Source: Roseivirga thermotolerans (GTDB taxonomy: Bacteria > Bacteroidota > Bacteroidia > Cytophagales > Cyclobacteriaceae). Taken from it: 64,000 bases of DNA. The notes beneath the pieces were generated by a model. That model saw only the letters and a program-made list of their open reading frames with translations. It did no database searches and was not told the origin of the DNA. Position 1 is the first letter of the stretch; every line of letters begins with the position of its first letter. A program made the position numbers and the translations under genes. Location of the stretch: NCBI RefSeq assembly GCF_014653175.1, contig NZ_BNAG01000003.1, forward strand, positions 248,001 through 312,000. Reading direction: 5' to 3'. Below, piece after piece: positions 1 through 64,000 of the stretch.

Positions 1-1378
1 GCCAGCCAAAGTTGAACCTTTTTAAAAGGTCAATGTCTGAATTTTGCAAAGGGTATACCCGGTTCATGTTCAGCGACATTTCCGGTAGTGAAATGTCTAT
101 GATCCCAGTCTGTACGTTTTGGTTGTGGCGGGCACTAAAGGAATAGCTAAATGGTGAGCGAGGTATTACCCCACTATACTGCACATTCGACCTAAACTCC
201 GACCGTATATTGTTCTGAAGGTTAACGGTACCCAGGTTGTTCTGATTGTAGGTGCTTGTTCCTGCGTTTACACTGGCCGAAAAACGCCCGTTGCGCCCTC
301 TGGAGTCGGGTCGGTGAGACCAAGAAACCCAAAAGTCTTTAGAGTCCAAGGCATCTACTTCATAGTCGGGTGTAATGTTGCGATTATAGGTAAGGTCAAA
401 CTGCCCACTGAATTTATAGCGTTGCTTATATACCGATCGGATACGAGTAGCCCAGCTTCCTTTGGAGTAATAATCGGCTGTAACTGCGGTATGAATATTA
501 TCGTTCCAGGCAAAGTAATAGCCTCCTTCTTTTAGAAAAAGCCCTCTTCTTCGTTCATCTCCATATTTAGGAAACAGAATGCCAGAGGTAGATTCTTGCG
601 TGTCCGGGAAATAACCAAAGGGAAGCCCCAGGGGAGTGGGTATGTCGCCTACATACAATAGAAAAGGGCCCGTTATCACATTTTTACCCGGGTTAATTTT
701 AATTTTTGAAGACTTAATGTAGGTGCCTGCATCAGGGTCGTCCAGACAGGGTATAAATTTGCCGTCCTTTATGTATGCACTCTGATCGGCATTTCTTTTC
801 ACTACACTGCCGCGCAAATGGCCATCTTGCTGTTTGGTGGCCACACCTTTAATTATGGCCTTTTGTGTTTCAAAATTGTAGCGAATCTCTTCGGTATCAA
901 AAATATCAGGGCCATCCTGAAAAATTGGTCTGCCCACCCAGTTGCCCAGCGAGTCCTGAATACCGGTGGCCATTAGCTCGTTCTTGTTTTTATCTATAGT
1001 TATTCTTTCTGCAACCAGCTTTATATTACCATATTCAATTTTAGCGTTTCCGTAGAGGTAGGTTTGGTTGGTAAGCAGTTTGGTGATGATGGAGTCTTCA
1101 GCGTAGTATTTAATGGTGGTTTGAATCCCTCCAACCACAACCTGTAGCGAATCGGAAATACCCGGTACGGTGTCGTTTTTAACCGGTTGTTCGGCTTCGG
1201 CACGATTTTGTCTACTTTCTTGTCCGGCTCTTATAAACTGAGCCTTCAAAGAAGAAGTACAGAGAATGGCTAAAACAATGAAGAATATTTTCCCGTTTGA
1301 AAACACGCTGAATTTCGGTTTTTCCGAATTTTTAAGATTTTTGCGTAAAGTTATCTCAATCAGCCGTTTCATGCGCAT
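1..1378 (-). CDS. lptD: LPS-assembly protein LptD, Bacteroidota type (5' part only)
   Basis: Outer-membrane protein that, with LptE, delivers lipopolysaccharide to the outer leaflet. About 459 codons lie in the window and the C-terminal barrel runs off the left edge. Translating the minus strand gives a hydrophobic signal segment ending SSLKAQ near residue 47, an OstA-like stretch with YLYGNAKIEYGN and KLVAERITID, and then GDIPTPLGLPFGYFP, typical of Bacteroidota LptD, followed by barrel-like alternating sequence. The frame is open throughout. Start choice: ATG at 1376-1378 or 1370-1372. A GTG at 1304-1306 would give a more compact signal peptide and is a real alternative. With the ATG starts, the 5' end overlaps that of the divergent amidase gene. 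Confidence 0.85.
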   Translation of the reverse strand, partial: MRMKRLIEITLRKNLKNSEKPKFSVFSNGKIFFIVLAILCTSSLKAQFIRAGQESRQNRAEAEQPVKNDTVPGISDSLQVVVGGIQTTIKYYAEDSIITKLLTNQTYLYGNAKIEYGNIKLVAERITIDKNKNELMATGIQDSLGNWVGRPIFQDGPDIFDTEEIRYNFETQKAIIKGVATKQQDGHLRGSVVKRNADQSAYIKDGKFIPCLDDPDAGTYIKSSKIKINPGKNVITGPFLLYVGDIPTPLGLPFGYFPDTQESTSGILFPKYGDERRRGLFLKEGGYYFAWNDNIHTAVTADYYSKGSWATRIRSVYKQRYKFSGQFDLTYNRNITPDYEVDALDSKDFWVSWSHRPDSRGRNGRFSASVNAGTSTYNQNNLGTVNLQNNIRSEFRSNVQYSGVIPRSPFSYSFSARHNQNVQTGIIDISLPEMSLNMNRVYPLQNSDIDLLKRFNFGW

Positions 1379-2174
1379 CGAAGTGAAATTTTATCTGATT
1401 CCTTTAGTTCTTTTAACACTTCTGGTGGTATGCCCGACTGTTTCGCCCGCACAAACGGCCAAAAAGAAGTATAAGGTAGTTTTAGACCCCGGACATGGTG
1501 GGAAAGACTCCGGTACAAGAGGTTCCAAACTTTTGGAAAAGGATGTGGTTTTGGCCGTTACTCTTAAAGTGGGAGAATATCTTGAAAAATATACCGATGA
1601 CATTGAGGTGATTTTTACCCGCAAAAAAGATGAGTACAGTCACCCCAAAGTTCGTGCCACGCTAGCCAACAATATGGAGGCCGACTTGTTTGTGTCTATA
1701 CATGCGAACGCCATGCCTGCCGGCAACTCTCATGTTTATGGTACTGAAACCTACGTGATGGGAACCAAAAACGAAGGAAGAAACTTTGAAGTAGCAAAGC
1801 GTGAGAACTCTGTAATTCTTCTGGAAGAAGACTATAAAGAGCTTTATCAGGGTTTCGACCCCAATGCTCCGGAGGTAAATATTATGTTCGAAATTATGCA
1901 GGAAGCATTTCAGGAAAACAGCATTTTGTTAGCGCAAAACATTGAGGAGCAGTTTTCTAAGCGTGCGGGCAGACACAGCAGAGGGGTAAAGCAATCGAGT
2001 CTTTGGGTACTTTGGAACACAGCAATGCCAAGTGTTTTAATAGAAATAGGTTATCTTACCAACCCGAAAGAAGAGCGAGAGCTTTCTACCCCTGAGGTTC
2101 AGGAGTATATTGCTTCGGCCATTTTCAGGGCTATTCGCGACTATTTCGAGTATCAGAAAACGTTAGATAACTAG
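1371..2174 (+). CDS. N-acetylmuramoyl-L-alanine amidase (Amidase_3)
   Basis: Zinc-dependent peptidoglycan amidase that cuts the bond between MurNAc and the stem peptide in the periplasm during cell separation and wall remodelling. 267 aa from the chosen start. Residues 1-28 form a signal peptide ending VSPAQ. The catalytic domain starts with VVLDPGHGGKDSG (zinc His near 42), continues with a Glu in LLEKDVVLAV and a second His in FVSIHANAMP, and ends with the catalytic Glu in SVLIEIGYLTNP. The frame stays open back to 1266, but Met at 1371 directly precedes the signal peptide, so I prefer it. The gene diverges from lptD and its stop overlaps the next start by one base, so amidase and MCE protein are probably co-translated. 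Confidence 0.92.
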   Translation: MRIEVKFYLIPLVLLTLLVVCPTVSPAQTAKKKYKVVLDPGHGGKDSGTRGSKLLEKDVVLAVTLKVGEYLEKYTDDIEVIFTRKKDEYSHPKVRATLANNMEADLFVSIHANAMPAGNSHVYGTETYVMGTKNEGRNFEVAKRENSVILLEEDYKELYQGFDPNAPEVNIMFEIMQEAFQENSILLAQNIEEQFSKRAGRHSRGVKQSSLWVLWNTAMPSVLIEIGYLTNPKEERELSTPEVQEYIASAIFRAIRDYFEYQKTLDN

Positions 2175-3133
2175 TGGCTAAAGGTAAAGAATTCAAAGTT
2201 GGTCTTTTTGTAGTGCTCATGGCAGCATCGCTCTACATTGGGTTTAATTACCTTAGAGGGCTCGATGTCTTTTCTCCGCTTACCACATACTATGTGAAAT
2301 ATCCCAATGTAAGTGGGCTCAACAAGGGTGACAGGGTTATTCTCAATGGCCTTGATGTAGGAAGCGTAATAGAGAGGCGTTTTTCTAACGAACAGTACAA
2401 TGAAATTTTAGTAACGCTGGCTATAGATAAAACCATTAAGCTCACCGATAGTACCCTGGCCAGATTAGCTAAGCCTGATTTTCTTGGAGGAATTGAAGTG
2501 CAGTTGGTATTGAATTCCGGAGGTACTCGGATACTGGAAAAAGGCGACACGCTGATCGGAGAAATTGATGGAGGTATTACAGAACTACTTACTCAGGAAG
2601 GCCTCTCGGCAGCCAATCAACTCACCGCCTTGGTGAATAGAATAAACAATGTGTTGGAGCCATTTGCTGAAAAAACGGATGCCATTGCGGCAGCCATAGA
2701 TAATTTTAAGAAACTTTCAGATGGGCTGGTTGTTACCAACGAGTTGGCCCAGACCTCAATGAAACAGTTCAACCTTAGGCTGGAATATGTAACAGATTCG
2801 CTCGTGGCGGCCATGGGAGGTGTAAAGCCTCTAATGGACGAATACAAAAAGCTGGGCGAAAAGCTCAATGCGGTTGATGTGGAGAGCAGGCTGGAACGAA
2901 TCGATTCGGTGCTTTATTCTACGCAGAGCTTCCTTGCCCGACTCAACTCTGATGATGGTACACTTGGCAAGCTGCTTACCAACGACTCCCTGTACAATAC
3001 CCTGAATCGGACCATGGCCGATTTAGATAGTCTGATGATCGACCTGAGGTACAATCCTAAGCGTTATATGCACTTCTCTATTTTTGGCAGAAAGAACCGT
3101 CCGCCAGCCGATAGTAGGAAATCAAACAGGTAG
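2174..3133 (+). CDS. MlaD/MCE-family lipid transport protein
   Basis: Periplasm-facing MCE protein anchored in the inner membrane, the substrate-binding part of Mla-like phospholipid transporters. 319 aa. One transmembrane helix (about residues 8-27, VGLFVVLMAASLYIGFNYL) is followed by the MCE domain (about 38-115, with GLNKGDRVILNGLDVGSV) and a long helical C-terminal part. The start is GTG at 2174-2176, inside the sequence TAGTG that also holds the amidase stop codon. No MlaE permease or MlaF ATPase lies beside it; in Bacteroidota these are often elsewhere. The positively charged, Arg-rich C terminus is unremarkable. Confidence 0.88.
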   Translation: MAKGKEFKVGLFVVLMAASLYIGFNYLRGLDVFSPLTTYYVKYPNVSGLNKGDRVILNGLDVGSVIERRFSNEQYNEILVTLAIDKTIKLTDSTLARLAKPDFLGGIEVQLVLNSGGTRILEKGDTLIGEIDGGITELLTQEGLSAANQLTALVNRINNVLEPFAEKTDAIAAAIDNFKKLSDGLVVTNELAQTSMKQFNLRLEYVTDSLVAAMGGVKPLMDEYKKLGEKLNAVDVESRLERIDSVLYSTQSFLARLNSDDGTLGKLLTNDSLYNTLNRTMADLDSLMIDLRYNPKRYMHFSIFGRKNRPPADSRKSNR

Positions 3134-3160
3134 TGCAAAAACAGTAGCTCCAATTTCAAG

Positions 3161-3191
3161 TTTGAAATCTGAGGGTGCAGGTCTATTTTTA
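3161..3191 (+). promoter_or_regulatory. Bacteroidota-type promoter for the carboxylase gene
   Basis: TTTG at 3161-3164, 19 bases, then TATTTTTA at 3184-3191. This matches the Bacteroidota -33/-7 consensus (TTTG, TAnnTTTG) in all but the last base of the -7 box. Transcription would begin near 3198, about 37 bases before the start codon at 3235. Confidence 0.5.
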
Positions 3192-3234
3192 GCCTGTAAA
3201 CCGTAATAGAAATTGAGCAACTCACTTAAAGGAA

Positions 3235-4863
3235 ATGGATTTAGAATTCAATAAAAATGACGACAGCATGCGTCAGCTGCTTTTTCAGTTAAATACCAAA
3301 CTGAAGAAAGTTAAACTTGGCGGAGGAGAGAAAAAGATAAAAGCACAGCACGATAAAGGAAAGCTTACTGCCCGAGAGCGTATCGACTACCTTGTTGACG
3401 ATTCTGATGATTTTATTGAAATAGGAGCTTTTGCCGGAGACGGCATGTATACCGAAGTTGGCGGATGCCCCTCAGGTGGAGTGGTCACAGGAATAGGAAG
3501 GGTTAGTGGACGTCAATGTGTTATTGTGGCCAATGATGCCACTGTAAAAGCAGGAGCCTGGTTTCCAATAACTGCCAAAAAGAATCTGAGGGCTCAGGAG
3601 GTAGCCATGGAAAACCGGTTGCCCATTATTTATCTGGTCGATAGTGCAGGTGTTTTTCTTCCCATGCAAGATGAAATTTTCCCCGATAAAGAACACTTTG
3701 GCAGGCAATTTAGAAACAACGCCCGGATGTCTTCTATGGGAATTATTCAGGTAGCTGCCATTATGGGAAGTTGCGTGGCCGGAGGAGCCTATTTGCCCAT
3801 TATGAGCGATGAGGCAGCTATTGTAGATAAAACAGGCTCCATATTCCTGGCAGGCTCTTATCTGGTAAAGGCCGCCATTGGCGAAGATATTGATAATGAA
3901 ACTCTCGGAGGAGCAACCACCCAAAGTGAGATTTCGGGAGTAACCGATAACAAGTTTCCTAATGATGAGGCCTGTTTGGACTACATAAAATCCATTTTCG
4001 ATAAAATTGGGGAATTTGAAAAGGTCGGTTTCGACAGAAAGGAACCCCGACTGCCGGAGAAAGATCCCAATGAACTCTATGGAATAATGCCTCAAGACAG
4101 GGTGAAGCCATACGATGTGCGCGAAATTATAACTCGTCTGGTAGATGGCTCGGAGTTCGATGAATACAAAGAGAAGTATGGCCAAACCATAGTATGTGGC
4201 TATGCCCGAGTTGATGGTTGGGCTGTTGGAATTGTAGCCAATCAGCGGGTTGTGGTTAAGTCGAGAAAAGGCGAAATGCAAATGGGAGGAGTGATTTACT
4301 CTGACTCTGCCGATAAGGCCGCTCGATTTATAATGAATTGCAACCAGCGGAAAATTCCTTTGGTGTTCCTGCAGGATGTAAGCGGATTTATGGTAGGCAG
4401 CCGTGCCGAACACGGTGGTATTATCAAAGATGGCGCTAAAATGGTCAATGCAATGGCTAATTCGGTAGTACCTAAGTTCACCATTATTACAGGCAATTCA
4501 TTTGGAGCAGGCAACTATGCCATGTGTGGCAAAGCCTATGATCCACGCCTCATTTATGCCTGGCCGACCGCACAAATAGCGGTAATGAGTGGAGCTTCTG
4601 CGGCCAAAACCTTGCTTCAGATAAAAGTATCTACACTAAAAGCCCAAGGTAAAGAGATAAGTGAGGAGGAAGAAAAGAAACTACTCGATGAAATAAAGGC
4701 TAGCTATGATGAGCAAATGAGCCCATATTACGCTGCCGCCCGTTTGTGGGTAGACGGTATTATTGACCCCAAAGACACCCGAAAAATTATATCTAAAGGA
4801 ATAGAAGCTGCTAATCATGCCCCCATTAAAGAAGCATTTAATGTAGGAGTGATTCAGACATAA
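3235..4863 (+). CDS. acyl-CoA carboxylase beta subunit (carboxyltransferase; methylcrotonyl/propionyl-CoA type)
   Basis: Carboxyltransferase subunit of a biotin-dependent acyl-CoA carboxylase, which moves CO2 from carboxybiotin to an acyl-CoA. 542 aa, the usual length of MccB/PccB proteins. The N-terminal half holds LTARERIDYLVDD and GGAYLPIMSDEAAIV with IFLAGSYLVKAAIGE and ETLGGATTQSEISGV, the layout of the methylcrotonyl-CoA branch. The C-terminal half holds IPLVFLQDVSGFMVG and ITGNSFGAGNYAMCG, the oxyanion-hole glycines of the second crotonase-like domain. The alpha subunit (biotin carboxylase) is not adjacent, so the substrate cannot be fixed from context. The next gene starts 2 bases after the stop, so the two are likely one transcript. 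Confidence 0.9.
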   Translation: MDLEFNKNDDSMRQLLFQLNTKLKKVKLGGGEKKIKAQHDKGKLTARERIDYLVDDSDDFIEIGAFAGDGMYTEVGGCPSGGVVTGIGRVSGRQCVIVANDATVKAGAWFPITAKKNLRAQEVAMENRLPIIYLVDSAGVFLPMQDEIFPDKEHFGRQFRNNARMSSMGIIQVAAIMGSCVAGGAYLPIMSDEAAIVDKTGSIFLAGSYLVKAAIGEDIDNETLGGATTQSEISGVTDNKFPNDEACLDYIKSIFDKIGEFEKVGFDRKEPRLPEKDPNELYGIMPQDRVKPYDVREIITRLVDGSEFDEYKEKYGQTIVCGYARVDGWAVGIVANQRVVVKSRKGEMQMGGVIYSDSADKAARFIMNCNQRKIPLVFLQDVSGFMVGSRAEHGGIIKDGAKMVNAMANSVVPKFTIITGNSFGAGNYAMCGKAYDPRLIYAWPTAQIAVMSGASAAKTLLQIKVSTLKAQGKEISEEEEKKLLDEIKASYDEQMSPYYAAARLWVDGIIDPKDTRKIISKGIEAANHAPIKEAFNVGVIQT

Positions 4864-4865
4864 GT

Positions 4866-5732
4866 ATGGAAGAGACAAATCATTTAAATAATAGTGAGCT
4901 CAAGGCATTGGTGTCATTGTTAGACGATGACGATGTGGAGGTGGTTCAGCATGTAGAGAATAGAATCATGGCCTTGGGAACCTACATTATTCCTTACCTG
5001 GAGTTTGAATGGGAAAATAGCTTTAACCCGGTGGTGCAAAAGCGCATAGAAGAGTTGGTGCACAACCTGCAGTTTGAGTTAACAAAAGAAAAGCTCTATG
5101 CCTGGAAGGTTCAGGGAAACCACGACTTATTGGAAGGCATGTGGCTGATAAATACCTATCAGTACCCCGATCTGGAATTAGAGCAACTCAGTAAAGAAGT
5201 AGAACAAATTTATTATGACGCCTGGTTAGAGTTTAAGACGGATTTACACCCTGTAGATCAGGTAAAGCTGCTCAACTCGGTAATGTTCAATAAGCTGAAG
5301 TTTGGAGCAAACACTAAGAACTTTCATTCGCCAGGAAACTCCATGCTCAATGTGGTATTGCAAACCCGAAAAGGTAATCCAATATCGCTTTGCATAATCT
5401 ATATGTTGGTTGCTCAAAAGCTAAAAATGCCAATTTATGGAGTCAATCTGCCCAATTTGTTTGTAATGACTTTCAAGCAAGGCGATGTGCAGTTCTACAT
5501 CAATGCCTTTAACAGAGGCTTGGTGTTTTCTAAAAAAGAAATTGATGAGTACATCACTAACCTGAGGTTGCCTCCGAACGAAAAATTCTATGAGCCTTGC
5601 ACTAATCTGGACATTATTGCCAGAGTGTTACGCAATCTCATGAATGCTCATGAAAAACTGGGTAATAATGACAAGGTCAATGAAGTGCAGCAGATGCTCT
5701 CCATTATAGAAGCCAGCAAAGAAAATCAGTAA
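4866..5732 (+). CDS. SirB1-like transglutaminase-fold protein
   Basis: 288-aa cytoplasmic protein of the SirB1/transglutaminase-like superfamily, whose role is poorly known. An N-terminal helical segment (about residues 1-85, resembling HEAT-like helices, ending ELVHNLQFEL) precedes the conserved core KGNPISLCIIYMLVAQKL and PIYGVNLPNLFVM. The core keeps a cysteine where many family members have Ser or Cys, but PNLF replaces the PGHF usually found, so the catalytic His seems to be missing and an enzymatic role is doubtful. It follows the carboxylase gene by 2 bases, and its 3' end overlaps the convergent phosphopantetheinyl transferase gene by 7 bases. Confidence 0.78.
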   Translation: MEETNHLNNSELKALVSLLDDDDVEVVQHVENRIMALGTYIIPYLEFEWENSFNPVVQKRIEELVHNLQFELTKEKLYAWKVQGNHDLLEGMWLINTYQYPDLELEQLSKEVEQIYYDAWLEFKTDLHPVDQVKLLNSVMFNKLKFGANTKNFHSPGNSMLNVVLQTRKGNPISLCIIYMLVAQKLKMPIYGVNLPNLFVMTFKQGDVQFYINAFNRGLVFSKKEIDEYITNLRLPPNEKFYEPCTNLDIIARVLRNLMNAHEKLGNNDKVNEVQQMLSIIEASKENQ

Positions 5733-6346
5733 GCAATAACCGTGGTTAAGGGAGTGTCTGCCGGCAGAAAAAGCTTGTATAGAGATACTCCCTCATCTCT
5801 CTCAATAATTTTTCCTTCACCGTAGGGCCTGTCCAGGTTCTTAGTGATGAGTTGTTCTGCAAAGATTAACTGAGTTCGGCCGTGCAATTTGTACAAAGCC
5901 TCTTTGGCACTCCATACCCGGGTTAGGCGATTAATATCTCCATCTACCCATTTGCGTTCGCTGGAATGAACAAACTTATGAGCGATTTTGAGCACCTGCT
6001 CACGCTCATGTTCAATATCAATACCTATGGGGCCATTGAGGTTTATAGCTGCGGCAGCATAACCCTTAGCGTGCGAAATAGATAGCCCTATGCTCTCGTC
6101 TACCAAATGAGGTTTGCCAAACTTATCCTTATAAATCTCGAAATCGCCAAACGGCTCTAGTAGAACCCGCAACGCACAGCGTGCGGCCAGCGATTCGATT
6201 CTGCGCGATTCTACTTTTATACTGTTTAGCTCCTCATCCTGAATGGTCAGGTTCAAAAACTCCTGCAGAGTGTCGGCCTCCTCTTCAATTTGCCAAATGG
6301 CAAAATGAACACTTTCTTCTACTTCACCTTTTTTAATAATAGGCAT
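5726..6346 (-). CDS. 4'-phosphopantetheinyl transferase superfamily protein
   Basis: Transfers the phosphopantetheine arm from CoA to a serine of a carrier protein (ACP, PCP or similar). 206 aa, the usual size of Sfp-type enzymes. The magnesium-binding motif is GPIGIDIEHE in the middle, and the second signature is RVWSAKEALYKL, matching W/FxxKExxxK. ISHAKGYAAAAI before the first motif is also typical. A Bacteroidota genome normally has AcpS for fatty acid ACP, so this Sfp-type copy may serve another carrier protein, but none is nearby. It is convergent with the SirB1-like gene and divergent from the WD40 gene. Confidence 0.88.
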   Translation of the reverse strand: MPIIKKGEVEESVHFAIWQIEEEADTLQEFLNLTIQDEELNSIKVESRRIESLAARCALRVLLEPFGDFEIYKDKFGKPHLVDESIGLSISHAKGYAAAAINLNGPIGIDIEHEREQVLKIAHKFVHSSERKWVDGDINRLTRVWSAKEALYKLHGRTQLIFAEQLITKNLDRPYGEGKIIERDEGVSLYKLFLPADTPLTTVIAY

Positions 6347-6377
6347 CTGCTTTCTAAGTTTTTGGTTGGCGGCTGCT

Positions 6378-6385
6378 TAGCTTTG
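6378..6385 (+). promoter_or_regulatory. possible -7 box upstream of the WD40 gene
   Basis: TAGCTTTG fits TAnnTTTG exactly and lies 26 bases before the ATG at 6412. A TTTG at 6361-6364 is present but only 13 bases upstream, closer than the usual 17-20, so the -33 element is uncertain. Confidence 0.3.
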
Positions 6386-6411
6386 CAACGGATAATTCAA
6401 AGGCCAAAGAT

Positions 6412-7338
6412 ATGTCTAAAATTCAAGTCGCTAAAGTAAATACTCTTGCTGCCCATCAGGATTGTGTTTACGCCTTAGCACCAGGGCCCCAACCACATGT
6501 GTTCTTTTCTTCGGGTGGCGATGGTGTAGTAGCCCAGTGGGACCTTACCAACCTCGAACAGGCAAAGATGGTAGCTAAAGTGCCCAATTCTGTATATGCC
6601 CTTTGTTATTATTCCCAACGCAATGCACTCATTGTAGGCCAAAACTTCGATGGCATTCATATTATCGATCTTACCGAAAAGAAAGAGAAGGGGTCAATTA
6701 AATTGGGTAATGCGGCTATTTTCGATATAAAGGTAATGAACGATCATATTTTCTGTGCATTGGGCAACGGAGAGGTTCATGTGCTGGATATTGCCACACT
6801 TCAAACCTTACGGGTTATTAAAGCTTCCGACAAAAGTGCCAGATGTATCGCCATTAGTCCGAAAAACAATGAGTTGGCAGTTGGGTTTAGCGATAATTAT
6901 ATTCGAATTTATAACCTGCAGACATTCAGTAAGAAAAAAGAGTTTGAAGCTCATAAAATTTCGGTTTTTACCGTACAATATTCACCCGATGAGCGTTACT
7001 TAATCAGTGGTAGCAGAGATGCCCACCTGAAGATTTGGGAGGTGAACCAAAGCTATGAGCTCAAACAAGCCATAGTGGCTCATATGTATGCAATTAACCA
7101 CCTGGTTTTTAGTGCTGATGGCAAACATTTTGTAACTTGTAGCATGGATAAGTCGATAAAGGTCTGGGATGCCGCGACTTACCAACTCCTTAAAGTAATC
7201 GATAAGGCAAGGCACGCAGGGCATGGCACCTCAGTCAACAAAGTGCTTTGGTCAAACTTCAACAACCTATTGGTATCGGCAAGTGACGATCGGAGTATAT
7301 CCGTTTGGAGTATTAATTTTAATCTTTCTGAGGAATGA
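6412..7338 (+). CDS. WD40-repeat beta-propeller protein
   Basis: 308 aa and no signal peptide, so probably a cytoplasmic scaffold. Seven WD40-like blades can be read in order, each ending in a WD-like dipeptide: VVAQWDLT, GIHIIDL, EVHVLDI, YIRIYNL, HLKIWEV, SIKVWDA and SISVWSI. This fills the whole protein and would close one seven-bladed propeller. The stop overlaps the start of the DivIVA-domain gene by 4 bases (ATGA at 7335-7338), so the two proteins are made together and may act together. No enzymatic domain is visible. Confidence 0.88.
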   Translation: MSKIQVAKVNTLAAHQDCVYALAPGPQPHVFFSSGGDGVVAQWDLTNLEQAKMVAKVPNSVYALCYYSQRNALIVGQNFDGIHIIDLTEKKEKGSIKLGNAAIFDIKVMNDHIFCALGNGEVHVLDIATLQTLRVIKASDKSARCIAISPKNNELAVGFSDNYIRIYNLQTFSKKKEFEAHKISVFTVQYSPDERYLISGSRDAHLKIWEVNQSYELKQAIVAHMYAINHLVFSADGKHFVTCSMDKSIKVWDAATYQLLKVIDKARHAGHGTSVNKVLWSNFNNLLVSASDDRSISVWSINFNLSEE

Positions 7339-8174
7339 ATATTACACCATTAGAAATTAGACAAAAGGAGTTCGAAAAGAACTTTAGAGGTTATGACAAA
7401 GACGAAGTCAAAGCCTTTTTGAATTCGCTTTCCCTGGAGTGGGAGAAGCTCAACGACCTGAATAAGGAGTTGAAATTTAAGTTGGAAGCAGCGCAAGAAG
7501 AAGTGAAAAAACTACGTGAAGTAGAAAACTCGCTTTTCAAAACGTTGAAAACAGCAGAAGATACCGGGGCCAATATGATTGAGCAAGCCACAAGGACTGC
7601 CGAGCTGCACATGCGCGAGACAGAGATGAAGGCCGATGCCCTGATGAGTGAGGCTAAATCCAGAGCCAAGTCGATTATCGAAGATGCTGAAGATAAGGCG
7701 CGTATGATTGTGGACGATATGGAAGATGAGATTCGTCAGTTAGAGCAGGTGTTCAGAAGCTTGGATGCCAACAAATCGTCTTTAATGAGCGATTTGAAAA
7801 TGCTGGCTGAAGATATTCTTTCAAAACTCAGCCGACACGAAGATTTTCCGGCCGACATTAAACCCCACCTCAAAAAAGCAAAGGAGTTAGCAAGGGAGGT
7901 CAATGACAATGTGGCTCCCGTAGATGTGAATAAAATCATCGCCCACAACGAGAAAAAAGAAGCAGAGGCCAGCATTGATGAAATGGTGGAAGATTCTGAC
8001 GATGAGGAAACCATTGCTATGGTAGAGGCCATTGATGAGGCCCCGGAAGCCGAAACTCAAAAAGAGGAAAAGGTGGAAGAAGAGCCCAAAGCCAAAACAC
8101 CTAAAGAAGAACAAATGGTTGAAGAAACCACTGAGAAGAAAGAGAAAGGTTCTTTTTTCGATCAGTTTGATTGA
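7335..8174 (+). CDS. DivIVA-domain coiled-coil protein
   Basis: 279 aa. The N terminus (ITPLEIRQKEFEKNFRGYD, then KDEVKAFLNSL) is the DivIVA domain, which in other bacteria binds curved membranes or poles and recruits division or growth proteins. Residues about 30-160 are a long coiled coil rich in Ala, Glu and Lys. From about residue 200 the chain is strongly acidic and repetitive in Glu, Lys and Pro, ending GSFFDQFD. The start codon sits within the WD40 stop. DivIVA is best known from Gram-positives, so its partner here is unknown; the WD40 protein is the obvious candidate by inference. Confidence 0.85.
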   Translation: MNITPLEIRQKEFEKNFRGYDKDEVKAFLNSLSLEWEKLNDLNKELKFKLEAAQEEVKKLREVENSLFKTLKTAEDTGANMIEQATRTAELHMRETEMKADALMSEAKSRAKSIIEDAEDKARMIVDDMEDEIRQLEQVFRSLDANKSSLMSDLKMLAEDILSKLSRHEDFPADIKPHLKKAKELAREVNDNVAPVDVNKIIAHNEKKEAEASIDEMVEDSDDEETIAMVEAIDEAPEAETQKEEKVEEEPKAKTPKEEQMVEETTEKKEKGSFFDQFD

Positions 8175-8257
8175 TTCAATTAGCTCACTTCATAGCATAG
8201 ATGGTGTATTCACTGTCGAATGAGTGAGGATATTCATTCCAATATTTAAACGAATCG

Positions 8258-8623
8258 ATGAACAAAGATATCGTTGCACTGGAAGGCATGGAGTTCTATG
8301 CCTTTCATGGTTTTTATGAAGAGGAGAGAGAAAAAGGCAATTATTTTGTGGTGGATGTTGCCCTCACTACTTCTTTCGAAAAGGCCGCTGAAACCGATGA
8401 ACTTTCCGGTACCGTCAACTACGAAGAACTGCATGCGCTAGTGAAAGCCGAAATGGAAATCCCAACCAAGCTATTGGAGCGCGTGGCCGGCAGAATTATT
8501 GAAAAATGCTTCGAGCAGTTTCCAACAGCTTCAGAAGTGAAGGTGTCTGTAGCCAAGAAAAATCCGCCTATTGATGCTAAAATTGAGCAATCCAAGATAA
8601 CGATGATCCGGGCACGTAAATAG
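8258..8623 (+). CDS. folB: dihydroneopterin aldolase
   Basis: Folate-pathway enzyme that cleaves 7,8-dihydroneopterin to 6-hydroxymethyl-dihydropterin and glycolaldehyde in the cytoplasm. 121 aa, normal for FolB. Recognisable parts are VALEGMEFYAFHGFYEEER at the N terminus, SGTVNYEELHALVK in the middle (catalytic Glu region), LLERVAGRIIEKCF, and the C-terminal strand VAKKNPPIDAKIEQ. It follows the DivIVA gene by 83 bases on the same strand; no promoter is obvious in that gap. Confidence 0.92.
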   Translation: MNKDIVALEGMEFYAFHGFYEEEREKGNYFVVDVALTTSFEKAAETDELSGTVNYEELHALVKAEMEIPTKLLERVAGRIIEKCFEQFPTASEVKVSVAKKNPPIDAKIEQSKITMIRARK

Positions 8624-8667
8624 TCCGTGATTTTGTCATTCCCGTCCCGAAAAAAATCGGGAAGAAT

Positions 8668-8764
8668 CCCCAAACCCTTTTCAAAACAATTGAGACTCCC
8701 GATCAGGTCGGTGATGATGATCCAATTGAAATTTGGGGTTTGTTCAACCTAAAAAGGTTTTTGT
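8668..8764 (+). terminator. stem-loops after folB, possible terminator
   Basis: CCCCAAA at 8668-8674 pairs with TTTGGGG at 8732-8738, with CAATTG at 8687-8692 and 8723-8728 as an inner stem. A smaller hairpin, AACCT/AGGTT at 8746-8759, is followed by a T run. A separate CCCGA/TCGGG hairpin lies at 8646-8661. The stretch opens with GTCATTCCCG, an ending seen in many dispersed repeats. It lies between the folB stop and the mobile element. Confidence 0.4.
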
Positions 8765-8810
8765 CCCGACTTGACGGAGATATCTATCCCGCTTAATCAT
8801 GACTTTCATA

Positions 8811-8820
8811 ATTAAGTTTT
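8811..8820. repeat. target-site duplication of copy 1, left (right copy 8968-8977)
   Basis: ATTAAGTTTT directly abuts the left end of the element and recurs exactly at its right end. A 10-bp duplication marks this as a transposition product. Confidence 0.85.
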
Positions 8821-8967
8821 AGGGTTACTCATTTAGATCGCATTTGTTAGATCCAGTATACTAGCCACAAGCTGTGTCCTCACAACGTGATTTAACAGCC
8901 ATTTGTGAGGGCACAAACGGAGGCAAGGTTCAGAAATATACTTCTTGCGACTTAAATAAGTAACCCT
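8821..8967 (+). mobile_element. 147-bp MITE-like element, copy 1
   Basis: The element begins AGGGTTACTC and ends AGTAACCCT. The outer 22 bases of each end are inverted repeats with 19 matches. It is flanked by a perfect 10-bp direct repeat, ATTAAGTTTT, at 8811-8820 and 8968-8977. It has no coding capacity. Against copy 2 (28599-28745) it is the same length with 9 mismatches and no gaps. Two internal arms, TGTGTCCTCACA at 8873-8884 and TGTGAGGGCACA at 8904-8915, are complementary with one G-T pair. It sits 58 bases before the helicase start codon. No transposase of this type is in the window. Confidence 0.85.
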
Positions 8968-9025
8968 ATTAAGTTTTGAACAGCATTTTTAAAAACAATC
9001 CGCCATCTTGCGGCCTTTCTAAGAA

Positions 9026-10909
9026 ATGACTCCAGCTCAGGCCGAAATATCCAAGCTTATTGATCTTCTGAAAATAGAGAAGGACGAAGACTATGCTCAG
9101 TATCAACAAAAGATGCTGAACACTTCTCTTGAAGAAAGAAGAAGACAAGGGGTTACCTGGTATCCGGTGGTAAAGGCCAATCATTTCATAAGTACCGGTG
9201 AGCGCTGGACCGTTGAATTGGAACGTACTTCACACCTAGAGCAAAATCACGCCTTTCAGTCGGGAGCGGTGGTCAGTTTGTTTCTAGGGCAAGATGAAAG
9301 GGATAGCACTACTCAAGGGGTTATCAGCTTTATTCGGGATAACAAAATGAGGATTGTCATTAACGATGACGATTTGCCCGATTGGATTGGCGATGGAAAG
9401 CTGGGAGTGAACCTGCTCTTCGATGAAGGCAGCTACCGCGAAATGCACAAAGCACTTATGGAAGTGCTGAAGGCAGAAAACGGACGGCTGGCTGAGTTGC
9501 GAGAGATAGTTTACGGGGCTAACCGGCCGGCCTTTAAAAGCGGATATGATTTTCAGTCAGTCAACCTTAATGAAAGTCAGAATCAGGCACTCACTAAGGT
9601 TTTTAATGCCAGAGATGTGGCGATAATTCACGGCCCACCAGGCACAGGCAAAACCACCACCCTTGTCAATGCCATTAAAGAAGTGGTAAAAACCGAGCGA
9701 CAGGTGCTGGTTTGTGCCCAAAGCAACGCGGCAGTAGACCTGCTGGTTGAAAAGCTAGATGTACTTGGAATAGAAGTGCTGCGGCTCGGCCACCCGGCTC
9801 GCCTTACTCCGGAGGTAATCGAAAATAGTCTGGATGTCAAAATAGCTAACCATGCTTATTTTAAGGAGCTTCGCGAGATAAGAAAGCGCTCGGAGGAGTA
9901 TCGGAGAATGGCCGGCAAGTATAAAAGAAACTTCGGCCATGAGGAGCGTATGCAGCGCAATCTGCTTAGGAAAGAAGCTAAAATGCTCAAAGAAGATGCC
10001 GATAGAATTGAGCAGCACATTACCGAAGATCTCATGGATAGGGCGCAAGTCATAGCCTGTACTTTGGTCGGTTCAACCCATTCGCTGGTCAATGATCGTG
10101 TCTTCAAAACCGTTTTTATAGATGAGGCTTCCCAAGCGCTTGAGCCTGCGGCATGGATTGCCATTCGCAAGGCCTATCGTGTAGTAATGGCAGGAGATCA
10201 CCAGCAGCTACCGCCCACCGTCAAGTCGATAAAGGCAGCAAAGGAGGGACTAGAGAACACTCTGTTTGAGAAGGCAATAGGATTACCTGAAGCTACTGTT
10301 ATGCTGCAAACGCAGTATCGAATGCACCCGGATATTATGAGGTTTTCCAGCGATTACTTCTATGAAGGAAAACTCAAAACGGCCAGTGAGGTACTGGAGC
10401 GCACCTATGCAATGGAGTTGGAGCACTTTGTGTTTATAGATACTGCCGGAGCAGGATTCACCGAAAAGGTGAAAAAGCAGACCCTTAGTACATACAATGA
10501 AGAAGAGGCCGCTTTGTTGGTCAAACATTTAGGTGACAACATCTTACCGGATACTTCCATTGGCATCATTGCTCCATACAAAGCCCAGGTAGAGGTTTTG
10601 CATGACTTAATAAAGGACAACCCTGCTTTTGATGAGGTACGGGAGAACATTACCATCAATTCAGTCGATGCGTTTCAGGGGCAGGAGAGAGATATCATCT
10701 ATATCAGCTTAACCCGGTCTAATGATAAAAGTGAAATTGGGTTTCTCAAAGAGTACCGAAGAATGAATGTGGCCATGACTCGTGCCAGAAATCAGTTGGT
10801 GATTATTGGTGATTCAGGAACTCTTGGTAAAGACAACTTCTACAATGCGGTACTGGACTACGCCCAGAAAACGGGAGGATATAAAAGCGCTTTTGAGTTT
10901 TTGTATTGA
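9026..10909 (+). CDS. superfamily 1 DNA/RNA helicase (Upf1/IGHMBP2-like)
   Basis: 627-aa ATP-dependent helicase of the Upf1-like SF1B group. An N-terminal beta-rich domain (about 1-180) precedes Walker A HGPPGTGKTTT (near residue 202), motif Ia CAQSNAAVDLL, DEAS within FIDEASQALEPA (near 366), GDHQQLPPTVKS, the QYRMHP motif, DAFQGQERDIIYISLTRSN and the arginine-finger motif RRMNVAMTRARNQL. All motifs are intact. Its last 83 bases (10827-10909) are the 5'-most of several copies of this gene tail in the next 5 kb, which marks the gene end as an insertion site. The copy here is functional and ends in TGA. Confidence 0.92.
   Translation: MTPAQAEISKLIDLLKIEKDEDYAQYQQKMLNTSLEERRRQGVTWYPVVKANHFISTGERWTVELERTSHLEQNHAFQSGAVVSLFLGQDERDSTTQGVISFIRDNKMRIVINDDDLPDWIGDGKLGVNLLFDEGSYREMHKALMEVLKAENGRLAELREIVYGANRPAFKSGYDFQSVNLNESQNQALTKVFNARDVAIIHGPPGTGKTTTLVNAIKEVVKTERQVLVCAQSNAAVDLLVEKLDVLGIEVLRLGHPARLTPEVIENSLDVKIANHAYFKELREIRKRSEEYRRMAGKYKRNFGHEERMQRNLLRKEAKMLKEDADRIEQHITEDLMDRAQVIACTLVGSTHSLVNDRVFKTVFIDEASQALEPAAWIAIRKAYRVVMAGDHQQLPPTVKSIKAAKEGLENTLFEKAIGLPEATVMLQTQYRMHPDIMRFSSDYFYEGKLKTASEVLERTYAMELEHFVFIDTAGAGFTEKVKKQTLSTYNEEEAALLVKHLGDNILPDTSIGIIAPYKAQVEVLHDLIKDNPAFDEVRENITINSVDAFQGQERDIIYISLTRSNDKSEIGFLKEYRRMNVAMTRARNQLVIIGDSGTLGKDNFYNAVLDYAQKTGGYKSAFEFLY
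10827..10909 (+). repeat. helicase gene tail, copy A (left border of the island)
   Basis: The 83 bases ending at the helicase stop codon recur at 15998-16080 with only two differences: A to C in GGAGGATATA, and TGA to TAA at the stop. Shorter tail remnants lie at 13353-13377 and 13444-13460. Copy A is the end of the intact gene and forms the left border of the A+T-rich segment. Confidence 0.85.
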
Positions 10910-10940
10910 TTGCTTTTACGTTGGAAACGCGATATCCATA

Positions 10941-10963
10941 AGTCCTCGTTACAAACGAAGACT
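10941..10963. repeat. hairpin just inside the island's left end
   Basis: AGTCCTCGTT and AACGAAGACT form a 9-10 bp stem with one mismatch and loop ACA. A related 23-base hairpin stands at 13413-13435, at a similar distance after tail copy B1. Upstream of both, GAAACGC-ATA-like sequence is shared, so this looks like a common left end of two modules. Confidence 0.5.
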
Positions 10964-11235
10964 AGTTAGTGAGTAAAGGCCACACCAATAATGGCCGGTA
11001 CCAAAAGATGATTACAATCCTAAAAGGACGCTGAGCTTGCGTAAGACTCAAAGTAAGTACGAATTTCAAGCTAACGAATATCTATAGAAATAGCATTCTT
11101 ATCATGCGATTGAAATAATTAATGTTGAATTATTTGACTATAAAAAAAAATAATTAGGTGAATTAAAAAAAACAACATACCTTTCGTTACTTTCAATTCC
11201 GGAAGAAGAAAGAAGGAAGTTCATCCTGCCGTTTG
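10964..11235. other. A+T-rich non-coding stretch, presumed promoter region
   Basis: No gene, tRNA or clear promoter is visible. It is very A+T-rich with long A runs around 11141-11175. Weak -7-like sequences (TACCTTTC near 11180) occur but lack a matching upstream TTTG. It probably holds the promoter of the peptide and lipoprotein genes that follow. Confidence 0.4.
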
Positions 11236-11373
11236 GTGCCCGAACAAAAGCACACAATACTGATTACCAGAATTCGAATTCTCTTAATCCTTACCGTGTT
11301 TGCTACTGCTCTGAGGAGCAACAAAATGGGGGTTACCGAAAACCCTGGAGAGAGTAAGGTTGATTTTACATAA
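11236..11373 (+). CDS. possible 45-aa membrane-targeted peptide
   Basis: A GTG-started frame of 45 codons (TTG at 11233 also possible). After a polar start (PEQKHT) comes a basic-hydrophobic segment, LITRIRILLILTVFATAL, and a hydrophilic end, SNKMGVTENPGESKVDFT. This leader-like layout resembles the short peptides that accompany propeller lipoproteins in Bacteroidota, but I cannot assign a family. Its stop overlaps the TTG start of the next peptide gene by 14 bases. It could also be a chance reading frame or a decayed gene. Confidence 0.3.
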   Translation: MPEQKHTILITRIRILLILTVFATALRSNKMGVTENPGESKVDFT

Positions 11374-11581
11374 TCAGAATGAAAAAATCATAACTTTTAT
11401 CGTATTAATTGGCTTCTTCCTAGTTCCTAATCTTTCAAATGCAGACTGCACCTTAACAACTGCAGAGGGCACAGATGGAAGGTGTTTTTTGAGTGGAGGA
11501 GAATACAAGTGTAAAGCCAGAGAAGAAGATAAGCACTGTTTCGTTCCCACTGGAGAAGTAGAGGAAGAGGCCGGGCAATAA
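11360..11581 (+). CDS. secreted four-cysteine peptide
   Basis: 73 codons from a TTG at 11360; no ATG is in frame. Residues 8-27 are a signal peptide (KIITFIVLIGFFLVPNLSNA) with likely cleavage after Ala28. The mature part of about 45 aa holds four cysteines spaced C-x11-C-x8-C-x8-C and ends in an acidic tail, VEEEAGQ. Small secreted peptides next to propeller lipoproteins (the NVEALA arrangement) are known in Bacteroidota; this one shares the layout but not clearly the motif, so the family link is inference. A strong hairpin follows it. Two disulfides are possible, and a CPGC lipoprotein is encoded downstream. Confidence 0.55.
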   Translation: MILHNQNEKIITFIVLIGFFLVPNLSNADCTLTTAEGTDGRCFLSGGEYKCKAREEDKHCFVPTGEVEEEAGQ

Positions 11582-11614
11582 TTCAGTAGTCCCGATATAA
11601 CGCAAGTCAATTCG

Positions 11615-11640
11615 AATGAAGGGCATAGAAGCCCTTCATT
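11615..11640 (+). terminator. hairpin between peptide and DUF4221-like genes
   Basis: AATGAAGGGC and GCCCTTCATT form a perfect 10-bp stem with loop ATAGAA, followed by ATTATTTAAT. It may end or attenuate transcription after the peptide gene, so that the peptide is made in excess over the lipoproteins downstream. Confidence 0.65.
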
Positions 11641-11666
11641 ATTATTTAATAGTCACGAAAACTTTC

Positions 11667-12830
11667 ATGAAGAACCAATTACTTATAGCAACAATATCTT
11701 TGTTTTTCCTTATCTGCTGTGATAACAAGAACACAGAGGAACTGACTTATATCGGTGATGACAATATTGAAGTTCAGGTTGTAGGAACTAAAAGTTTCCC
11801 TCTGGATTCCATAACAAGCTCAACTTCACTCATAGAGTACTTTGAAGTTGAGAATAACGGTTATTTGGGACTATTAAATACCAATTCGAATTCCATTTAC
11901 ATATATGACTATGATAGTGAATCCATTTTAAAAATATTATCATTCCCTATTCAGGGTCCGAACTCTGTTGGCAGAATTGAAGGCTTTCATTTTCACAATT
12001 TTGATAGTCTATTTATTCATTCTCAAAATTCTCTTAGACTTTACCTGAGTGATACTACTAAAACTATTAAAAGAAGATATGACCTTAGTAATTCAAAAGG
12101 ACTCGTGCCTTCAAGCTCCTTCTCAAATGATATGCCTATGTTCTTATACAAGAACAATTATTATATCAATGCATGGGGTCATCAAAAAGAATACTACAAT
12201 AACACAGAATACCCTAACAGCTTATTACTAAAGTTAGACTTAGAGACAGGAAATACGGAAAGAATCTTATCCTATCCTAGTACTTATGTGGGTACGGGGG
12301 TTTGGGGTATCCAATTTCACTTTATGTGGAATGCTTATGATTCGAAAACTGGTGAGATCTCGCTAAGTTTTCCAATAGATAGGAACCTTTACTTTTTCAA
12401 TCAGGCTGGTGAACTGAGTAATTTTAATGCTAGCTCAAATCAAATTGATAAAATTCGGCCACTATCCGAAAAAGATAGGTACCTGCCAAGCGATCCTTTT
12501 CAGGAGCTAAAAGTCTTCCAAACACAAAGCACCTATTACAGTGTTTATTACGACCCGTATAACAAACTATGGCTCAGGTTTATTAATGTGAAGATGAATG
12601 AAGATGATTTTGACTCCAAGCACCCAATTAGAAGTAGAAATCAAAACTTGAACGTTGTTATGCTCGACTCTACTAAAAGTAGAATTGGTGAAGTGAAATT
12701 GAGTCGTGATTTTAAGTACTTCTCTAATCCAACATTTATAAATGAAAAAGGTGTTCACATCAACGTGGGCAAGTTTTCGATTGAAGATTCATTACATTTT
12801 GACATTATTAAATTCATTAAAAATGACTAA
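11667..12830 (+). CDS. DUF4221-like propeller lipoprotein
   Basis: 387 aa. The start at 11667 gives a lipoprotein signal peptide (KNQLLIATISLFFLICC, lipobox before Cys at 17 or 18); an in-frame ATG at 11616 lies inside the hairpin and is rejected. The mature chain has repeated strand pairs of the kind YIYDYDSESILKIL and SLLLKLDLETG, and resembles DUF4221 proteins of Bacteroidota, thought to be propeller-like envelope lipoproteins of unknown role. The coding sequence is A+T-rich (14 of 60 bases are G/C at 11881-11940, against 28 of 60 at 9721-9780 in the helicase), in keeping with horizontal acquisition. Its stop overlaps the next start by 8 bases. Confidence 0.7.
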   Translation: MKNQLLIATISLFFLICCDNKNTEELTYIGDDNIEVQVVGTKSFPLDSITSSTSLIEYFEVENNGYLGLLNTNSNSIYIYDYDSESILKILSFPIQGPNSVGRIEGFHFHNFDSLFIHSQNSLRLYLSDTTKTIKRRYDLSNSKGLVPSSSFSNDMPMFLYKNNYYINAWGHQKEYYNNTEYPNSLLLKLDLETGNTERILSYPSTYVGTGVWGIQFHFMWNAYDSKTGEISLSFPIDRNLYFFNQAGELSNFNASSNQIDKIRPLSEKDRYLPSDPFQELKVFQTQSTYYSVYYDPYNKLWLRFINVKMNEDDFDSKHPIRSRNQNLNVVMLDSTKSRIGEVKLSRDFKYFSNPTFINEKGVHINVGKFSIEDSLHFDIIKFIKND

Positions 12831-13284
12831 AAAGGTAAGCATATATCTAATTGTAACATTTTCAATTTGCCTTCTTATTTCTTGCTCCAATTCATCAAAC
12901 CGGAATGTCATTCAATCTTTAGATGACATGGGCATTATTCTCGAACCAAATATTTCAAGAGTGTTTTTGATTCCTAATGCTGGTTGCCCGGGATGTACCA
13001 CCTCGGCAGAAAGTTTTATGGTGCTGAATTTAGAGTCACCCGAAGTTATTTACATTCTAACGAACTTTACTTCCGTCAAAAACATTACATCAAAATTGGG
13101 AAAAGATGTAATTGAATCTTTTAATGTGCATTTAGATACTGAAAATATCTTCTATACCAATGGTGTCATCACCCCATATCCAATAATTTATCATATAGAA
13201 GGAGGTAGAATTACTAAATCCGACACGGTTAGTCCATATTCACCTAATAGCATTGCATCACTCGAGTTACACATAAATGAATAA
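12823..13284 (+). CDS. CPGC-motif lipoprotein
   Basis: 153 aa. The signal peptide KKVSIYLIVTFSICLLISC ends in a lipobox with the lipid-bearing Cys at about 20. After a short linker comes the strand RVFLIPNAGCPGCTTSAE, where CPGC stands at the start of a helix as in thioredoxin-fold proteins, and later a PYPIIYHIEGG segment that may supply the cis-proline loop (TPYP). I do not recognise a named family. The ATG at 12823 overlaps the DUF4221-like stop, so the two are translationally coupled; the longer frame from 12742 is rejected. It could be a thiol-disulfide protein acting on the four-cysteine peptide encoded upstream (inference). Confidence 0.6.
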   Translation: MTKKVSIYLIVTFSICLLISCSNSSNRNVIQSLDDMGIILEPNISRVFLIPNAGCPGCTTSAESFMVLNLESPEVIYILTNFTSVKNITSKLGKDVIESFNVHLDTENIFYTNGVITPYPIIYHIEGGRITKSDTVSPYSPNSIASLELHINE

Positions 13285-13352
13285 GACGAAGATATTTGAA
13301 ACCCCGCCTTTTCATTAATTTTCAGGCTAGGCTACAAAAAAGGGAAGGCCAC

Positions 13353-13377
13353 AAGCGCTTTTGAGTTTTTGTATTGA
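13353..13377 (+). repeat. helicase gene tail, remnant B1
   Basis: 25 bases identical to the last 25 bases of the helicase gene (10885-10909), including the TGA. Similarity fades upstream (GGGAAGG against GGGAGG) and resumes downstream, where GAAACGC and AGTCCT blocks and a 23-base hairpin (13413-13435) parallel the sequence after copy A. It separates two gene modules of opposite orientation. Confidence 0.75.
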
Positions 13378-13443
13378 AACCTAGGGCCTGAGCTAGAAAC
13401 GCAATAGTCACTAGTCCTTATTGCAGATTAGGGCTATATAGGT

Positions 13444-13460
13444 GCTTTTGAGTTTATTGA
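13444..13460 (+). repeat. helicase gene tail, remnant B2
   Basis: GCTTTTGAGTTTATTGA equals the final 21 bases of the helicase gene less an internal TTGT. It lies only 67 bases after B1 with the hairpin between them, as if a very short module had inserted. On its own the match could be chance; next to B1 it is more convincing. Confidence 0.5.
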
Positions 13461-13485
13461 GGGCCAAAATATTCTTAACTGGTTC

Positions 13486-14334
13486 TCACTTCTTTTTGGG
13501 TTTTAAAACCTCATTCTCCCTCAGAAACTGAGACTTATGGTATTCTTCTGGGAGAACGTCCAGATATCCGATAAAGTAACCTAAGTCATACCATGTTTGT
13601 GAGATACTTTTTGAACCATCTCTGGCCTTTTGAGGCTTTGGTATCCCGTCTTTTAATAAAAAAGCCTCAAACCTATTCTTTCTTTTGTTTTCAAACTCCA
13701 CAATACAGGCTAGTGTTTCTGTGTGTATATCAAAGTACCAATAGGCATAACTTGGTTTAGTTCCTAAATGTACATTCAACGAACTTAAACTTGAATCATA
13801 CTCTTTAAGAGAAAGGTGAAAGAACCTGTCTGAATTACTTATCTGAATAATAAGGATGTCATTTTTAAGATCGTAAGCCATGTTGTTAGAATGCGTTTTG
13901 TTTTCTGAGGACTTGTTAATAAAGTGACCCATGGAGAAGTATCTGGTTGAGTCAAACTTGTGTTTAATTCTGACGTCATTCTCAGTTTCTTCTAACAGAA
14001 ATTCTTTTTGTTTATGGTGAAGGTATACCCATTTCTTTCGGTTCGGTAGCTCAAAATCGGGCGTTCTGGACTCAATAACTTTAAGTGCACTATCTGAGAT
14101 TTCGATTTTGTGGCTTTGGTTTCGGGTATTCAGTATTAAAAGAGATTCTTCAATAAGGAGGTAGTTTTGAACTTTAGTGTTGAAAGATAAGATGTGAATA
14201 GTTTCTCCTGAGTTTGCTACTAGTCGGATTGATTTTTCGATGACAATCAACTGGCGATCGTTTTTCAGGTTTATTTTGTGAGGGTCATTCACCAATAAGA
14301 GGCCAATAACAAGACTTAAATAAATATGGATCAT
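13486..14334 (-). CDS. hypothetical secreted protein
   Basis: 282 aa. A short hydrophobic N terminus (IHIYLSLVIGLLLV) suggests a signal peptide without a lipobox. The rest is rich in beta-type sequence (NYLLIEESLLILNT, DILIIQISNSDRFFHL, YAYWYFDIHTETLACIV) and ends in basic residues, KPKKK. I do not recognise a family. Strand pairs that alternate with turns would suit a small propeller or beta-sandwich. It lies 136 bases downstream of the propeller lipoprotein gene on the same strand and is probably transcribed with it. Confidence 0.6.
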   Translation of the reverse strand: MIHIYLSLVIGLLLVNDPHKINLKNDRQLIVIEKSIRLVANSGETIHILSFNTKVQNYLLIEESLLILNTRNQSHKIEISDSALKVIESRTPDFELPNRKKWVYLHHKQKEFLLEETENDVRIKHKFDSTRYFSMGHFINKSSENKTHSNNMAYDLKNDILIIQISNSDRFFHLSLKEYDSSLSSLNVHLGTKPSYAYWYFDIHTETLACIVEFENKRKNRFEAFLLKDGIPKPQKARDGSKSISQTWYDLGYFIGYLDVLPEEYHKSQFLRENEVLKPKKK

Positions 14335-14470
14335 TTGAATGTGTTTTCTTTTAGAAGTTCTGTGATGTGTTCTTTTTCATGCGGGACATTAGCTAATGGT
14401 ATATGACAACTTATATCCTGTGTTTTCGGCTCTTTTGTACTGGGGAAAAAGAGTACAAATTTTAAATGGC

Positions 14471-15466
14471 TTAATTTTCCTTACTCGATATGTGATACTT
14501 GACTATTGACCCATTGGAAGAATTGAACCCTATTAAGTATTTAAGATCAGCAGTGATGGAAAAGCAGTTGAAGGCAAAATATCCTTCAAAAAATATCTTT
14601 CTTGTCACTGTAATTTTATTGTTTTTATCCAGAATGGCCTCAATAATAAAGTTCTTCTTTACGCCATTCTTTGAACCTAAGGGAGGCAAAGAAAAAAAGA
14701 TGTGGTTGTCAACAATATCAATGTCATAGAATGTGGTTTGAGCGTATGCGGTATTTGCAGTGCTGGCATTTATCTTTCCTTCTATATCAAGTCCAGCCAG
14801 CCAATCTTGAACCACCGGAATATGGTCTAAAGAGTTTTCGCCAAGTAGAATTCCTTGATCATCATAGATGTCCACATTCAATCGGTTCAACAGATTAGCA
14901 GTAACTATTTTTTGTTCAATTACTCGGACGTGCATATCGGGAAATCCATCTTCCTTAATCAAGGGTTTGCCAAAATCTCTCTTGCTATTGGTTATAGAGT
15001 ACTTTGTAAATGGTAATTCATGCTGGCCAATGACTTTGCCAATTATATCAGAGCCTAACACATCAAAGTCTCCGGAGTTAAGCTTAATGTTTATGGTTTT
15101 CAGTAGATCGCCATTCAATGAATAGTTCAATAGTTTGCCGCCCCAAAGATCCTGCACAAATAAGGTTGAATCGGCCATTGCAATATTTTTTATACCCTTT
15201 ATTTCGTTTGGTCCGGATCCAGCCTCACCGATTGTCCTTAAGAATTGAAAGTTACTGTCGAGGACAAACACTCGGTTTGAGTTTTTGTCGCTAAAAAACA
15301 TGAATTCATCATGCAGTTCAATATCCCCTATTTGACCGAAGAGTATTGAGTCGTTTAGCTCGTAGAGTTCCGTAATCAGCTTAGCCTCTGTTATTGGAAT
15401 TGGTTTTTCTTCAGAACATGAAACGAAAGGAGTCCATAACAACAATAAGAGAAACTTATAGTACAT
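14471..15466 (-). CDS. 6-bladed beta-propeller lipoprotein (BF3164/TolB-like)
   Basis: 331 aa. The start at 15466 gives a lipoprotein signal, YYKFLLLLLWTPFVSC, with Cys at about 17; upstream in-frame starts (15511, 15574) put a long polar stretch before it and are less likely. Blades can be read as repeated units: GDIELHDEFMFFSD with RVFVLDSNFQFLRTIG, then GSGPNEIKGIKNIAMADST with KLLNYSLNGDLLKTI. The GxGPxE turn is typical of Bacteroidota 6-bladed propeller lipoproteins. These are frequent in accessory regions and have no settled function. It is encoded on the strand opposite to the peptide module. Confidence 0.8.
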   Translation of the reverse strand: MYYKFLLLLLWTPFVSCSEEKPIPITEAKLITELYELNDSILFGQIGDIELHDEFMFFSDKNSNRVFVLDSNFQFLRTIGEAGSGPNEIKGIKNIAMADSTLFVQDLWGGKLLNYSLNGDLLKTINIKLNSGDFDVLGSDIIGKVIGQHELPFTKYSITNSKRDFGKPLIKEDGFPDMHVRVIEQKIVTANLLNRLNVDIYDDQGILLGENSLDHIPVVQDWLAGLDIEGKINASTANTAYAQTTFYDIDIVDNHIFFSLPPLGSKNGVKKNFIIEAILDKNNKITVTRKIFFEGYFAFNCFSITADLKYLIGFNSSNGSIVKYHISSKEN

Positions 15467-15997
15467 CTGTTTTATCCATTCCGAGGTATCTTGAGTTTTA
15501 AATGTTAACATATTGATTCTTTTTGTAAATGAAACAAGCCCCTCATATACAGAGCCGACTGGGCTGCAGCTCACCTTTCAATCCCCGGTCAAATGCCTTA
15601 TGCTATACCATTCGGCCGGACTACATTCAGTTTTTTGTGGAACATATTTGACATAGGGTTCACATATTGCTCTATCTCACGCAAATGAAGAAGTGATAAA
15701 TGGAGTTAAGGTCATCATATAAAAGGAAGGTGTAACAAACCCTGACAGACAAGTTGCTTAGTAAAGCATTCCATCAGCAGAGAATTGCTGGCACTTACAT
15801 TAGTGTACCTTAATTAAGCCGCCTAAACCAATTAACTCTAGTGTCACTCAAGGACTTTGTAAGTACTATTGATTTAACACGTTAGTCTAATTTATCTGTT
15901 TTTTTAGGAAAAACTAAGAGAAGCGGTTCTAAAATAATAGAAGTTGATGTATGGTCTTCATCTATAGGTGATGCTTTATTACTAAAATATTTCTTGA
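15467..15997. other. non-coding stretch at the island's right end
   Basis: I see no credible gene. It should contain the promoter of the propeller lipoprotein gene but shows no clear TAnnTTTG box. A stretch at about 15570-15625, read on the minus strand, looks faintly tRNA-like but lacks a T-loop and acceptor stem. The final part (15905-15997) is A+T-rich without recognisable similarity. Confidence 0.4.
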
Positions 15998-16080
15998 GTA
16001 AAGACAACTTCTACAATGCGGTACTGGACTACGCCCAGAAAACGGGAGGCTATAAAAGCGCTTTTGAGTTTTTGTATTAA
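15998..16080 (+). repeat. helicase gene tail, copy C (right border of the island)
   Basis: An 83-base direct repeat of 10827-10909 with 81 matches and no gaps, ending in its own stop (TAA). Upstream of it the similarity ends abruptly. Immediately downstream lies the stop codon of the convergent FAD oxidoreductase gene. It is most simply the original end of the helicase gene, displaced by whatever inserted at 10.9 kb. Confidence 0.85.
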
Positions 16081-16085
16081 TGTTT

Positions 16086-16979
16086 CTAGAAGCTCTCCTG
16101 AATCAAATCGAAATTAATAACAGCACCTGCCACAGTGCCAGAAGATACGGCTACCGATACGGCTCTCATGTTAGAAGCATCGCCACATGCATAAACGCCT
16201 GGTACGGAGGTCATTTGCTTTTGATCTACTTTGATTAGACCCTGTTCCGTAATTTCACAGCCCAGACTTGTCGCAATATTGGTGCCTTGTTCAAAATGCG
16301 GACTATGGTAGAGTGCATTGATTTGGTGTGTATTGCCGTCTTTTAGAACTACTGCTGAGATTTGGCCATTCTCTTGCTCTATTCGTTCAATTTCTGTTTC
16401 TACAAGAGCGATGTTGTTTCTTTTTACTGCGGTTAGCTGCTCAGTAGGCAAATCGATTTTACCATTGGTAAAAATGGTGAGTTCCTGGGTTAGATTTGAG
16501 ATGAGTTGTGCATAGTGAAAAGCTTTGTCGCCATTGGCTAGTATACCTGTCGGTTGCCCATGAAACTCATAACCGTGGCAGTATGGACAATGGATGACCG
16601 ATTTTCCCCAGCATTCGGCAACTCCGGGAATATCGGGTAGAATGTCTTTAATGCCAGCAGCTAGTACAAGCCTCTTGCTGGTAAAAGAGCCTTTGTCTGT
16701 TTCTACAGTGAAACCCTCAGGTGCTTTTTCGGCACTCAATGCCAAGCCGTCCAAAAACTCTACGGTTTTGTATTGTTGAACTTGCTCCTTCGCAATTGCA
16801 CTGATTTCAGCAGGTTTTCGACCATCATGTGTAAGGAAATTTTGGGAGTGCGGAGTAAAGCGATTGCATGGCTTTCTGCTATCAACCACCAGCACTTTTC
16901 TCAACGATCGGCCTAAGGCCAAAGCTGCTGAAAGGCCGGCATAACTGCCTCCAATAATAATAACCTCAAATCTTTGCAT
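16086..16979 (-). CDS. NAD(P)/FAD-dependent oxidoreductase, thioredoxin-reductase fold
   Basis: 297 aa. FAD-binding Rossmann motif VIIIGGSYAGLSAALALGRS at the N terminus, CPYCHGYE at residues 131-138 as the redox-active disulfide on the NADPH domain, and a C-terminal second FAD motif GVYACGDASNMRAVSVAVS. This is the TrxB-like group, shorter than classical thioredoxin reductases. The substrate is unknown; no thioredoxin gene is adjacent. The gene has its own promoter with an overlapping 19-base palindrome, so it is probably switched by a repressor, perhaps a redox sensor (inference). Confidence 0.9.
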   Translation of the reverse strand: MQRFEVIIIGGSYAGLSAALALGRSLRKVLVVDSRKPCNRFTPHSQNFLTHDGRKPAEISAIAKEQVQQYKTVEFLDGLALSAEKAPEGFTVETDKGSFTSKRLVLAAGIKDILPDIPGVAECWGKSVIHCPYCHGYEFHGQPTGILANGDKAFHYAQLISNLTQELTIFTNGKIDLPTEQLTAVKRNNIALVETEIERIEQENGQISAVVLKDGNTHQINALYHSPHFEQGTNIATSLGCEITEQGLIKVDQKQMTSVPGVYACGDASNMRAVSVAVSSGTVAGAVINFDLIQESF

Positions 16980-16994
16980 CCTTTAGCTTTTAGA

Positions 16995-17025
16995 CAAAGG
17001 TAGTAGCTTAAATTATAATTGCAAC
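16995..17025 (-). promoter_or_regulatory. promoter of the FAD oxidoreductase gene
   Basis: On the minus strand, GTTG at 17025-17022, 19 bases, then TACCTTTG at 17002-16995. The -7 box is a perfect TAnnTTTG and the spacing is ideal. Transcription would begin near 16988, about 9 bases before the start codon. Confidence 0.7.
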
Positions 17026-17036
17026 ATTGTTGCAAT
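17018..17036. promoter_or_regulatory. palindromic operator over the -33 region
   Basis: A perfect 9+1+9 inverted repeat (ATTGCAACA, T, TGTTGCAAT) covers the -33 element of the oxidoreductase promoter. A dimeric repressor bound here would block RNA polymerase. The regulator is not encoded nearby. The palindrome starts 4 bases before the ATP-grasp stop codon is reached on the plus strand, so it lies wholly in the intergenic gap. Confidence 0.65.
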
Positions 17037-17039
17037 TAG

Positions 17040-17960
17040 TTATTTCGCTTGGTATGCTTGAACCTTTTTGCTGATCGCTTCAACCAAAACCTCTACCGCT
17101 GCCGGCTTCAGTCTAAACCATAGCTCCGGTTCAATAAGCTCCATTTCAATAACAGCCAATTCATTATTGTTATCACGGATAATGTCTACTCTGGCATAGT
17201 AGGGTTGTGGATCGCAGGCGGCCACTGCTTTTTCGGCAAAGGCAATTTCTTCCAAAGTAGGTTGATATTCATGTACCGTTCCGCCAAAATCGTCCTGGAC
17301 TCGGAAGTCACCGGGTTTAGCAATTTTTAGTACGGCATGGGTAAACTGGCCTCCCATTACCATTAGCGATACTTCACCCTTTTCCACCACATTCTTCTGA
17401 AAGGGCTGAAGCATCATGGCTTCTTGCTGAATCAGCTTTTGAAAAATGGGCTCGTATTCATGAATGTTGGAGAGGTCGATTCTGTAAGTGTGCCTTGCTG
17501 CTCCGGAGATACAGGGTTTCAGTATGCAATCTGTCCACTCTTTCTGAGCAAAGAGAGCAGCCAGGTTGGTCACCACTCCAATTTCCACATAGTGAGTTTC
17601 AGGAATGTTTATACCCTTAACCTGAAGATCCTTGAGGTAGTGCTTATCCATATTCCACTGAATCAATTGGTATGGATTGATCATTTCGGTGGCTTCACTC
17701 ACTTTTTTGAGCCAGCCTTTCCATTCTTCGTACCGATCGAAATAGTCCCAGGTGGTGCGGAAAAGTACTGCTTTAGTAGAGTACCAATCGAAGTCTGGGT
17801 CGCTCCAGCTTTTTCTTGTCACTTTAAAGCCCTTGCTTTGCAGTGCTTCTACCACAAGACCATCTTCCTTAAGAATATTTTGTACGTACCAGCCGGGATT
17901 TTCTGGGGCCACATAGCGGTTGTCTGTCAATACCACTATGTCGAATGATTTCTCTTTCAA
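17040..17960 (-). CDS. ATP-grasp enzyme (DcsG/RimK-like)
   Basis: 306 aa. ATP-grasp ligase or cyclase: an N-terminal domain with VVLTDNRYVAPE, then ATP-binding lysines in CILKPCISGAARH and the C-terminal metal-binding region YARVDIIRDNNNELAVIEMELIEPELWF, where the E-x-ELIEPELWF end is typical of the group containing the D-cycloserine enzyme DcsG. The reaction here is unknown; family members form amide or related bonds through an acyl-phosphate. It follows the carbamoyltransferase gene by 16 bases on the same strand, so the two probably share a pathway. Confidence 0.8.
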   Translation of the reverse strand: MKEKSFDIVVLTDNRYVAPENPGWYVQNILKEDGLVVEALQSKGFKVTRKSWSDPDFDWYSTKAVLFRTTWDYFDRYEEWKGWLKKVSEATEMINPYQLIQWNMDKHYLKDLQVKGINIPETHYVEIGVVTNLAALFAQKEWTDCILKPCISGAARHTYRIDLSNIHEYEPIFQKLIQQEAMMLQPFQKNVVEKGEVSLMVMGGQFTHAVLKIAKPGDFRVQDDFGGTVHEYQPTLEEIAFAEKAVAACDPQPYYARVDIIRDNNNELAVIEMELIEPELWFRLKPAAVEVLVEAISKKVQAYQAK

Positions 17961-17976
17961 GGCATAAATTTAGATG

Positions 17977-19665
17977 CTAATAAACGAAAGATTGTTTAGA
18001 AATAAGGTGGTTTTCAATGACCAATGCATCCATTGCTGAATTCAAAAACAAGTCAATCGCTTCTTCAGGTTTTTCAACCATAGGCTGTCCTTTTTTGTTG
18101 AATGAAGTGTTGAGTACAGCACCTACACCGGTATGTTTTTTTAAGGTTTTCAAGAGCTTATAAAACCTTGGGTTCCATTCTTTTTCTACGGTTTGAGTTC
18201 TTGAGCTACCATCGACATGAATAACAGCTGCCAATTGATTTATGGCGGAGTCGATCGGTCTATCGACTAAAACCATATAAGGACTGTTTAATTTGTCCTG
18301 AAACAGATTGTGAAGCTCTTCGGGAAGTATGGATGGGGCAAAAGGGCGAAAGTCTTCTCGAAATTTGATATGACTATTGATATGATCTTGCATGCTCCGG
18401 TTTGAAGGATTGGCGAGTATGGATCTTCGCCCTAGTGCTCTTGGGCCAAATTCACAGCCCCCTTGAAACCAGCCCACTGTCTTATTATCGGCTATAAGAC
18501 GAGCGGTTTGTTCGAGCAGATTTTCTTCGTCCAATTCCTTTATGGAGCAATTCTTTAAGGTGTTAATTGTTTCTTTTGAAGCTGAGAACGAGTAAGAGCT
18601 GCCGAAGCAGGTACTTCCATCATGAATTTGCCTTTTCCCCTTTACTATTTCCAGCCAACCATAGAAAGCGCAACCAAGGGCAATACCATTGTCTGCAGCA
18701 GCAGGTTCAATATATAGTTGATTTACCACTCCTTTTCTGATTAGCCGACTGTTGGCCACTGCATTGAGCGCAACTCCTCCTGTGTAGGCCAGAGGGGTTG
18801 CAGTTTCACCTTTTAAACGCGACTCAAGAATATATTCTACGGCTCTTTCTACCTCCCTTTGAGCCCAAAAGGCCATGTTGGCATAGTGCTGCCTGTTCTG
18901 TTTAAAACCTTCCCAATGATGAGCGGGTGTTGTAAGTGGTTGGTCCCATTGCGGAGAGAGAAAAACTCTACCTTTTTCAAAGTAGAAGGCCTCATGCTGA
19001 ATTTCGGGTTTACCTAAGGGCGCAAGCCCCATAAGCTTGCCTACATCATCCATGTTTCCGAAGCAATAGTGGCTAATAGCGGAGTAGAAACCGCCAATGG
19101 AATGATTGGTGGTTGGCAACCAGGGAGACTTCTGGGTGTTCAGGGGACTGAAATCTTTGAACAACGTATGAAGCTTTGTTCCATCATAGTGGTAATAACT
19201 GTCTTTCTCGCAAATTAGCCCGTCACTAAAGTTTAGGTTGAGTTCTTTCAGATCAGGTAGGTTTTCATCGTTGCATTGGTCGTATGGACTCCCGCAACCA
19301 TCAATGACTAAAACATTGAATTTTTTGTACGGACAAGTGCCTATGACGCTATACGCATGGGCCAAATGATGCGAAATGGAGACAAACTTCTCGTCTGGAT
19401 AATTCTTGAAAACCCGAGGGCCTTTAAACTCATTTTTGGAGGGGATCACAAAATTTTCGCATTGAACGACCAAATCTATTTCATCAAGGCCAATTCCGGC
19501 TGCTTTCAGGCAGTATTCAGTGGTGAGGCTGTCATTTCCTCCGTCATGTTTAATTCTGCTTAATCTTTCTTTTTCTATACCTACTAATACGCGGCCATTC
19601 TTAAGTAGAACAGATGAACCATTGTGAGAAAGCCCTGTGCCTAAAACGTAGATATCTTTTTTCAA
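17977..19665 (-). CDS. carbamoyltransferase, NodU/CmcH/TobZ family
   Basis: 562 aa from a TTG at 19665 (LKKDIYVLGTGLSHNGSS); the frame stays open to 19734, but that start would overlap the neighbouring gene by 41 bases. The enzyme class makes carbamoyl-adenylate from carbamoyl phosphate and ATP and moves the carbamoyl group to a hydroxyl. The N-terminal Kae1-like domain holds the metal-binding motif HHLAHAYS; the C-terminal domain holds GWFQGGCEFGPRALGRRSI and RPFAPSIL, all canonical. Such enzymes usually decorate natural products or surface glycans; no biosynthetic cluster is visible beyond the ATP-grasp partner. Confidence 0.87.
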   Translation of the reverse strand: MKKDIYVLGTGLSHNGSSVLLKNGRVLVGIEKERLSRIKHDGGNDSLTTEYCLKAAGIGLDEIDLVVQCENFVIPSKNEFKGPRVFKNYPDEKFVSISHHLAHAYSVIGTCPYKKFNVLVIDGCGSPYDQCNDENLPDLKELNLNFSDGLICEKDSYYHYDGTKLHTLFKDFSPLNTQKSPWLPTTNHSIGGFYSAISHYCFGNMDDVGKLMGLAPLGKPEIQHEAFYFEKGRVFLSPQWDQPLTTPAHHWEGFKQNRQHYANMAFWAQREVERAVEYILESRLKGETATPLAYTGGVALNAVANSRLIRKGVVNQLYIEPAAADNGIALGCAFYGWLEIVKGKRQIHDGSTCFGSSYSFSASKETINTLKNCSIKELDEENLLEQTARLIADNKTVGWFQGGCEFGPRALGRRSILANPSNRSMQDHINSHIKFREDFRPFAPSILPEELHNLFQDKLNSPYMVLVDRPIDSAINQLAAVIHVDGSSRTQTVEKEWNPRFYKLLKTLKKHTGVGAVLNTSFNKKGQPMVEKPEEAIDLFLNSAMDALVIENHLISKQSFVY

Positions 19666-19693
19666 CGAATTGTGTGTGAAAACTAAGTTAGTA

Positions 19694-20020
19694 TTAAGGG
19701 GTATTTGGAGAGTTAAAAGTAAAGCCTCTGGCATCGCTACCTTCGTAGAAATCTACCTCAAGGCCAATAAGGTACATGGTTTGTTTCTTCTCTACGTGAA
19801 TTTCAATGCCCTCAACCTGGTAGCTTATGTCACCCTCTTTGGGTTTATCGAAGCCAAGCATGTAGCCAAGACCGGCACAGCCCATGCCACCCTTTACGCC
19901 AATGCGCAACCCGTAGCCCTGGGGTATGCTTTTGTTTTCCATAATGCTTTTTACCTCAGCTATCGCTTTCTCGGTTAGTTTAACCGGTTGCAAGGCAGGA
20001 ATTGTAGAATTTTTCTCCAT
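19694..20020 (-). CDS. A-type Fe-S carrier (IscA/HesB fold) lacking the C-terminal CxC
   Basis: 108 aa. IscA-type fold with LTEKAIAEVKSIM at the N terminus, the first ligand Cys48 in GVKGGMGCAGLGYMLGFD, and the strand VDFYEGSDARGFTFNSPN. Standard A-type carriers end with a CGCG motif that supplies the other two cluster ligands; here the frame stops after NSPNTP with two stop codons close together, so the CxC is absent. No frameshift that would restore it is visible. It may bind clusters or iron differently, or have another role. It stands first in an apparent operon with the carbamoyltransferase and ATP-grasp genes. Confidence 0.82.
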   Translation of the reverse strand: MEKNSTIPALQPVKLTEKAIAEVKSIMENKSIPQGYGLRIGVKGGMGCAGLGYMLGFDKPKEGDISYQVEGIEIHVEKKQTMYLIGLEVDFYEGSDARGFTFNSPNTP

Positions 20021-20102
20021 TTCGGGCGTAAACTTAATACCTGCATTAAGATTCTCACTATTTTAAAATCTAAATTGAGCCCAAAAGTTTCAGGCCTTAG
20101 AT

Positions 20103-20624
20103 ATGGACTATATAACTGAGTTAATAAAGATTCTGGTTCCGGCAGCATTGGTTATGTATGCTATGTATTTAGTGACACGCAATTTTTTACAAAAACAATT
20201 CGAAAAGCAGTTGCTCGAAGTGAAGTCAAAAACGGTTGAAACGGTACTTCCGTTGCGTCTTCAGGCCTATGAACGGCTGGCACTACTTCTGGAACGTATA
20301 TCGCCCAATAACATGCTGCTTAGATTAAGCGACCCTTCTATATCGGCTTTTGAGTTTCAGCAATTATTGCAAAAAGAAATTAGAGAAGAGGTAAATCACA
20401 ACCTTTCGCAACAGGTATATGTGAGCGATGATGCCTGGAAAAAGGTAAAGGGCTCCATCAATGATATTGTTGCTGCCATACAAAAGGCGGGTGAAACCAT
20501 GACCGAAAAAAACAATGCCATTGATTTGGCGGAAGCTATTTTTGATCTTATGATAAAAGAGAACCGAGACCCGGTGGCAGAGAGTCTTTCATTTATAAAA
20601 GCTGAAGCAAGACAATTGATGTAG
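20103..20624 (+). CDS. conserved Bacteroidota protein, one membrane helix (DUF7935-like)
   Basis: 173 aa. An N-terminal transmembrane helix (ILVPAALVMYAMYLV) leads into a basic, helical cytoplasmic part with VLPLRLQAYERLALLLERI, which is characteristic of a conserved Bacteroidota family of unknown function. The remainder (LQKEIREEVNHNLSQQVYV and following) is predicted helical. The gene is followed after 3 bases by a YkvA-family gene, and the two are likely co-transcribed. Confidence 0.75.
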   Translation: MDYITELIKILVPAALVMYAMYLVTRNFLQKQFEKQLLEVKSKTVETVLPLRLQAYERLALLLERISPNNMLLRLSDPSISAFEFQQLLQKEIREEVNHNLSQQVYVSDDAWKKVKGSINDIVAAIQKAGETMTEKNNAIDLAEAIFDLMIKENRDPVAESLSFIKAEARQLM

Positions 20625-20627
20625 ACT

Positions 20628-21047
20628 ATGAGCAGAACGGAACCCAACGAAAAAGAAAAAAAGGTTTTCGACCGATTTAAACAAAAGGCAGTTGAAATTG
20701 TGGGCAATTCTGAGGCTCTGAAAAAAACGCTTTTGAGGGTTCAGAAGAAACTGGATGCACTGGAAGATGATGAAACCCTGAAAGGCAAAGTAGTGGCCTA
20801 CGTTCACCTGATTGTACGAATGCTTTCCAACTCGGTGAATGGGCATTACCCTCATATACCCTGGCAAACTCTTGTAATGATAGTGGCCGGATTGCTTTAT
20901 TTTGTGGCTCCTCTCGATGCCCTGCCCGATTTTATCCCCATTGTTGGCCTTATAGACGATGCTACCATATTGGTATGGTTAGGCAAATCTTTTAAAGATG
21001 ATTTGGAGAAGTATAAAGAATGGGAAAAGTTGAACTTATCTCGTTAG
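20628..21047 (+). CDS. YkvA family protein (DUF1232)
   Basis: 139 aa. The DUF1232 core, LLYFVAPLDALPDFIPIVGL followed by IDDATILVWL, lies at about residues 88-120 and includes a short hydrophobic membrane-associated segment. The function is unknown in all bacteria. The N-terminal half is charged and helical. The downstream gene starts 28 bases after the stop. Confidence 0.85.
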   Translation: MSRTEPNEKEKKVFDRFKQKAVEIVGNSEALKKTLLRVQKKLDALEDDETLKGKVVAYVHLIVRMLSNSVNGHYPHIPWQTLVMIVAGLLYFVAPLDALPDFIPIVGLIDDATILVWLGKSFKDDLEKYKEWEKLNLSR

Positions 21048-21075
21048 TCTCGGTGTTGCAACATCGAACATTTGT

Positions 21076-21714
21076 TTGAATCCAATGAAATTATCTGCCG
21101 ACCTGATCGACTCAGCCTATAGTTATGCTGCCTACCGCAAGTTAATAGACCAGTTGCTGCTCGAGGGAAAAACAACAGGAGCCAACCAGTCTGAGTCAAT
21201 GATAAGTTATGCCATTCTAAGCCAAAAGCGCATGCAAAAGTGGGAGAAGATTGGCAAACTCCTACCGGCTCTGGAAGCCATGGTTAGCCGTATAGATGTG
21301 CCCATGACCTGGTTGGTGATTACTGAAGGGTGGTGTGGCGATGCAGGACAACTGTTGCCGTTTGTGCATAAAATGGCCCAACTAAACCCACAAATTAATT
21401 TACGACTGATTTTAAGAGACGAGAACCCCGAGGTTATGAATAATTTTCTGACCAACGGGGCGCGTTCTATTCCCATAATAATCGGGCTTTCTGCCGATGG
21501 GGAAGTGCTGGGGCACTGGGGCCCCAGGCCTGATCTGATACAACGCGAATTTTTAGAGAACAAACAAACCCAGGCTAAATCGGGCAAGGAGTTTACGGAA
21601 TACATGCATCTGTGGTATGCCAAAGACAAAGGGGTCACCTTTCAGAATGAATTTTTGGCTATTTTAGATGTATGGATTCAAAAACTGCAATCATTGCCGG
21701 TGCAAGCGGGCTGA
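21076..21714 (+). CDS. thioredoxin-fold protein with a single-cysteine WCGDA site
   Basis: 212 aa, cytoplasmic. The thioredoxin-like core reads WLVITEGWCGDAGQLLPFV, with only the first active-site cysteine (C-G-D-A in place of CxxC), followed by LRLILRDENPEVMNNFL and ARSIPIIIGL with the cis-proline. This single-Cys variant is common in Bacteroidota and cannot form the usual intramolecular disulfide, so a role through mixed disulfides or peroxidase-type chemistry is more likely (inference). The last 43 bases overlap the start of the next gene in another frame. Confidence 0.82.
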   Translation: MNPMKLSADLIDSAYSYAAYRKLIDQLLLEGKTTGANQSESMISYAILSQKRMQKWEKIGKLLPALEAMVSRIDVPMTWLVITEGWCGDAGQLLPFVHKMAQLNPQINLRLILRDENPEVMNNFLTNGARSIPIIIGLSADGEVLGHWGPRPDLIQREFLENKQTQAKSGKEFTEYMHLWYAKDKGVTFQNEFLAILDVWIQKLQSLPVQAG

Positions 21715-22322
21715 TTGGAAGGTCGTTAACTCAAAACCTTTTACAAAGCAAAAGCTATGGTCAGGTCATTGCTTTGGTCCGCAAGCCATTAGGTATCCGG
21801 CACGAGAAGCTCAAGGAGCTGACTGTAGATTTCGACAAGCTTTCTGAAATGACGGATTTCCCCAAGGGGGATGATGTTTTTTGTTGCCTGGGCACGACCA
21901 TGAAAAAAGCCGGTTCCAAAGAAGCTTTCTACAAAGTTGACTTTACATATGGCTATGAATTGGCCAAGGCGGCATTAAATGCTGGAGCCGATAGATTTTT
22001 TCTCGTCTCAGCAATGGGATCAAACAAGAACAGCCGCTTTTTCTATAATCGGGTGAAGGGGGAGCTGGAAGATAAAGTCTCCTTCCTGAACTACCGGACC
22101 ATATACATCTTCAAACCTTCGCTGATTAGAGGGGTAAGGGAAGAAAGAAGGCCGGGTGAAAAGTTTGCTCAGTTCATCACCAAGTTTATTCCTTTTATTG
22201 GCCCGTGGAAAAAATACCGGCCTATTCATGCAGACAAAATTGTAGATGCTATGATGAAAGTAGCTCGTCAGGAAGACAAAGGCTGCTACTTCTACGAGTC
22301 TGAAATTATGCGGAAGATGTGA
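21672..22322 (+). CDS. NAD(P)-binding Rossmann protein (atypical SDR/HTATIP2-like)
   Basis: 216 aa. The dinucleotide-binding motif AIIAGASGLIGRSL is at the N terminus, followed by DDVFCCLGTTMKKAGSKEAF and FFLVSAMGSNKNSRFFYNRV, the layout of the YwnB/HTATIP2-like atypical short-chain dehydrogenases, then TIYIFKPSLIRG. The substrate is unknown. The ATG at 21672 lies 43 bases inside the preceding gene; the motif begins just after it, so a later start is not possible. Confidence 0.85.
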   Translation: MDSKTAIIAGASGLIGRSLTQNLLQSKSYGQVIALVRKPLGIRHEKLKELTVDFDKLSEMTDFPKGDDVFCCLGTTMKKAGSKEAFYKVDFTYGYELAKAALNAGADRFFLVSAMGSNKNSRFFYNRVKGELEDKVSFLNYRTIYIFKPSLIRGVREERRPGEKFAQFITKFIPFIGPWKKYRPIHADKIVDAMMKVARQEDKGCYFYESEIMRKM

Positions 22323-22354
22323 TCAATTTGATGATTTGAGAATGGGTTGATTTG

Positions 22355-22636
22355 ATGAAGAATATTAGCTTTTGGAAGCTTTGGTTGTTATCGAGCGCTG
22401 TTCTGGCCATTGTTATTTACTTCCTCACGGCTATAAACCCTATGGACTTGAATCAATCCAGTGATGTACAGCTTCACGATACCTATTTTGTTACACGAAA
22501 CTGGTCTTTCTTGTTGATTTGGACTCTTCTGTTTTTAATAGTGAATGGAACTATAGCCCTTCTCTATAAACTCCTTCGCAACTTCATTACTTTACCCGCT
22601 ATTTTCCTATTAGCGGCCTTCTCATTCAGGTTTTAA
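22355..22636 (+). CDS. small two- or three-helix membrane protein with an LHDTYFV motif
   Basis: 93 aa from the ATG at 22355. Hydrophobic helices at about 5-24 (SFWKLWLLSSAVLAIVIYFL), 47-68 and 72-92 surround a short loop with SSDVQLHDTYFV. That string closely resembles the conserved loop of heme-copper oxidase subunit I (VQLHDTYFVVAH), but the remaining heme and copper ligands are absent, so this is not an oxidase subunit. The function is unknown. A palindromic terminator follows. Confidence 0.6.
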   Translation: MKNISFWKLWLLSSAVLAIVIYFLTAINPMDLNQSSDVQLHDTYFVTRNWSFLLIWTLLFLIVNGTIALLYKLLRNFITLPAIFLLAAFSFRF

Positions 22637-22728
22637 ACGAGGGTATCTGAGAACTGCATTTTCAATATAAAAAAGCTGATAAAAAGTTGGCCCTAAATGC
22701 ATTGCCCTTGAAACTGGAAGAACCATTC

Positions 22729-22748
22729 CCCCTTTTTCGAAAAAGGGG
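22729..22748. terminator. bidirectional hairpin terminator
   Basis: CCCCTTTTTC and GAAAAAGGGG form a perfect 20-base palindrome between two convergent genes, able to end transcription from both sides. Confidence 0.65.
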
Positions 22749-22775
22749 ATTAGAACACCCATAACTCAATTTTAC

Positions 22776-24596
22776 TTACTTCATTACGCTATTTACAGCC
22801 TTCTTTCCACCAACTATTGGCAAAGTCAGGCTGGTACCATTTAAGTCAATAGTGAGCTGAGTGCCGGGCTGTGGGTGAAGGGTAAATTCCTGGTCACTGG
22901 AGAAGATCATCAAGCCAATTTGTTGGCCGGCAGGAATAATCTGGTCGTCCGGTTGCAGATCGAAAGAGACTGTGTAGAATTTGCCAGGCTCAAGTGGTTC
23001 GCTCCGGGTAAGTGATTTATAGTTCTGCGGATCCGCCCAACCCCTGGTGATGATGTTATCATAAATTCTGGCATCGTCAGCAGCATTCCAGGGCAGCGAA
23101 ACAAGCCAAACCGAAAGGTTTGCAGCAGGCTTACTACTGGCCAGTTCAATGGTTACCCGGGCTACTCCCGAAATATGCAGAGGTTCGGTTAGCTTTGGTG
23201 TTACATACAACAGGCGGTGTTCAGACTCATCGGCTTGAGCAAGTTGAGCTCCGGAAAAGTTAACATTGTCCGTTAGAGTTTCCCGCCCTTTAGATTGCGC
23301 CTTGGAGGTAGATAGTGAACCATGAACCTTACCACCGGCTTTCAGGTAAAAGGTTACGTCCGAGGCCTGCGGGTTAGGGTAGTCGGCATAAGGTGTAGGT
23401 TCCTGTGGGCTATCTCCTTCGCGTACAATTTGCGCCTTAGGGTCGTTTTCAACCCCATTATCAATTCCATGAAGGTATTTGGTGAACCATCTGTTCATCA
23501 TGCTTATTGGTGGAGGCCCTCCATGACCTGCCTGATGGTAGTATATCTGCACCGGAAGCCCCATTTTCTTTGCTTCCATGGCAATGCGATAGCTATGTTC
23601 CGGCATAACGTTCCAGTCGTTGAAGCCATGTGACATCAGCAGAGCTGCCTTCATGGGTTTCATGTCATTCAGGTAGTCTCTTCCGGCCCAAAAGTCGTTG
23701 TAGTCGCCCGTAATTCTGTCCAGGTTATTCGCCATTTCTGTGTCGCGCACTGTTCTGTTGTTGTAGGCTCTTTTGGCCTCATCACCACTGTGAATAAAGT
23801 CGTAGAGAACATCTATATCTTCACCCAGATAACCGCCCGGGCTTCTCACCAAACCGTTCGAGCGGTAATAGTTGTAGTAAGAAGTATTCGGAGCAATCGG
23901 AATAATGGCCTTGAGAGCATCTACCCCGGTGGTGGCCGCAGCCAGGGGAAGTGTGCCATTATAAGAGGTTCCTGTCATTCCTACTTTTCCAGTCGACCAG
24001 TAGGCCTTTACTTTTTCCTGTCCATCGCGTGTTTTATAACCATTGTCTTTTCCCGATAACCATTCGATTACTGCTTTTGGGGCTAGCGATTCGTTGTCTC
24101 CTCCAACCGTGGGGGCACCATCGGAAAGACCGGTACCGGGAGAGGAGGAGTGCACAACAATGTAGCCTCTTGGCACCCAGGTTCTGATTTGAGAATTGGA
24201 TATGATGGGTCTTTCACCTCTCCGCTGCACCTCTACATGCGTTCTTGGCGGTGGTGTGGCACCTAATTCATGCTCAACATTCCAGAAAAGCCCTTTGGCC
24301 AATCCGGCAGTTCCGGCATAGTATGGGCTGGTTTCGTAAACTACCGGTAGTTTTAATCCTTCTGTTTCGGTTTGTTTCGGACGGGTAACAGCCACGTGCA
24401 TTCTATCCGGCTTGCCGTCTCCATCCGTGTCAAACTCTGTTTCTACCCACAAGTCTTCTCTAATCCATTCTTCCGGATTGCTGAAAGCTTCTACAATTTG
24501 AGCTTCTCCATTTTTGAAGACAGGTTTGGTATTTTGTGCTAGCGTACAAAGGCTTGTAGACACCAATAACACGGCAACGGAAAGGTATTTTTTCAT
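22776..24596 (-). CDS. CocE/NonD-type alpha/beta hydrolase (Xaa-Pro dipeptidyl-peptidase, S15 family)
   Basis: 606 aa. A signal peptide ending STSLCTLAQ sends it to the periplasm or outside. The nucleophile elbow is KVGMTGTSYNGTLPLAA, the acid lies in LLMSHGFNDWNVMP and the base in YYHQAGHGGPPP, in the correct order for a Ser-Asp-His triad. The C-terminal third is a jelly-roll (PepX_C) domain with VSFDLQPDDQIIPAGQQIGL. Family members cleave X-Pro dipeptides or hydrolyse esters and beta-lactam precursors; the sequence VEHELGATPPPRTHVEVQRR and its surroundings match the secreted X-Pro peptidases best. It stands alone between two terminators. Confidence 0.88.
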   Translation of the reverse strand: MKKYLSVAVLLVSTSLCTLAQNTKPVFKNGEAQIVEAFSNPEEWIREDLWVETEFDTDGDGKPDRMHVAVTRPKQTETEGLKLPVVYETSPYYAGTAGLAKGLFWNVEHELGATPPPRTHVEVQRRGERPIISNSQIRTWVPRGYIVVHSSSPGTGLSDGAPTVGGDNESLAPKAVIEWLSGKDNGYKTRDGQEKVKAYWSTGKVGMTGTSYNGTLPLAAATTGVDALKAIIPIAPNTSYYNYYRSNGLVRSPGGYLGEDIDVLYDFIHSGDEAKRAYNNRTVRDTEMANNLDRITGDYNDFWAGRDYLNDMKPMKAALLMSHGFNDWNVMPEHSYRIAMEAKKMGLPVQIYYHQAGHGGPPPISMMNRWFTKYLHGIDNGVENDPKAQIVREGDSPQEPTPYADYPNPQASDVTFYLKAGGKVHGSLSTSKAQSKGRETLTDNVNFSGAQLAQADESEHRLLYVTPKLTEPLHISGVARVTIELASSKPAANLSVWLVSLPWNAADDARIYDNIITRGWADPQNYKSLTRSEPLEPGKFYTVSFDLQPDDQIIPAGQQIGLMIFSSDQEFTLHPQPGTQLTIDLNGTSLTLPIVGGKKAVNSVMK

Positions 24597-24690
24597 AGGT
24601 AATTGCTTAAGGCAGGCTTAAGTTATAAAATAATAGGTCTCCGGCAGATCGAATTTTTATTAACCTGATAGTGGCAGCATGGAAAAAAGA

Positions 24691-24761
24691 AAGAGGCTGT
24701 GTCGGAAGCTCGCCTTTAGCCAATGGTTGGGCTAAGAAGGAAACTCCTGAGACAGCCTCTT
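24691..24761 (-). terminator. long stem terminator after the YHS gene
   Basis: AAGAGGCTGTGTC at 24691-24703 pairs with GAGACAGCCTCTT at 24749-24761 (12 of 13), with TTAGCC/GGCTAA as inner stem. On the minus strand the stem is followed by a T run (TCTTTTTTCC), as expected of an intrinsic terminator for the YHS operon. Confidence 0.7.
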
Positions 24762-24786
24762 CCCAGAAACAAGTCAACCCCAATAA

Positions 24787-25263
24787 TTAATTGTAGGTTT
24801 TCTTTAGCTTGGCCCAATTGTCATCGGCCTTCTTCATCAACCCTGCGTGGTTGTTTTCTTTCAACCAAAGCTGCTGGGCATCTAGCTCAAGGTTATAAAG
24901 AAACAAGAAGTACTTTCCGTCTTTTACAATGAACTTATTTGGGTCGGGTCTGAACTTTGCGCCTGCATATACACCAAAGGCACAGTAGCCTCCATACTGA
25001 GGTAAATACTTCTCAGGATTTCTGTCGAATTTTTGTTTTTGCTCGGCAGAAGTAAAGTAGTAAACCACTTTGTCGTGTTCAGACTTGTATTCTTTAAGTC
25101 CTCTTTGAGCAAGGCCCAAATCCAAGTAAGAAACGGGCGAGTAGCCTTGCAACGCAATGTTGCTGTTGTCAATGTTGTAGGCCTGTTTGTCTTGAGCCAA
25201 AGCTACCTGGCTCAGAAAAGTTAGCGCAAGCGCCAACATGCTTATTTTTCTGATTGTTTTCAT
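24787..25263 (-). CDS. secreted YHS-domain protein
   Basis: 158 aa. A signal peptide ends FLSQVALAQ. The YHS domain follows with ALQGYSPVSYLDLG, VVYYFTSAEQKQKFDRNPEKYLPQYGGYC and AFGVYAG; the Tyr/Cys pattern of this domain is associated with metal binding in related proteins, but the function here is unknown. The start at 25263 directly precedes the signal peptide; an in-frame start at 25299 would overlap the neighbour. It is last in a three-gene operon. Confidence 0.85.
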   Translation of the reverse strand: MKTIRKISMLALALTFLSQVALAQDKQAYNIDNSNIALQGYSPVSYLDLGLAQRGLKEYKSEHDKVVYYFTSAEQKQKFDRNPEKYLPQYGGYCAFGVYAGAKFRPDPNKFIVKDGKYFLFLYNLELDAQQLWLKENNHAGLMKKADDNWAKLKKTYN

Positions 25264-25274
25264 GGTATAATTAT

Positions 25275-25643
25275 TTAATCTGTTAATGAAGGTTCGCAAT
25301 TGTCGCTAAGAGCGACTACCAGAAATACTACCACCGCATTGGCTATGTAGTAGTACATGTCTATTCCCGTAAAGTGGAATAGAAAGGGAGCAGCAGCAAA
25401 AGTGGTGGCGGCCATTAAGTCTATGAGCAAATGACCGTTATAAGGAATGGTGTGAAGAATGCTAAACTTATAAGTAGTGTTTAGACTTACGATAATCACA
25501 GCCACTCCGGTGACCACAGAGAGCCATTTGGCCATGGGTGAACTTTCTCCAAGCCCCAACAGAAACGGACTGCTAATAAGCGCCACTGCGGCCGAGTAGT
25601 CTATGATGCCGTGAACGGTTGGAGAAATAAACCTGAATTTCAT
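25275..25643 (-). CDS. four-helix membrane protein (SPW-repeat-like)
   Basis: 122 aa with four predicted transmembrane helices: VHGIIDYSAAVALISSPFLL, WLSVVTGVAVIIVSL, LLIDLMAATTFAAAPFLFHF and YYIANAVVVFLVVAL. The two halves look like a tandem duplication with HGIIDY and HLLIDL at equivalent places, as in SPW-repeat proteins. The function is unknown. The start lies 2 bases after the stop of the upstream gene, and the YHS gene starts 11 bases after its own stop. Confidence 0.78.
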   Translation of the reverse strand: MKFRFISPTVHGIIDYSAAVALISSPFLLGLGESSPMAKWLSVVTGVAVIIVSLNTTYKFSILHTIPYNGHLLIDLMAATTFAAAPFLFHFTGIDMYYYIANAVVVFLVVALSDNCEPSLTD

Positions 25644-25645
25644 GG

Positions 25646-26005
25646 CTAGGCTATTTTAGCATCGAAATAGGTCTCTTCAACTACTTCTCCGCTATCGTTC
25701 CACACTCTTCTAATAATCTCGTGCCATAGAATGCGCGAGTTGTCTTTCATGTCGAAGTCGAAGGTAAACTCCGAGGCCGAAGCGTTGCCATCTACCAATG
25801 TTCTGTGATGGGTAATGCCGTTTACCTGGGCAATGGCTCCGGTAAAGCCTTCCATCTTTTCTACCATCTGATCGCGAGAGGCGGTCTTTACTCCACCATA
25901 ATCAGAAGTGTTGGCGTTGGCCGAGAAGAACTGCTTCACGGCATTCACGATATCGCCTTGCGATACCATTGCATCCATTTTTTGTACTTGTTCTTTTATG
26001 TTCAT
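25646..26005 (-). CDS. SnoaL/NTF2-like protein
   Basis: 119 aa. The cone-shaped NTF2-like fold is suggested by VNAVKQFFSANANTSDYGG, AIAQVNGITHHRTLVDGN and EFTFDFDMKDNSRILWHEI, ending VEETYFDAKIA. Start at 26005 (NIKEQVQKMD); the longer frame adds a poor N terminus. The family binds small hydrophobic ligands or acts as isomerase, and the role cannot be told. It is first gene of the operon with the membrane and YHS proteins, and diverges from nothing: the AraC-type regulator gene is upstream on the same strand. Confidence 0.8.
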   Translation of the reverse strand: MNIKEQVQKMDAMVSQGDIVNAVKQFFSANANTSDYGGVKTASRDQMVEKMEGFTGAIAQVNGITHHRTLVDGNASASEFTFDFDMKDNSRILWHEIIRRVWNDSGEVVEETYFDAKIA

Positions 26006-26077
26006 GTGAATTGTTTTTTGATGAATCACATGACAAATTTGGCCTATCGAGTTGGGCCAATGCTTACAAAAAATGGC

Positions 26078-27184
26078 CTATTGATTGGACTTTTTACTTT
26101 GCAGGTATTTGGTGGGGCTCAGGCCGGTGTAGTGTTTAAAGAAATTACTAAAGTGACCGGGCTCTTCGAAACCCAGCGAAAAGGCTACTTCCTGAATAGA
26201 TTGGTGTTGCAGAAGCATTCGCTTGGCCGAGAGAATAATTTGTTGCCGTATGAGCTGCCCAATACTCACATTGAGTTGTTGACGAACTTTAGTGGAAAGG
26301 GCTTTTACCGATAAATGCAGTTTATCGGCATAAAAGCCTACCTCCCTTTGAGTGGTATGAAACTCATGCAGTAGTTCAAAGAGATGAGTGGCAAAATCAT
26401 CGGTGCGGTCTATGCCGGTGTCTCTAACGAAATCCGATGGAGTTTTTTGAGTTTGTTGCTTAAAGAACCGGTTAAAATAGGCAGGGTCTGAAAAACCATG
26501 GTCGTAGGCAATTTCTTTAATGCTCTTATTACTGAAGACCAGGTCTTTTTTGCTTTCAGTGAGGCGCTTATTTTTTAATAGGCCTTTTATGGTTACACCA
26601 ACCTTTTCATTGACCAGCCTATGAGGGTTGAGTCCGGACGATTCAAACAATAGTTTGAAGTCGGCATTCTGAAGTTGCTCCCTATACTTCTCGTCAATAA
26701 ATTCTTTAATGTCGAAAATCAGATGGTACTCTTCGGGTTTGGCGTTAAAGGGGTTTTGCCAAAACCACTGCCTTGCCGATACATCTATAATATCTTTGGG
26801 CGCCCCAAAAACAGACTCGTTCAGGTATTTCTGGCACTCTAGGCAATCCTCAAAATTGATATACCCCAAGCTCACCATATGCTTAAAAAGCACTCGAACC
26901 TGCTTGTCTTTAAATAGAGCTTCATCTGGGAAGTCTATGCGCCTTACAGTAAAATCATCGCCCAAAAACTTTATGTATTGGCCTTTTTCCAGGAAGATGA
27001 TTTTATCGTCCCAATCGAAGTAGTTTTTGAAATCTACCTGCAACCCTCCACTACCCTCAAGTATATGCAATAGACAATGAGTGTTTATGAACATCACTTC
27101 ATTGACTTTCGGTTTAAATTTATTCACCAGCATGGGCATAAATTTGGGTTGCTCACAAAGTTCTTTCCTTTGAGTTAAGCACAA
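26078..27184 (-). CDS. transcription regulator with two AraC-type DNA-binding domains
   Basis: 368 aa. An N-terminal cupin-like sensing part (about 1-100, with FINTHCLLHILEGSGGLQV) is followed by two complete AraC-type helix-turn-helix modules. The first (about 157-252) ends IKEIAYDHGFSDPAYFNRFF then QKTPSDF; the second (about 264-362) ends IQEVAFSLGFEEPGHFSNFF then TGLSPTKYL. Both keep the GF.xP.xFxRxF-type signature. Ordinary AraC regulators have one. It lies upstream of the NTF2/YHS operon on the same strand and may control it (inference). A start at 27139 (PMLVNKF) is also possible. Confidence 0.85.
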   Translation of the reverse strand: MCLTQRKELCEQPKFMPMLVNKFKPKVNEVMFINTHCLLHILEGSGGLQVDFKNYFDWDDKIIFLEKGQYIKFLGDDFTVRRIDFPDEALFKDKQVRVLFKHMVSLGYINFEDCLECQKYLNESVFGAPKDIIDVSARQWFWQNPFNAKPEEYHLIFDIKEFIDEKYREQLQNADFKLLFESSGLNPHRLVNEKVGVTIKGLLKNKRLTESKKDLVFSNKSIKEIAYDHGFSDPAYFNRFFKQQTQKTPSDFVRDTGIDRTDDFATHLFELLHEFHTTQREVGFYADKLHLSVKALSTKVRQQLNVSIGQLIRQQIILSAKRMLLQHQSIQEVAFSLGFEEPGHFSNFFKHYTGLSPTKYLQSKKSNQ

Positions 27185-27299
27185 AAGGCAATGCCGCCAA
27201 AGAGTCGGCTAACTTGCTTTTATCACTATTGAATAATATAGTGAGATTGGTGGGTTGTTGCAATTGGTTGGTAGGTAGTGGTTTATATTAACGAGGCGT

Positions 27300-28463
27300 T
27301 TAAGTCGTTTTTTTGGTTTGTAGCAGTAGAAATGCGGCAAAAATAAACCCGAGAAACAGTAATACCCGTTCTTTGTTTGCAAACTCAGGGTACCAGCTCT
27401 CCCAAGCTTCCCATTGCCAGGCAGGGTCCGGAATATGCTTCCAGATAAAGGTGAGTGGAAAAGAAAACAAGGCTAACAAAAGAAGCTTCGCTTTGTTGGT
27501 TTCTTGTAACTCGAACATCACCCAGGGGGCCAAAAAGGGAAAGCCCAGAAAAACAATTCGTGTCATGTCTCCACCGGCCAGCAGACCAAAGGCCAGGTAC
27601 AGGGCACTGTACATGAGCAGTAGGTTTCGGGTGTTGTCGTATCGATAGGTTTTTCTATAACGGTTAATGGCCAGCCATATGGCCGGGCCAAAGGCCATGG
27701 AAATGGCAGCCAGCCACCTAAGCAGATCAAAAGGATTTAAAACAGCCTCTCGCGCATGATAGGCCAGGGTGATGAATGCGCCTCTACCTGCTTCTTGCGG
27801 AGGAAAGTTAAAATTGACTATAGATTGAGTTGCAATGGCCAAAAGAACAGAAGCGGCAATAAATGGTAAGTCGTAGTAACCCTCATCCGTTTTTCTGTTG
27901 TGCCAGGCTCCATAAACTAGAAGCAAAACAGGCAAGGCCAAGAACGATTCTTTTTGCAAAGTGGCCAGCGGAGCCAGCCACAAAAGGTGAATGAATTTTC
28001 GCTTTAAGACAAGCCAAAGGAATAAAGCCTGAAAGGCATAAGTAGGTAAATCGACTGTTATGGGGTCGAAGGCATTGAGCCGTATCATACCCGTCCAATG
28101 AAAAATCAGCCATAAAAAGCCCGCCCAAAACCATCTTAGCTCAAAGCCTAAGCTTCGCCATAAATGAAACATAACCACCACTGCCAATAAGCTAAAAACC
28201 AGATTGAGCCATTGAAATCCGGGTAGAATATCATAGCTCCAAAGCGAAGCTAGAAACGGCACCAACAGGCGTTGATGAAATGGGTGGGGTACATTATAGT
28301 CTTCTCTGTAGCCTTCAAAATAATCGTATATGTTGCGGTAATCATTTCCATCGAACTGCGGAGCGAAGTCATAACTCAACGGTGGCTGCGCCTGCTGGTA
28401 AAAGAAAAATGCTCCGGTAGTAAGAGCCAGAAAAATGAAAAGCCAATAGCCTTTAATGCGCAT
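27300..28463 (-). CDS. polytopic membrane protein of unknown function
   Basis: 387 aa with about ten hydrophobic helices, for example GYWLFIFLALTTGAFFFYQ, WLNLVFSLLAVVVMFHLW and VLLFLGFIFAAFLLL. The loop after the first helix contains FDGNDYRNIYDYFEGY. The pattern recalls GT-C type glycosyltransferases or DUF2029-like membrane proteins with an Asp/Glu in the first periplasmic loop, but no diagnostic motif settles this. Start at 28463; the frame extends 7 codons upstream without need. Transcribed alone. Confidence 0.65.
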   Translation of the reverse strand: MRIKGYWLFIFLALTTGAFFFYQQAQPPLSYDFAPQFDGNDYRNIYDYFEGYREDYNVPHPFHQRLLVPFLASLWSYDILPGFQWLNLVFSLLAVVVMFHLWRSLGFELRWFWAGFLWLIFHWTGMIRLNAFDPITVDLPTYAFQALFLWLVLKRKFIHLLWLAPLATLQKESFLALPVLLLVYGAWHNRKTDEGYYDLPFIAASVLLAIATQSIVNFNFPPQEAGRGAFITLAYHAREAVLNPFDLLRWLAAISMAFGPAIWLAINRYRKTYRYDNTRNLLLMYSALYLAFGLLAGGDMTRIVFLGFPFLAPWVMFELQETNKAKLLLLALFSFPLTFIWKHIPDPAWQWEAWESWYPEFANKERVLLFLGFIFAAFLLLQTKKTT

Positions 28464-28490
28464 AGGGTGAAAATACCAAAACAATCACGT

Positions 28491-28584
28491 CCGGCCGGAA
28501 AAATAGTCCATATATTTTCCAATAGACTCTTATATCCGGCCTGCTTGCCGGCAAAGCCAGGCACCTCAAGTTGGGTGTGAGGTT
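28491..28584. repeat. cluster of small inverted repeats before copy 2
   Basis: GGCCGGA/TCCGGCC frames the first 50 bases, followed by GCCTG..TTGCCGGCAA..CAGGC and ACCTCA/TGAGGT (the last with a 9-base loop). They look like hairpin-type dispersed repeats or terminators. There is no gene here. Confidence 0.4.
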
Positions 28585-28598
28585 CCGGATATTTTTTT

Positions 28599-28745
28599 AG
28601 GGTTACTTATTTAGATCGCATTTGTTAGATCCAGTATACTAGCCACAAGCTGTGTCCTCACAGCGACTTTTAACAGCCATTTGTGAGGACACAAATGGAG
28701 GCAAGGTTCAGAAATATACTTCTTGCGACTTCAGTAAGTAACCCT
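28599..28745 (+). mobile_element. 147-bp MITE-like element, copy 2
   Basis: Begins AGGGTTACTTA and ends TAAGTAACCCT, a perfect 11-bp terminal inverted repeat extending imperfectly to 22 bp. Perfect 10-bp direct repeats (ATATTTTTTT) flank it at 28589-28598 and 28746-28755. Same length as copy 1 with 138 of 147 positions identical. The internal arms TGTGTCCTCACA (28651-28662) and TGTGAGGACACA (28682-28693) are perfectly complementary, and each also sits in a hairpin of its own. No coding capacity. Confidence 0.88.
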
Positions 28746-28750
28746 ATATT

Positions 28751-28779
28751 TTTTTCTCTCAAAAAAGTTGAGAGAAAAA
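28751..28779. terminator. hairpin beside copy 2
   Basis: TTTTTCTCTCAA and TTGAGAGAAAAA form a 12-bp stem with loop AAAAG. Its left arm overlaps the right target duplication of copy 2, so the element inserted at the foot of an existing hairpin. Confidence 0.5.
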
Positions 28780-28859
28780 TTACGGAATGATGGCTTTGTC
28801 TTTTTGAATTATTTATCCCCCGCCTTCGATTTTAGAAGGCTAAATCCTTTTTTTGAAAC

Positions 28860-29312
28860 ATGATAGCAGTAGTACAACGAGTTTCGGAATCGTCAGTAGC
28901 CATAGGTGGAGAATTAAAATCGGCCATTGGTCAAGGGGTGATGATTCTGTTGGGTATTGAGGAGGCCGACAGTCAGGAAGATGTAGAATGGCTAAGTCGA
29001 AAAATTGCCAATATGCGCATTTTCGATGATGAAAATGGGGTGATGAACAAGAGCCTGATTGACAGTGGAGGAGAAGCTCTGGTAATAAGTCAGTTTACAC
29101 TACATGCCAGCACCAAAAAAGGCAACAGGCCTTCATACATTAAAGCAGCAAAACCCGACATCGCTATTCCGCTTTATGAAGCCTTTAAGACACAATTGGC
29201 AATTGACTTAGGAAAAGAAGTGGCTTCGGGTGAGTTTGGAGCCGATATGAAAGTATCTTTGATTAACGATGGTCCGGTAACCATTATCATAGACACAAAA
29301 GACAAAAAATAA
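28860..29312 (+). CDS. dtd: D-aminoacyl-tRNA deacylase
   Basis: Removes D-amino acids (and Gly mischarged on tRNA-Ala) from tRNA. 150 aa, the normal length. The N terminus IAVVQRVSESSVAIGG, the active-site motif ALVISQFTLHASTKKGNRPS and the C-terminal FGADMKVSLINDGPVTIIID are all characteristic, including the GP pair. The last base of its TAA is the first of the following ATG, so it is translationally coupled to the MazG-like gene. Confidence 0.95.
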   Translation: MIAVVQRVSESSVAIGGELKSAIGQGVMILLGIEEADSQEDVEWLSRKIANMRIFDDENGVMNKSLIDSGGEALVISQFTLHASTKKGNRPSYIKAAKPDIAIPLYEAFKTQLAIDLGKEVASGEFGADMKVSLINDGPVTIIIDTKDKK

Positions 29313-29656
29313 TGAGTACAGAAATAAAGGGAATTTCTGCCCTGCAGGAAGAAGTAGATCACTGGATAAAAACAGTGGGAGTAAGGTACTTCAATGAATT
29401 GACCAACATGGCTCAGCTCAGTGAAGAAGTAGGTGAGGTAGCCCGAATTATTGCCAGAAGATATGGGGAACAGTCAGAAAAAGAGTCAGACAAAGCCAAA
29501 GATTTGGGCGAAGAACTAGCCGATGTGCTTTTTGTGGTGGTTTGTCTGGCCAATCAAACCGGAACCGATCTGCAGGCTGCATGGGAGCGCAGAATGGCCA
29601 AAAAGACCGCGCGCGACAAAGACCGGCACAAGAATAATGAAAAACTAAAATCCTAA
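29312..29656 (+). CDS. MazG-like nucleotide pyrophosphohydrolase
   Basis: 114 aa, single-domain all-alpha NTP pyrophosphatase that hydrolyses a nucleoside triphosphate to the monophosphate. The metal-binding pattern is present: LSEEVGEVARIIARRYG, then LGEELADVLFVVVCLAN, which gives the EExxE...ExxD set. Its likely role is to clear non-canonical nucleotides. It is coupled to dtd, a pairing that links two quality-control enzymes. Confidence 0.9.
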   Translation: MSTEIKGISALQEEVDHWIKTVGVRYFNELTNMAQLSEEVGEVARIIARRYGEQSEKESDKAKDLGEELADVLFVVVCLANQTGTDLQAAWERRMAKKTARDKDRHKNNEKLKS

Positions 29657-29690
29657 CTATTATCAGTTATATTCGCGCAAACTCTAAATC

Positions 29691-30548
29691 ATGAAAACGA
29701 TACTTACCTGGGCATTGCTTGCCTGCATATTCACTCAATTACCTGCTCAAAACATTTCTAAATACACCTTAAAGAAAGGCGATAAGTTCAGTATTGAAAT
29801 GAGCCTCAATCAAGACATTACCCAACAGGTTATGGGACAGTCTACTGAGATGGAGCAGGTTCAGCAAACCAAAGACTTTTTTGAAGTACTGGCCGTGGAA
29901 AATGGTGAATATCGCATCAAAACCACCGCTCTCAAGCGTTCATTTGCCATCAATGCCGATATGATGCAAATGGAAATGTCTTCTGAAAACGAGGGCGAAC
30001 AGAATTTGCCGTTTAGGTTAATGGTGGATAAATCTTATGAATTTACTATGACGGCTCAGGGCAAGGTAACAGCTGTTTATGGTCTGGAAGAGCTTGTCAA
30101 CGGATTGAAGTCAGATTTGCAAGGCACGATATACGGTAGCGAAGTAGGGCAGATTATTTCTGTGTACGATAAAGAAACCATCTTGAGTTCACTCAATCAG
30201 CAGTTCAATATATACCCTGAAGGCAACAGCCAGACATGGCAAAAGACAAACAAACTGGTAGTGAACAATGCCCCAATCGAAACAGCTACAACCTATAGCT
30301 ATGAAAATGCTAATACCATTTTGGCAAATGCCAAGGTGAACCTCGATGGAAACATTGAACAAATGGGTATGGTAATGAAAACCAAACTCTCGGGTACACA
30401 GGAAAATAAATATGTGATTAGCACGAGTAATGGATTGCCCGAAACGGTGACTATTAAACAAAGTGTAACCGGTGATGTAGAAGCTCAGGGTATGGTAATT
30501 CCTATGACGGTGGTTACCAACTCAACATTTAAAGTGACGATGCAATAA
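29691..30548 (+). CDS. DUF6263-type secreted protein
   Basis: 285 aa with a signal peptide ending FTQLPAQ. Mature part: YTLKKGDKFSIEMSLNQDITQ, ENGEYRIKTTALKRSF, QKTNKLVVNNAPIETATTYSYEN and VTIKQSVTGDVEAQGM. This layout is that of the DUF6263 family of Bacteroidota, periplasmic or surface proteins with no known function. It lies 34 bases after the mazG-like stop and may be in the same transcript; a TATATTCG box at 29670 could alternatively be its own weak promoter. Confidence 0.78.
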   Translation: MKTILTWALLACIFTQLPAQNISKYTLKKGDKFSIEMSLNQDITQQVMGQSTEMEQVQQTKDFFEVLAVENGEYRIKTTALKRSFAINADMMQMEMSSENEGEQNLPFRLMVDKSYEFTMTAQGKVTAVYGLEELVNGLKSDLQGTIYGSEVGQIISVYDKETILSSLNQQFNIYPEGNSQTWQKTNKLVVNNAPIETATTYSYENANTILANAKVNLDGNIEQMGMVMKTKLSGTQENKYVISTSNGLPETVTIKQSVTGDVEAQGMVIPMTVVTNSTFKVTMQ

Positions 30549-30626
30549 TTTTTCTGCTTCAGGAAACTTTGCATTGGTTAGTAATCGTTAGACACGCATC
30601 AATCAAACAAATGAATAACACTGGTC

Positions 30627-31403
30627 ATGTTAGTTCTTGAAATCATAGGAGTTGTAATTGCCGCGTTCATTGTTCTGAATGTGATTCTCTACTTTGTGGA
30701 GCCTAGCCTTATAGCCATTACCTTTTCATTGGTACTTAGGCTTTTCTATAGAAATCCGCCTATGGTAGATTTGGAAAAGCATTTTAAAGACCACCAACTG
30801 CTTAAAGACAACTGGAAGGTAATTCAGGCCGAACTATTGGAAATACTAAGGAATGAGCAGAACATTCCGAAATTTCATGAGGTAGACAAAATTCAGCGTT
30901 TTATCAACGATGGGGACAAATCGCCCTGGAGAGTTTTTATGTTTAAGGCTTACGATAACTGGCAGGAGTCTAACTGTGCCAAAGCCCCTAAAACAACGGA
31001 GTTGCTCAAGCAGATTCCGGGCATTACCACGGCCATGTTTTCAATCTTAGGGCCTCAAAAGCATATTCCCCCACATAATGGTTTTTATAAAGGAGTGTAC
31101 CGCTATCACCTCGGACTAATTATTCCCAAAGAAGGGGAGTGTTATATAGTGAATGGTGGCCAGCGCTACGACTGGAAGGAAGGTGAAGATGTGCTCTTTG
31201 ACGACACTTTTAAACATGCGGTGTGGAATAAAACAGATGAAACCCGTGTGGTGCTTTTCTGCGATGTTTTCCGCACCGATTTACCTAAAATGTTCCAGCC
31301 CATGAACCGGTGGGTATATGGCCTCAGAGAAAAAAGCCAACGCCTGAAGAAGGTGCTTAAAAATGCAGAGGTTCAGGTAGATTTGAAGCCGCAGGCCGGG
31401 TAG
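30627..31403 (+). CDS. aspartyl/asparaginyl beta-hydroxylase family protein
   Basis: 258 aa. N-terminal membrane helix (VIAAFIVLNVILYFVEPSL) and a cytoplasmic or periplasmic double-stranded beta-helix domain. Iron ligands and 2-oxoglutarate site: HIPPHNGFYKGVYRYHLGL holds the first His, DTFKHAVWNKTDETRVVLF holds the second His and the Arg. Family members hydroxylate Asp/Asn residues or lipid A-type substrates; the membrane-anchored bacterial ones include LpxO-like lipid A hydroxylases, a plausible role here. An out-of-frame ATG at 30611 is not used. Confidence 0.87.
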   Translation: MLVLEIIGVVIAAFIVLNVILYFVEPSLIAITFSLVLRLFYRNPPMVDLEKHFKDHQLLKDNWKVIQAELLEILRNEQNIPKFHEVDKIQRFINDGDKSPWRVFMFKAYDNWQESNCAKAPKTTELLKQIPGITTAMFSILGPQKHIPPHNGFYKGVYRYHLGLIIPKEGECYIVNGGQRYDWKEGEDVLFDDTFKHAVWNKTDETRVVLFCDVFRTDLPKMFQPMNRWVYGLREKSQRLKKVLKNAEVQVDLKPQAG

Positions 31404-31551
31404 GCCGGTTAAGAGTTATCAGTTAACGGGGAATCAGGGATTGGTTCGATTCGTCATTTGTGAGGCATCATTTATCGCTAGTAAGGATCCTTGATTTGGC
31501 AATCCGGTTGTTTTGAGCACAGTTTATCTTAATATGGCTTACTATTTTATT

Positions 31552-31688
31552 AGAGTTACAGATTGGTCCCTGTTTTGATATTTTGCCACCATTTGTGTCT
31601 TCACAAATGGCTCTTATAAGGTGCTTTGAAGACACAGCTTGTAGCTGGAGTTGTCTAATGTTTTTAGGTGATCTAACTAAGTAATCCT
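31552..31688 (-). mobile_element. MITE-like element, copy 3 (old, inverted)
   Basis: Read on the minus strand it starts AGGATTACTTAGTTAGATC and ends GTAACTCT, aligning along its whole 137 bases with copies 1 and 2 but strongly diverged. The two core arms are kept: TGTGTCTTCA at 31636-31627 and TGTGAAGACACA at 31605-31594 (minus strand). The flanks CTATTTTATT (31542-31551) and ATACTTTATT (31689-31698) agree in 8 of 10 positions, as expected for a decayed target duplication. It lies in a 400-base gap that is otherwise featureless. Confidence 0.75.
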
Positions 31689-31805
31689 ATACTTTATTAC
31701 GATTACACTGCTATGCAGTAATCTTAACTAGCTATGATAGTATAGATAGAGTGGGAATCAATAGGCTAACTTTATGAATGGAATACTCTACCCTTCTGCA
31801 ACGAA

Positions 31806-32504
31806 TTAAACCACCAACTCCCCATTCTTGAGTTTCGGCACAACATCAAACTCGTTGCAGCGCGAGCAGTATTCTATGTCTTTCATGATACCGAATTTTG
31901 TAAGGCGTTTGGCATGGTTGCTTCGGCTAATGAAATAGTAGGGGTCTTTGCCCATTGATTGAAAAAGGTAAAAAGCAGCCGTGGCCGCGTCAGAATCGAA
32001 CTCGGCTTGCTTCTTAAGTCCATCTAAAACAGCTCCGGCAAAAAGGCTGTCTTCCAGGTTATACTTACCCTTCCATCCGGCACAGAAAAGCAATATATCT
32101 CGTTTGGTTTTGGAGAGATGGTTAACTACTGCCTTAAGGTTTAAAAATGCGCCAATAATTACTTCGGGAGCTTCTTTAGATAAGTCCAGTGCGCGAGTGC
32201 CATTGGTAGTGGTGGTCGCAACCTTCTTTCCCTTTAGCCCCTTTTCCATATAATCGAATGGTGAATTGCCCAGCTGAAACTGGGGCAGCTTTTGCCCGTT
32301 TCGCTCTCCGGCCATTACATAACCTTGAGCACCAAGAGCTTCACACTCTTCAACGGTAGCTACCGGGGTAATGCTTGCCACACCCGTACCCAGTCCGGCT
32401 ACCATGCACGAGGTCGCCCTGAGAATGTCAATAACTACAACGGTTTTGTCAGTAACGTCAAACTGATGGATCAATTCCGGAGTGTAGCAAACGTCTATGT
32501 TCAT
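31806..32504 (-). CDS. comB: 2-phosphosulfolactate phosphatase family protein
   Basis: 232 aa. ComB removes phosphate from 2-phospho-3-sulfolactate to give sulfolactate, a magnesium-dependent reaction first described in coenzyme M synthesis. Family motifs: TVVVIDILRATSCMVAGL, YVMAGERNGQKLPQFQLGNS, VATTTTNGTRAL and LLFCAGWKGKYNLEDSLFAG. In bacteria the product may feed sulfopyruvate and cysteate, precursors of the capnine sulfonolipids typical of Cytophagales and relatives; that link is inference. No comA or other gene of this pathway is adjacent. Confidence 0.88.
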   Translation of the reverse strand: MNIDVCYTPELIHQFDVTDKTVVVIDILRATSCMVAGLGTGVASITPVATVEECEALGAQGYVMAGERNGQKLPQFQLGNSPFDYMEKGLKGKKVATTTTNGTRALDLSKEAPEVIIGAFLNLKAVVNHLSKTKRDILLFCAGWKGKYNLEDSLFAGAVLDGLKKQAEFDSDAATAAFYLFQSMGKDPYYFISRSNHAKRLTKFGIMKDIEYCSRCNEFDVVPKLKNGELVV

Positions 32505-32657
32505 TAATGGAAGGGTAATTTATTTGTTAATTCTTAGTTGGTAACTATCAATGGTGTGGGTCTCACTCTGAATTCGTTTCTGAATCTCAGGGGTAGAGGC
32601 CCTGAAATAAATTCAGGATGGTTCACTTGCTGGTTGTTCACCACCCTTTAATTTCCT

Positions 32658-33746
32658 TTACTTCTGCACAAAAGGAAGTTTTACTACTTCCGCTTTTAAT
32701 CTTCTATTGCGTACAGCAACATGAATTTCGGTACCTGCTTTGCTAAATTCTTTCTTCACATAGCCCAAGCCGATGCCAATACCCAGAGTAGGCGACATGC
32801 TTCCCGAGGTTACCTCACCGATAACGTTTTCTTCGGCATCCATTAGCTCATAATGACTTCTGGGAATTCCTTTGTCAATCATTTTAAAGGCAATAAGCCT
32901 GGTGGGAACACCTTCCTCTTTTTGCTTTTGAATAGCCTCTGAGTTAGTGAACTCCTTGGTAAACTTGGTTACCCAACCCAAACCGGCAGCAATAGGAGAG
33001 GTCTCGTCTGTAATGTCGTTTCCGTAGAGGCAGTAACCCATTTCCAGACGCAGGGTATCTCTGGCTCCTAAACCAATGGGTTTAATATCAAATTCGGCTC
33101 CGGCTTCAAAAATCTGCTTCCAAACCGATTCTGCATGGTCGTTGTGTACATATATCTCAAAACCACCGGCACCGGTATAGCCTGTTGCCGAAATTATAAC
33201 ATACTCAACTCCTGCCATTGGCCCTACCACAAAGTTGTAGAACTTAATGGAAGATAAATCTACAGAAGTTAGCTTCTGAAGTGTGGCAACAGCCTTTGGA
33301 CCTTGCACAGCAAAAAGTGAATGAGAATCTGAAACGTTTCTCATGCTTACTCCTTTGTGGTTGAACCGGCTAATCCACTCCCAATCTTTTTCAATGTTTG
33401 AGGCATTGACTACGAGCATGTATTTTTGCTCATTGAAGCGATACACCAGTAAGTCGTCCACTATTCCCCCTTTGTCATTGGGTAAGTAAGAATACTGGGC
33501 CTGCCCGTCAACTAGTTTAGATGCATCGTTGCTGGTTACTCGTTGAATTAAATCAAGTGCATCAGGTCCTTCTAAAACAAATTCTCCCATGTGTGAAACA
33601 TCGAATACTCCCACACCATTTCTAACGGTGTTGTGTTCCTCAATGTCTGAGGTGTACCGCACGGGCATGTTGTAACCGGCAAAGGGAACCATTTTAGCCC
33701 CAAGACTTTCGTGAAGGTCGTTTAATGCTACTTTTTTTAATTCCAT
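32658..33746 (-). CDS. gcvT: glycine cleavage system T protein (aminomethyltransferase)
   Basis: 362 aa. Transfers the methylene carbon of the lipoamide-bound aminomethyl group to tetrahydrofolate and releases ammonia. N terminus [21 protein letters not shown] and [11 protein letters not shown], the folate-binding [31 protein letters not shown], and C-terminal [19 protein letters not shown] are all present. The start at 33746 is supported by a TACTTTTG box at 33774-33767 (minus strand), which would put the transcript start downstream of the in-frame ATG at 33779. gcvH and gcvP are not in the window. Confidence 0.95.
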
Positions 33747-34033
33747 TTCTATCTCGTTTTGCTCGACAAAAGTAAGCATTGAGGTATAAAAAAAAGGCTT
33801 TGGTTAAATTAATTCTCAGGCTGTTTTCGGGTTCAGGCAACCCATAAATGATTTTGTGCATCTATTTGGTTATAAACCAAATATGCCAACGCTTCTAATT
33901 AGTTGAGAGGAGCTTGTCAGCTACCTGTCTTTAATACTGAATGCTTGCCGGAGCAGCGAATTAAAGAGAGCTCAAGGCTGTTTTTCGGCTTGATTAGAAG
34001 TAGAATTTCAAACCAAAACAAAGGTCAAAACTC

Positions 34034-36415
34034 ATGTTTAAAAATTTTTTAAAAGTAACGGTAAGAAGCCTGCTCAAAAGCAAGGTTTTCGTGTTCATTA
34101 ACATTATTGGTCTCGGTTTGGCGCTAGCCTGTTGTATTGTAGCTTTTCTGAACTACGAGTTTGCACTCAATTTTGATAAACAGCACAAGAACTATGACCA
34201 GCTCTACCAGGTATCGGTGTACATCGATCAGAATGGAGCCCGCCAGCCTTTTGGTCAAGCTCCCCTACCATTGGGGCCTTTACTCAAATCGGAAGTGCCG
34301 GGAGTAGAACGGGTGAGCCGGTTCGAACGATCGGGGGTTACAATTAAACGCGAAAGCAATGTATTCAATCGCACAATGGCTTTTGTAGATGATGATTTTT
34401 TGGAAATGTTCACCTTTCCCATGCTGCATGGCGATGTGGCCAGTTACAAAGAGCTTTCCAGTGTGCTAATCTCTAACCGAACAGCCATTTCTTTGTTTGG
34501 CAAAGAAAATGCCGTTGGAGAAACCATTGAGTTGGTGCTTTCAGAGCGACCCAACATACTCCTTACTGTGGGGGGAGTGTTTGAAGAACCGGGCCTGCAG
34601 AGTTCATTGCAGTTTCAGCTCATTACAGATTTCGAAAACTTTCACCGCAACTTCAATGTAGACAAAGACGATTGGTCCATCTTTGTAGATGGCCTTTTCA
34701 TTCAAACCGCAGATCCGCAGGTAGCTCAGGCCTTGCCGGGCATGATTCAAAAGTATGCGCCATTACAAGCCGAGGTAAAAAAGGATTTCCCAATTAATTC
34801 TTTCTGGGTGCAAGCCATGGCCGATGTAGCTTTTAACCAAAGAGATGTTGATGGCACCACTTTGGGTAACGAAACCCTACATCCTGCTCATATCACTGCC
34901 CCCAACATTATGGCCTTGCTCATATTGCTGTTGGCTTGCTTCAACTTTACCAACACGGCCATAGCCATGTCTAACAAACGCCTGAAAGAAATTGGTATTC
35001 GCAAAACAGTGGGGGGCTCGCGCGGTCAACTGGTGTTTCAATTTTTAGGCGAAAACCTGGTGTTGTGTTTTCTGGCTCTGGGATTAGCCCTTTTATTCTC
35101 GTTGTGGCTAGTACCCAAATACAGCGACATGTGGCCCAATGTCAATGTAGTGCTCACCCTTTGGAACAATCCGGGAATGATTATTTTCCTCTGCTCTACT
35201 TTAGTTCTTACAGCGGTATTGGCCGGAGGGTACCCTGCCATATTTGTGAGTAGATACAAGCCAGTTGCCATTTTGCGCGGAACGCTCAAAGTAAGCTCAT
35301 CAAGCTTGCTCTCAAAGGTGTTGTTAGGCATCCAAATGCTTATTTCTGTGCTTTCATTGGTATTAGGCTTTGCCTTCGTTCAAAACTCAAATTTTCAGGA
35401 GAATCTTGATCTGGGTTACGAAAAAGAAGGCGTTTTAATGGTGCAGTTAAATAGTGCCAATGAAGCCGAGCGATTCAAAACAGCAATAGTCAGCAATCCA
35501 TCCATCGATGAAGTGGCCCTAACCAGCGGCCATGTGGGGTGGAGATCATATCAAACCAAATTAAAGGCGGAGAGCTCTGAGGTGCAGGCAACCATATTAG
35601 ATGTGGGGCTCAATTATGTTGAAACTATCGGCCTACAGGTATTAGACGGCAGGAGCTTCGATGCAGCCAATAAGGAGGCCGATAAGGCCCGAAGCGTTGT
35701 GGTTAACGAAAGAATGGCGGCTCGTATGGGTTGGGAGAATCCCGTAGGACAGCGAGTAACTATGAACGACTCATTGCAATATACCGTGGTAGGACTTGTA
35801 AAGGACTTCTACGTGTTTGGTCTCTGGGTGCCCATAAACCCCGTAATGCTCAGGCTACGCAATGAAAGCGACCTGAACATGGTGATTGTGAGAGTGAGCG
35901 ATGAGGAAATGAGGGCTACGCGCGATTTTCTGGAGTCTACCTGGGCAGAAGTAGTGCCCGACAGACCAACCTCCATTTATACCCACGATATAAACGTTTT
36001 GGGTGAAGCGCGCGATGTAAACAAGAATATTGTGCAGATGTTCATATTCCTGGCTGTAATAGCCGTGGTACTTTCTGCCATAGGTCTGTTCACTCTGGTA
36101 TCTATAAACATTCAAAGCAGAACCAAGGAAATTGGTATTCGAAAGGTGTTAGGAGCTTCAATAGCGAAAATCACCACACTTATTAATCGTCCGTTTCTCA
36201 TTATTGTAGGCGTAGCCTCAATACTAGGAGGAGGGCTGGGTATTTTTCTAGCCGGTCTTCTAATGGGCACAATCTGGACTTATCATGTAACTCCAAACTT
36301 CATTAGTGCGCTGGTTCCTATTGTTATCATACTGTTAGTGACCCTCATTTCTATCTCCGGTAAAGTGATTAACGCAGCCAAAAGAAACCCGGTAGAGTCG
36401 CTCCGCTACGAATAG
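34034..36415 (+). CDS. ABC transporter permease, MacB/FtsX type
   Basis: 793 aa, the Bacteroidota double-FtsX form. The N terminus has helix VFVFINIIGLGLALACCIVAF, a periplasmic MacB-PCD domain (about 50-250), three helices with the FtsX box RLKEIGIRKTVGGSRGQLVFQ, a second periplasmic domain, and a second FtsX box with RTKEIGIRKVLGASIAKI, ending in the typical NPVESLRYE. Such permeases couple to an ATPase for mechanotransmission, antimicrobial-peptide resistance or lipoprotein export. No ATPase gene is adjacent; the one at 46.5 kb is a candidate partner only by type. Confidence 0.9.
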   Translation: MFKNFLKVTVRSLLKSKVFVFINIIGLGLALACCIVAFLNYEFALNFDKQHKNYDQLYQVSVYIDQNGARQPFGQAPLPLGPLLKSEVPGVERVSRFERSGVTIKRESNVFNRTMAFVDDDFLEMFTFPMLHGDVASYKELSSVLISNRTAISLFGKENAVGETIELVLSERPNILLTVGGVFEEPGLQSSLQFQLITDFENFHRNFNVDKDDWSIFVDGLFIQTADPQVAQALPGMIQKYAPLQAEVKKDFPINSFWVQAMADVAFNQRDVDGTTLGNETLHPAHITAPNIMALLILLLACFNFTNTAIAMSNKRLKEIGIRKTVGGSRGQLVFQFLGENLVLCFLALGLALLFSLWLVPKYSDMWPNVNVVLTLWNNPGMIIFLCSTLVLTAVLAGGYPAIFVSRYKPVAILRGTLKVSSSSLLSKVLLGIQMLISVLSLVLGFAFVQNSNFQENLDLGYEKEGVLMVQLNSANEAERFKTAIVSNPSIDEVALTSGHVGWRSYQTKLKAESSEVQATILDVGLNYVETIGLQVLDGRSFDAANKEADKARSVVVNERMAARMGWENPVGQRVTMNDSLQYTVVGLVKDFYVFGLWVPINPVMLRLRNESDLNMVIVRVSDEEMRATRDFLESTWAEVVPDRPTSIYTHDINVLGEARDVNKNIVQMFIFLAVIAVVLSAIGLFTLVSINIQSRTKEIGIRKVLGASIAKITTLINRPFLIIVGVASILGGGLGIFLAGLLMGTIWTYHVTPNFISALVPIVIILLVTLISISGKVINAAKRNPVESLRYE

Positions 36416-36434
36416 CAAGAATTGCACAAATAGC

Positions 36435-36516
36435 ACGTCATTCCTCTTTAGAGGCGTTTCTTTATAGTTTTAGCTCAAAAAACGATGGAGATCACTGACC
36501 TATCGGGGAATGACGT
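36435..36516. repeat. 82-bp segment bounded by a 10-bp inverted repeat
   Basis: ACGTCATTCC at 36435-36444 and GGAATGACGT at 36507-36516 are exact inverted repeats enclosing a non-coding core. The GTCATTCC end recalls common dispersed repeats, and the start of the segment at 8636 shares GTCATTCC. No clear target duplication is visible. Confidence 0.45.
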
Positions 36517-36593
36517 TCCGTTTTGACTCAAGCCTTTGTAACCCACGGCTTCGTGAATGAGTTAGGAAGTTTATAAACCAAAAGCTCTCCATT

Positions 36594-37058
36594 ATGAAAA
36601 GAATACTGATCCTTAGCACGTCACTTATGCTCGTGGCACTGCTAACCCTATCTTTTACCCACAAAAATGCTATTGAAGCAAAGGCAGAAGAGGAAGTAAA
36701 ACAGCTGATCTTGAAGGCCTATATCAACGGGGCATTTAATGAGCTGAATGCAGATGCGATGCGAAAGGGGTTTCATGAAGATTTTGCTATTTACTCTCCC
36801 AAAGGTGAGTCCATAAGTAAATACCCTATTGCAGTTTGGGCCGATGGGGTTGAAAAAAGAAAGGCCAACAACTACGACCCTGGCGACCCCAAAAACAAGT
36901 GGGATCATAAGTTTGCCTTAGTAGATGTTACGGGCCATGCTGCACAGGTAAAGGTAGAGTTGTTCAACCAGGGGAAACATGTGTATACAGACTATTTGAG
37001 TTTGCTCAAATTTGATAGCGGCTGGCGAATTGTGGCCAAGGTATATCAACAGCATTGA
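36594..37058 (+). CDS. secreted NTF2-like protein (lumazine-binding-like family)
   Basis: 154 aa. The signal peptide is KRILILSTSLMLVALLTLSF; no lipobox. The NTF2-like core follows: EVKQLILKAYINGAFNELNADAMRKGFH, FAIYSPKGESISKYPIAVWAD and a C-terminal strand GWRIVAKVYQQH. It matches the 'putative lumazine-binding' (PF12893) group in layout. The function is unknown. Its 3' end converges with rnhB. Confidence 0.8.
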   Translation: MKRILILSTSLMLVALLTLSFTHKNAIEAKAEEEVKQLILKAYINGAFNELNADAMRKGFHEDFAIYSPKGESISKYPIAVWADGVEKRKANNYDPGDPKNKWDHKFALVDVTGHAAQVKVELFNQGKHVYTDYLSLLKFDSGWRIVAKVYQQH

Positions 37059-37114
37059 GCCGGTTTCTTTGGTGTTTAAAGTTTTCTCTTCGCTCTGTCG
37101 GGCTGAACAATTCG

Positions 37115-37711
37115 CTAGAACAGTTCCAGCTGCTCGGGCAATAGCCTGAATGATTTACGATGGTAGGGTGTTATGCCCAGCGTTCTGATGGCTTCGCGGT
37201 GCTTAGTGGTGGGGTAGCCTGCATTGGTTTCCCATCCGTAACCGGGATATTGCTCAGCCAGTTGGGTCATAATTCTGTCGCGATGTGTTTTGGCCAGTAT
37301 GGATGCAGCAGCTATACTCATGTATTTGCCATCTCCTTTTACTATGCACTCATGGGCAATGCCGGGATAGGGCTTAAACCGATTACCATCAATAAGCAAC
37401 AATTCAGGAGTAATACTTAGGTCTTTTATGGCCAAGTGCATGGCCAGGTAGCTGGCGTTTAGTATGTTAATCTCATCGATTTTAGAGTGACTTACCTCTT
37501 GCACAGAGTAGGCCAGCGCATCGTGCTTAATCACTTCTTCCAGTTCATTCAACTGCTTTTTATTCAGTTTTTTCGAATCGTTTAAAAGCTGATGCTTGTA
37601 GTCTGTTGGCAGAATTACTGCCGCTGCTACCACCGGCCCGGCCAAAGGTCCCCTGCCGGCTTCATCGCAACCTGCCTCAACAATACCCTCTTTGTAGTAT
37701 GCCTTTAACAT
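37115..37711 (-). CDS. rnhB: ribonuclease HII
   Basis: 198 aa. Cuts the RNA strand of RNA-DNA hybrids and starts ribonucleotide excision repair. The DEDD metal-binding residues are in VEAGCDEAGRGPLAGPVVAAA, ELLLIDGNRFKP and SIAAASILAKTHRD; KGDGKYMSIAAAS and GYPTTKHREAI are further family motifs. The 5' end is at 37711, and the Nudix gene starts 60 bases upstream on the other strand, so their promoters share a short gap. Confidence 0.95.
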   Translation of the reverse strand: MLKAYYKEGIVEAGCDEAGRGPLAGPVVAAAVILPTDYKHQLLNDSKKLNKKQLNELEEVIKHDALAYSVQEVSHSKIDEINILNASYLAMHLAIKDLSITPELLLIDGNRFKPYPGIAHECIVKGDGKYMSIAAASILAKTHRDRIMTQLAEQYPGYGWETNAGYPTTKHREAIRTLGITPYHRKSFRLLPEQLELF

Positions 37712-37770
37712 TGTGGTTTAAACTTAACAATAGCCCTCAACAACTTGAAAGCTTTCTCTATTTTTGGGCC

Positions 37771-38319
37771 ATGAGCAAAGAGAAAAGTCCCTGGAAGACC
37801 CTTGGCGAAAAGTTGATTTATGAAAACCAATGGATAAGGCTCAATGAGTATCAGGTAATTAACCCTTCCGGAAAGCCGGGTATATATGGTAAGGTATCGT
37901 TCAAAGGGAGGGCTGTGGGAGTTATTCCTGTAGACGGTGAAGGCAATACCTGGTTGGTGGGCCAATACAGATATACGCTCAGCGAATACAGTTGGGAGAT
38001 TCCTATGGGTGCGGTGCCCTTTACCGAAAGCTATGAGGAAGGTGCTTTGCGCGAGCTAAAAGAGGAGACCGGACTCATTGCTCAAAAGCTGGAATTTCTG
38101 TGCAAAATCCACACCTCCAATTCTGTAACCGATGAGTTGGGTATGGTTTTCGTGGCAACGGAACTTTCACAAGGTGAAACTCAGTTTGACGAGACGGAAG
38201 ATATAGCTATCAAGAAGCTTCCTGTAAAAGAGGCTATAGAATGGGTAATGGATGGTCGTATTACCGATAGTCTGAGTGTGGGTGGGCTACTCAAGTATGC
38301 CCGAATAAAAAATATCTAG
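37771..38319 (+). CDS. Nudix hydrolase (ADP-ribose pyrophosphatase-like)
   Basis: 182 aa. The Nudix box reads GAVPFTESYEEGALRELKEETGL, given here in two parts as GAVPFTESYEEG and ALRELKEETGL, with all metal-binding glutamates. The upstream GVIPVDGEGNTWLVGQYRYTL and the WEIPMG strand match ADP-sugar pyrophosphatases. The start at 37771 (SKEKSPWKTLG) is preferred because the longer frame would run into rnhB. Its stop overlaps the GTG start of the MATE gene by one base. Confidence 0.9.
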   Translation: MSKEKSPWKTLGEKLIYENQWIRLNEYQVINPSGKPGIYGKVSFKGRAVGVIPVDGEGNTWLVGQYRYTLSEYSWEIPMGAVPFTESYEEGALRELKEETGLIAQKLEFLCKIHTSNSVTDELGMVFVATELSQGETQFDETEDIAIKKLPVKEAIEWVMDGRITDSLSVGGLLKYARIKNI

Positions 38320-39668
38320 TGGCGCAATTATTATCCTATAAAGATCATTTTAACAAAACGGTTTTGTTGGCCTATCCGGTTATGCTCAGTCAGTTGGGGC
38401 ATATTATGGTAGGTATTGTTGATAGTATAATGGTGGGGCAGCTTGGGCCTAAAGAGTTGGCTGCTTCTTCGTTTGCCAGTAATTTTCTGGCGGTGTTTAT
38501 GATGTTCGGTATTGGTGTTTCGTATGGTATAACCCCCATGGTGGCTCAGGCCGATGGTAAAAAGGACAACGACCTGATTACTCGCTTGCTAAGACACGGA
38601 ATTATTTTGTGTCTGGTATTAGGCCTGCTAATGGTAATGCTCATGTATTCACTTACCGCAGTTTTTCCTTATATGGGACAACCGGCAGAAGTAATTGATT
38701 TAGGGACTCCCTACTTTTTCATAATTGCCTCCTCTCTTTTTCCGCTTATTGTTTTTCAGGGGTTCCGTCAGTTTTCTGAAGGGATGTCTATCACCAAGCC
38801 CACTATGTACATTACCATTTTGGCCAACGGCTTAAATGTGTTGCTTAATTACCTGCTCATTTTTGGTAAGTGGGGCTTCCCGGAGTTAGGGCTCAATGGA
38901 GCCGGCTGGTCTACGCTAGTTTCCAGAGTGCTAATGGCCATTGCCATGCTGGTATTTGTGAGACGCTATCATCGTTTCAAGGCTTTTAGAGCCGGGTTTG
39001 TATTGAACAGGTTTAAGGCGGACTTCTTTAAGCCCATGCTAAAAATCGGTATTCCTACGGGAGGGCAGTTCATCTTTGAGGTAGGGGCTTTTGCTATGGC
39101 GGCCGTAATGATGGGCTGGTTGGGCACAGTTCCTCTGGCTTCCCACCAAATTGCCATTAGCCTGGTGGCCATTAGTTATATGATGGCCTCCGGCATATCG
39201 GCAGCTTCAACTGTTAGGGTGGGTAACCAATTGGGGAAAGGAGATTTTCCGAATTTGAGAAGGGCAGGAAATACCAGCTTCATTATGGCTTTGGTTTTTA
39301 TGGCGGCCTGTTCACTGGTTTACATTCTGTTTAACGGTTTTTTTCCAAAGCTCTATGTAGATGATGCCGAAGTGGTGGGTATAGCCAGCTCGCTGATTGT
39401 AATTGCCGGTCTCTTCCAGTTGTCAGATGGAGTTCAGGTGGTTGGTTTGGGCTGCTTGCGGGGTATGTCAGATGTGCGGGTACCTACCTGGATTACCTTA
39501 CTTTCTTATTGGGGGCTGGCTATACCAAGCAGTTATGTGTTTGGATTTGTACTCGATTTGGGCCCTCAGGGCGTTTGGTATGGTTTGTTAATTGGCCTTA
39601 CCGTGGCCGCAGTTGCTTTGTACACCAGATTTAATAGATTGGCTACAAAAAAGATATTGGCCCAATAG
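38319..39668 (+). CDS. MATE-family efflux transporter
   Basis: 449 aa, twelve transmembrane helices, cation-coupled export of organic cations and drugs. Two half-repeats are seen, with LAYPVMLSQLGHIMVGIVDSIMVGQLG in the first (shown in parts: LAYPVMLSQLG and GIVDSIMVGQLG) and IGIPTGGQFIFEVGAFAMAAVMM (IGIPTGGQFIFEVG) in the second. It starts with GTG inside TAGTG, sharing a base with the Nudix stop codon, so translation is coupled. Confidence 0.9.
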   Translation: MAQLLSYKDHFNKTVLLAYPVMLSQLGHIMVGIVDSIMVGQLGPKELAASSFASNFLAVFMMFGIGVSYGITPMVAQADGKKDNDLITRLLRHGIILCLVLGLLMVMLMYSLTAVFPYMGQPAEVIDLGTPYFFIIASSLFPLIVFQGFRQFSEGMSITKPTMYITILANGLNVLLNYLLIFGKWGFPELGLNGAGWSTLVSRVLMAIAMLVFVRRYHRFKAFRAGFVLNRFKADFFKPMLKIGIPTGGQFIFEVGAFAMAAVMMGWLGTVPLASHQIAISLVAISYMMASGISAASTVRVGNQLGKGDFPNLRRAGNTSFIMALVFMAACSLVYILFNGFFPKLYVDDAEVVGIASSLIVIAGLFQLSDGVQVVGLGCLRGMSDVRVPTWITLLSYWGLAIPSSYVFGFVLDLGPQGVWYGLLIGLTVAAVALYTRFNRLATKKILAQ

Positions 39669-39715
39669 ATGGCATGCAACCTTGGCCGTTTCATTAGGTC
39701 TATACTTTGTAAAAT

Positions 39716-40426
39716 ATGTCGATTATGAGAAGAACAATTTTTGTTGTGTTGCTGAGCTTTGTGGTTCTATCAGCCTGGTCTCAGCAAAAAGAAACCAGAA
39801 ATGTGGGAGACTTCAACGGCATTGCCATGAATATTTCCGGCAAAGTATATGTAACGCAAGGCAATAAGAATGAGGTGATTGTGGAGGCTGATGGTGAGAC
39901 ACTCGAAGAAGTGATTACCGAAGTGCGAGGCAATAGACTGAGTATTTCAAGCCGATCAAGAAGAAGTTGGTTTAGCTGGGGCGACCGAGGCACTGGTAGG
40001 GTGAATGTATACATTACCGTTCGCGATCTTAGAGAGGTGGTTGTTAGCGGAGCAGGAGATGTTATAGGGCAAAGACTTATAAAAACTGACGATTTGAGAT
40101 TGTCCATTTCCGGTTCGGGAGATATAGAGCTGGAAGTAGATGCTAAAACAATACAGTCTAAGATTTCCGGTTCCGGGAACATAGACCTTAAAGGGTCGGC
40201 CCAAGAAGCATCACTAGGCATAAGCGGCTCAGGTAAGTACTATGCAGAAAGTCTAAAGGCCGATGACTACAACATAACCATCACCGGGTCTGGGAGGGCA
40301 TCAGTTGCAGTTTTTGGCGAACTGGAGGTAAGAATTTCCGGCAGTGGTAGTGTGTACTATTCGGGTCAACCCACTGGAGTGAACACTAGTGTTTCAGGTT
40401 CTGGCAGAGTTAGGCGAAATAATTAA
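39716..40426 (+). CDS. GIN-domain (DUF2807) secreted protein
   Basis: 236 aa. A signal peptide (RRTIFVVLLSFVVLSAWSQ) is followed by NVGDFNGIAMNISGKVYVTQG and a repetitive beta-helix with Ser-Gly-Ser turns: SGAGDV, ISGSGDIELEVDAKTI, ISGSGNIDLKGSAQEA, ISGSGKYYAESLKA, ITGSGRASVAV and ISGSGSVYYSG. This is the head-GIN fold, thought to face the outside or periplasm in Bacteroidota; the function is unknown. The start may also be the ATG at 39725. A TATACTTTG box at 39701 may be its promoter. It converges with the lysoplasmalogenase gene, with a 4-base overlap. Confidence 0.88.
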   Translation: MSIMRRTIFVVLLSFVVLSAWSQQKETRNVGDFNGIAMNISGKVYVTQGNKNEVIVEADGETLEEVITEVRGNRLSISSRSRRSWFSWGDRGTGRVNVYITVRDLREVVVSGAGDVIGQRLIKTDDLRLSISGSGDIELEVDAKTIQSKISGSGNIDLKGSAQEASLGISGSGKYYAESLKADDYNITITGSGRASVAVFGELEVRISGSGSVYYSGQPTGVNTSVSGSGRVRRNN

Positions 40427-41109
40427 TTCGCTCCTGGATTTTTCACTTTTAGAATAAACTCGCGATAACCTTCAATCAGCAGAAATTGTGCGGTTAAATA
40501 GGTGGCCATTATAGCCGGGGTACCCCAGGAGGCTTGTGCTACAAACCGATTGTAGGCAAGAATGCTGTCGCTAAATACAAAAAATAGAGCCCCAGCCATT
40601 ATAAGCCAAAAACTACCGGAATCCGTCCTCTTCCATCGTTTTCTGGCCGTGATTGCCATTAGGCAAATAATAACTGTATAGAGCAAAGCAGGCGCATACA
40701 TATTTCCTAGTCCTGGCTTAACTACTGAAAACATGGCCAAACCATACAGCATAAAGGGAATGTCTTGCCATTGCGGTTTAAAACCTTTTTCCAAAACCGT
40801 TACTGCGCTCATGTTCACAAGAAGATAGACTACATGAGCCAACAAAAAGCTTAGTAAACCGGCCAGAAAAAACCAGGCATTGTTTCCGCTAAAAATAAGA
40901 AGGGTGTCTCCCAAAAATGAAAAAACCAGAGCTGCCATGATGTATCCATTCAGAGGGCTTTTGGGAGTGGTTCTAACAAAGTATAAAAACAGAGAAGGAA
41001 TGAGTAAAGGTTTAGTGATCTGCCCTACGAGAGTCCAGTCGGCTAATAACGCGGCCAAATGAAAGACGCTGAGCAAAAAAAAGGGCGTAGCTTTTGGGTT
41101 AAACCTCAT
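40423..41109 (-). CDS. lysoplasmalogenase (YhhN/TMEM86 family)
   Basis: 228 aa with seven or eight helices. The family hydrolyses the vinyl ether of lysoplasmalogen. Motifs visible: FSFLGDTLLIFSGNNAWFFLAGLLSF (parts FSFLGDTLL and FFLAGLLSF), VYLLVNM and GALFFVFSDSILAYNRF; the two Asp residues in these are the proposed catalytic ones. The 5' end overlaps the MFS gene by 11 bases, so it is the last gene of the prfB-MFS-yhhN operon. Plasmalogen in this organism is not shown. Confidence 0.87.
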   Translation of the reverse strand: MRFNPKATPFFLLSVFHLAALLADWTLVGQITKPLLIPSLFLYFVRTTPKSPLNGYIMAALVFSFLGDTLLIFSGNNAWFFLAGLLSFLLAHVVYLLVNMSAVTVLEKGFKPQWQDIPFMLYGLAMFSVVKPGLGNMYAPALLYTVIICLMAITARKRWKRTDSGSFWLIMAGALFFVFSDSILAYNRFVAQASWGTPAIMATYLTAQFLLIEGYREFILKVKNPGAN

Positions 41110-42298
41110 CGGAAGGGTTGTTAAACAGTTTTTCTCCCCAAGATAAGCCGAAGTTTAAAAATAAGAAGCCCAAAAGAGAGAGTATGGCACAAGCCAGAAA
41201 GGCTTCTCGTAAATTTTCAATCACATTACCATAGATGAGTCCGGCCGCAAAAGCTCCTAATCCAATACCTATTTCCAGGGCTATATACATGGTAGCAATG
41301 CCGCGTCCGCGGGCTTTGTCATGGCTTAGATCTATGGTCCAGGCATAAATGGTGGGCGTGTTTAAGCCAACGGCAATACCAAAAGCAATTGAACTGGCCA
41401 GTAGCATGGGTTTGGTATGTGTAAAAGCCACCATAATATCGGCCAGAGCTATTGCTATAGTGGCCCACTTAAGCACATAAACCCTTCCCTTTTTATCTGA
41501 AATTTTACCGGCCAGAATACGAATGAGAAGGGAAGAGAAAACGAAATAGCGGAAAAATATACCCTTGCTTTCCTGATCGAAACCAACACTAATCGCCAGG
41601 TCGGGCATTAGCGTTAGGGCTGCGCCAAAAGAGAAGGAGGTGAGCAAGAACAATATCGAAGGATTAATTACCCTTGGTTCGAATACATCGGTTTTTTTAA
41701 TCCTGAGCAATGCCAAACGAAAGGGCTGCTTTTCGGGAAGCGTTTCTTTCATGCCTACCAGAATGAGTACCGAAAGAATGGCCAAAACAGATGAGGTATA
41801 GAACATGGTGTCCAGACCAAACCATGCAGTTATTTTCGGGCCGTAACTAGGGCCTGCTGCCATGCCCAGACTACCAAACAGCCCTGAATAGCCCATGGCT
41901 TCTCCACGCCTGTGGTTGGGTACAATATCGGCAATATAGGCCGAGGTGCCGGTAGGTTTAAAGCCGGTAGAAAATCCATGCAGAAAGCGCAGCAGCATGA
42001 ATGCCCAAACACTACTCAACAATGGATAAAGAAAGCCGACCACAAAACACACGGCTGCTCCAAAAATCATAACCGGTATTCGCCCGACAGTGTCTGACAG
42101 TTTTCCACTAAATGGGCGCGATAATCCGGCTGTAACCGTAAATAGAGCAATCACCAACCCTTTTAGTTCGCCACCGCCAAGCGTGGTGAGGTAGTCGTAC
42201 AGGTCGGGCACAATCATGTTGAAGCTCGAAAAAAAGAGAAACGAGCTAAGGCAGAGCAAAATGAACTGCAGGGAAAAAATGCTGTTTTGCTCTGTCAT
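41099..42298 (-). CDS. MFS transporter
   Basis: 399 aa with twelve transmembrane helices. The MFS signature between helices 2 and 3 is GLSRPFSGKLSDTVGRIPVM, and helices 4-5 hold RFLHGFSTGFKPTGTSAYIA with GEAMGYSGLFGSLGMAAG. A second-half copy of the signature appears as LAGKISDKKGRVYVL. Substrate unknown; family architecture is that of drug/H+ antiporters and sugar exporters. It starts 3 bases after the prfB stop and overlaps the lysoplasmalogenase gene. Confidence 0.88.
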   Translation of the reverse strand: MTEQNSIFSLQFILLCLSSFLFFSSFNMIVPDLYDYLTTLGGGELKGLVIALFTVTAGLSRPFSGKLSDTVGRIPVMIFGAAVCFVVGFLYPLLSSVWAFMLLRFLHGFSTGFKPTGTSAYIADIVPNHRRGEAMGYSGLFGSLGMAAGPSYGPKITAWFGLDTMFYTSSVLAILSVLILVGMKETLPEKQPFRLALLRIKKTDVFEPRVINPSILFLLTSFSFGAALTLMPDLAISVGFDQESKGIFFRYFVFSSLLIRILAGKISDKKGRVYVLKWATIAIALADIMVAFTHTKPMLLASSIAFGIAVGLNTPTIYAWTIDLSHDKARGRGIATMYIALEIGIGLGAFAAGLIYGNVIENLREAFLACAILSLLGFLFLNFGLSWGEKLFNNPSDEV

Positions 42299-42301
42299 GC
42301 T

Positions 42302-43379
42302 TTACTGCTGCATCAAGTAGGCTTTAATGAAGTCGTCTAGTTCTCCATCCAGTACATTTTGCACATCAGTACGCTCTACTCCGGTTCGGTTGTCTTTCAC
42401 CAATTTGTAGGGGTGTAATACGTAGTTTCTAATTTGCGAACCAAAGTCTACCCTTTTCTTTTCACCCTCCAGTTTGTCGCGTTCGGCATTGCGCTTTTCC
42501 ATCTCCAGCTGATATAGCCTTGACTTTAGCAATGCCAAAGCCCGCTCTTTATTGTCTAGCTGAGAGCGTGTTTCGGTGTTTTCAATAACTATGCCTGTGG
42601 GGGCATGTTTCAGACGCACACCAGTTTCAACTTTGTTCACGTTTTGCCCACCGGCACCACCCGAACGAAAAGTATCCCAGGTAATATCTGCCGGGTTTAT
42701 TTCTATCTCAATGGAATCGTCTATGACAGGATAAGCAAACACTGAAGCGAAAGAAGTATGTCTTCGTCCGCCAGAGTCGAAAGGAGAAATACGAACCAAA
42801 CGGTGCACTCCCGATTCTGACTTCAGTTGGCCATAGGCGAATTCGCCTTCAAACTCCAGGGTACATGATTTGAGACCGGCTACCTCGCCCGGCTGGTAGT
42901 TAACCTGCTTTACCTTCATGCCATGCCGTTCTCCCCACATAATGTACATGCGCATGAGTATCTCCGCCCAGTCATTACTTTCCGTGCCACCGGCTCCGGG
43001 GTTTATTTCTATAATGGCGTTAAGTTGATCCTCTTCGCCACTAAGCATTTTTTTAAATTCAACCTCTTCCAGTACGTCTAGAGCTGTTTGATAAGCGGCT
43101 TCCACTTCGGCCTCTTCTCCTTCGCCCATTTCGTAAAATTCGTACAAGGTGTCCAGGTCATCTACAGCTTCTTTAGCTTTTTCGAAGCTTTCTGTCCATA
43201 CCTTTTTTGCTCGAATGGTTTTAAGAATTTTCTCAGCCTCTTTGGGGTCGTTCCAGAAGTCTGGTTGGGCTGTCACCAGTTCTTCCTCTTCTATTTCTTT
43301 TTTCTTGACATCGTAGTCAAAGATACCTCCTCAAGGCCGTGATACGCGCCTTCAAGTCTTTCAACTGATCTGTGTTCAT
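42302..43379 (-). CDS. prfB: peptide chain release factor 2, with programmed +1 frameshift
   Basis: Recognises UGA and UAA stop codons and releases the peptide. 358 aa after frameshifting: 20 codons from ATG at 43379, an in-frame TGA at 43319-43317, then the second frame from 43318. The frameshift site is the classic one: a Shine-Dalgarno-like AGGAGG, then TATCTTTGAC, so that ribosomes slip forward one base when RF2 is scarce, giving autoregulation. The second frame holds the stop-recognition SPF in [12 protein letters not shown] and GGQ in [12 protein letters not shown]. It is first gene of an operon with the MFS transporter. It is not a pseudogene. Confidence 0.95.
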
Positions 43380-43399
43380 GAATAATTTTTTTGGAGCTG

Positions 43400-43431
43400 C
43401 AAAAGTGGTGAAACCGTTGGGGTTTTACAAG
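43400..43431 (-). promoter_or_regulatory. possible promoter of prfB
   Basis: On the minus strand, CTTG at 43431-43428, 20 bases, then CACTTTTG at 43407-43400 (TAnnTTTG with C for T). Transcription would start near 43393, 14 bases before the ATG. Confidence 0.4.
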
Positions 43432-43468
43432 GAGTATGGAGCTAAGAAAGTATTAAGTGTTACTCTTC

Positions 43469-44074
43469 TTAGGGTAGAATTTTTCTCAACCCCTTAAAAG
43501 CAAGGAACAACGCTATGAAAAGGAGGAAAAGAACGGTAATGTTTTGTAGTGTGAGGGTCCAACCCAGGTTGGCTACATCAAGAAAGGGGTATGGATAAAA
43601 GTCCGATAGTTTACCCCTGCAGAGAATGTAAACTAAATAGATGCCCGGATAGGCCAATAGTTTGGGTAGATGGTTCCATTCAAAGGCCGTGCGAGTGGAG
43701 TAAAGCGCCCAGTAGAGGAATACTAGTATGGGGATTGCTGTATGGAGTAACTCATCTACTACCATTTGCAAACCTGTAGGCTCCCAAACATGGCGCAGTG
43801 CTATTTGGTACACGAGTCCCACCACAAAGATGTAGACGGTTACAAAAGTGAGTGATTCGGTGTGCGATAAAAAGCCTGGCATTTTTTTGCGGTTGAGGCT
43901 TAGTATGCCGAAGTAAAGGGCTACGAGCGTGTTGGTAAGAATAGTGAAGAAGCTGAAAAAACGGATAATCATTTCCGTAAGGCTTGTGGTGCGGTTTTCC
44001 AGCATCAAGTAGAACTGAGTAGCAACAGAAAAAAGAGCTAGTAAAGCAATTAGCGTGTGAAGTGTTTTTCTCAT
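43469..44074 (-). CDS. Pr6Pr-family membrane protein
   Basis: 201 aa with six predicted helices: TLHTLIALLALFSVATQFYL, FFSFFTILTNTLVALYFGIL, LTFVTVYIFVVGLVYQIAL, HTAIPILVFLYWALYS, LAYPGIYLVYILCRG and TVLFLLFIALFLAFKGL. The F-T-I-L-T-N motif and the LLHTAIP motif are those of the Pr6Pr/FAR-17a-AIG1-like family, whose mammalian relatives hydrolyse fatty-acid esters of hydroxy fatty acids. Function here unknown. It lies 58 bases downstream of a secreted-protein gene. Confidence 0.82.
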   Translation of the reverse strand: MRKTLHTLIALLALFSVATQFYLMLENRTTSLTEMIIRFFSFFTILTNTLVALYFGILSLNRKKMPGFLSHTESLTFVTVYIFVVGLVYQIALRHVWEPTGLQMVVDELLHTAIPILVFLYWALYSTRTAFEWNHLPKLLAYPGIYLVYILCRGKLSDFYPYPFLDVANLGWTLTLQNITVLFLLFIALFLAFKGLRKILP

Positions 44075-44132
44075 AGCAGGTAGCAGAAAATGGGAGTAGG
44101 CATTGGCCTGCAGCTACACTCAACACCAACTT

Positions 44133-44636
44133 CTAGCGCAAAACCAGATAGGCCTCAAACTTCTCCTTGGTTAAATCTACGCGTTTTCTCCTAAAAATCT
44201 TAAGCCCGTAGCCTGCTGCAACAAACGCACCGCTGGTTATGGTGGTGCCTTTGTCGAATGAAAAGTCGTTACCATCGATAATGGTATGATTAAACAGATC
44301 GAGAGCCAACAGGCCGTAACCGATGGTGGGGAGTAGGGCTTCGCCTTGCCGTAAAATCTGGGGGCGATTGGTAAAAGCGTTCTGAATGTCTATTTCCTCC
44401 AGCTGACTAATGAGAACAATGTTGTTCTCCAGCACAATGGTACTGTCTACAAAATCAGTTATCACGTCTTTGAAAAACTGATCCATTCCTTGCTGTCGAT
44501 ATACAAAAGTGTCGCCCACCCGGTATTCGTATCTTCGGGTAGAGCCCTTTTTTCTTACTAACAGATATTCCTGAGCCTCTAGGGCTGAAAATGAAAAAAG
44601 CAGCAAAAGAAAGTAAATTATTTTTCTGACTTTCAT
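44133..44636 (-). CDS. secreted protein of unknown function
   Basis: 167 aa. Signal peptide IIYFLLLLFSFSALEAQ. Mature part begins EYLLVRKKGSTRRYEYRVGD with TFVYRQQG, then IVLENNIVLISQLEEIDI and a C-terminal hydrophobic pair (LLALDLFNHTIID, TITSGAFVAAGYGLKIF) ending with basic residues. I know no named family; similar short proteins with a GD-x-F turn occur in Bacteroidota genomes. Confidence 0.65.
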   Translation of the reverse strand: MKVRKIIYFLLLLFSFSALEAQEYLLVRKKGSTRRYEYRVGDTFVYRQQGMDQFFKDVITDFVDSTIVLENNIVLISQLEEIDIQNAFTNRPQILRQGEALLPTIGYGLLALDLFNHTIIDGNDFSFDKGTTITSGAFVAAGYGLKIFRRKRVDLTKEKFEAYLVLR

Positions 44637-44674
44637 CTTGCTGCTAAGTAAGGCAAAAACTTCGTTAAAGCGAG

Positions 44675-45739
44675 TTAAATCTTATATATCCAACCGTGTT
44701 TATCGGCTATTTCGCCAGAACGTATACCGCTTAGTTGTTTAAGTATTTTTCTGGAGAAGAAGGAATCATCTGCAGCAGGCAGGTCATAAACTTCATCTTC
44801 GTAGCCTATGGTAGCAATAGGGGCTATGGTGGCGGCCGTACCCACTCCAAAAGCTTCTTTGAGGCGTCCTTCTTTAGCAGCCGCAACTACCTCAGCCACT
44901 GCCACTGGTCTTTCTTCTACTTTCACTCCCCATTCTCTTGCTATGGTAAGTACAGAGTCGCGGGTTATTCCTTTAAGTATTGTTCCTGAGGTTGGAGCAG
45001 TAATAAGCACATCATCAATCATAAACATGACATTCATGGTGCCGGACTCTTCAATGTACTGATGGGTTTTTCCATCGGTCCAGATGAGTTGGTCGAAGCC
45101 CATTTTTTGAGCCAAACGAGCAGGGTACAGACTGGCCGCGTAGTTGCCTCCGGCTTTGGCAAATCCTGTTCCACCTTCGAACGCTCTGGAAAATTTAGTT
45201 TCAATTTTTACTCGTACCGGTTTGGTGTAATACGATCCGACCGGGCCGGTAATGATCATAAATCTGAAATTCTCAGATGGTCTGATACCAATGTATTCGT
45301 CCATACCAAAGACAAATGGTCTTACATACAGGGCTGTGCCGGGGGCAGAAGGAACCCACGAAGCATCAATTTTGAGTAGTTCGTTAAGGGCTTCCATAAA
45401 TAAGCCTTCGGGCACTGCAGGAATACACATTCGTTCTGCAGAAATGTTCAGTCGCTTGGCGTTAGCTTCCGGCCTGAATACTACTACTTCGCCATCTTTG
45501 TTGCGGTAGGCTTTCAGCCCTTCGAAAATGGTAATACCATAATGCAAGGCAGAATTGGCAGGAGAAAGCGAAATGTTTTGATAGGGGACTATCCGTAAAT
45601 CTTGCCATTGGCCATCCTTATAATCGGCCAGAAACATATGGTCTGAATAGAGTCTACCAAAGGGTATATTGTTTTCATCGAGCTCATTAATTCGCGATTG
45701 AGTGGTTTTCTCTATTCTGATGGCAGACGTTTCTATCAT
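44675..45739 (-). CDS. ilvE: branched-chain amino acid aminotransferase
   Basis: 354 aa, class IV PLP enzyme that makes Val, Leu and Ile from their keto acids. The length matches the eukaryotic-type (BCAT2-like) form. Visible motifs: LHYGITIFEGLKAYRN, the YVRPFVFGMDEYIG strand, KAGGNYAASLYPA with the region near the PLP lysine, YIEESGTMNVMFMI and ITRDSVLTIARE. Start at 45739 (IETSAIRIEK). It has a textbook Bacteroidota promoter 25 bases upstream. Confidence 0.93.
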   Translation of the reverse strand: MIETSAIRIEKTTQSRINELDENNIPFGRLYSDHMFLADYKDGQWQDLRIVPYQNISLSPANSALHYGITIFEGLKAYRNKDGEVVVFRPEANAKRLNISAERMCIPAVPEGLFMEALNELLKIDASWVPSAPGTALYVRPFVFGMDEYIGIRPSENFRFMIITGPVGSYYTKPVRVKIETKFSRAFEGGTGFAKAGGNYAASLYPARLAQKMGFDQLIWTDGKTHQYIEESGTMNVMFMIDDVLITAPTSGTILKGITRDSVLTIAREWGVKVEERPVAVAEVVAAAKEGRLKEAFGVGTAATIAPIATIGYEDEVYDLPAADDSFFSRKILKQLSGIRSGEIADKHGWIYKI

Positions 45740-45763
45740 GATTAAAGGGTTATAGGTAGTGTA

Positions 45764-45794
45764 CAAATTTAACTAAAAACAGGCTTGGTGCAAA
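45764..45794 (-). promoter_or_regulatory. promoter of ilvE
   Basis: On the minus strand, TTTG at 45794-45791, 19 bases, then TAAATTTG at 45771-45764. Both boxes match the Bacteroidota consensus exactly. Transcription would start near 45757, 18 bases before the ATG. Confidence 0.75.
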
Positions 45795-45929
45795 CCGTGT
45801 CGTTTATGTAAGATTCTCTAATTCAGTAAGTTATATTTCTGTTTATCAGAATATAATATGCTGAACGACTGGTGTTTCGGTCAAATATTCCGCAATTAAA
45901 TCTTTTTGCCTAATAAATTTTGGGGCAAT

Positions 45930-46481
45930 TTATTTCTTACGGGGCTCCCACTTCACTTCTTCGGCATTCAATTCCTGAGCCATAAGCCGGCCTAGCACAA
46001 AGAGGTAGTCAGAAAGGCGGTTGAGGTACTTAATTACCAGAGGAGAAACCTTTTCCTGATCATTTAAAGCTATGCATATGCGTTCAGCCCTTCGGCAAAC
46101 ACAGCGGGCGAGGTGGGCAAAGGATACCGACTGATGACCTCCGGGGAGTACAAAGCTGGTTAGCGCAGGCAGTTGCTCATCCATTCGATCCATCTCTGTT
46201 TCTAGCAGGTCTATATCGCTTTCGAACAAGTCGGGTTTAACTACTTTGTCTTTGCCGGGTTCGGTAGCCAGGTCGGCACCAAGAGTAAAAAGCCTGTCTT
46301 GAATGGTTTTGAGAATGTCTTTTCTATTTTGATTCACCGGCTGATCGCGGAGGAGGCCTATATAGCTATTTAGTTCATCGACTGTGCCATATGCCTCAAT
46401 GCGTATGTGTGCCTTTGAAACACGAGCACCACCCAATAATGAGGTGGTGCCTGTATCTCCGGTTTTGGTATATATCTTCAT
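45930..46481 (-). CDS. cob(I)alamin adenosyltransferase, PduO type
   Basis: 183 aa. Moves the adenosyl group from ATP to cob(I)alamin to form adenosylcobalamin. N-terminal ATP-binding motif IYTKTGDTGTTSLLGG with VSKAHIRIEAYGTVDELNSYIG (given in two parts) and the C-terminal motif RAERICIALN followed by YLNRLSDYLFVLGRL are complete. No B12 enzyme gene or cobalamin riboswitch is visible nearby. Confidence 0.93.
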   Translation of the reverse strand: MKIYTKTGDTGTTSLLGGARVSKAHIRIEAYGTVDELNSYIGLLRDQPVNQNRKDILKTIQDRLFTLGADLATEPGKDKVVKPDLFESDIDLLETEMDRMDEQLPALTSFVLPGGHQSVSFAHLARCVCRRAERICIALNDQEKVSPLVIKYLNRLSDYLFVLGRLMAQELNAEEVKWEPRKK

Positions 46482-46548
46482 GCAACTGTTCTGTTTCGAG
46501 GGGCTTAAGTTACAGATTTAGCCTCAAAAACAGCCGGTTGAACCCCTG

Positions 46549-47292
46549 TTAATGTTCTTCCTGATTGGCCATTTGTGCCTTCAGAATATTCACTTTGGTA
46601 GGGTTATGGTTTACTTCATCTTTTTCAATGAGGCCGTCTCTCAACCTTACAATTCGGTGGGAATACTGGGCAATATCGTCTTCGTGAGTTACCATAATAA
46701 TGGTATTGCCTTTTTCGTGTAGCTGGGCAAACAGATCCATAATGTCGTAAGACGTTTTGGTATCAAGGTTACCGGTTGGCTCATCGGCCAAAATAATAGA
46801 CGGGTCGTTTACCAGTGCTCTGGCAATGGCTACACGTTGCCTCTGACCACCCGATAGCTCATTGGGTTTGTGATGAGCACGGGTATCGAGACCAACTCCG
46901 GCTAAAGCAGCCATGGCTTTCTCCTCTCTTTCCGCCTTGCTATATCCGGCATAAATAAGCGGAAGGGCCACATTTTCCAACGAAGTAGCTCTTGGTAAAA
47001 GGTTAAAGGTTTGAAATACGAAACCAATTTCTTTGTTTCTGATCTCTGCCAATTCGTTTTCAGTCATATCAGATACATCTTGTCCATTGAGAATGTACTG
47101 ACCTCCTGAAGGGGTATCCAGGCAGCCAATCATGTTCATAAGGGTAGATTTACCGGAACCGGAAGGCCCCATAAAGGCTACGTATTCACCTTGCATGATT
47201 TCTATGCTAACCGACTTGAGTGCTCGGATGGTCTCGCTGCCCATCTGGTATATCTTGGAGATGTCAGATGTCTTGATTACAGTTTTGCTCAT
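46549..47292 (-). CDS. ABC transporter ATPase, LolD/MacB type
   Basis: 247 aa. Walker [19 protein letters not shown]-loop [21 protein letters not shown], signature [16 protein letters not shown], Walker [13 protein letters not shown] and H-loop [11 protein letters not shown] are intact. The [20 protein letters not shown] segment is that of ATPases that work with FtsX-type permeases such as those in lipoprotein release or peptide export. No permease gene adjoins it. The C terminus has a short hydrophilic extension. Confidence 0.93.
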
Positions 47293-47583
47293 ATTCGTTG
47301 GACGTATCTAAATGCCGAAAAGTTTAATACAATACTTGTTTATTATGTAAATGGTTTAAACCCTGTGTTACCGATGTTTATTGTGTTTGGGGTATCGCCA
47401 ATGGGAAAAGTGCTTGTGTATGGCTGAAAACCTATTTTTCACTTTCCCTCTAAACAAAAGAATCAAAAGATATTGGAGCACTGAAAAGACTTTCCGTGAA
47501 CGGAAGAGGTACAGGATTACAGGCTCATGTCTGGCATGAGTTATAGAAGCCCCCGTCTATTGGTGTAGTGGTTCGGAAGCTTT

Positions 47584-50139
47584 TTACTGGTTTAAAGTGG
47601 GTGCGTTTCGTTCGAGTAGCCGCTCGAACTCCTTACGAATGGTCTCAAGTTTTTCCTGACTCACCAGGGTCTCGAGCTTTTCAAAACTTGTTTCGGCAAA
47701 AGTTCTAAAACGGTTTTTTGCGCACAGGAAAATGTATACCTCGTGAAACTCAGCTGAGTTGGGATTAACCTTCAGGTTGTCTACCATAAGACTGTATAGC
47801 TTTTCTGCTTCGGCTCCTTCATTTTCTAACAAGTCAAAAGTCTGAAGCGTGGAGTGAGTGTCGAAGGCGTTTTTGCCGGCCAAATGTATGAGGCTATCGA
47901 TATACTCTTGGTCAGTCAACTGAGCTTTGTTGTTTACTAGTGCTTTGAGTTCTTTACTAAAATCGGCTGCCCGATCGTAGTTTTTAACTGTTTTAAGATC
48001 TTCCATAAAGTCTAGAAGACCTTGTTCATTATAACCTCTTTTGCGAGCATTGTTAATACACTCAACGGTGAGGTTGGCCTGTCCCTGATCATAGGCCCAA
48101 ATGGCCTTTACATAGTAAGGGAAGGCGGCTGCTCCGTAGTCGGAAGCGATCACTTCATCGATACTTAAGAAAGCTTTGGTCACTTCCCCCGCATGGTAGT
48201 AGGCAAAGCTGAGAGCGGTTTGCAAAAATGTATTGTAGGCCAGGTTTTTGGGACTGCTTTGATAGTAGGTGATGGTTTCAATGAGTTTTTGGGCATCGGG
48301 TCTTTTTTGTGCCAGAGCGGCATTATATAAGTAAAAGAGAGTTTCGCGGCTCAGAAGGGTGTCGGGGTGAAGCTCATGGTCGAAGGGGAAGTATTGGTTT
48401 TGAGCGTTGGCCAGAGCCTGCCTATTTATTTTGAGGTGTAGGTCCTCAATATACTCATACTGAATGGTGGTGTCGAAATCAACTAGAGCCGCTACATCAT
48501 AATTCAAGGCCGAAAGATTGGCTTCGCCCACCATGGCAGCATTTTGCCGGGTTGAGCTAAAGTACTTATAGGCCGAGTCATAGTTTTGATATTCGTAATG
48601 AGCCATGCCCAAATTGTTCCTTGCCTCAGGGCTTTGTTCAATTTCAGGTGAATACATGAGTGAACTAAGGCTGCGGTAGAGATCGCTGTTTTGAGCATAA
48701 TAATTACCCAGGGCTACTCGGGCTTTGGCATTGGGCCGACCTCTCACAATAGCCGAATAGTGCTGGGGTATTTCTTCTTTCTCCAATGCTGAGGTAGCCA
48801 ATTGAGCCAGCGCATAGTTGGAACGGTAGTTATAGAAGTCGAAGAAAACACTTTGACGGTAGTATTGAGTAGCCAAAAGCTTGTTGTCTATTTTTTCAGC
48901 CAGGCAGGCCAACATGGCATATTGCCCCGCTTTGGCCTGATAGTATGGCCGATATTCTAAATAAAGGAAACCGCCTACTACTAGTATTATACTGAACAAC
49001 CGAACGGTTAGCATGGGAGTACGCGGACCTTGAAAGAACATGTGCCACACTTGTATGTTTTGTAGCAGTGGAGGAATAAAGTTGATTAAAGCATAGATGA
49101 AGAACGCTGCACCAAAAGCTAAATGGCTAATAATGATTACCCATTCCAGCGCGTTCTGCAGGGAATCTATGGCATTAATTTTAGCATAGGCCATAAGTCC
49201 CAGGGTAAGTGCGCAAGCCAGCGGGTAAAGCCATTTTTTAAGGACAATGATATCTCCTCCTACATTAATCGTTGCGATCTTTTGATCGAAACATAAGTAA
49301 CCGGAAACCATGGAGGCCAGGAGCAGGGTGAGTGGTTCAACTAAGTAAAGAGAGAACCTGATATCTTCATTTTTTTGAGCGAAAAGAAGGCCTGTGAGGC
49401 CAAGGTATATGAGTCCTACGATGCCAAAGTGCATAAGCCCATTTTTACCTTTGGGAGCCCCTTGGGTGGTGAGTTTAAATAGGCTAAACAGGTTGTCGCC
49501 TGCTATAAATACAATAAAAAGAGCTGCCCATAATAGTGGACCCGTTATACCGAATGATAACATAACAACACCGGGGTATTGCATATTGGGCAGCCAATGA
49601 ATGAGTGCCAGAAAGGTACCATAGAAAAGGGTCATTGAAAGCGTTCTTGTGAGAACACTGGATTGTCTTTTAAAAGCATGAAAAAAGTAGCTTAGCAGCA
49701 GATAACCTCCAATTAGCCCATAGGTTAGGTATGGGTGCGCCACTCCTAGTTCTTCTAGTCTTAATTGTATGAAAGCAAAAATGAGTAATCCGGAAAAAAC
49801 AAAATAGCTGAAGCGGTTGAGGTAAGTAGATGCCACAGAGCCTACAATGAGCAATATCATAAAAATGGCTAGTAGGGCATACTGAGGCCATAATAGATAC
49901 TGCATTTCCCCGGTAGTGAATTTTTGCCAGCTTATAATCTGGTCGGCCACAACCCCGGAAGGTTTGCTGTTCAGTTGAAAGTATTCTAACAAGAAGGGGC
50001 GAGTTTTGAGAGTCGACTCTACTTGCCAGGGCAGCACAAGATTATCGCCAACCCACCAGGCATATCCAACCCATAGAAGGGCAAGTATAGCCAGAGTTAT
50101 GCATAGTGTCTTTAGTAGGTTAAATGCGGTGGTATTCAA
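47584..50139 (-). CDS. large membrane protein with C-terminal TPR-like repeats
   Basis: 851 aa. The first about 395 residues contain eleven or so hydrophobic helices, beginning LLKTLCITLAILALLWVGYAWW. Residues about 400 to 840 are soluble helical repeats with TPR-like pairs: LLATQYYRQSVFFDFYNY, ARVALGNYYAQNSDLYRSL, EARNNLGMAHYEYQNYDSAY and LQTALSFAYYHAGEVTKAF. Similar polytopic-TPR proteins appear in Bacteroidota and are annotated only as hypothetical; a role in envelope assembly or protein folding is possible but not shown. It lies upstream of nothing on its own strand and downstream of gatC by 41 bases. Confidence 0.78.
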   Translation of the reverse strand: MNTTAFNLLKTLCITLAILALLWVGYAWWVGDNLVLPWQVESTLKTRPFLLEYFQLNSKPSGVVADQIISWQKFTTGEMQYLLWPQYALLAIFMILLIVGSVASTYLNRFSYFVFSGLLIFAFIQLRLEELGVAHPYLTYGLIGGYLLLSYFFHAFKRQSSVLTRTLSMTLFYGTFLALIHWLPNMQYPGVVMLSFGITGPLLWAALFIVFIAGDNLFSLFKLTTQGAPKGKNGLMHFGIVGLIYLGLTGLLFAQKNEDIRFSLYLVEPLTLLLASMVSGYLCFDQKIATINVGGDIIVLKKWLYPLACALTLGLMAYAKINAIDSLQNALEWVIIISHLAFGAAFFIYALINFIPPLLQNIQVWHMFFQGPRTPMLTVRLFSIILVVGGFLYLEYRPYYQAKAGQYAMLACLAEKIDNKLLATQYYRQSVFFDFYNYRSNYALAQLATSALEKEEIPQHYSAIVRGRPNAKARVALGNYYAQNSDLYRSLSSLMYSPEIEQSPEARNNLGMAHYEYQNYDSAYKYFSSTRQNAAMVGEANLSALNYDVAALVDFDTTIQYEYIEDLHLKINRQALANAQNQYFPFDHELHPDTLLSRETLFYLYNAALAQKRPDAQKLIETITYYQSSPKNLAYNTFLQTALSFAYYHAGEVTKAFLSIDEVIASDYGAAAFPYYVKAIWAYDQGQANLTVECINNARKRGYNEQGLLDFMEDLKTVKNYDRAADFSKELKALVNNKAQLTDQEYIDSLIHLAGKNAFDTHSTLQTFDLLENEGAEAEKLYSLMVDNLKVNPNSAEFHEVYIFLCAKNRFRTFAETSFEKLETLVSQEKLETIRKEFERLLERNAPTLNQ

Positions 50140-50180
50140 GGTACAATGGTTGTTTGATGAACAGTCAACGCCAAATAAGA

Positions 50181-50477
50181 CTAATCATTTCGTTTCATAA
50201 CCTGTGGAACTATAAAGAACTTGCCGTCCTGTTGCGGGGCATTTTTCAATGCTTGTTGCCTGTCAATGGTTGCTTCGGCTTTATCCGCTCTGAGCACATT
50301 AACTTCCCCGGTCATATGGGTGAGCGGCTCAACGCCCTTCGTGTTTACCTCGCGAAGCTTTTCTACCCAGTTCAATATTTCTCCCATGTCTTTTAACAGT
50401 TGATCTTCTTCTTCAGGCCTAATGTTCAGCCGGGCAAGATGAGCCACTTTCTGTAGGGTTTCCTTATCTACTTTCAT
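50181..50477 (-). CDS. gatC: Asp-tRNA(Asn)/Glu-tRNA(Gln) amidotransferase subunit C
   Basis: 98 aa. Small subunit of GatCAB, which amidates mischarged Glu-tRNA(Gln) or Asp-tRNA(Asn). Characteristic are LQKVAHLARLNIRPEEEDQL, ILNWVEKLREVNTKGVEPL and VLRADKAEATIDRQQAL with a C-terminal FFIVPQVM. It overlaps plsC by 14 bases; gatA and gatB are not in the window, so the subunits are scattered here. Confidence 0.93.
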   Translation of the reverse strand: MKVDKETLQKVAHLARLNIRPEEEDQLLKDMGEILNWVEKLREVNTKGVEPLTHMTGEVNVLRADKAEATIDRQQALKNAPQQDGKFFIVPQVMKRND

Positions 50478-51201
50478 AACTGTTGAGCGTATCTTCTATG
50501 ACTTTCCGGACTTCTTTTTTTAGCTTTTCCACGGCTTCATCGCCAGTGCCTTCAGGCCAAATGGGTTTGTGTACAACCATTTCGATACGGCCTGGGTGCA
50601 TGGTTAGAGGCGACTTGTCTGGCAAAAGTAGGTGATTATAGGGAATGCTGACGGGAACAATGGGGATTTGTTCGTTCACTGCAATACGAAAGCTACCTTC
50701 TTTAAAAGTAACAGTGTGTGGAGGGTTTTTGGTGAGTATGCCACCTTCAGGAAAAAAAACCACACTAAACCCTCTTCTTATTTCTTCCTGAGCTTTTAGC
50801 CAGCTTTTGTGTCTGCTTTTTAGGCTGGCTCTATCTACTAAAATGTGAAGCCTGCTATACATGAAGCCCCAAACCGGCACTTTTTTTAGCGAGGCCTTGC
50901 CAATGAATTTAAATTTATGGTTGATGAGTCCTAAGCTTGGAATATCGAGGAAAGAGGTGTGGTTGGCACAGAAGATGTACCGCTGCGATGCTTTCGGTTT
51001 CGCTCTATATATAACCCGTGTACGATTGAGAAATAGAAAAAAGAAGAATAACCGAGCCCACACATGATTGATAAAAGGTGCTATGCCTTCAAGCGGGCGA
51101 ATAAAAATGGCCAAAAGAAAAAATGGTAGAAGCACCAAAAAAATAAGCGCAAATACCAAAAGGCCATAGAAAGAATATAACCTAAGGAGTACTCTTCTCA
51201 T
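50464..51201 (-). CDS. plsC: 1-acyl-sn-glycerol-3-phosphate acyltransferase
   Basis: 245 aa. Adds the second acyl chain in phosphatidic acid synthesis. After an N-terminal membrane helix (YGLLVFALIFLVLLPFFLL) come block I FCANHTSFLDIPSL (HX4D), block II KKVPVWGFMYSRLHILVDR, block III VVFFPEGGILTK and block IV IPIVPVSIPYNHLL. All four acyltransferase blocks are intact. Co-transcribed with gatC, whose start lies in its last 14 bases. Confidence 0.9.
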   Translation of the reverse strand: MRRVLLRLYSFYGLLVFALIFLVLLPFFLLAIFIRPLEGIAPFINHVWARLFFFFLFLNRTRVIYRAKPKASQRYIFCANHTSFLDIPSLGLINHKFKFIGKASLKKVPVWGFMYSRLHILVDRASLKSRHKSWLKAQEEIRRGFSVVFFPEGGILTKNPPHTVTFKEGSFRIAVNEQIPIVPVSIPYNHLLLPDKSPLTMHPGRIEMVVHKPIWPEGTGDEAVEKLKKEVRKVIEDTLNSYESR

Positions 51202-51240
51202 AAAGTGGCGAAGATAGGGAAAATGATTTTGGATTGGTTT

Positions 51241-51612
51241 TCATTTGTTTATCATATGCAAAGCCGCCTGATATACATAGTCCCAAAATGCATCTTTGTC
51301 TTTTTCTGCAAAAGTGGCTTTTTCAAGAGCGGCATGCATGTGTTTGAGCCAATGGGTGGCTTCTTCTTTACCAATTTGCCATTGAAAGTGTCTACGCCTG
51401 AGCATGGGATGGCCGCGTTCATCGGTATAGGTTTGTCTTCCACCTAAAGCCTGTATAAGGAATAGCTTGAGTCGGTTTTTGGCAGGGAGTAAGTCTTCGG
51501 GATACATCGGGCGGATCAGTTCATCCTTTTCAATTCCATTGTAGAAATCATCTACCAACCGGAGTATGTTTTCTTCGCCTATGCGTTCGTAAAGGGTTTG
51601 TTGTTCGGGCAT
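51241..51612 (-). CDS. truncated hemoglobin (group II-like)
   Basis: 123 aa from the ATG at 51612. Starts TLYERIGEENILRLVDDFYN, a typical truncated-globin A/B region, and continues with PMYPEDLLPAKNRLKLFLIQALGG, then TYTDERGHPMLRRRHFQWQIG, where His in HPMLRRRH is the proximal ligand candidate. Such globins bind O2 or NO. The longer frame from 51651 adds a basic, unlikely N terminus. Confidence 0.87.
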   Translation of the reverse strand: MPEQQTLYERIGEENILRLVDDFYNGIEKDELIRPMYPEDLLPAKNRLKLFLIQALGGRQTYTDERGHPMLRRRHFQWQIGKEEATHWLKHMHAALEKATFAEKDKDAFWDYVYQAALHMINK

Positions 51613-51686
51613 ATTGTTCGGGAGATTCCTGACATTTTTCTTCCTCCTCAAAAATGGGAAGAAAAATTCTGGAATAACGTTGAGAG

Positions 51687-52925
51687 TTAGGTAGTTCTTA
51701 AAGCTTGATCGAAGTCTTTCACTAAATCATCAATATTTTCAATGCCAACAGAAACTCTGATTAATGAAGGAGTGATGCCATTTTTCAAGCGGTCGGCTTC
51801 ATCCATGTTGGAGCTACTCATAGTGTACGGGTGAGAAACCAACGTTTCCGTACTGCCCAACGAAATAGCCAGGTGAGCCAATTCCAACGCGTTGAGAAAC
51901 CTAAAGGCTTCCGCTTCTCCACCATGTACTTCAAAGGCAATCATAGCACCACCGGAGTTGTTTTGTCTTTTGAAGAGCGCATATTGTGGATCGCTCTCAG
52001 GCATAAGTCCCAGGTAGTATGTAGCCTTTACTTTGGGGTGAGCTGCAAGGTATTCGGCCAATTTATGAGCATTACGCGCCTGTTTTTCCATTCTCAGGCC
52101 AATGGTTTCCATGCTTCTGGAGAGTAACCATGAGGTAAATGGTGAGGCGGTATTTCCCAGAATGGCTCTTTTCTGTTTCACCAGCTTCATTAGCTTTTCA
52201 CTACCACTGGCTGCTCCTGCTATAATGTCGCTATGGCCTCCAATGTATTTGGTGGCCGAGTAAAGGTTAATGTCTGCACCATGCGCAAGTGGTTGCTGAA
52301 ACAGGGGGCCCATGTAAGTGTTGTCTACTGCAATTACAGCATTAGGGGCCAGTCTATCCCGAAGCTTTCGCACCATTTCAATATCTACCAGTGTGAGTGT
52401 AGGGTTAGCAGGGGTTTCAAGGTAAATCATCTTTAGTTTATCCCTTTTGGGGTGGTTGGCAAGTAGTTGCTCAACTTCTTTTTGGGTGGCGCCTCGCTCC
52501 ATTTCAGCCCACTCAATACCCATCTGCACCGCATGTTTTTTTATAAAGGTATCCGTTCCGCCATAGAGGGGAGAAGACATCACAATTAAATCACCGGCCT
52601 GGCAAAAGCTAAGAATAGTAGTGGAAATGGCTGCCATACCACTTTCAAAAAAGGCAGCATCTTCTGCTCCATCCAGTTGAGCCAACCGATACTCGGCAGT
52701 TATGGCATTAGGGTGATTGAGGCGAGTATAAATAAGACTCGCATTTCGTTCTTCCAGAGGGATGTCTCCGGAAGCATTCATAAAGAATGCTTTGCCTTCT
52801 TCCGCGGTGTTGAACTTAAAGGTGGATGTCTGATAGATGGGGGGCTTTATGGAATTATAGGCCGAAGAAGGGTCGTGCCCTCCTGAAATAGCCCTACTCT
52901 CTGCAGAATATTTTTCGTGTTTCAT
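51687..52925 (-). CDS. Cys/Met metabolism PLP-dependent enzyme (cystathionine gamma-synthase / methionine gamma-lyase group)
   Basis: 412 aa. PLP-dependent gamma-elimination or replacement. Motifs: SIKPPIYQTSTFKFNTAEEG near the N terminus, YTRLNHPNAITAEYRLAQLDGAEDAAFF (parts YTRLNHPNAITA and LDGAEDAAFF), KMIYLETPANPTLTLVDI, AVDNTYMGPLFQQPLAHGAD, and the PLP lysine in LYSATKYIGGHSDIIAGA. The length and SLGSTETLVSHPYTMS end fit both synthase and lyase; the substrate cannot be told from sequence alone. The ATG overlaps the nfeD stop by 4 bases. Confidence 0.88.
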   Translation of the reverse strand: MKHEKYSAESRAISGGHDPSSAYNSIKPPIYQTSTFKFNTAEEGKAFFMNASGDIPLEERNASLIYTRLNHPNAITAEYRLAQLDGAEDAAFFESGMAAISTTILSFCQAGDLIVMSSPLYGGTDTFIKKHAVQMGIEWAEMERGATQKEVEQLLANHPKRDKLKMIYLETPANPTLTLVDIEMVRKLRDRLAPNAVIAVDNTYMGPLFQQPLAHGADINLYSATKYIGGHSDIIAGAASGSEKLMKLVKQKRAILGNTASPFTSWLLSRSMETIGLRMEKQARNAHKLAEYLAAHPKVKATYYLGLMPESDPQYALFKRQNNSGGAMIAFEVHGGEAEAFRFLNALELAHLAISLGSTETLVSHPYTMSSSNMDEADRLKNGITPSLIRVSVGIENIDDLVKDFDQALRTT

Positions 52926-54313
52926 TTTTTCTTAGTTCTTACCTGCAACGATGTGCCTTGCTGGCTAACCACCTCAATGGGTTGTCCGGCTTCAATATAC
53001 TCTCCACGGGTGTATGCATCGTACAACTCATCGTTTATTTCTACTCGGCCACTTGGTCTTAGAATAGTAGCTGCTACTCCTTCTTTACCCACCAGGTCTT
53101 CATTATAAAAAGTGGCAGTATATCCCTCATCCTTGCGCTGAGTGGTGGTAAGTGCTATTCGCTGAAACATACTGGTTTGGGTGAGTCGATAGCCCATTAT
53201 AATGAGTAGAACCACCGAGCCAAACACACCTAAGCCAACGGTGGCAGCAGCTTTGGTTATTTCTTTGGTGGGTACATAATCGAAGTTAAAGTTATCGTTG
53301 CCCAACATCATGAAAATAAGCGACCCTACCGTACAAATTATGCCGGCAATGCCGGCTACTCCAAAACCTGGAATGACAAAGACCTCCAGAGCAATGAGGG
53401 CCAGTCCTACAAAAAACACAGCTATTTCCCAGTTGGCCGCCAGACCATTGAGGTAGTATGGCACAAGGTACAGAACGAGTGCAACTCCCGCAGCAGCAAG
53501 AGGAAAGCCTACTCCAGGGGTTTGTAATTCAAAGAATATTCCTCCGGTAATTACAAGAATAAGTAAACCGCTTACCACTGGATTGAGAAAGAAGGCAATG
53601 ATTCTTTCAGTTCGGGGAAGTGTATATCGAATCAGTTGATAGTCTACAATTTCGTTCTTCTCTAAAATATCCTGGATACTCGCTACCTCGGCTTCGCAAT
53701 ACCCGTGTTTTAGGGCCTCAGAAGTAGTAAAGGTGATTACTTTCCCTTCTTCAGTTATACCCTCTATCACCACCCGGTCGTCTACCATGCCCTCGGCAAT
53801 GAGCGGATCGCGCCCATTTTTTTCTGCTGTTGATCGCATTATTCCCCGCATATACGACTGGTATTTATCGGGTGCGGCCATGCCATCGGTGCCATTAACC
53901 ACCGTAGCAGCTCCAATATTTGCACCGGGAACCATGTATATGCTATCGCAAGCAATAGAAATAAGTGCTCCGGCACTAGCTGCATCGTTATTTATAAATA
54001 CCCAAACCGGTTTTTCATAATCTAAAATTCTTGTGCGAATGTCGTTCGCATCAATAACCGCTCCGCCATAGGTGTCCATTTCAATAATAATGAGGTCGGC
54101 CTCCTGTTCAGTGGCCTGAGTAAGGGCAAGGTCTACATAACGGTTCATGCGTGGGTCAATATCTCCCTTAACCTCCATAAGGAATACCTTTATAGTTCCT
54201 TCCTGGTACTTAGCCTGTTCACTCGCCCAGCCGGTAAAAAACAGTAATACGACACTTAAGCCTATTATTGATCGGGTAATGTATCTGATGCCTTTGTTCC
54301 CCACTTTATTCAC
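52922..54313 (-). CDS. NfeD-family membrane protein with ClpP-like serine protease domain
   Basis: 463 aa. Signal/anchor helix (SIIGLSVVLLFFTGWA), a ClpP-class protease-like domain (about 35-225; EADLIIIEMDTYGG, FINNDAASAGALISIACDSI with the nucleophile Ser in the NDAASAGA site, YMVPGANIGAATVV), several helices and a C-terminal OB-fold NfeD domain (EGVAATILRPSGRVEIND, ending VSQQGTSLQVRTKKK). Such long NfeD proteins usually pair with stomatin-like SPFH proteins, but none is adjacent. Start is GTG at 54313. Coupled to the Cys/Met enzyme by ATGA. Confidence 0.85.
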   Translation of the reverse strand: MNKVGNKGIRYITRSIIGLSVVLLFFTGWASEQAKYQEGTIKVFLMEVKGDIDPRMNRYVDLALTQATEQEADLIIIEMDTYGGAVIDANDIRTRILDYEKPVWVFINNDAASAGALISIACDSIYMVPGANIGAATVVNGTDGMAAPDKYQSYMRGIMRSTAEKNGRDPLIAEGMVDDRVVIEGITEEGKVITFTTSEALKHGYCEAEVASIQDILEKNEIVDYQLIRYTLPRTERIIAFFLNPVVSGLLILVITGGIFFELQTPGVGFPLAAAGVALVLYLVPYYLNGLAANWEIAVFFVGLALIALEVFVIPGFGVAGIAGIICTVGSLIFMMLGNDNFNFDYVPTKEITKAAATVGLGVFGSVVLLIIMGYRLTQTSMFQRIALTTTQRKDEGYTATFYNEDLVGKEGVAATILRPSGRVEINDELYDAYTRGEYIEAGQPIEVVSQQGTSLQVRTKKK

Positions 54314-54322
54314 TTATTTTTG
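54293..54322 (+). promoter_or_regulatory. promoter of the DUF4905 operon
   Basis: TTTG at 54293-54296, 18 bases, then TATTTTTG at 54315-54322. Both boxes match the consensus exactly. Transcription would start near 54329, so a TTG start codon at 54320 would be outside the mRNA, and the GTG at 54344 or 54353 must be used. Confidence 0.7.
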
Positions 54323-54343
54323 TTCAAATTACAAAGAAAGCCA

Positions 54344-55123
54344 GTGTCTTCGGTGCTAAACCTTAAATTTTCACAACCGTTTGAATCGCCCGTTTGGGAG
54401 GTGAAATGTCATGATGATAAGCTGCTGATTAATACACGCAACCATGAGAATTTTCATTCTGCTTTTGCCTTGGTAGATCTTAAAAAAAAGGAGCTGTTGT
54501 GGCAAGGCCTGGAGTTTGAAGATCCTTGGTGGGTTAGTGCTTACCATCTGTACAACAATGTGGTTGTTTTTCAAAAGTTTGAAGATACCCAAAACATTGA
54601 ATCTCGATCGGTGTTTGGGTTTGACCTCCAAAAGCAGGAGGTAGTTTGGAGTTTGGAAAATGTGAAATTGTTAGGCGCGCAAAATCGCTTACTGTATTTG
54701 ACAATGCCGGAAGCTGAAGAGAAGTTGAGCTTTGATGTGCTTAAAGGTGACTGGACAGAGGCACAGAAGGTTGATAGAGAAGTGCCGCTGGAACAATATC
54801 CTGTTCATTATGAGGTCGATAATCCTTACTTTGAAACATTGGCCAGGTTTTTGGATTTGAAGGCCGGGCTAGAATTAAAAGGCAGTTGTGACTATCTGGA
54901 AGCGAGTGGAACGATTTTTATAGCCGCCAATCATGTGATGGATGAATTAAAAGCGTTAACTCTGTGTGTCTTCGATGAGAGCGGCAACCTTTTGCTTCGT
55001 GAATCGCTAGATAGTGGAGTGAAAGGGCTGGTCTCCGGGGCTTTTTTTATAGTTCAAGACGCACTTATATTTGTTACCGGAAAGAACGAGTTGAAGATTT
55101 ACAGCATTGATGAGAAAAATTAG
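54344..55123 (+). CDS. DUF4905 protein, propeller-like
   Basis: 259 aa from GTG 54344 (SSVLNLKFSQPFESPVWEV), chosen because the promoter's -7 box covers the only earlier start (TTG 54320). DUF4905 proteins are Bacteroidota-specific. Repeated units, for example VWEVKCHDDKLLINTRNHEN, AFALVDLKKKELLW, SVFGFDLQKQEVVWSLEN and ALTLCVFDESGNLLLRESL, look like blades of a small WD40/PQQ-like propeller. No signal peptide. The LysM gene starts 14 bases before this one ends. Confidence 0.78.
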   Translation: MSSVLNLKFSQPFESPVWEVKCHDDKLLINTRNHENFHSAFALVDLKKKELLWQGLEFEDPWWVSAYHLYNNVVVFQKFEDTQNIESRSVFGFDLQKQEVVWSLENVKLLGAQNRLLYLTMPEAEEKLSFDVLKGDWTEAQKVDREVPLEQYPVHYEVDNPYFETLARFLDLKAGLELKGSCDYLEASGTIFIAANHVMDELKALTLCVFDESGNLLLRESLDSGVKGLVSGAFFIVQDALIFVTGKNELKIYSIDEKN

Positions 55124-56006
55124 TTACACGATTGTATTTGGTATAGTATGCATGGGTGCCTTATTTGCGCAGACCGATTCCTTAGGTATTGAGCGTCAGG
55201 GCGATAAGGTGTTTGTAATTCATAAAGTACAGGCTCAGCAAACCTTGTATAGTCTTTCGCGCAGGTACAAAACAACCGTATCCGAAATTAATAAGGCAAA
55301 TCCTGTTTTGGCCAACGGCCTGCAAATAGGGCAAACCCTCAAGATTCCCTATGGAGGAGAAGTAATATCGCCCGATGCGGAGGTGACCAAACAGACCAAA
55401 GAGGTTACTCATACGGTTAAAGCCGGAGAAACGCTTTTTGCCATTGCCAGAAAGTATGAGGTGCAGGTTTCAGATATTAAAAACTGGAATAAACTTCCCT
55501 CTAATGCAATAGACTTGGGTCAAAAGCTCATTATTAAGAAAGATGTGCTGGTACCTGTTGAAAAAGATACACCGATGGTAGAAACCACTTCTCAGGCCGA
55601 AACCAAACGTATCAATACGCCCGATTCAGTGAAAACCTCTGAGGTTCCGTTCAACAGTGCAGCCTCACTACCAACCACCAAAGTGCAACCAAAAGAAGAG
55701 CAACCCGAGGAGGTAAATTATCCGGGTACACCCTTTCAGCAATTCCAGAAGGAAGGATTGGCGGAGGTGATTGATGAAAGCGAACCGTCTAATAAGTTTT
55801 TTGCCCTGCACCGAACTGCAAGAAAAGGCACGGTAATAAAAGTGAAAAACCTGATGAACGATCTTACGGTGTACGTTCGTGTAATCGGAACCATTCCTGA
55901 AACCTCAGAGAATGAAGACATCATCATTAAGCTTAACCAAAGGGCCTATGATCACCTGAAAGCGGTTGATAAGCGCTTTAGGGTGCAGATTACTTACGTA
56001 CAGTAG
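55110..56006 (+). CDS. LysM-domain protein with C-terminal RlpA-like domain
   Basis: 298 aa. Signal peptide (YTIVFGIVCMGALFAQT), then two LysM domains: KVQAQQTLYSLSRRYKTTVS with INKANPVLANGLQIGQTLKIP (about 31-75), and HTVKAGETLFAIARKYEVQV with NWNKLPSNAIDLGQKLIIKK (about 98-145). A Pro/Thr-rich linker of about 70 residues leads to a C-terminal beta-rich part with HRTARKGTVIKVKNLMNDLT and INLNQRAYDHLKAVD-like end, resembling a double-psi barrel. LysM binds peptidoglycan, so the protein is a periplasmic or surface wall-binding factor. The last codon touches the following gene. Confidence 0.87.
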   Translation: MRKISYTIVFGIVCMGALFAQTDSLGIERQGDKVFVIHKVQAQQTLYSLSRRYKTTVSEINKANPVLANGLQIGQTLKIPYGGEVISPDAEVTKQTKEVTHTVKAGETLFAIARKYEVQVSDIKNWNKLPSNAIDLGQKLIIKKDVLVPVEKDTPMVETTSQAETKRINTPDSVKTSEVPFNSAASLPTTKVQPKEEQPEEVNYPGTPFQQFQKEGLAEVIDESEPSNKFFALHRTARKGTVIKVKNLMNDLTVYVRVIGTIPETSENEDIIIKLNQRAYDHLKAVDKRFRVQITYVQ

Positions 56007-56786
56007 ATGCATACGGAAGCTTCGGCTCTCAGAGATTTCCTCGATGCCAAGGTTGAAGAATACAACCAGCCTGGATTTATTGAAAATGACCCGATAGTAA
56101 TACCACACGCCTATAGTTTGCTACAGGATATTGAAATTGCTGGTTTTTGGGCATCTATATTGGCCTGGGGGCAGCGTGTTACTATTATAAATAAGTGCAA
56201 AGAGCTGTTTGCTCTTATGGATAATGCACCGTACCAGTTTGTGCTCCATCATTCTGAAGCAGACCTGAAAACATTGCTTCGGTTTAAACACCGCACCTTC
56301 AATACTACAGATACGCTCTATTTTGTGGCCTTTTTTAAACATTACTATCAACATCATAATAGTTTGGAAGATGCTTTCCTAATGGGGTTACAAGAGAATG
56401 ATGCTGATGTAGGAAACGCCCTGACTCATTTTCACGATTTGTTTTTCAGTTTACCGGATGCTCCGCAACGTACCCGAAAACACATTGCTACACCGGCTAG
56501 AAAATCGGCTTGTAAACGGATAAATATGTTTCTCAGGTGGATGGTGAGAAGAGATAATAAGGGAGTAGACTTTGGCCTCTGGAGGCGCATAAACCCATCT
56601 CAGTTGGTTTGCCCCTGCGATTTACATGTGGAACGAGTGGCCCGAAAGTTAGGTCTAATTACCCGAAAGCCAACAGACTGGCGAATGGCTCTTGAACTCA
56701 CCAGCAACCTTAAGACATTCGATGCACAAGACCCTGTGAAGTATGACTTTGCACTGTTTGGCCTGGGAATAGAAGAAAAGTTTTAG
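56007..56786 (+). CDS. TIGR02757 family protein
   Basis: 259 aa. A conserved Bacteroidota and proteobacterial family of unknown activity. Recognisable are DPIVIPHAYSLLQDIEIAGF with WASILAWGQRVTII, FKHRTFNTTDTLYFVAFFKH, KSACKRINMFLRWMVRR, and GLWRRINPSQLVCPCDLHVE with the PxDLHVERVARKLGLI end; this last part resembles the helix-hairpin-helix region of EndoIII-type glycosylases, and some members are annotated as DNA-repair related. The ATG follows the LysM stop immediately, so it is in the same operon. Confidence 0.85.
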   Translation: MHTEASALRDFLDAKVEEYNQPGFIENDPIVIPHAYSLLQDIEIAGFWASILAWGQRVTIINKCKELFALMDNAPYQFVLHHSEADLKTLLRFKHRTFNTTDTLYFVAFFKHYYQHHNSLEDAFLMGLQENDADVGNALTHFHDLFFSLPDAPQRTRKHIATPARKSACKRINMFLRWMVRRDNKGVDFGLWRRINPSQLVCPCDLHVERVARKLGLITRKPTDWRMALELTSNLKTFDAQDPVKYDFALFGLGIEEKF

Positions 56787-56855
56787 TGTGGATAGGGTTA
56801 ACCACAACAAAGGCTATTGGCCCGGACTTTAAAATTTAGCCATACACTGCCGATT

Positions 56856-57506
56856 TTATTGTCTCCAAAGAGCAGGAGCTTTTCTCCATTCCTCCAGAGA
56901 AGCCAAATGTTCCTTATTAATGTAGCCCATTTCAATGGCCTGTTCTAGCATTATACTATAGTTGCTCAGGCAGTGAAGCGTGATGTTGGCTTTCTGAAAA
57001 TTTTCTTCGGCTAAAGGAAAACCATAAGTGAAAATGGCTAACATGCCCAGTACTTCGTAACCGGCCGATCTTAGTGCCTCAGCAGCTTTCAGTGAGCTGC
57101 CTCCGGTAGAAACAAGGTCTTCTACCACCACCACTTTTTTGCCCGGATCTACTTTGCCTTCAATAAGGTTTTCCATACCATGGCCCTTGGGTTTGGACCG
57201 CACATAAATAAACGGTACTTCTAACAAATCGGCCAACAAAGCTCCCTGCGGAATACCGGCAGTAGCCACTCCGGCCACGGCTTCTACTTCCGGAAAATAT
57301 TGCCGGGCAGCATCAGCTAGTTTTTCTTTAATAAAAGTTCTGGTAGCCGGGTAAGAAAGCGACATACGGTTGTCGCAATAGATGGGAGACTTCCAGCCGG
57401 AGCTCCAGGTAAAGGGATTTTCTATATTTAACTTAATGGCCTCAATAGCCAGTAGGTCTGAAGCAATTTTTAAGGCCGTGGTTCTGTCAGCTTGTAGATT
57501 TTGCAT
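56856..57506 (-). CDS. pyrE: orotate phosphoribosyltransferase
   Basis: 216 aa. Makes orotidine 5'-phosphate from orotate and PRPP in pyrimidine synthesis. N terminus ALKIASDLLAIEAIKLNIENPFTWSSGWKSPIYCDNR (parts ALKIASDLLAIEAIKL and FTWSSGWKSPIYCDNR), VAGVATAGIPQGALLADLL, and the PRPP loop VVVVEDLVSTGGSSLKAAEAL are complete. A TAACTTCG box at 57518-57511 on the minus strand may be its promoter. Confidence 0.94.
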   Translation of the reverse strand: MQNLQADRTTALKIASDLLAIEAIKLNIENPFTWSSGWKSPIYCDNRMSLSYPATRTFIKEKLADAARQYFPEVEAVAGVATAGIPQGALLADLLEVPFIYVRSKPKGHGMENLIEGKVDPGKKVVVVEDLVSTGGSSLKAAEALRSAGYEVLGMLAIFTYGFPLAEENFQKANITLHCLSNYSIMLEQAIEMGYINKEHLASLEEWRKAPALWRQ

Positions 57507-57604
57507 GCCGCGAAGTTAGTAGATTTTTTTTCTGAAATTGACAGGAAGTTCATTCACCTTGTTAGCGAATTTTTTTTCATATTGACCCCGAATCTACTCA
57601 ATCC

Positions 57605-58288
57605 ATGAGGATCTATATTAAAGACAAACCTCTCAGAATTAAAAAGCCGGATGAAGTGGGTGATCTGGCGCAGTTTAACGGTATTGTCGAAGATGATGAT
57701 CTGCTGATCAACGAAAAGTTGTTCAAAGGTAATCTGCTCATTCGAAATGCTACCCATAGTACCATTAAGTCGGTTCTCTTTATAATGCACAATAAGAAGC
57801 TCAAGAATTTGTCTTCTATTACTGTGCTCACAGAGAACTATGACGAGGCAATTGACTATATCAAGAGTAAGTTTAAAATACTGAAAGCCGGAGGGGGAGT
57901 GGTATACCGCGATGGTAGTATTTTGCTCATTCACCGACTGGGGAAGTGGGACTTACCTAAAGGTAAAATTGAGAAGGGCGAGTCTTTTGTTGAGGGAGCC
58001 AAGCGTGAGGTGCAGGAGGAGTGTAATATTAAGGTAAGAGTGAACCAGAAAATATGCACTACTTGGCATACATATACCAAGGGAGATAAAAGCATTCTTA
58101 AAAAGACCGTTTGGTATCTGATGGACTGCCTCGATGATTCCAAAATGAAACCTCAGCTGGAAGAAGATATAGATGAAGTACGTTGGATGAGCGAGAACGA
58201 GCTGAATGTAGCCCTCTACAACACCTACATGTCAATAGCTCATGTCTACAATAAGTTTAAAAAACTTAAAAAGACTCAGAGTGTATAA
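57605..58288 (+). CDS. Nudix hydrolase with N-terminal extension
   Basis: 227 aa. Residues 1-95 form an unfamiliar N-terminal domain (IYIKDKPLRIKKPDEVGD, LIRNATHSTIKSVLFIMHNK). Then the Nudix domain GGGVVYRDGSILLIHRLGKW with the box GKIEKGESFVEGAKREVQEECNI; the usual Gly before the last hydrophobic is replaced by Asn, while metal-binding Glu residues are kept. The architecture is common next to pyrE and coaD in Cytophagales. The 3' end overlaps coaD by 13 bases in convergent orientation. Confidence 0.87.
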   Translation: MRIYIKDKPLRIKKPDEVGDLAQFNGIVEDDDLLINEKLFKGNLLIRNATHSTIKSVLFIMHNKKLKNLSSITVLTENYDEAIDYIKSKFKILKAGGGVVYRDGSILLIHRLGKWDLPKGKIEKGESFVEGAKREVQEECNIKVRVNQKICTTWHTYTKGDKSILKKTVWYLMDCLDDSKMKPQLEEDIDEVRWMSENELNVALYNTYMSIAHVYNKFKKLKKTQSV

Positions 58289-58731
58289 GGAAGGTATTTT
58301 TGAACATCTCCACCGTAGCGATGCACCTCGCGAATAATCGATGAATTGACAGCCGCCAACTCCGGTGAGGTGATTAGAAAAATGCTTTCTAGCTCGGTAT
58401 TGAGATAGCGGTTTACCTGAGAAATGCTATTCTCATACTCAAAGTCAGTAGTGTTGCGTAACCCCCTAAGTATTACACTGGCGCCAATTTTAGAAGCCAA
58501 AGAGGCCGTGAGTTCGTTGTATACAACCACCGATACCTGAGGCACATGAGCAAAGGTTTCTTTGATCTTTTCTTCCATGTAGGAGATATCGAAGTAGCGG
58601 TTCTGCTTTTGGCTGTTGTAGCCTATGCCAATCACAATTTCGTCTACAATTTTAAGGCCTCTCAATACAATGTCTTCATGGCCTTTGGTAAATGGGTCGA
58701 ACGAACCCGGGAAAATCGCTATTCGCTTCAT
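58276..58731 (-). CDS. coaD: phosphopantetheine adenylyltransferase
   Basis: 151 aa. Fourth step in CoA synthesis: 4'-phosphopantetheine plus ATP gives dephospho-CoA. Signature IAIFPGSFDPFTKGHEDIV with the T/HxGH nucleotide-binding motif, ASVILRGLRNTTDFEYENSI and PELAAVNSSIIREVHRYGG are all present. Last gene of an operon preceded by DUF3822 and a membrane-anchored protein. Confidence 0.95.
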   Translation of the reverse strand: MKRIAIFPGSFDPFTKGHEDIVLRGLKIVDEIVIGIGYNSQKQNRYFDISYMEEKIKETFAHVPQVSVVVYNELTASLASKIGASVILRGLRNTTDFEYENSISQVNRYLNTELESIFLITSPELAAVNSSIIREVHRYGGDVQKYLPYTL

Positions 58732-58830
58732 TTTTTATGGCTTTGGATTGGTCTTTAAACCGTATTCCCGAAAATAACTGAATTTTATGGAATGCCTCCT
58801 TACCACTAACGATCAATTGGTAGCGGATAA

Positions 58831-59694
58831 TTATAAGTTGGCCAGCACTTCAAAATACTCCTGATCTTCCAACTCATTGAATATGGGGTGCATAAGCACT
58901 CCTTCCGGGCGTTTGCCTAACTCAATGTGACGAAAGTATTTCTTTAGTATGGGCATGTTAAGGTCTACTTTTTCCTTAATTCCATGAAGTATGATGGGGG
59001 TAGACTGGCCTTCGGCACTAAACTGCTGCAGGGTCAGAAGAATGAGCTTGGTCAGGTGTTTGGCATCAGTAAACCGAAACTGATTGTATATGGCCAGTCT
59101 TTGTAGGTTGTAGCCCACAACTTGCACATCGCTGTTGTTTAGTGTAAGGTAAAGGCTGGCCGGAGCTTTACTCTTTATTTGCTTTTGCAGCCCTTTGAGG
59201 TAAGCTACAGACTGGTGGTTAAAATAAAGCGAAAGCTTGGGGTATTTTTCTTTAAACCACTGCTTTAGTTCTGTGAGATAGCCAAAAGCCACGGCCGCAC
59301 CCACATCGTCCAATACCTTAAAGTGGTATTCGTCTTTATTGGGGTCCGTTACCTCATTGAGTTGAACATAGTCTTTGCACAAACTCCGGTCGAAAACAGG
59401 AACCGGAACCAGTGCAAACTGTCGGTTTCTCACAAACACCTGAATCTCTTTCCAAAAGCCAGCAGCAATCAGAATATGATCGTCATAAATGGTATTGAGA
59501 TTTTCAATTAGGCTTTTGGCCGGGTTTAGCTCTCGGTTTTCAAAGAGCAATAGTTGTTTCTTTTTTACATCGAATACAGTGATTTGGCAATCAATATCCG
59601 ACACAAAAAAAGAAAGGCGGTATTGACTTATTTTGTCAATATCCAGCCTTTCGTCTTTTATTGATATTATTTGAGAAGTCTCGGCTGCTCGCAC
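58831..59694 (-). CDS. DUF3822 family protein (actin-like fold)
   Basis: 287 aa. DUF3822 is a Bacteroidota family that often sits next to coaD and rsmD. Visible are YRLSFFVSDIDCQITVFDVKK, an inserted segment, and VGYNLQRLAIYNQFRFTDAKH with TPIILHGIKEKVDLNMPILKKYF. Some annotations note an ASKHA-like fold; the sequence does not prove this. rsmD is absent next to it, which differs from the usual arrangement. It starts 3 bases after the upstream gene. Confidence 0.82.
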   Translation of the reverse strand: MRAAETSQIISIKDERLDIDKISQYRLSFFVSDIDCQITVFDVKKKQLLLFENRELNPAKSLIENLNTIYDDHILIAAGFWKEIQVFVRNRQFALVPVPVFDRSLCKDYVQLNEVTDPNKDEYHFKVLDDVGAAVAFGYLTELKQWFKEKYPKLSLYFNHQSVAYLKGLQKQIKSKAPASLYLTLNNSDVQVVGYNLQRLAIYNQFRFTDAKHLTKLILLTLQQFSAEGQSTPIILHGIKEKVDLNMPILKKYFRHIELGKRPEGVLMHPIFNELEDQEYFEVLANL

Positions 59695-59697
59695 AGT

Positions 59698-60276
59698 TTA
59701 GTTCCAGTTACCAGCAGTAGTGATATCAGTTTTAGAACCGAATCGTAGAGGTCTTCTCTTTTCGATTTCATGATCTTCAGTTCTTGTTCTGTCGAACGGA
59801 TAAGTATCTACAACCTCAATGTAGTCTACACTCACTCCATTTCTTACAGAGTCTTTTGCATACAAAGAGAAGTATTTGCCGGGTGCATGAGGCAACTCAG
59901 GCAAAGTTCTTGGGTCAAAACCTGGTCGGAACAAAGAGTCTTTTACCGGTACAGCACCAATGGTGTCGTAGATAAACTCAGACTTCTCGGCACCGTAGGC
60001 AAGCATAGTGATCTTCTCAGTTCTCTGAATCAGATAGATTTTTCCGGTATCAACATATGCGATCAGTTTCTCCCAGGTGTCTGCGTAGTCACCATATGTT
60101 GCATGGTAGGCAGTCTGAGCGTCTCTGATTTTTTCAAGCTTGGTTTTCACCATGTTTTCTATTCTTTCAATCTCTTTTGCTTCGAGAATGGTGGTATTAA
60201 TGCTGTCATAGAGCAAATACCCAACGCCTAAGGCGATGATGAAGAATAGAATCGTGAGTACTTTAGTTAGGTTCAT
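59698..60276 (-). CDS. membrane-anchored protein, pseudopilin-like N terminus
   Basis: 192 aa. N-terminal helix VLTILFFIIALGVGYLLYDSI is followed by KLEKIRDAQTAYHATYGDYADTWEKLIAYV (in parts: KLEKIRDAQTAYHATYGDYA and WEKLIAYV), the pattern of the N-terminal domain of type II secretion pseudopilins or lipid-linked periplasmic proteins. The C-terminal half has charged and aromatic residues, ending SKTDITTAGNWN. No prepilin peptidase site (GFTLLE) is visible, so it is not a classical pseudopilin. First gene of the DUF3822-coaD operon. Confidence 0.68.
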   Translation of the reverse strand: MNLTKVLTILFFIIALGVGYLLYDSINTTILEAKEIERIENMVKTKLEKIRDAQTAYHATYGDYADTWEKLIAYVDTGKIYLIQRTEKITMLAYGAEKSEFIYDTIGAVPVKDSLFRPGFDPRTLPELPHAPGKYFSLYAKDSVRNGVSVDYIEVVDTYPFDRTRTEDHEIEKRRPLRFGSKTDITTAGNWN

Positions 60277-60353
60277 CTTGGAGGTTGAATTTTCGTAAAA
60301 TTAACTAATTTATTAGGTAATCTATAGTTCTGCGACCGCTATTTTATGGATAA

Positions 60354-60845
60354 TTAATGAAATTTGAAATAACCTTTTAGATTAATCAATTCATTCAGGC
60401 TCTTTACGTTTTGCAATACATAGTGCAAACTACTCATTTCCGTTTCTTGTACTTTCTTAAGATCGTAAAATCCTATTTGCGTAAGCAGTTGAGCATCAAC
60501 ATCCATCTCAGGGTCGGTGCCTAAAATAGGAGTACCGGAACAAATTTCTACTTCAAAAAAGAGTTCTATGCCATGCAGGGGAGGATCTAAATATTCATGA
60601 ACAAAAAGAAATTTTTTTATGGCAATGGTACAGCCTGTTTCTTCTTTGAACTCCCGAATGAGTGCTTGTTCGGCTGTTTCTCCATAGTTCATTCCACCTC
60701 CGGGAGGAGCCCACAGCCCATTGGCTACCCCTAAAGCCCTGTGGTGTACTAGCAGCAGTCGGTTGTTTTCAATACATATGCCACACACCCTTACCCTTAA
60801 TTTTTGCCCGTATTGCAATTCAATTTGATCCTGAATTTTGCCCAT
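60354..60845 (-). CDS. Nudix hydrolase
   Basis: 163 aa. The N-terminal strand [21 protein letters not shown] leads to the Nudix box [26 protein letters not shown], quoted as [13 protein letters not shown] and [11 protein letters not shown], with all metal ligands. A C-terminal loop [20 protein letters not shown] may set specificity. The substrate is not apparent; the form is closest to nucleoside-diphosphate-type hydrolases. Divergent from the thioesterase gene. Confidence 0.88.
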
Positions 60846-60850
60846 GGTTC

Positions 60851-60880
60851 TTCGTGGCTAAGGCCTTACCAATATATTTG
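60851..60880 (+). promoter_or_regulatory. promoter of the thioesterase-helicase operon
   Basis: TTCG at 60851-60854, 18 bases, then TATATTTG at 60873-60880, a perfect TAnnTTTG. Transcription would start near 60887, 7 bases before the ATG. Confidence 0.55.
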
Positions 60881-60893
60881 TGGAAAATAGATT

Positions 60894-61349
60894 ATGGTAA
60901 AGGTATTCAATCAGAACTATAAAGCACGAATTAAGAAGTTTTTGGAGCGGCAGCACTTTATGAAGCTGGTGGGCTTCGATCTGAACGTGATCGATGAAGG
61001 AAGAACCGAAGGATGGTTGGAGCTTAGAGAAGAGCACCAGCAACAAACGGGTTTAGTACATGGCGGGGTAACAGCTACTGTAGCCGACATAGTAGCGGGA
61101 TTTTCGGCCTACACGGTGGTTGCTGAAGATCAGCATGTGGTAACAGGAGAAATAAAAATATCGTATTTCGCTCCCGGCCGGGGGCAAAAGCTTTATGCCA
61201 AAGGCTGGGTGGTGAAACAGGGTAAAAAAATGAACTTCTGTGAAGCTGAAGTTTGGTGTATAGATGGTGAAAAAAGAACTCTCATTGCCAAAGCCACTAC
61301 CACCATGGTGACTTTGTTTTCTGAAGATGTAGCGAAAAGAAAATCATAA
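60894..61349 (+). CDS. PaaI-type hotdog thioesterase
   Basis: 151 aa. Hotdog fold acyl-CoA thioesterase. Motifs: MKLVGFDLNVIDEGRTEGWL, the active-site helix HQQQTGLVHGGVTATVADIVA and the strand VVTGEIKISYFAPGRGQKLY, in which the His-Gly-Gly and the Asp/Glu helix match PaaI-type enzymes. The acyl-CoA is unknown. Two bases separate its stop from the TTG start of the helicase gene. Confidence 0.88.
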   Translation: MVKVFNQNYKARIKKFLERQHFMKLVGFDLNVIDEGRTEGWLELREEHQQQTGLVHGGVTATVADIVAGFSAYTVVAEDQHVVTGEIKISYFAPGRGQKLYAKGWVVKQGKKMNFCEAEVWCIDGEKRTLIAKATTTMVTLFSEDVAKRKS

Positions 61350-61351
61350 GA

Positions 61352-62752
61352 TTGGCCAGGCCTTCGGAAATACTGCTGCAAAAATTTCCCTTCCAGCCAA
61401 CAGAAGGCCAGAAGAGGCTTTTTAGCTTGTTTGATGACTTTTTACTCAACAAGCGACTCCACAAACCTGTGTTGGTTCTTAAAGGCTATGCAGGAACCGG
61501 CAAAACAACAGTGGTAAGTGCTATTGTTCAGACGCTTCCTTTTTTTCAGTTTAAATATGTGTTAATGGCACCCACCGGCCGAGCGGCCAAAGTCATGTCG
61601 GGTTATAGCAAACGAACGGCTTTTACAATTCACAAAAAGGTTTTTCAGCAAACCGCAGAACCCGGTGGAGGGCTGGAGTTTAAAAGACAGTCCAACTATC
61701 ACAAAAACACCGTGTTCATAGTCGATGAGGCCTCTATGATCTCAGATAGTGCCGAGTACGGACAAAAGGGCTTGCTCACCGACCTTATGGACTATGTGTT
61801 TTCACAAGAGGGAAATCGCTTATTGCTTATTGGAGACACAGCACAGTTGCCTCCGGTCGGTAATTTGGAAAGTCCGGCTTTAGAAAAGCCTTACTTGCAG
61901 CATCATTTCAAAGCTGAAGTTCAGAGTTTGGAGCTTACAGAGGTTATGCGTCAGGATGAGGACTCGGGCATTCTTTACAATGCTACCCATTTACGCAGTG
62001 AATTGCCGAAGGAGAGTTTTAGGCTGAAGCTTACTACGGGACGTTTTAAGGATATTTTTAAAATGACAGGAGAGCGGTTGGAAGATGGCTTGCGCTATGC
62101 CTACGATAAGTATGGGGTAGAAAATACAGCCATCATATGCCGAAGCAATAAAAATGCTGTTCAATACAATCAGTATATACGAAGGGCCATACAGTATAGG
62201 GAAGATGAACTGGAGGCCGGAGATATTCTTATGATTGTGAGAAACAACTATCATTTTTTACCGGAGAATGCACCGGCCGGTTTTTTAGCCAATGGCGATT
62301 TTGTAGAGGTATTGAAGATAAAGCGTTTCGAAGAATTGTATGGCTTGCGCTTTGCCGAACTATCGCTTCGCCTGCTCGATTACCCCGACCAGGAGCCGTT
62401 TGAGGCAAAGGTGATTTTAGACACACTCTATTCGCCTGAGGCTTCTTTGAACGATAAGGCGTATAAGAATCTCTATGAACAGGTGGCGGAAGACTATGCA
62501 GACCTAAGCACCAAACGGGAGCGCGCCAAAGCCCTTAAGAGCGATCCTTACCTGAATGCACTGCAAGTGAAATTTGCCTATGCCCTCACTTGTCATAAAT
62601 CGCAGGGAGGGCAGTGGGAAGCGGTTTTTGTAGATCAGGGTTACCTAACCGAAGAAATGGTTAATCAGGAGTATATACGCTGGCTCTATACGGCCGTGAC
62701 CCGGGCTACTAAAGAGCTTTATTTGGTCAATTTTCACCCCAGATTCTTTTAG
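61352..62752 (+). CDS. RecD-like SF1 helicase/ATPase
   Basis: 466 aa, shorter than classical RecD. Walker A LKGYAGTGKTTVVSAI, motif Ia VLMAPTGRAAKVMSGYSKR, DEAS in VFIVDEASMISDSAEYG, LLIGDTAQLPPVGNLESPAL, and C-terminal UvrD-like box TCHKSQGGQWEAVFVDQG and WLYTAVTRATKELYLV are present, so the enzyme should be active. Start is TTG at 61352. Such RecD-type helicases in Bacteroidota are often listed as AAA family; RecBC genes are not nearby. Translationally linked with the thioesterase. Confidence 0.9.
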   Translation: MARPSEILLQKFPFQPTEGQKRLFSLFDDFLLNKRLHKPVLVLKGYAGTGKTTVVSAIVQTLPFFQFKYVLMAPTGRAAKVMSGYSKRTAFTIHKKVFQQTAEPGGGLEFKRQSNYHKNTVFIVDEASMISDSAEYGQKGLLTDLMDYVFSQEGNRLLLIGDTAQLPPVGNLESPALEKPYLQHHFKAEVQSLELTEVMRQDEDSGILYNATHLRSELPKESFRLKLTTGRFKDIFKMTGERLEDGLRYAYDKYGVENTAIICRSNKNAVQYNQYIRRAIQYREDELEAGDILMIVRNNYHFLPENAPAGFLANGDFVEVLKIKRFEELYGLRFAELSLRLLDYPDQEPFEAKVILDTLYSPEASLNDKAYKNLYEQVAEDYADLSTKRERAKALKSDPYLNALQVKFAYALTCHKSQGGQWEAVFVDQGYLTEEMVNQEYIRWLYTAVTRATKELYLVNFHPRFF

Positions 62753-62794
62753 CCGCAGGCCAAAAGCGCAGACTAGCCGGGAGTCTAATAGTAC

Positions 62795-63172
62795 CTACAA
62801 AGCCTTATTGGCACCAATCAGAAGGAATATCCATCCTGCAATAAAGGCCAATCCACCAATGGGAGTAATAGCCCCGAGCCAGGTAATGTTGGTCAAGCTA
62901 AGGGTATAGAGAGAGCCGCTAAAGACCAGAATACCCGCTACAAAAGCCCAGGAGGCGTAGCTAAAATAAGGGGTGTTGGTGTGTAGCATTATGAGACCAA
63001 CAAGCAGTAGGGCCAAGGTATGATAGAATTGATATTTAACGGCAGTTTCGTAGGTTTCAATTCGTCCGTTGGCAGTGAGGGTAGCCTCAAGTCCATGAGC
63101 TCCAAATGCTTCCAGGCCAACACTCAAGGCTCCGAGTACACCGGCTAATATTATTACTGTTTTTGCGGTCAT
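62795..63172 (-). CDS. DUF423 membrane protein
   Basis: 125 aa, four helices. Characteristic VIILAGVLGALSVGLEAFGAHGL with the conserved GAFGAHGL-type end, YQFYHTLALLLVGLIML, FVAGILVFSGSLYTLSL and AITPIGGLAFIAGWIFLL. This is the small DUF423 (YgdD-like) inner-membrane family of unknown function. It is convergent with the RecD-like helicase and downstream of yggS. Confidence 0.9.
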   Translation of the reverse strand: MTAKTVIILAGVLGALSVGLEAFGAHGLEATLTANGRIETYETAVKYQFYHTLALLLVGLIMLHTNTPYFSYASWAFVAGILVFSGSLYTLSLTNITWLGAITPIGGLAFIAGWIFLLIGANKAL

Positions 63173-63204
63173 TTCACTTCTTGTTTTATCCTATAAAAGG
63201 TCGG

Positions 63205-63879
63205 TTAATGATAATTTCGTTCACCAAATATGGCACTACCCACACGAACCATGGTACTGCCTTCTTCCAACGCAATCTTATAATCTCCCGTCATGCCCAT
63301 AGAAAGTTCTTTCATTTGTACTTTCTCCGAACGGAAGGCTTCTGCTACTTCATCGAATAAATTTTTGAGGTAGCGGAATTCGCTTCTCACCTGTTCCTGA
63401 TTTTCTGTATTGGTGGCCATGCCCATAAACCCAACTATGCGTATATTCTCCATTTCTGCCAGGTCTGGAGACTTTAGCAGATCAAAGAGTTCGTCTTTAT
63501 CGAGTCCGAACTTTGTTTCTTCACTGGCAATAAAAATCTGAAGCAGGCAGTCGATTACCCGATCGTGCTTCTGTGCTTGTTTGTTAATTTCCCTGAGCAG
63601 GCGCAGGCTGTCCACTCCATGAATCAGGTGAACAAAAGGGGCAATGTATTTGACTTTGTTTCTTTGCAGGTGGCCAATCATGTGCCATCGAATGTCTTTA
63701 GGCAGTGCTTCATACTTGGCCGTTAGCTCCTGAACCTTATTTTCTCCTAAATCTCTTTGTCCGCATTCGTAGGCCTGTAACAAATCGCTGTTGGGCTTAG
63801 TCTTACTCACGGCAATAAGCCTTGCCTTAAACGGAGCTAGTTCCTTATTAAAATGTGCAATATTTTCTGCAATACTCAT
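63205..63879 (-). CDS. PLP-binding YggS/PLPHP protein
   Basis: 224 aa. PLP homeostasis protein; binds PLP at the Lys in LIAVSKTKPNSDL. Other motifs: RDLGENKVQELTAKYEALP, RWHMIGHLQRNKVKYIAPFV, HGVDSLRLLREI, KFGLDKDELFDLL, and the C-terminal SMGMTGDYKIALEEGSTMVRVGSAIFG (parts SMGMTGDYKIALEEGSTMVR and GSAIFG). Complete. The start at 63879 is preferred to the in-frame ATG at 63942, which adds a basic 21-residue tail not seen in the family. Confidence 0.94.
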   Translation of the reverse strand: MSIAENIAHFNKELAPFKARLIAVSKTKPNSDLLQAYECGQRDLGENKVQELTAKYEALPKDIRWHMIGHLQRNKVKYIAPFVHLIHGVDSLRLLREINKQAQKHDRVIDCLLQIFIASEETKFGLDKDELFDLLKSPDLAEMENIRIVGFMGMATNTENQEQVRSEFRYLKNLFDEVAEAFRSEKVQMKELSMGMTGDYKIALEEGSTMVRVGSAIFGERNYH

Positions 63880-64000
63880 TAGGATGCTTTTTAATGTGGA
63901 GTTTAGATTTCTATTATATTTGATTGCCCGAATGGGGCGCAATTTAGCATAAAAACAGCTGCTTGAGGCTTACTGTTCAATAAACCGAAATAAGATATAT

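What the first reader, a model, noticed from the sequence alone, without database searches (positions are those of the whole stretch)
10827..16080. Accessory island bordered by 83-bp copies of the helicase gene tail
The last 83 bases of the helicase gene (10827-10909) return at 15998-16080 with two differences, one of which swaps TGA for TAA. The DNA between is A+T-richer and holds only lipoprotein-type accessory genes; right after copy C comes the convergent oxidoreductase. So an insertion at the 3' end of the helicase gene appears to have brought its own gene tail and left the host intact. Tail-restoring insertion is known for integrases at tRNA genes, but here the target is protein-coding and no recombinase is present.
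Basis: partly seen in the sequence, partly recalled or inferred. Interest (0 to 1): 0.82.

Follow-up and report, generated by a model that had tools for sequence, protein, structure and literature searches.

The report
Island inserted with foreign gene tail
A block of accessory genes sits behind a helicase gene between two copies of that gene's last 83 bases, and related genomes indicate that such blocks arrive from other strains by homologous recombination on one side and a non-homologous join on the other, bringing their own gene ending and pushing the old one downstream.

Summary
The repeat is real: 83 bp with 2 differences, plus two short inner pieces. The genus is Roseivirga (Bacteroidota). 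The helicase/right-neighbour junction is a cargo hotspot: 7 bp in G002, other cargo elsewhere. A second helicase tail downstream of the intact gene was also found in four other genomes (G001, G019, G340, G249). In the three cases whose tails still align in frame (window, G019, G340), 30 of 32 differences are synonymous, so the tails diverged as working genes in different genomes: the insert brought a foreign tail. Displaced tails vary in length (83-476 bp), which argues against a fixed att core. In G001 and G340 the displaced helicase tail lies directly behind a displaced tail of the right-hand gene, as expected if a donor segment (helicase tail, cargo, neighbour tail) was joined end to end and entered by one homologous crossover, or by homology-facilitated illegitimate recombination. 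G059 shows the empty site matching G019; Algoriphagus antarcticus has cargo like G340's there without a scar. The window's own case rests on two base differences and on analogy. The architecture is known for Rhs and T6SS loci; a conserved helicase is a new setting.

The parts
9026..10909 (+). IGHMBP2-family (TIGR00376) helicase gene H, intact; the anchor gene
   Evidence: ORF; NCBIfam TIGR00376 at 7e-129, above cut-off
10827..10909 (+). Tail copy A, the present 3' end of H (inferred donor-derived)
   Evidence: 81/83 identical to copy C
10940..10967 (+). REP-like palindrome after the H stop
   Evidence: similar palindromes elsewhere in G000, G013, G015, G016, G018; within 3 mismatches of the 29-base form it occurs once in G000
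10971..11027 (-). Fossil of the 5' end of an AcrB-type RND transporter gene
   Evidence: 79% to the RND gene start in L105, 80-85% to stretches in L107 and L106; the L105 gene is PF00873 at 2.3e-118
11187..11397 (+). Leader shared with lipoprotein cassettes at other loci
   Evidence: 76% over 219 columns to L104, 84% over 61 to L105
11360..11581 (+). Small secreted-type peptide ORF (real start probably the ATG a few codons inside; by reading)
   Evidence: ORF list; no Pfam or NCBIfam match
11616..12830 (+). DUF4221 lipoprotein-type gene
   Evidence: PF13970 at 1e-16
12742..13284 (+). Small lipoprotein-type gene (start probably near 12826; by reading)
   Evidence: ORF; no match above a cut-off
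13353..13377 (+). Tail piece B, older displaced tail
   Evidence: 25/25 bp; post-stop similarity 2/1000 shuffles
13432..13460 (+). Tail piece D, eroded
   Evidence: 0/1000 shuffles reach its score
13486..14334 (-). Island ORF, 282 aa, unknown family
14471..15574 (-). 6-bladed beta-propeller (DUF5128) lipoprotein-type gene
   Evidence: PF17170 at 4.2e-13
15992..15998 (.). Right junction: DNA without known relatives meets the H tail in a short similar stretch
   Evidence: alignment
15998..16080 (+). Tail copy C, displaced (inferred native) H tail, 5 bp before the convergent oxidoreductase stop
16086..16979 (-). Convergent pyridine-nucleotide-disulphide oxidoreductase, right flank
   Evidence: PF07992 at 6.9e-30
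17040..17960 (-). ATP-grasp gene, right neighbour of H in many genomes of the genus

Best explanation
The island entered from a related genome whose helicase locus already held this cargo. Incoming DNA that began inside the donor's helicase tail recombined homologously with the resident helicase, so the gene now ends in the donor's tail. The other end of the incoming DNA was joined without homology to a point inside the helicase tail, either beforehand by end-joining into a circle that then entered by a single crossover, or at integration by homology-facilitated illegitimate recombination. The resident's own tail was pushed downstream as copy C, next to its native neighbour. Earlier rounds in the donor lineage left pieces B and D. 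Shown: tail copies; empty and filled sites; synonymous divergence of the tails in G019 and G340; neighbour-tail/helicase-tail junctions in G001 and G340. Inferred: that the window case is of the same kind, its direction (A donor, C native), the circle or one-sided step, and the route of DNA entry.
For: Second H tails downstream of an intact H in 5 genomes: G000 and G001 (2 of 21 scanned), G019 (1 of 20 loci), G340 and G249 (2 of 80 preselected genomes). Differences between tails in whole codons: window 2/2, G019 23/25, G340 5/5 synonymous, expected fraction about 0.2 (P 0.034, 1e-13, 4e-4). Displaced tail lengths vary: 83, about 110-120, 476, 144, 225 bp. In G001 a degenerate ATP-grasp tail (E 2.5e-8) and in G340 a 55-bp tail of the DUF4924 gene (5 of 6 differences synonymous) stand directly before the displaced H tail, 10 bp apart in G340. 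Empty sites: G059 matches G019 from the left end of the displaced tail onward; G002 has 7 bp between H and the next gene. Algoriphagus antarcticus (L124) has a 67% relative of the G340 cargo at the same junction without a scar, collinear into the neighbour's tail. By experiment in E. coli, 56 of 60 clones gave the PCR product of a gene-end duplication and 14 sequenced ones had 109-950 bp, ascribed to circular DNA entering by single crossover (PMC3240628, section 12).
Against: In the window only two differences separate A and C (P 0.034), and no neighbour-gene tail was recognised left of copy C: 15575-15997 has no match in the 18 other genomes of the genus, none in the flanks, and a 38-codon open stretch there has no convincing relative in the fetched loci. 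None of the fetched loci has the window's cargo behind H. The freshest tail (C) lies furthest right, so stepwise stacking in this genome alone does not fit; the island must have come whole. In G001 and G249 differences are only mildly biased to third positions (15/27, 17/34), which fits old decaying copies but does not prove foreign origin there.
Confidence: 0.74

Rival explanations
1. Site-specific integration at the helicase 3' end by a recombinase acting in trans: the two tails are attL and attR, and the island is a recombinase-less satellite.
For: Insertion next to the stop codon, a restored tail, low G+C cargo, several tail copies. Integration at 3' ends of protein genes is known for such enzymes (recalled).
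Against: No fixed core: left limits of the displaced tail range from 83 to 476 bp. Junction with a neighbour gene's tail in G001 and G340 is not an att product. The five island ORFs show no recombinase family; a 19-base exact piece of the tail is absent from IMG/VR, and the island DNA has no match in the plasmid collection. Relatives of the last 100 residues of H do occur on 249 plasmid and 4 phage records, all under 60% identity. The genome was not searched for recombinases.
Confidence: 0.08
2. Tandem duplication inside one genome (unequal or template-switch): the segment from helicase tail to neighbour tail doubled, and one cargo copy was later lost or replaced.
For: The neighbour-tail/helicase-tail junctions in G001 and G340 are also what a tandem duplication gives; in G001 the junction lies in a short similarity.
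Against: Copies made in one genome start identical, and the displaced one would then decay at all codon positions; G019 and G340 differ almost only at synonymous sites. In G019 and G340 one interval has cargo and the other none, and sister G059 is empty. A duplication in a donor followed by recombination with an empty allele remains possible.
Confidence: 0.13
3. Assembly error or mixed-strain assembly.
For: G019 (110 contigs) and G249 (720 contigs) are drafts; the tails of G019 differ as strain variants would.
Against: Five separate assemblies; the scar lies in a contig of 4.58 Mb in G001, 1.43 Mb in G340 and 848 kb in G000. Degenerate copies (G001, G249, B, D) cannot be strain variants.
Confidence: 0.03

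Closest known systems
Rhs C-terminal displacement (Jackson et al. 2009, PMC2935791; passages read)
   Same: A new 3' part arrives with downstream genes; the old gene end is left as a fragment downstream; fragments of variable length; single crossover of a circular intermediate proposed.
   Different: There the exchanged tip is variable and is the part that changes the protein; here the helicase tail is conserved and only an anchor, and the cargo is unrelated to it. The circles there are proposed to close by homologous recombination; here G001 and G340 show neighbour tail joined to helicase tail.
T6SS effector-immunity displacement in Vibrio cholerae (Kirchberger et al. 2017, PMC5361080; passages read)
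   Same: Homology on one side, illegitimate joint on the other (their proposal); old 3' ends displaced in series.
   Different: Effector loci, not a housekeeping gene junction.
Homology-facilitated illegitimate recombination and single-crossover gene-end duplication in E. coli (PMC3240628; passages and section 12 read)
   Same: Gene-end duplications of 109-950 bp around foreign DNA, the size range of four of the five scars here.
   Different: Laboratory conjugation; HFIR products as such generally carry deletions, not duplications.
Integrase-less HGT hotspots between core genes (Oliveira et al. 2017, PMC5635113; passages read)
   Same: Variable cargo between two conserved genes, many without mobile elements.
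   Different: They propose double recombination in both flanks; here one-sided events leave readable scars.
CIME/ICE-type tail-restoring insertion (recalled)
   Same: Restored gene 3' end and direct repeats.
   Different: Fixed att core (tested, not met) and a recombinase (none on the island).

Membership tests
Displacement by homologous plus illegitimate recombination (Rhs/T6SS type) | Intact gene upstream, its displaced 3' fragment downstream of new genes | tested here: met
   window, G001, G019, G340, G249
Displacement by homologous plus illegitimate recombination (Rhs/T6SS type) | Displaced fragments of variable length | tested here: met
   83, about 110-120, 476, 144, 225 bp
Displacement by homologous plus illegitimate recombination (Rhs/T6SS type) | New 3' part is foreign | tested here: met
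   23/25 and 5/5 synonymous differences in G019 and G340; in the window 2/2, P 0.034, weak alone; inconclusive in G001 and G249
Displacement by homologous plus illegitimate recombination (Rhs/T6SS type) | Exchanged end encodes a variable toxin or effector | tested here: not met
   the helicase tail is conserved; cargo is lipoprotein-type genes, toxin-antitoxin-type genes, a permease. It works like these systems but is not filed as one.
Classical HFIR | Short or no homology at the illegitimate joint | tested here: inconclusive
   short similarities seen at the joints of the window, G001, G019 and G340; not tested against chance
Classical HFIR | RecA dependence and uptake of linear DNA | not testable with these tools
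   needs experiment
Site-specific integrative element (att sites at a gene 3' end) | Fixed core shared by independent insertions | tested here: not met
   variable left limits; neighbour-tail junctions
Site-specific integrative element (att sites at a gene 3' end) | Recombinase on the element | tested here: not met
   no recombinase family among the five island ORFs
Site-specific integrative element (att sites at a gene 3' end) | Recombinase in trans | not tested
   genome-wide family search not run

The most novel reading that the evidence does not exclude
The junction behind this helicase is a recurrent docking place where accessory genes spread between strains without any recombinase, as end-joined circles cut from the donor's own helicase-cargo-neighbour segment; the neighbour-tail/helicase-tail scar is a readable fossil of such circles and would show how the circular intermediates postulated for displaced Rhs tips can close.
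Probability: 0.3. Interest if true: 0.72.

Novelty: new variant of a known kind. Interest (0 to 1): 0.55.

Why it matters
Many hotspots of gene gain hold no integrase, and recombination at flanking core genes is inferred mainly from population statistics. Here single events left a scar that names the anchor gene, the donor tail, the point of the non-homologous joint and, in two genomes, the other end of the donor fragment. Such tail scars can be counted in any genome set and give a direct test of one-sided entry against scarless double crossover.

Tried and rejected
Fixed att core: rejected on variable left limits. Intragenomic duplication: rejected for G019 and G340 on synonymous divergence, left as rival for G001, G249 and in part the window. 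Right-neighbour tail left of copy C in the window: looked for with blastn, tblastx and a 38-codon open stretch, nothing found. Leftward extension of piece B: not significant (300 of 1000 shuffles). Palindrome after the H stop as the end of a mobile element: no element seen. Rfam: nothing at gathering scores in 8000-17000. tRNA target: no tRNA in the window. Family-wide protein search (390 genomes, 347 with a match): its list was cut off, so second tails could not be read from it; one search repeated it on 80 genomes that I read as having two or more matches. Nine more of these (G008, G010, G012, G013, G027, G031, G033, G035, G036) had been scanned directly. G384 has a tail fragment at a contig start, not counted. 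Short matches of 21-27 bp in L121, L124, L128 and of 14-17 bp in L200, L203 were not counted as copies. Six of the 19 loci have the contig lengths of genomes already, and other overlaps may exist, so the scans are not added up. My first readings of the G340 right neighbour as TetR and of the ORF-431 repeat as tRNA-like were wrong (Pfam DUF4924; only the start of that ORF overlaps a tRNA-Cys gene). Paper searches: one on NVEALA peptides gave nothing useful; others (2 papers, neither on this, by title and abstract start; 0 papers) looked for earlier reports of such scars; besides that is all I searched.
Full report
What is there. The last 83 bases of the helicase gene H (9026-10909, TIGR00376 at 7e-129) recur at 15998-16080 with two differences, GGA/GGC and TGA/TAA. 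In the genome (G000, 4.2 Mb, 12 contigs) this is the only other strong match. Two shorter tail pieces lie inside: B at 13353-13377, 25 of 25 bp, and D at 13432-13460. The DNA between is A+T-rich and carries a small peptide ORF, a DUF4221 gene, a small lipoprotein-type gene, a 282-aa ORF and a DUF5128 six-bladed propeller gene. On contig C3, 718 ORFs were screened for tail copies within 15 kb; of the 8 intergenic hits, the two of H are the only isolated gene tails recognised, one 54-bp inverted match being unexplored.

The junction is a hotspot. Records named Roseivirga have the contig lengths of G011, G014 and G017, so the genus is Roseivirga. In 12 relatives the distance from the H stop to the next conserved gene (ATP-grasp; oxidoreductase in G016) is 7 (G002, empty), 283, 509, 530, 780, 784, 937, 956, 980, 1666, 2062 and 3019 bp. 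Cargo differs: a ParE-type toxin gene in G016 (PF05016), a 69-71-aa Zn-ribbon-like ORF (below cut-off) in G001, with like ORFs by reading in G017 and G018, and a 215-240-aa membrane-type ORF (by reading) in G003, G008, G010, G011. In G013, G007, G006, G004 and G015 the ATP-grasp gene is not within the stretch fetched behind H and lies elsewhere; in G013 the chromosome is broken exactly between H and the oxidoreductase. Outside the genus, a relative of the DUF4924 gene of G340 begins about 24-37 bp behind H in two Belliella and one Mongoliibacter (L122, L127, L126), and about 2072, 499 and 890 bp behind it in Anditalea, another Mongoliibacter and G384.

The same scar elsewhere. A second H tail downstream of an intact H was found in G001 (79% over 108 bp), G019 (476 bp, 94.7%), G340 (144 bp, 96.5%) and G249 (225 bp, 84%). 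Scans: 2 of 21 genomes, window included; 0 of 19 named loci; 1 of 20 loci; 2 of 80 preselected genomes. The scans overlap in part and short tails in distant relatives would be missed, so no overall rate is given. Cargo between the tails: a nucleotidyltransferase gene in G019 (PF01909), a DUF5128 propeller gene in G340 and a MacB/FtsX permease in G249, a CarboxypepD_reg-like gene (below cut-off) and the Zn-ribbon-like ORF in G001.

Foreign tails. If the copies had arisen inside one genome, the displaced one would decay at all codon positions. In G019, 23 of 25 differences are synonymous; in G340, 5 of 5 (in 4 codons); in the window, 2 of 2; the chance fraction is about 0.2 (P 1e-13, 4e-4, 0.034). 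So in G019 and G340 the two tails separated while both were working genes, in different genomes; in the window this is likely but weakly supported on its own. In the older copies of G001 and G249 the bias is weak (15/27 and 17/34 at third positions, P 0.014 and 0.033). For G019 the sister G059, a single-contig genome, has one H tail running straight into the flank that in G019 follows the displaced tail, and the match begins at the displaced tail's left end. Hence the displaced tail borders native DNA and the tail now on the gene came with the cargo. Base identity to G059 does not tell the two tails apart (400 and 403 of 476). That the same holds for A and C in the window is inferred from copy C's place 5 bp before the oxidoreductase.

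What joined to what. In G001 the displaced H tail is preceded at once by a degenerate copy of the end of the ATP-grasp gene, the conserved gene on the right. In G340 it is preceded, 10 bp away, by 55 bp of the end of the right-hand DUF4924 gene, 5 of 6 differences synonymous. In Algoriphagus antarcticus (L124) a relative of the G340 cargo (67%) lies between H and the DUF4924 gene without scar, and the DNA match to G340 runs through the cargo into the neighbour's tail and stops at the junction. The insert in G340 therefore looks like a donor segment H tail - cargo - neighbour tail whose two ends met. A circle closed by end-joining and entering by one crossover in H gives this; so does homology-facilitated illegitimate recombination with the joint upstream of the anchor. 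The data do not separate the two. G017 has only an 18-bp exact piece of the ATP-grasp tail inside its interval, perhaps a further remnant. In G019 and the window no neighbour tail is recognised; the insert of G019 ends in a dispersed repeat of roughly 50-80 bp, that of the window in DNA without known relatives.

History of the window's island. Right after the H stop come a REP-like palindrome and a fossil of the first codons of an RND transporter gene, then a leader. At G000:C4 an intact RND gene (PF00873) stands beside such a leader and a 395-aa lipoprotein-type ORF without a Pfam match; in G013:C3 the leader precedes a DUF4221 cassette (PF13970) near a membrane-fusion-type gene named by reading. 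So part of the cargo was probably once taken from such a locus and fused behind H. Piece B carries a post-stop stretch like that of A. Because the outermost tail C is the freshest, the composite island probably arrived whole in the last event.

Comparison with what is known. Displaced gene ends with single-crossover entry of circles were proposed for Rhs genes (PMC2935791, passages) and one-sided illegitimate entry for T6SS effectors (PMC5361080, passages); in E. coli, 56 of 60 clones gave the PCR product of a gene-end duplication and 14 sequenced ones had 109-950 bp (PMC3240628, section 12). Integrase-less hotspots between core genes are documented (PMC5635113, passages). New here, as far as my few searches show, are the setting (a conserved helicase as pure anchor), the recurrence in five genomes of one family, and the neighbour-tail junctions. 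I call it a new variant of a known kind.

Limits. The window's own case rests on two base differences and on analogy with G019 and G340. No donor for its cargo was found, recombinases and competence genes were not searched genome-wide, and joint microhomologies were not tested against chance.

Noticed in passing
G013: L031 around 2391 and L094 around 10468 (H 3' end and oxidoreductase 3' end): In a close relative (H 88% identical) the chromosome is broken and rejoined exactly between H and the oxidoreductase; each half now has other neighbours.
   Followed up: partly
G017: L033, 276-293 bp behind the H stop: An 18-bp exact piece of the ATP-grasp gene's tail lies inside the H/ATP-grasp interval, between two small ORFs; perhaps another insertion remnant.
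   Followed up: no
window 10940-10967; L109, L110, L111, L112, L113, L114, L115: Dispersed palindromes with a TTACAA or TTATAA core scattered in several Roseivirga genomes, in places several per 20 kb; REP-like.
   Followed up: partly
G019 L196, just left of the displaced tail: The insert of G019 ends in a dispersed repeat found at other places in G019 and G059.
   Followed up: no
G000:C4 (L105 6242-7862), G013:C3 (L104 3856-6256), L124 12038-12253: Small secreted-type peptides, lipoprotein-type genes (DUF4221 in L104) and small lipoproteins form cassettes at other loci too, two of them beside efflux-type genes; a similar small peptide precedes the propeller gene in Algoriphagus antarcticus (by reading).
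   Followed up: partly
G000:C3 495310-497740: A repeat of about 60 bp in three copies around two short reading frames.
   Followed up: no
window 15886-15997: A 37-codon open stretch runs in frame into the displaced helicase tail C; no relative found in the fetched loci.
   Followed up: partly
window 8624-9025: A 400-bp stretch without a clear gene between the FolB-type gene and H; this interval varies widely in length among relatives.
   Followed up: no
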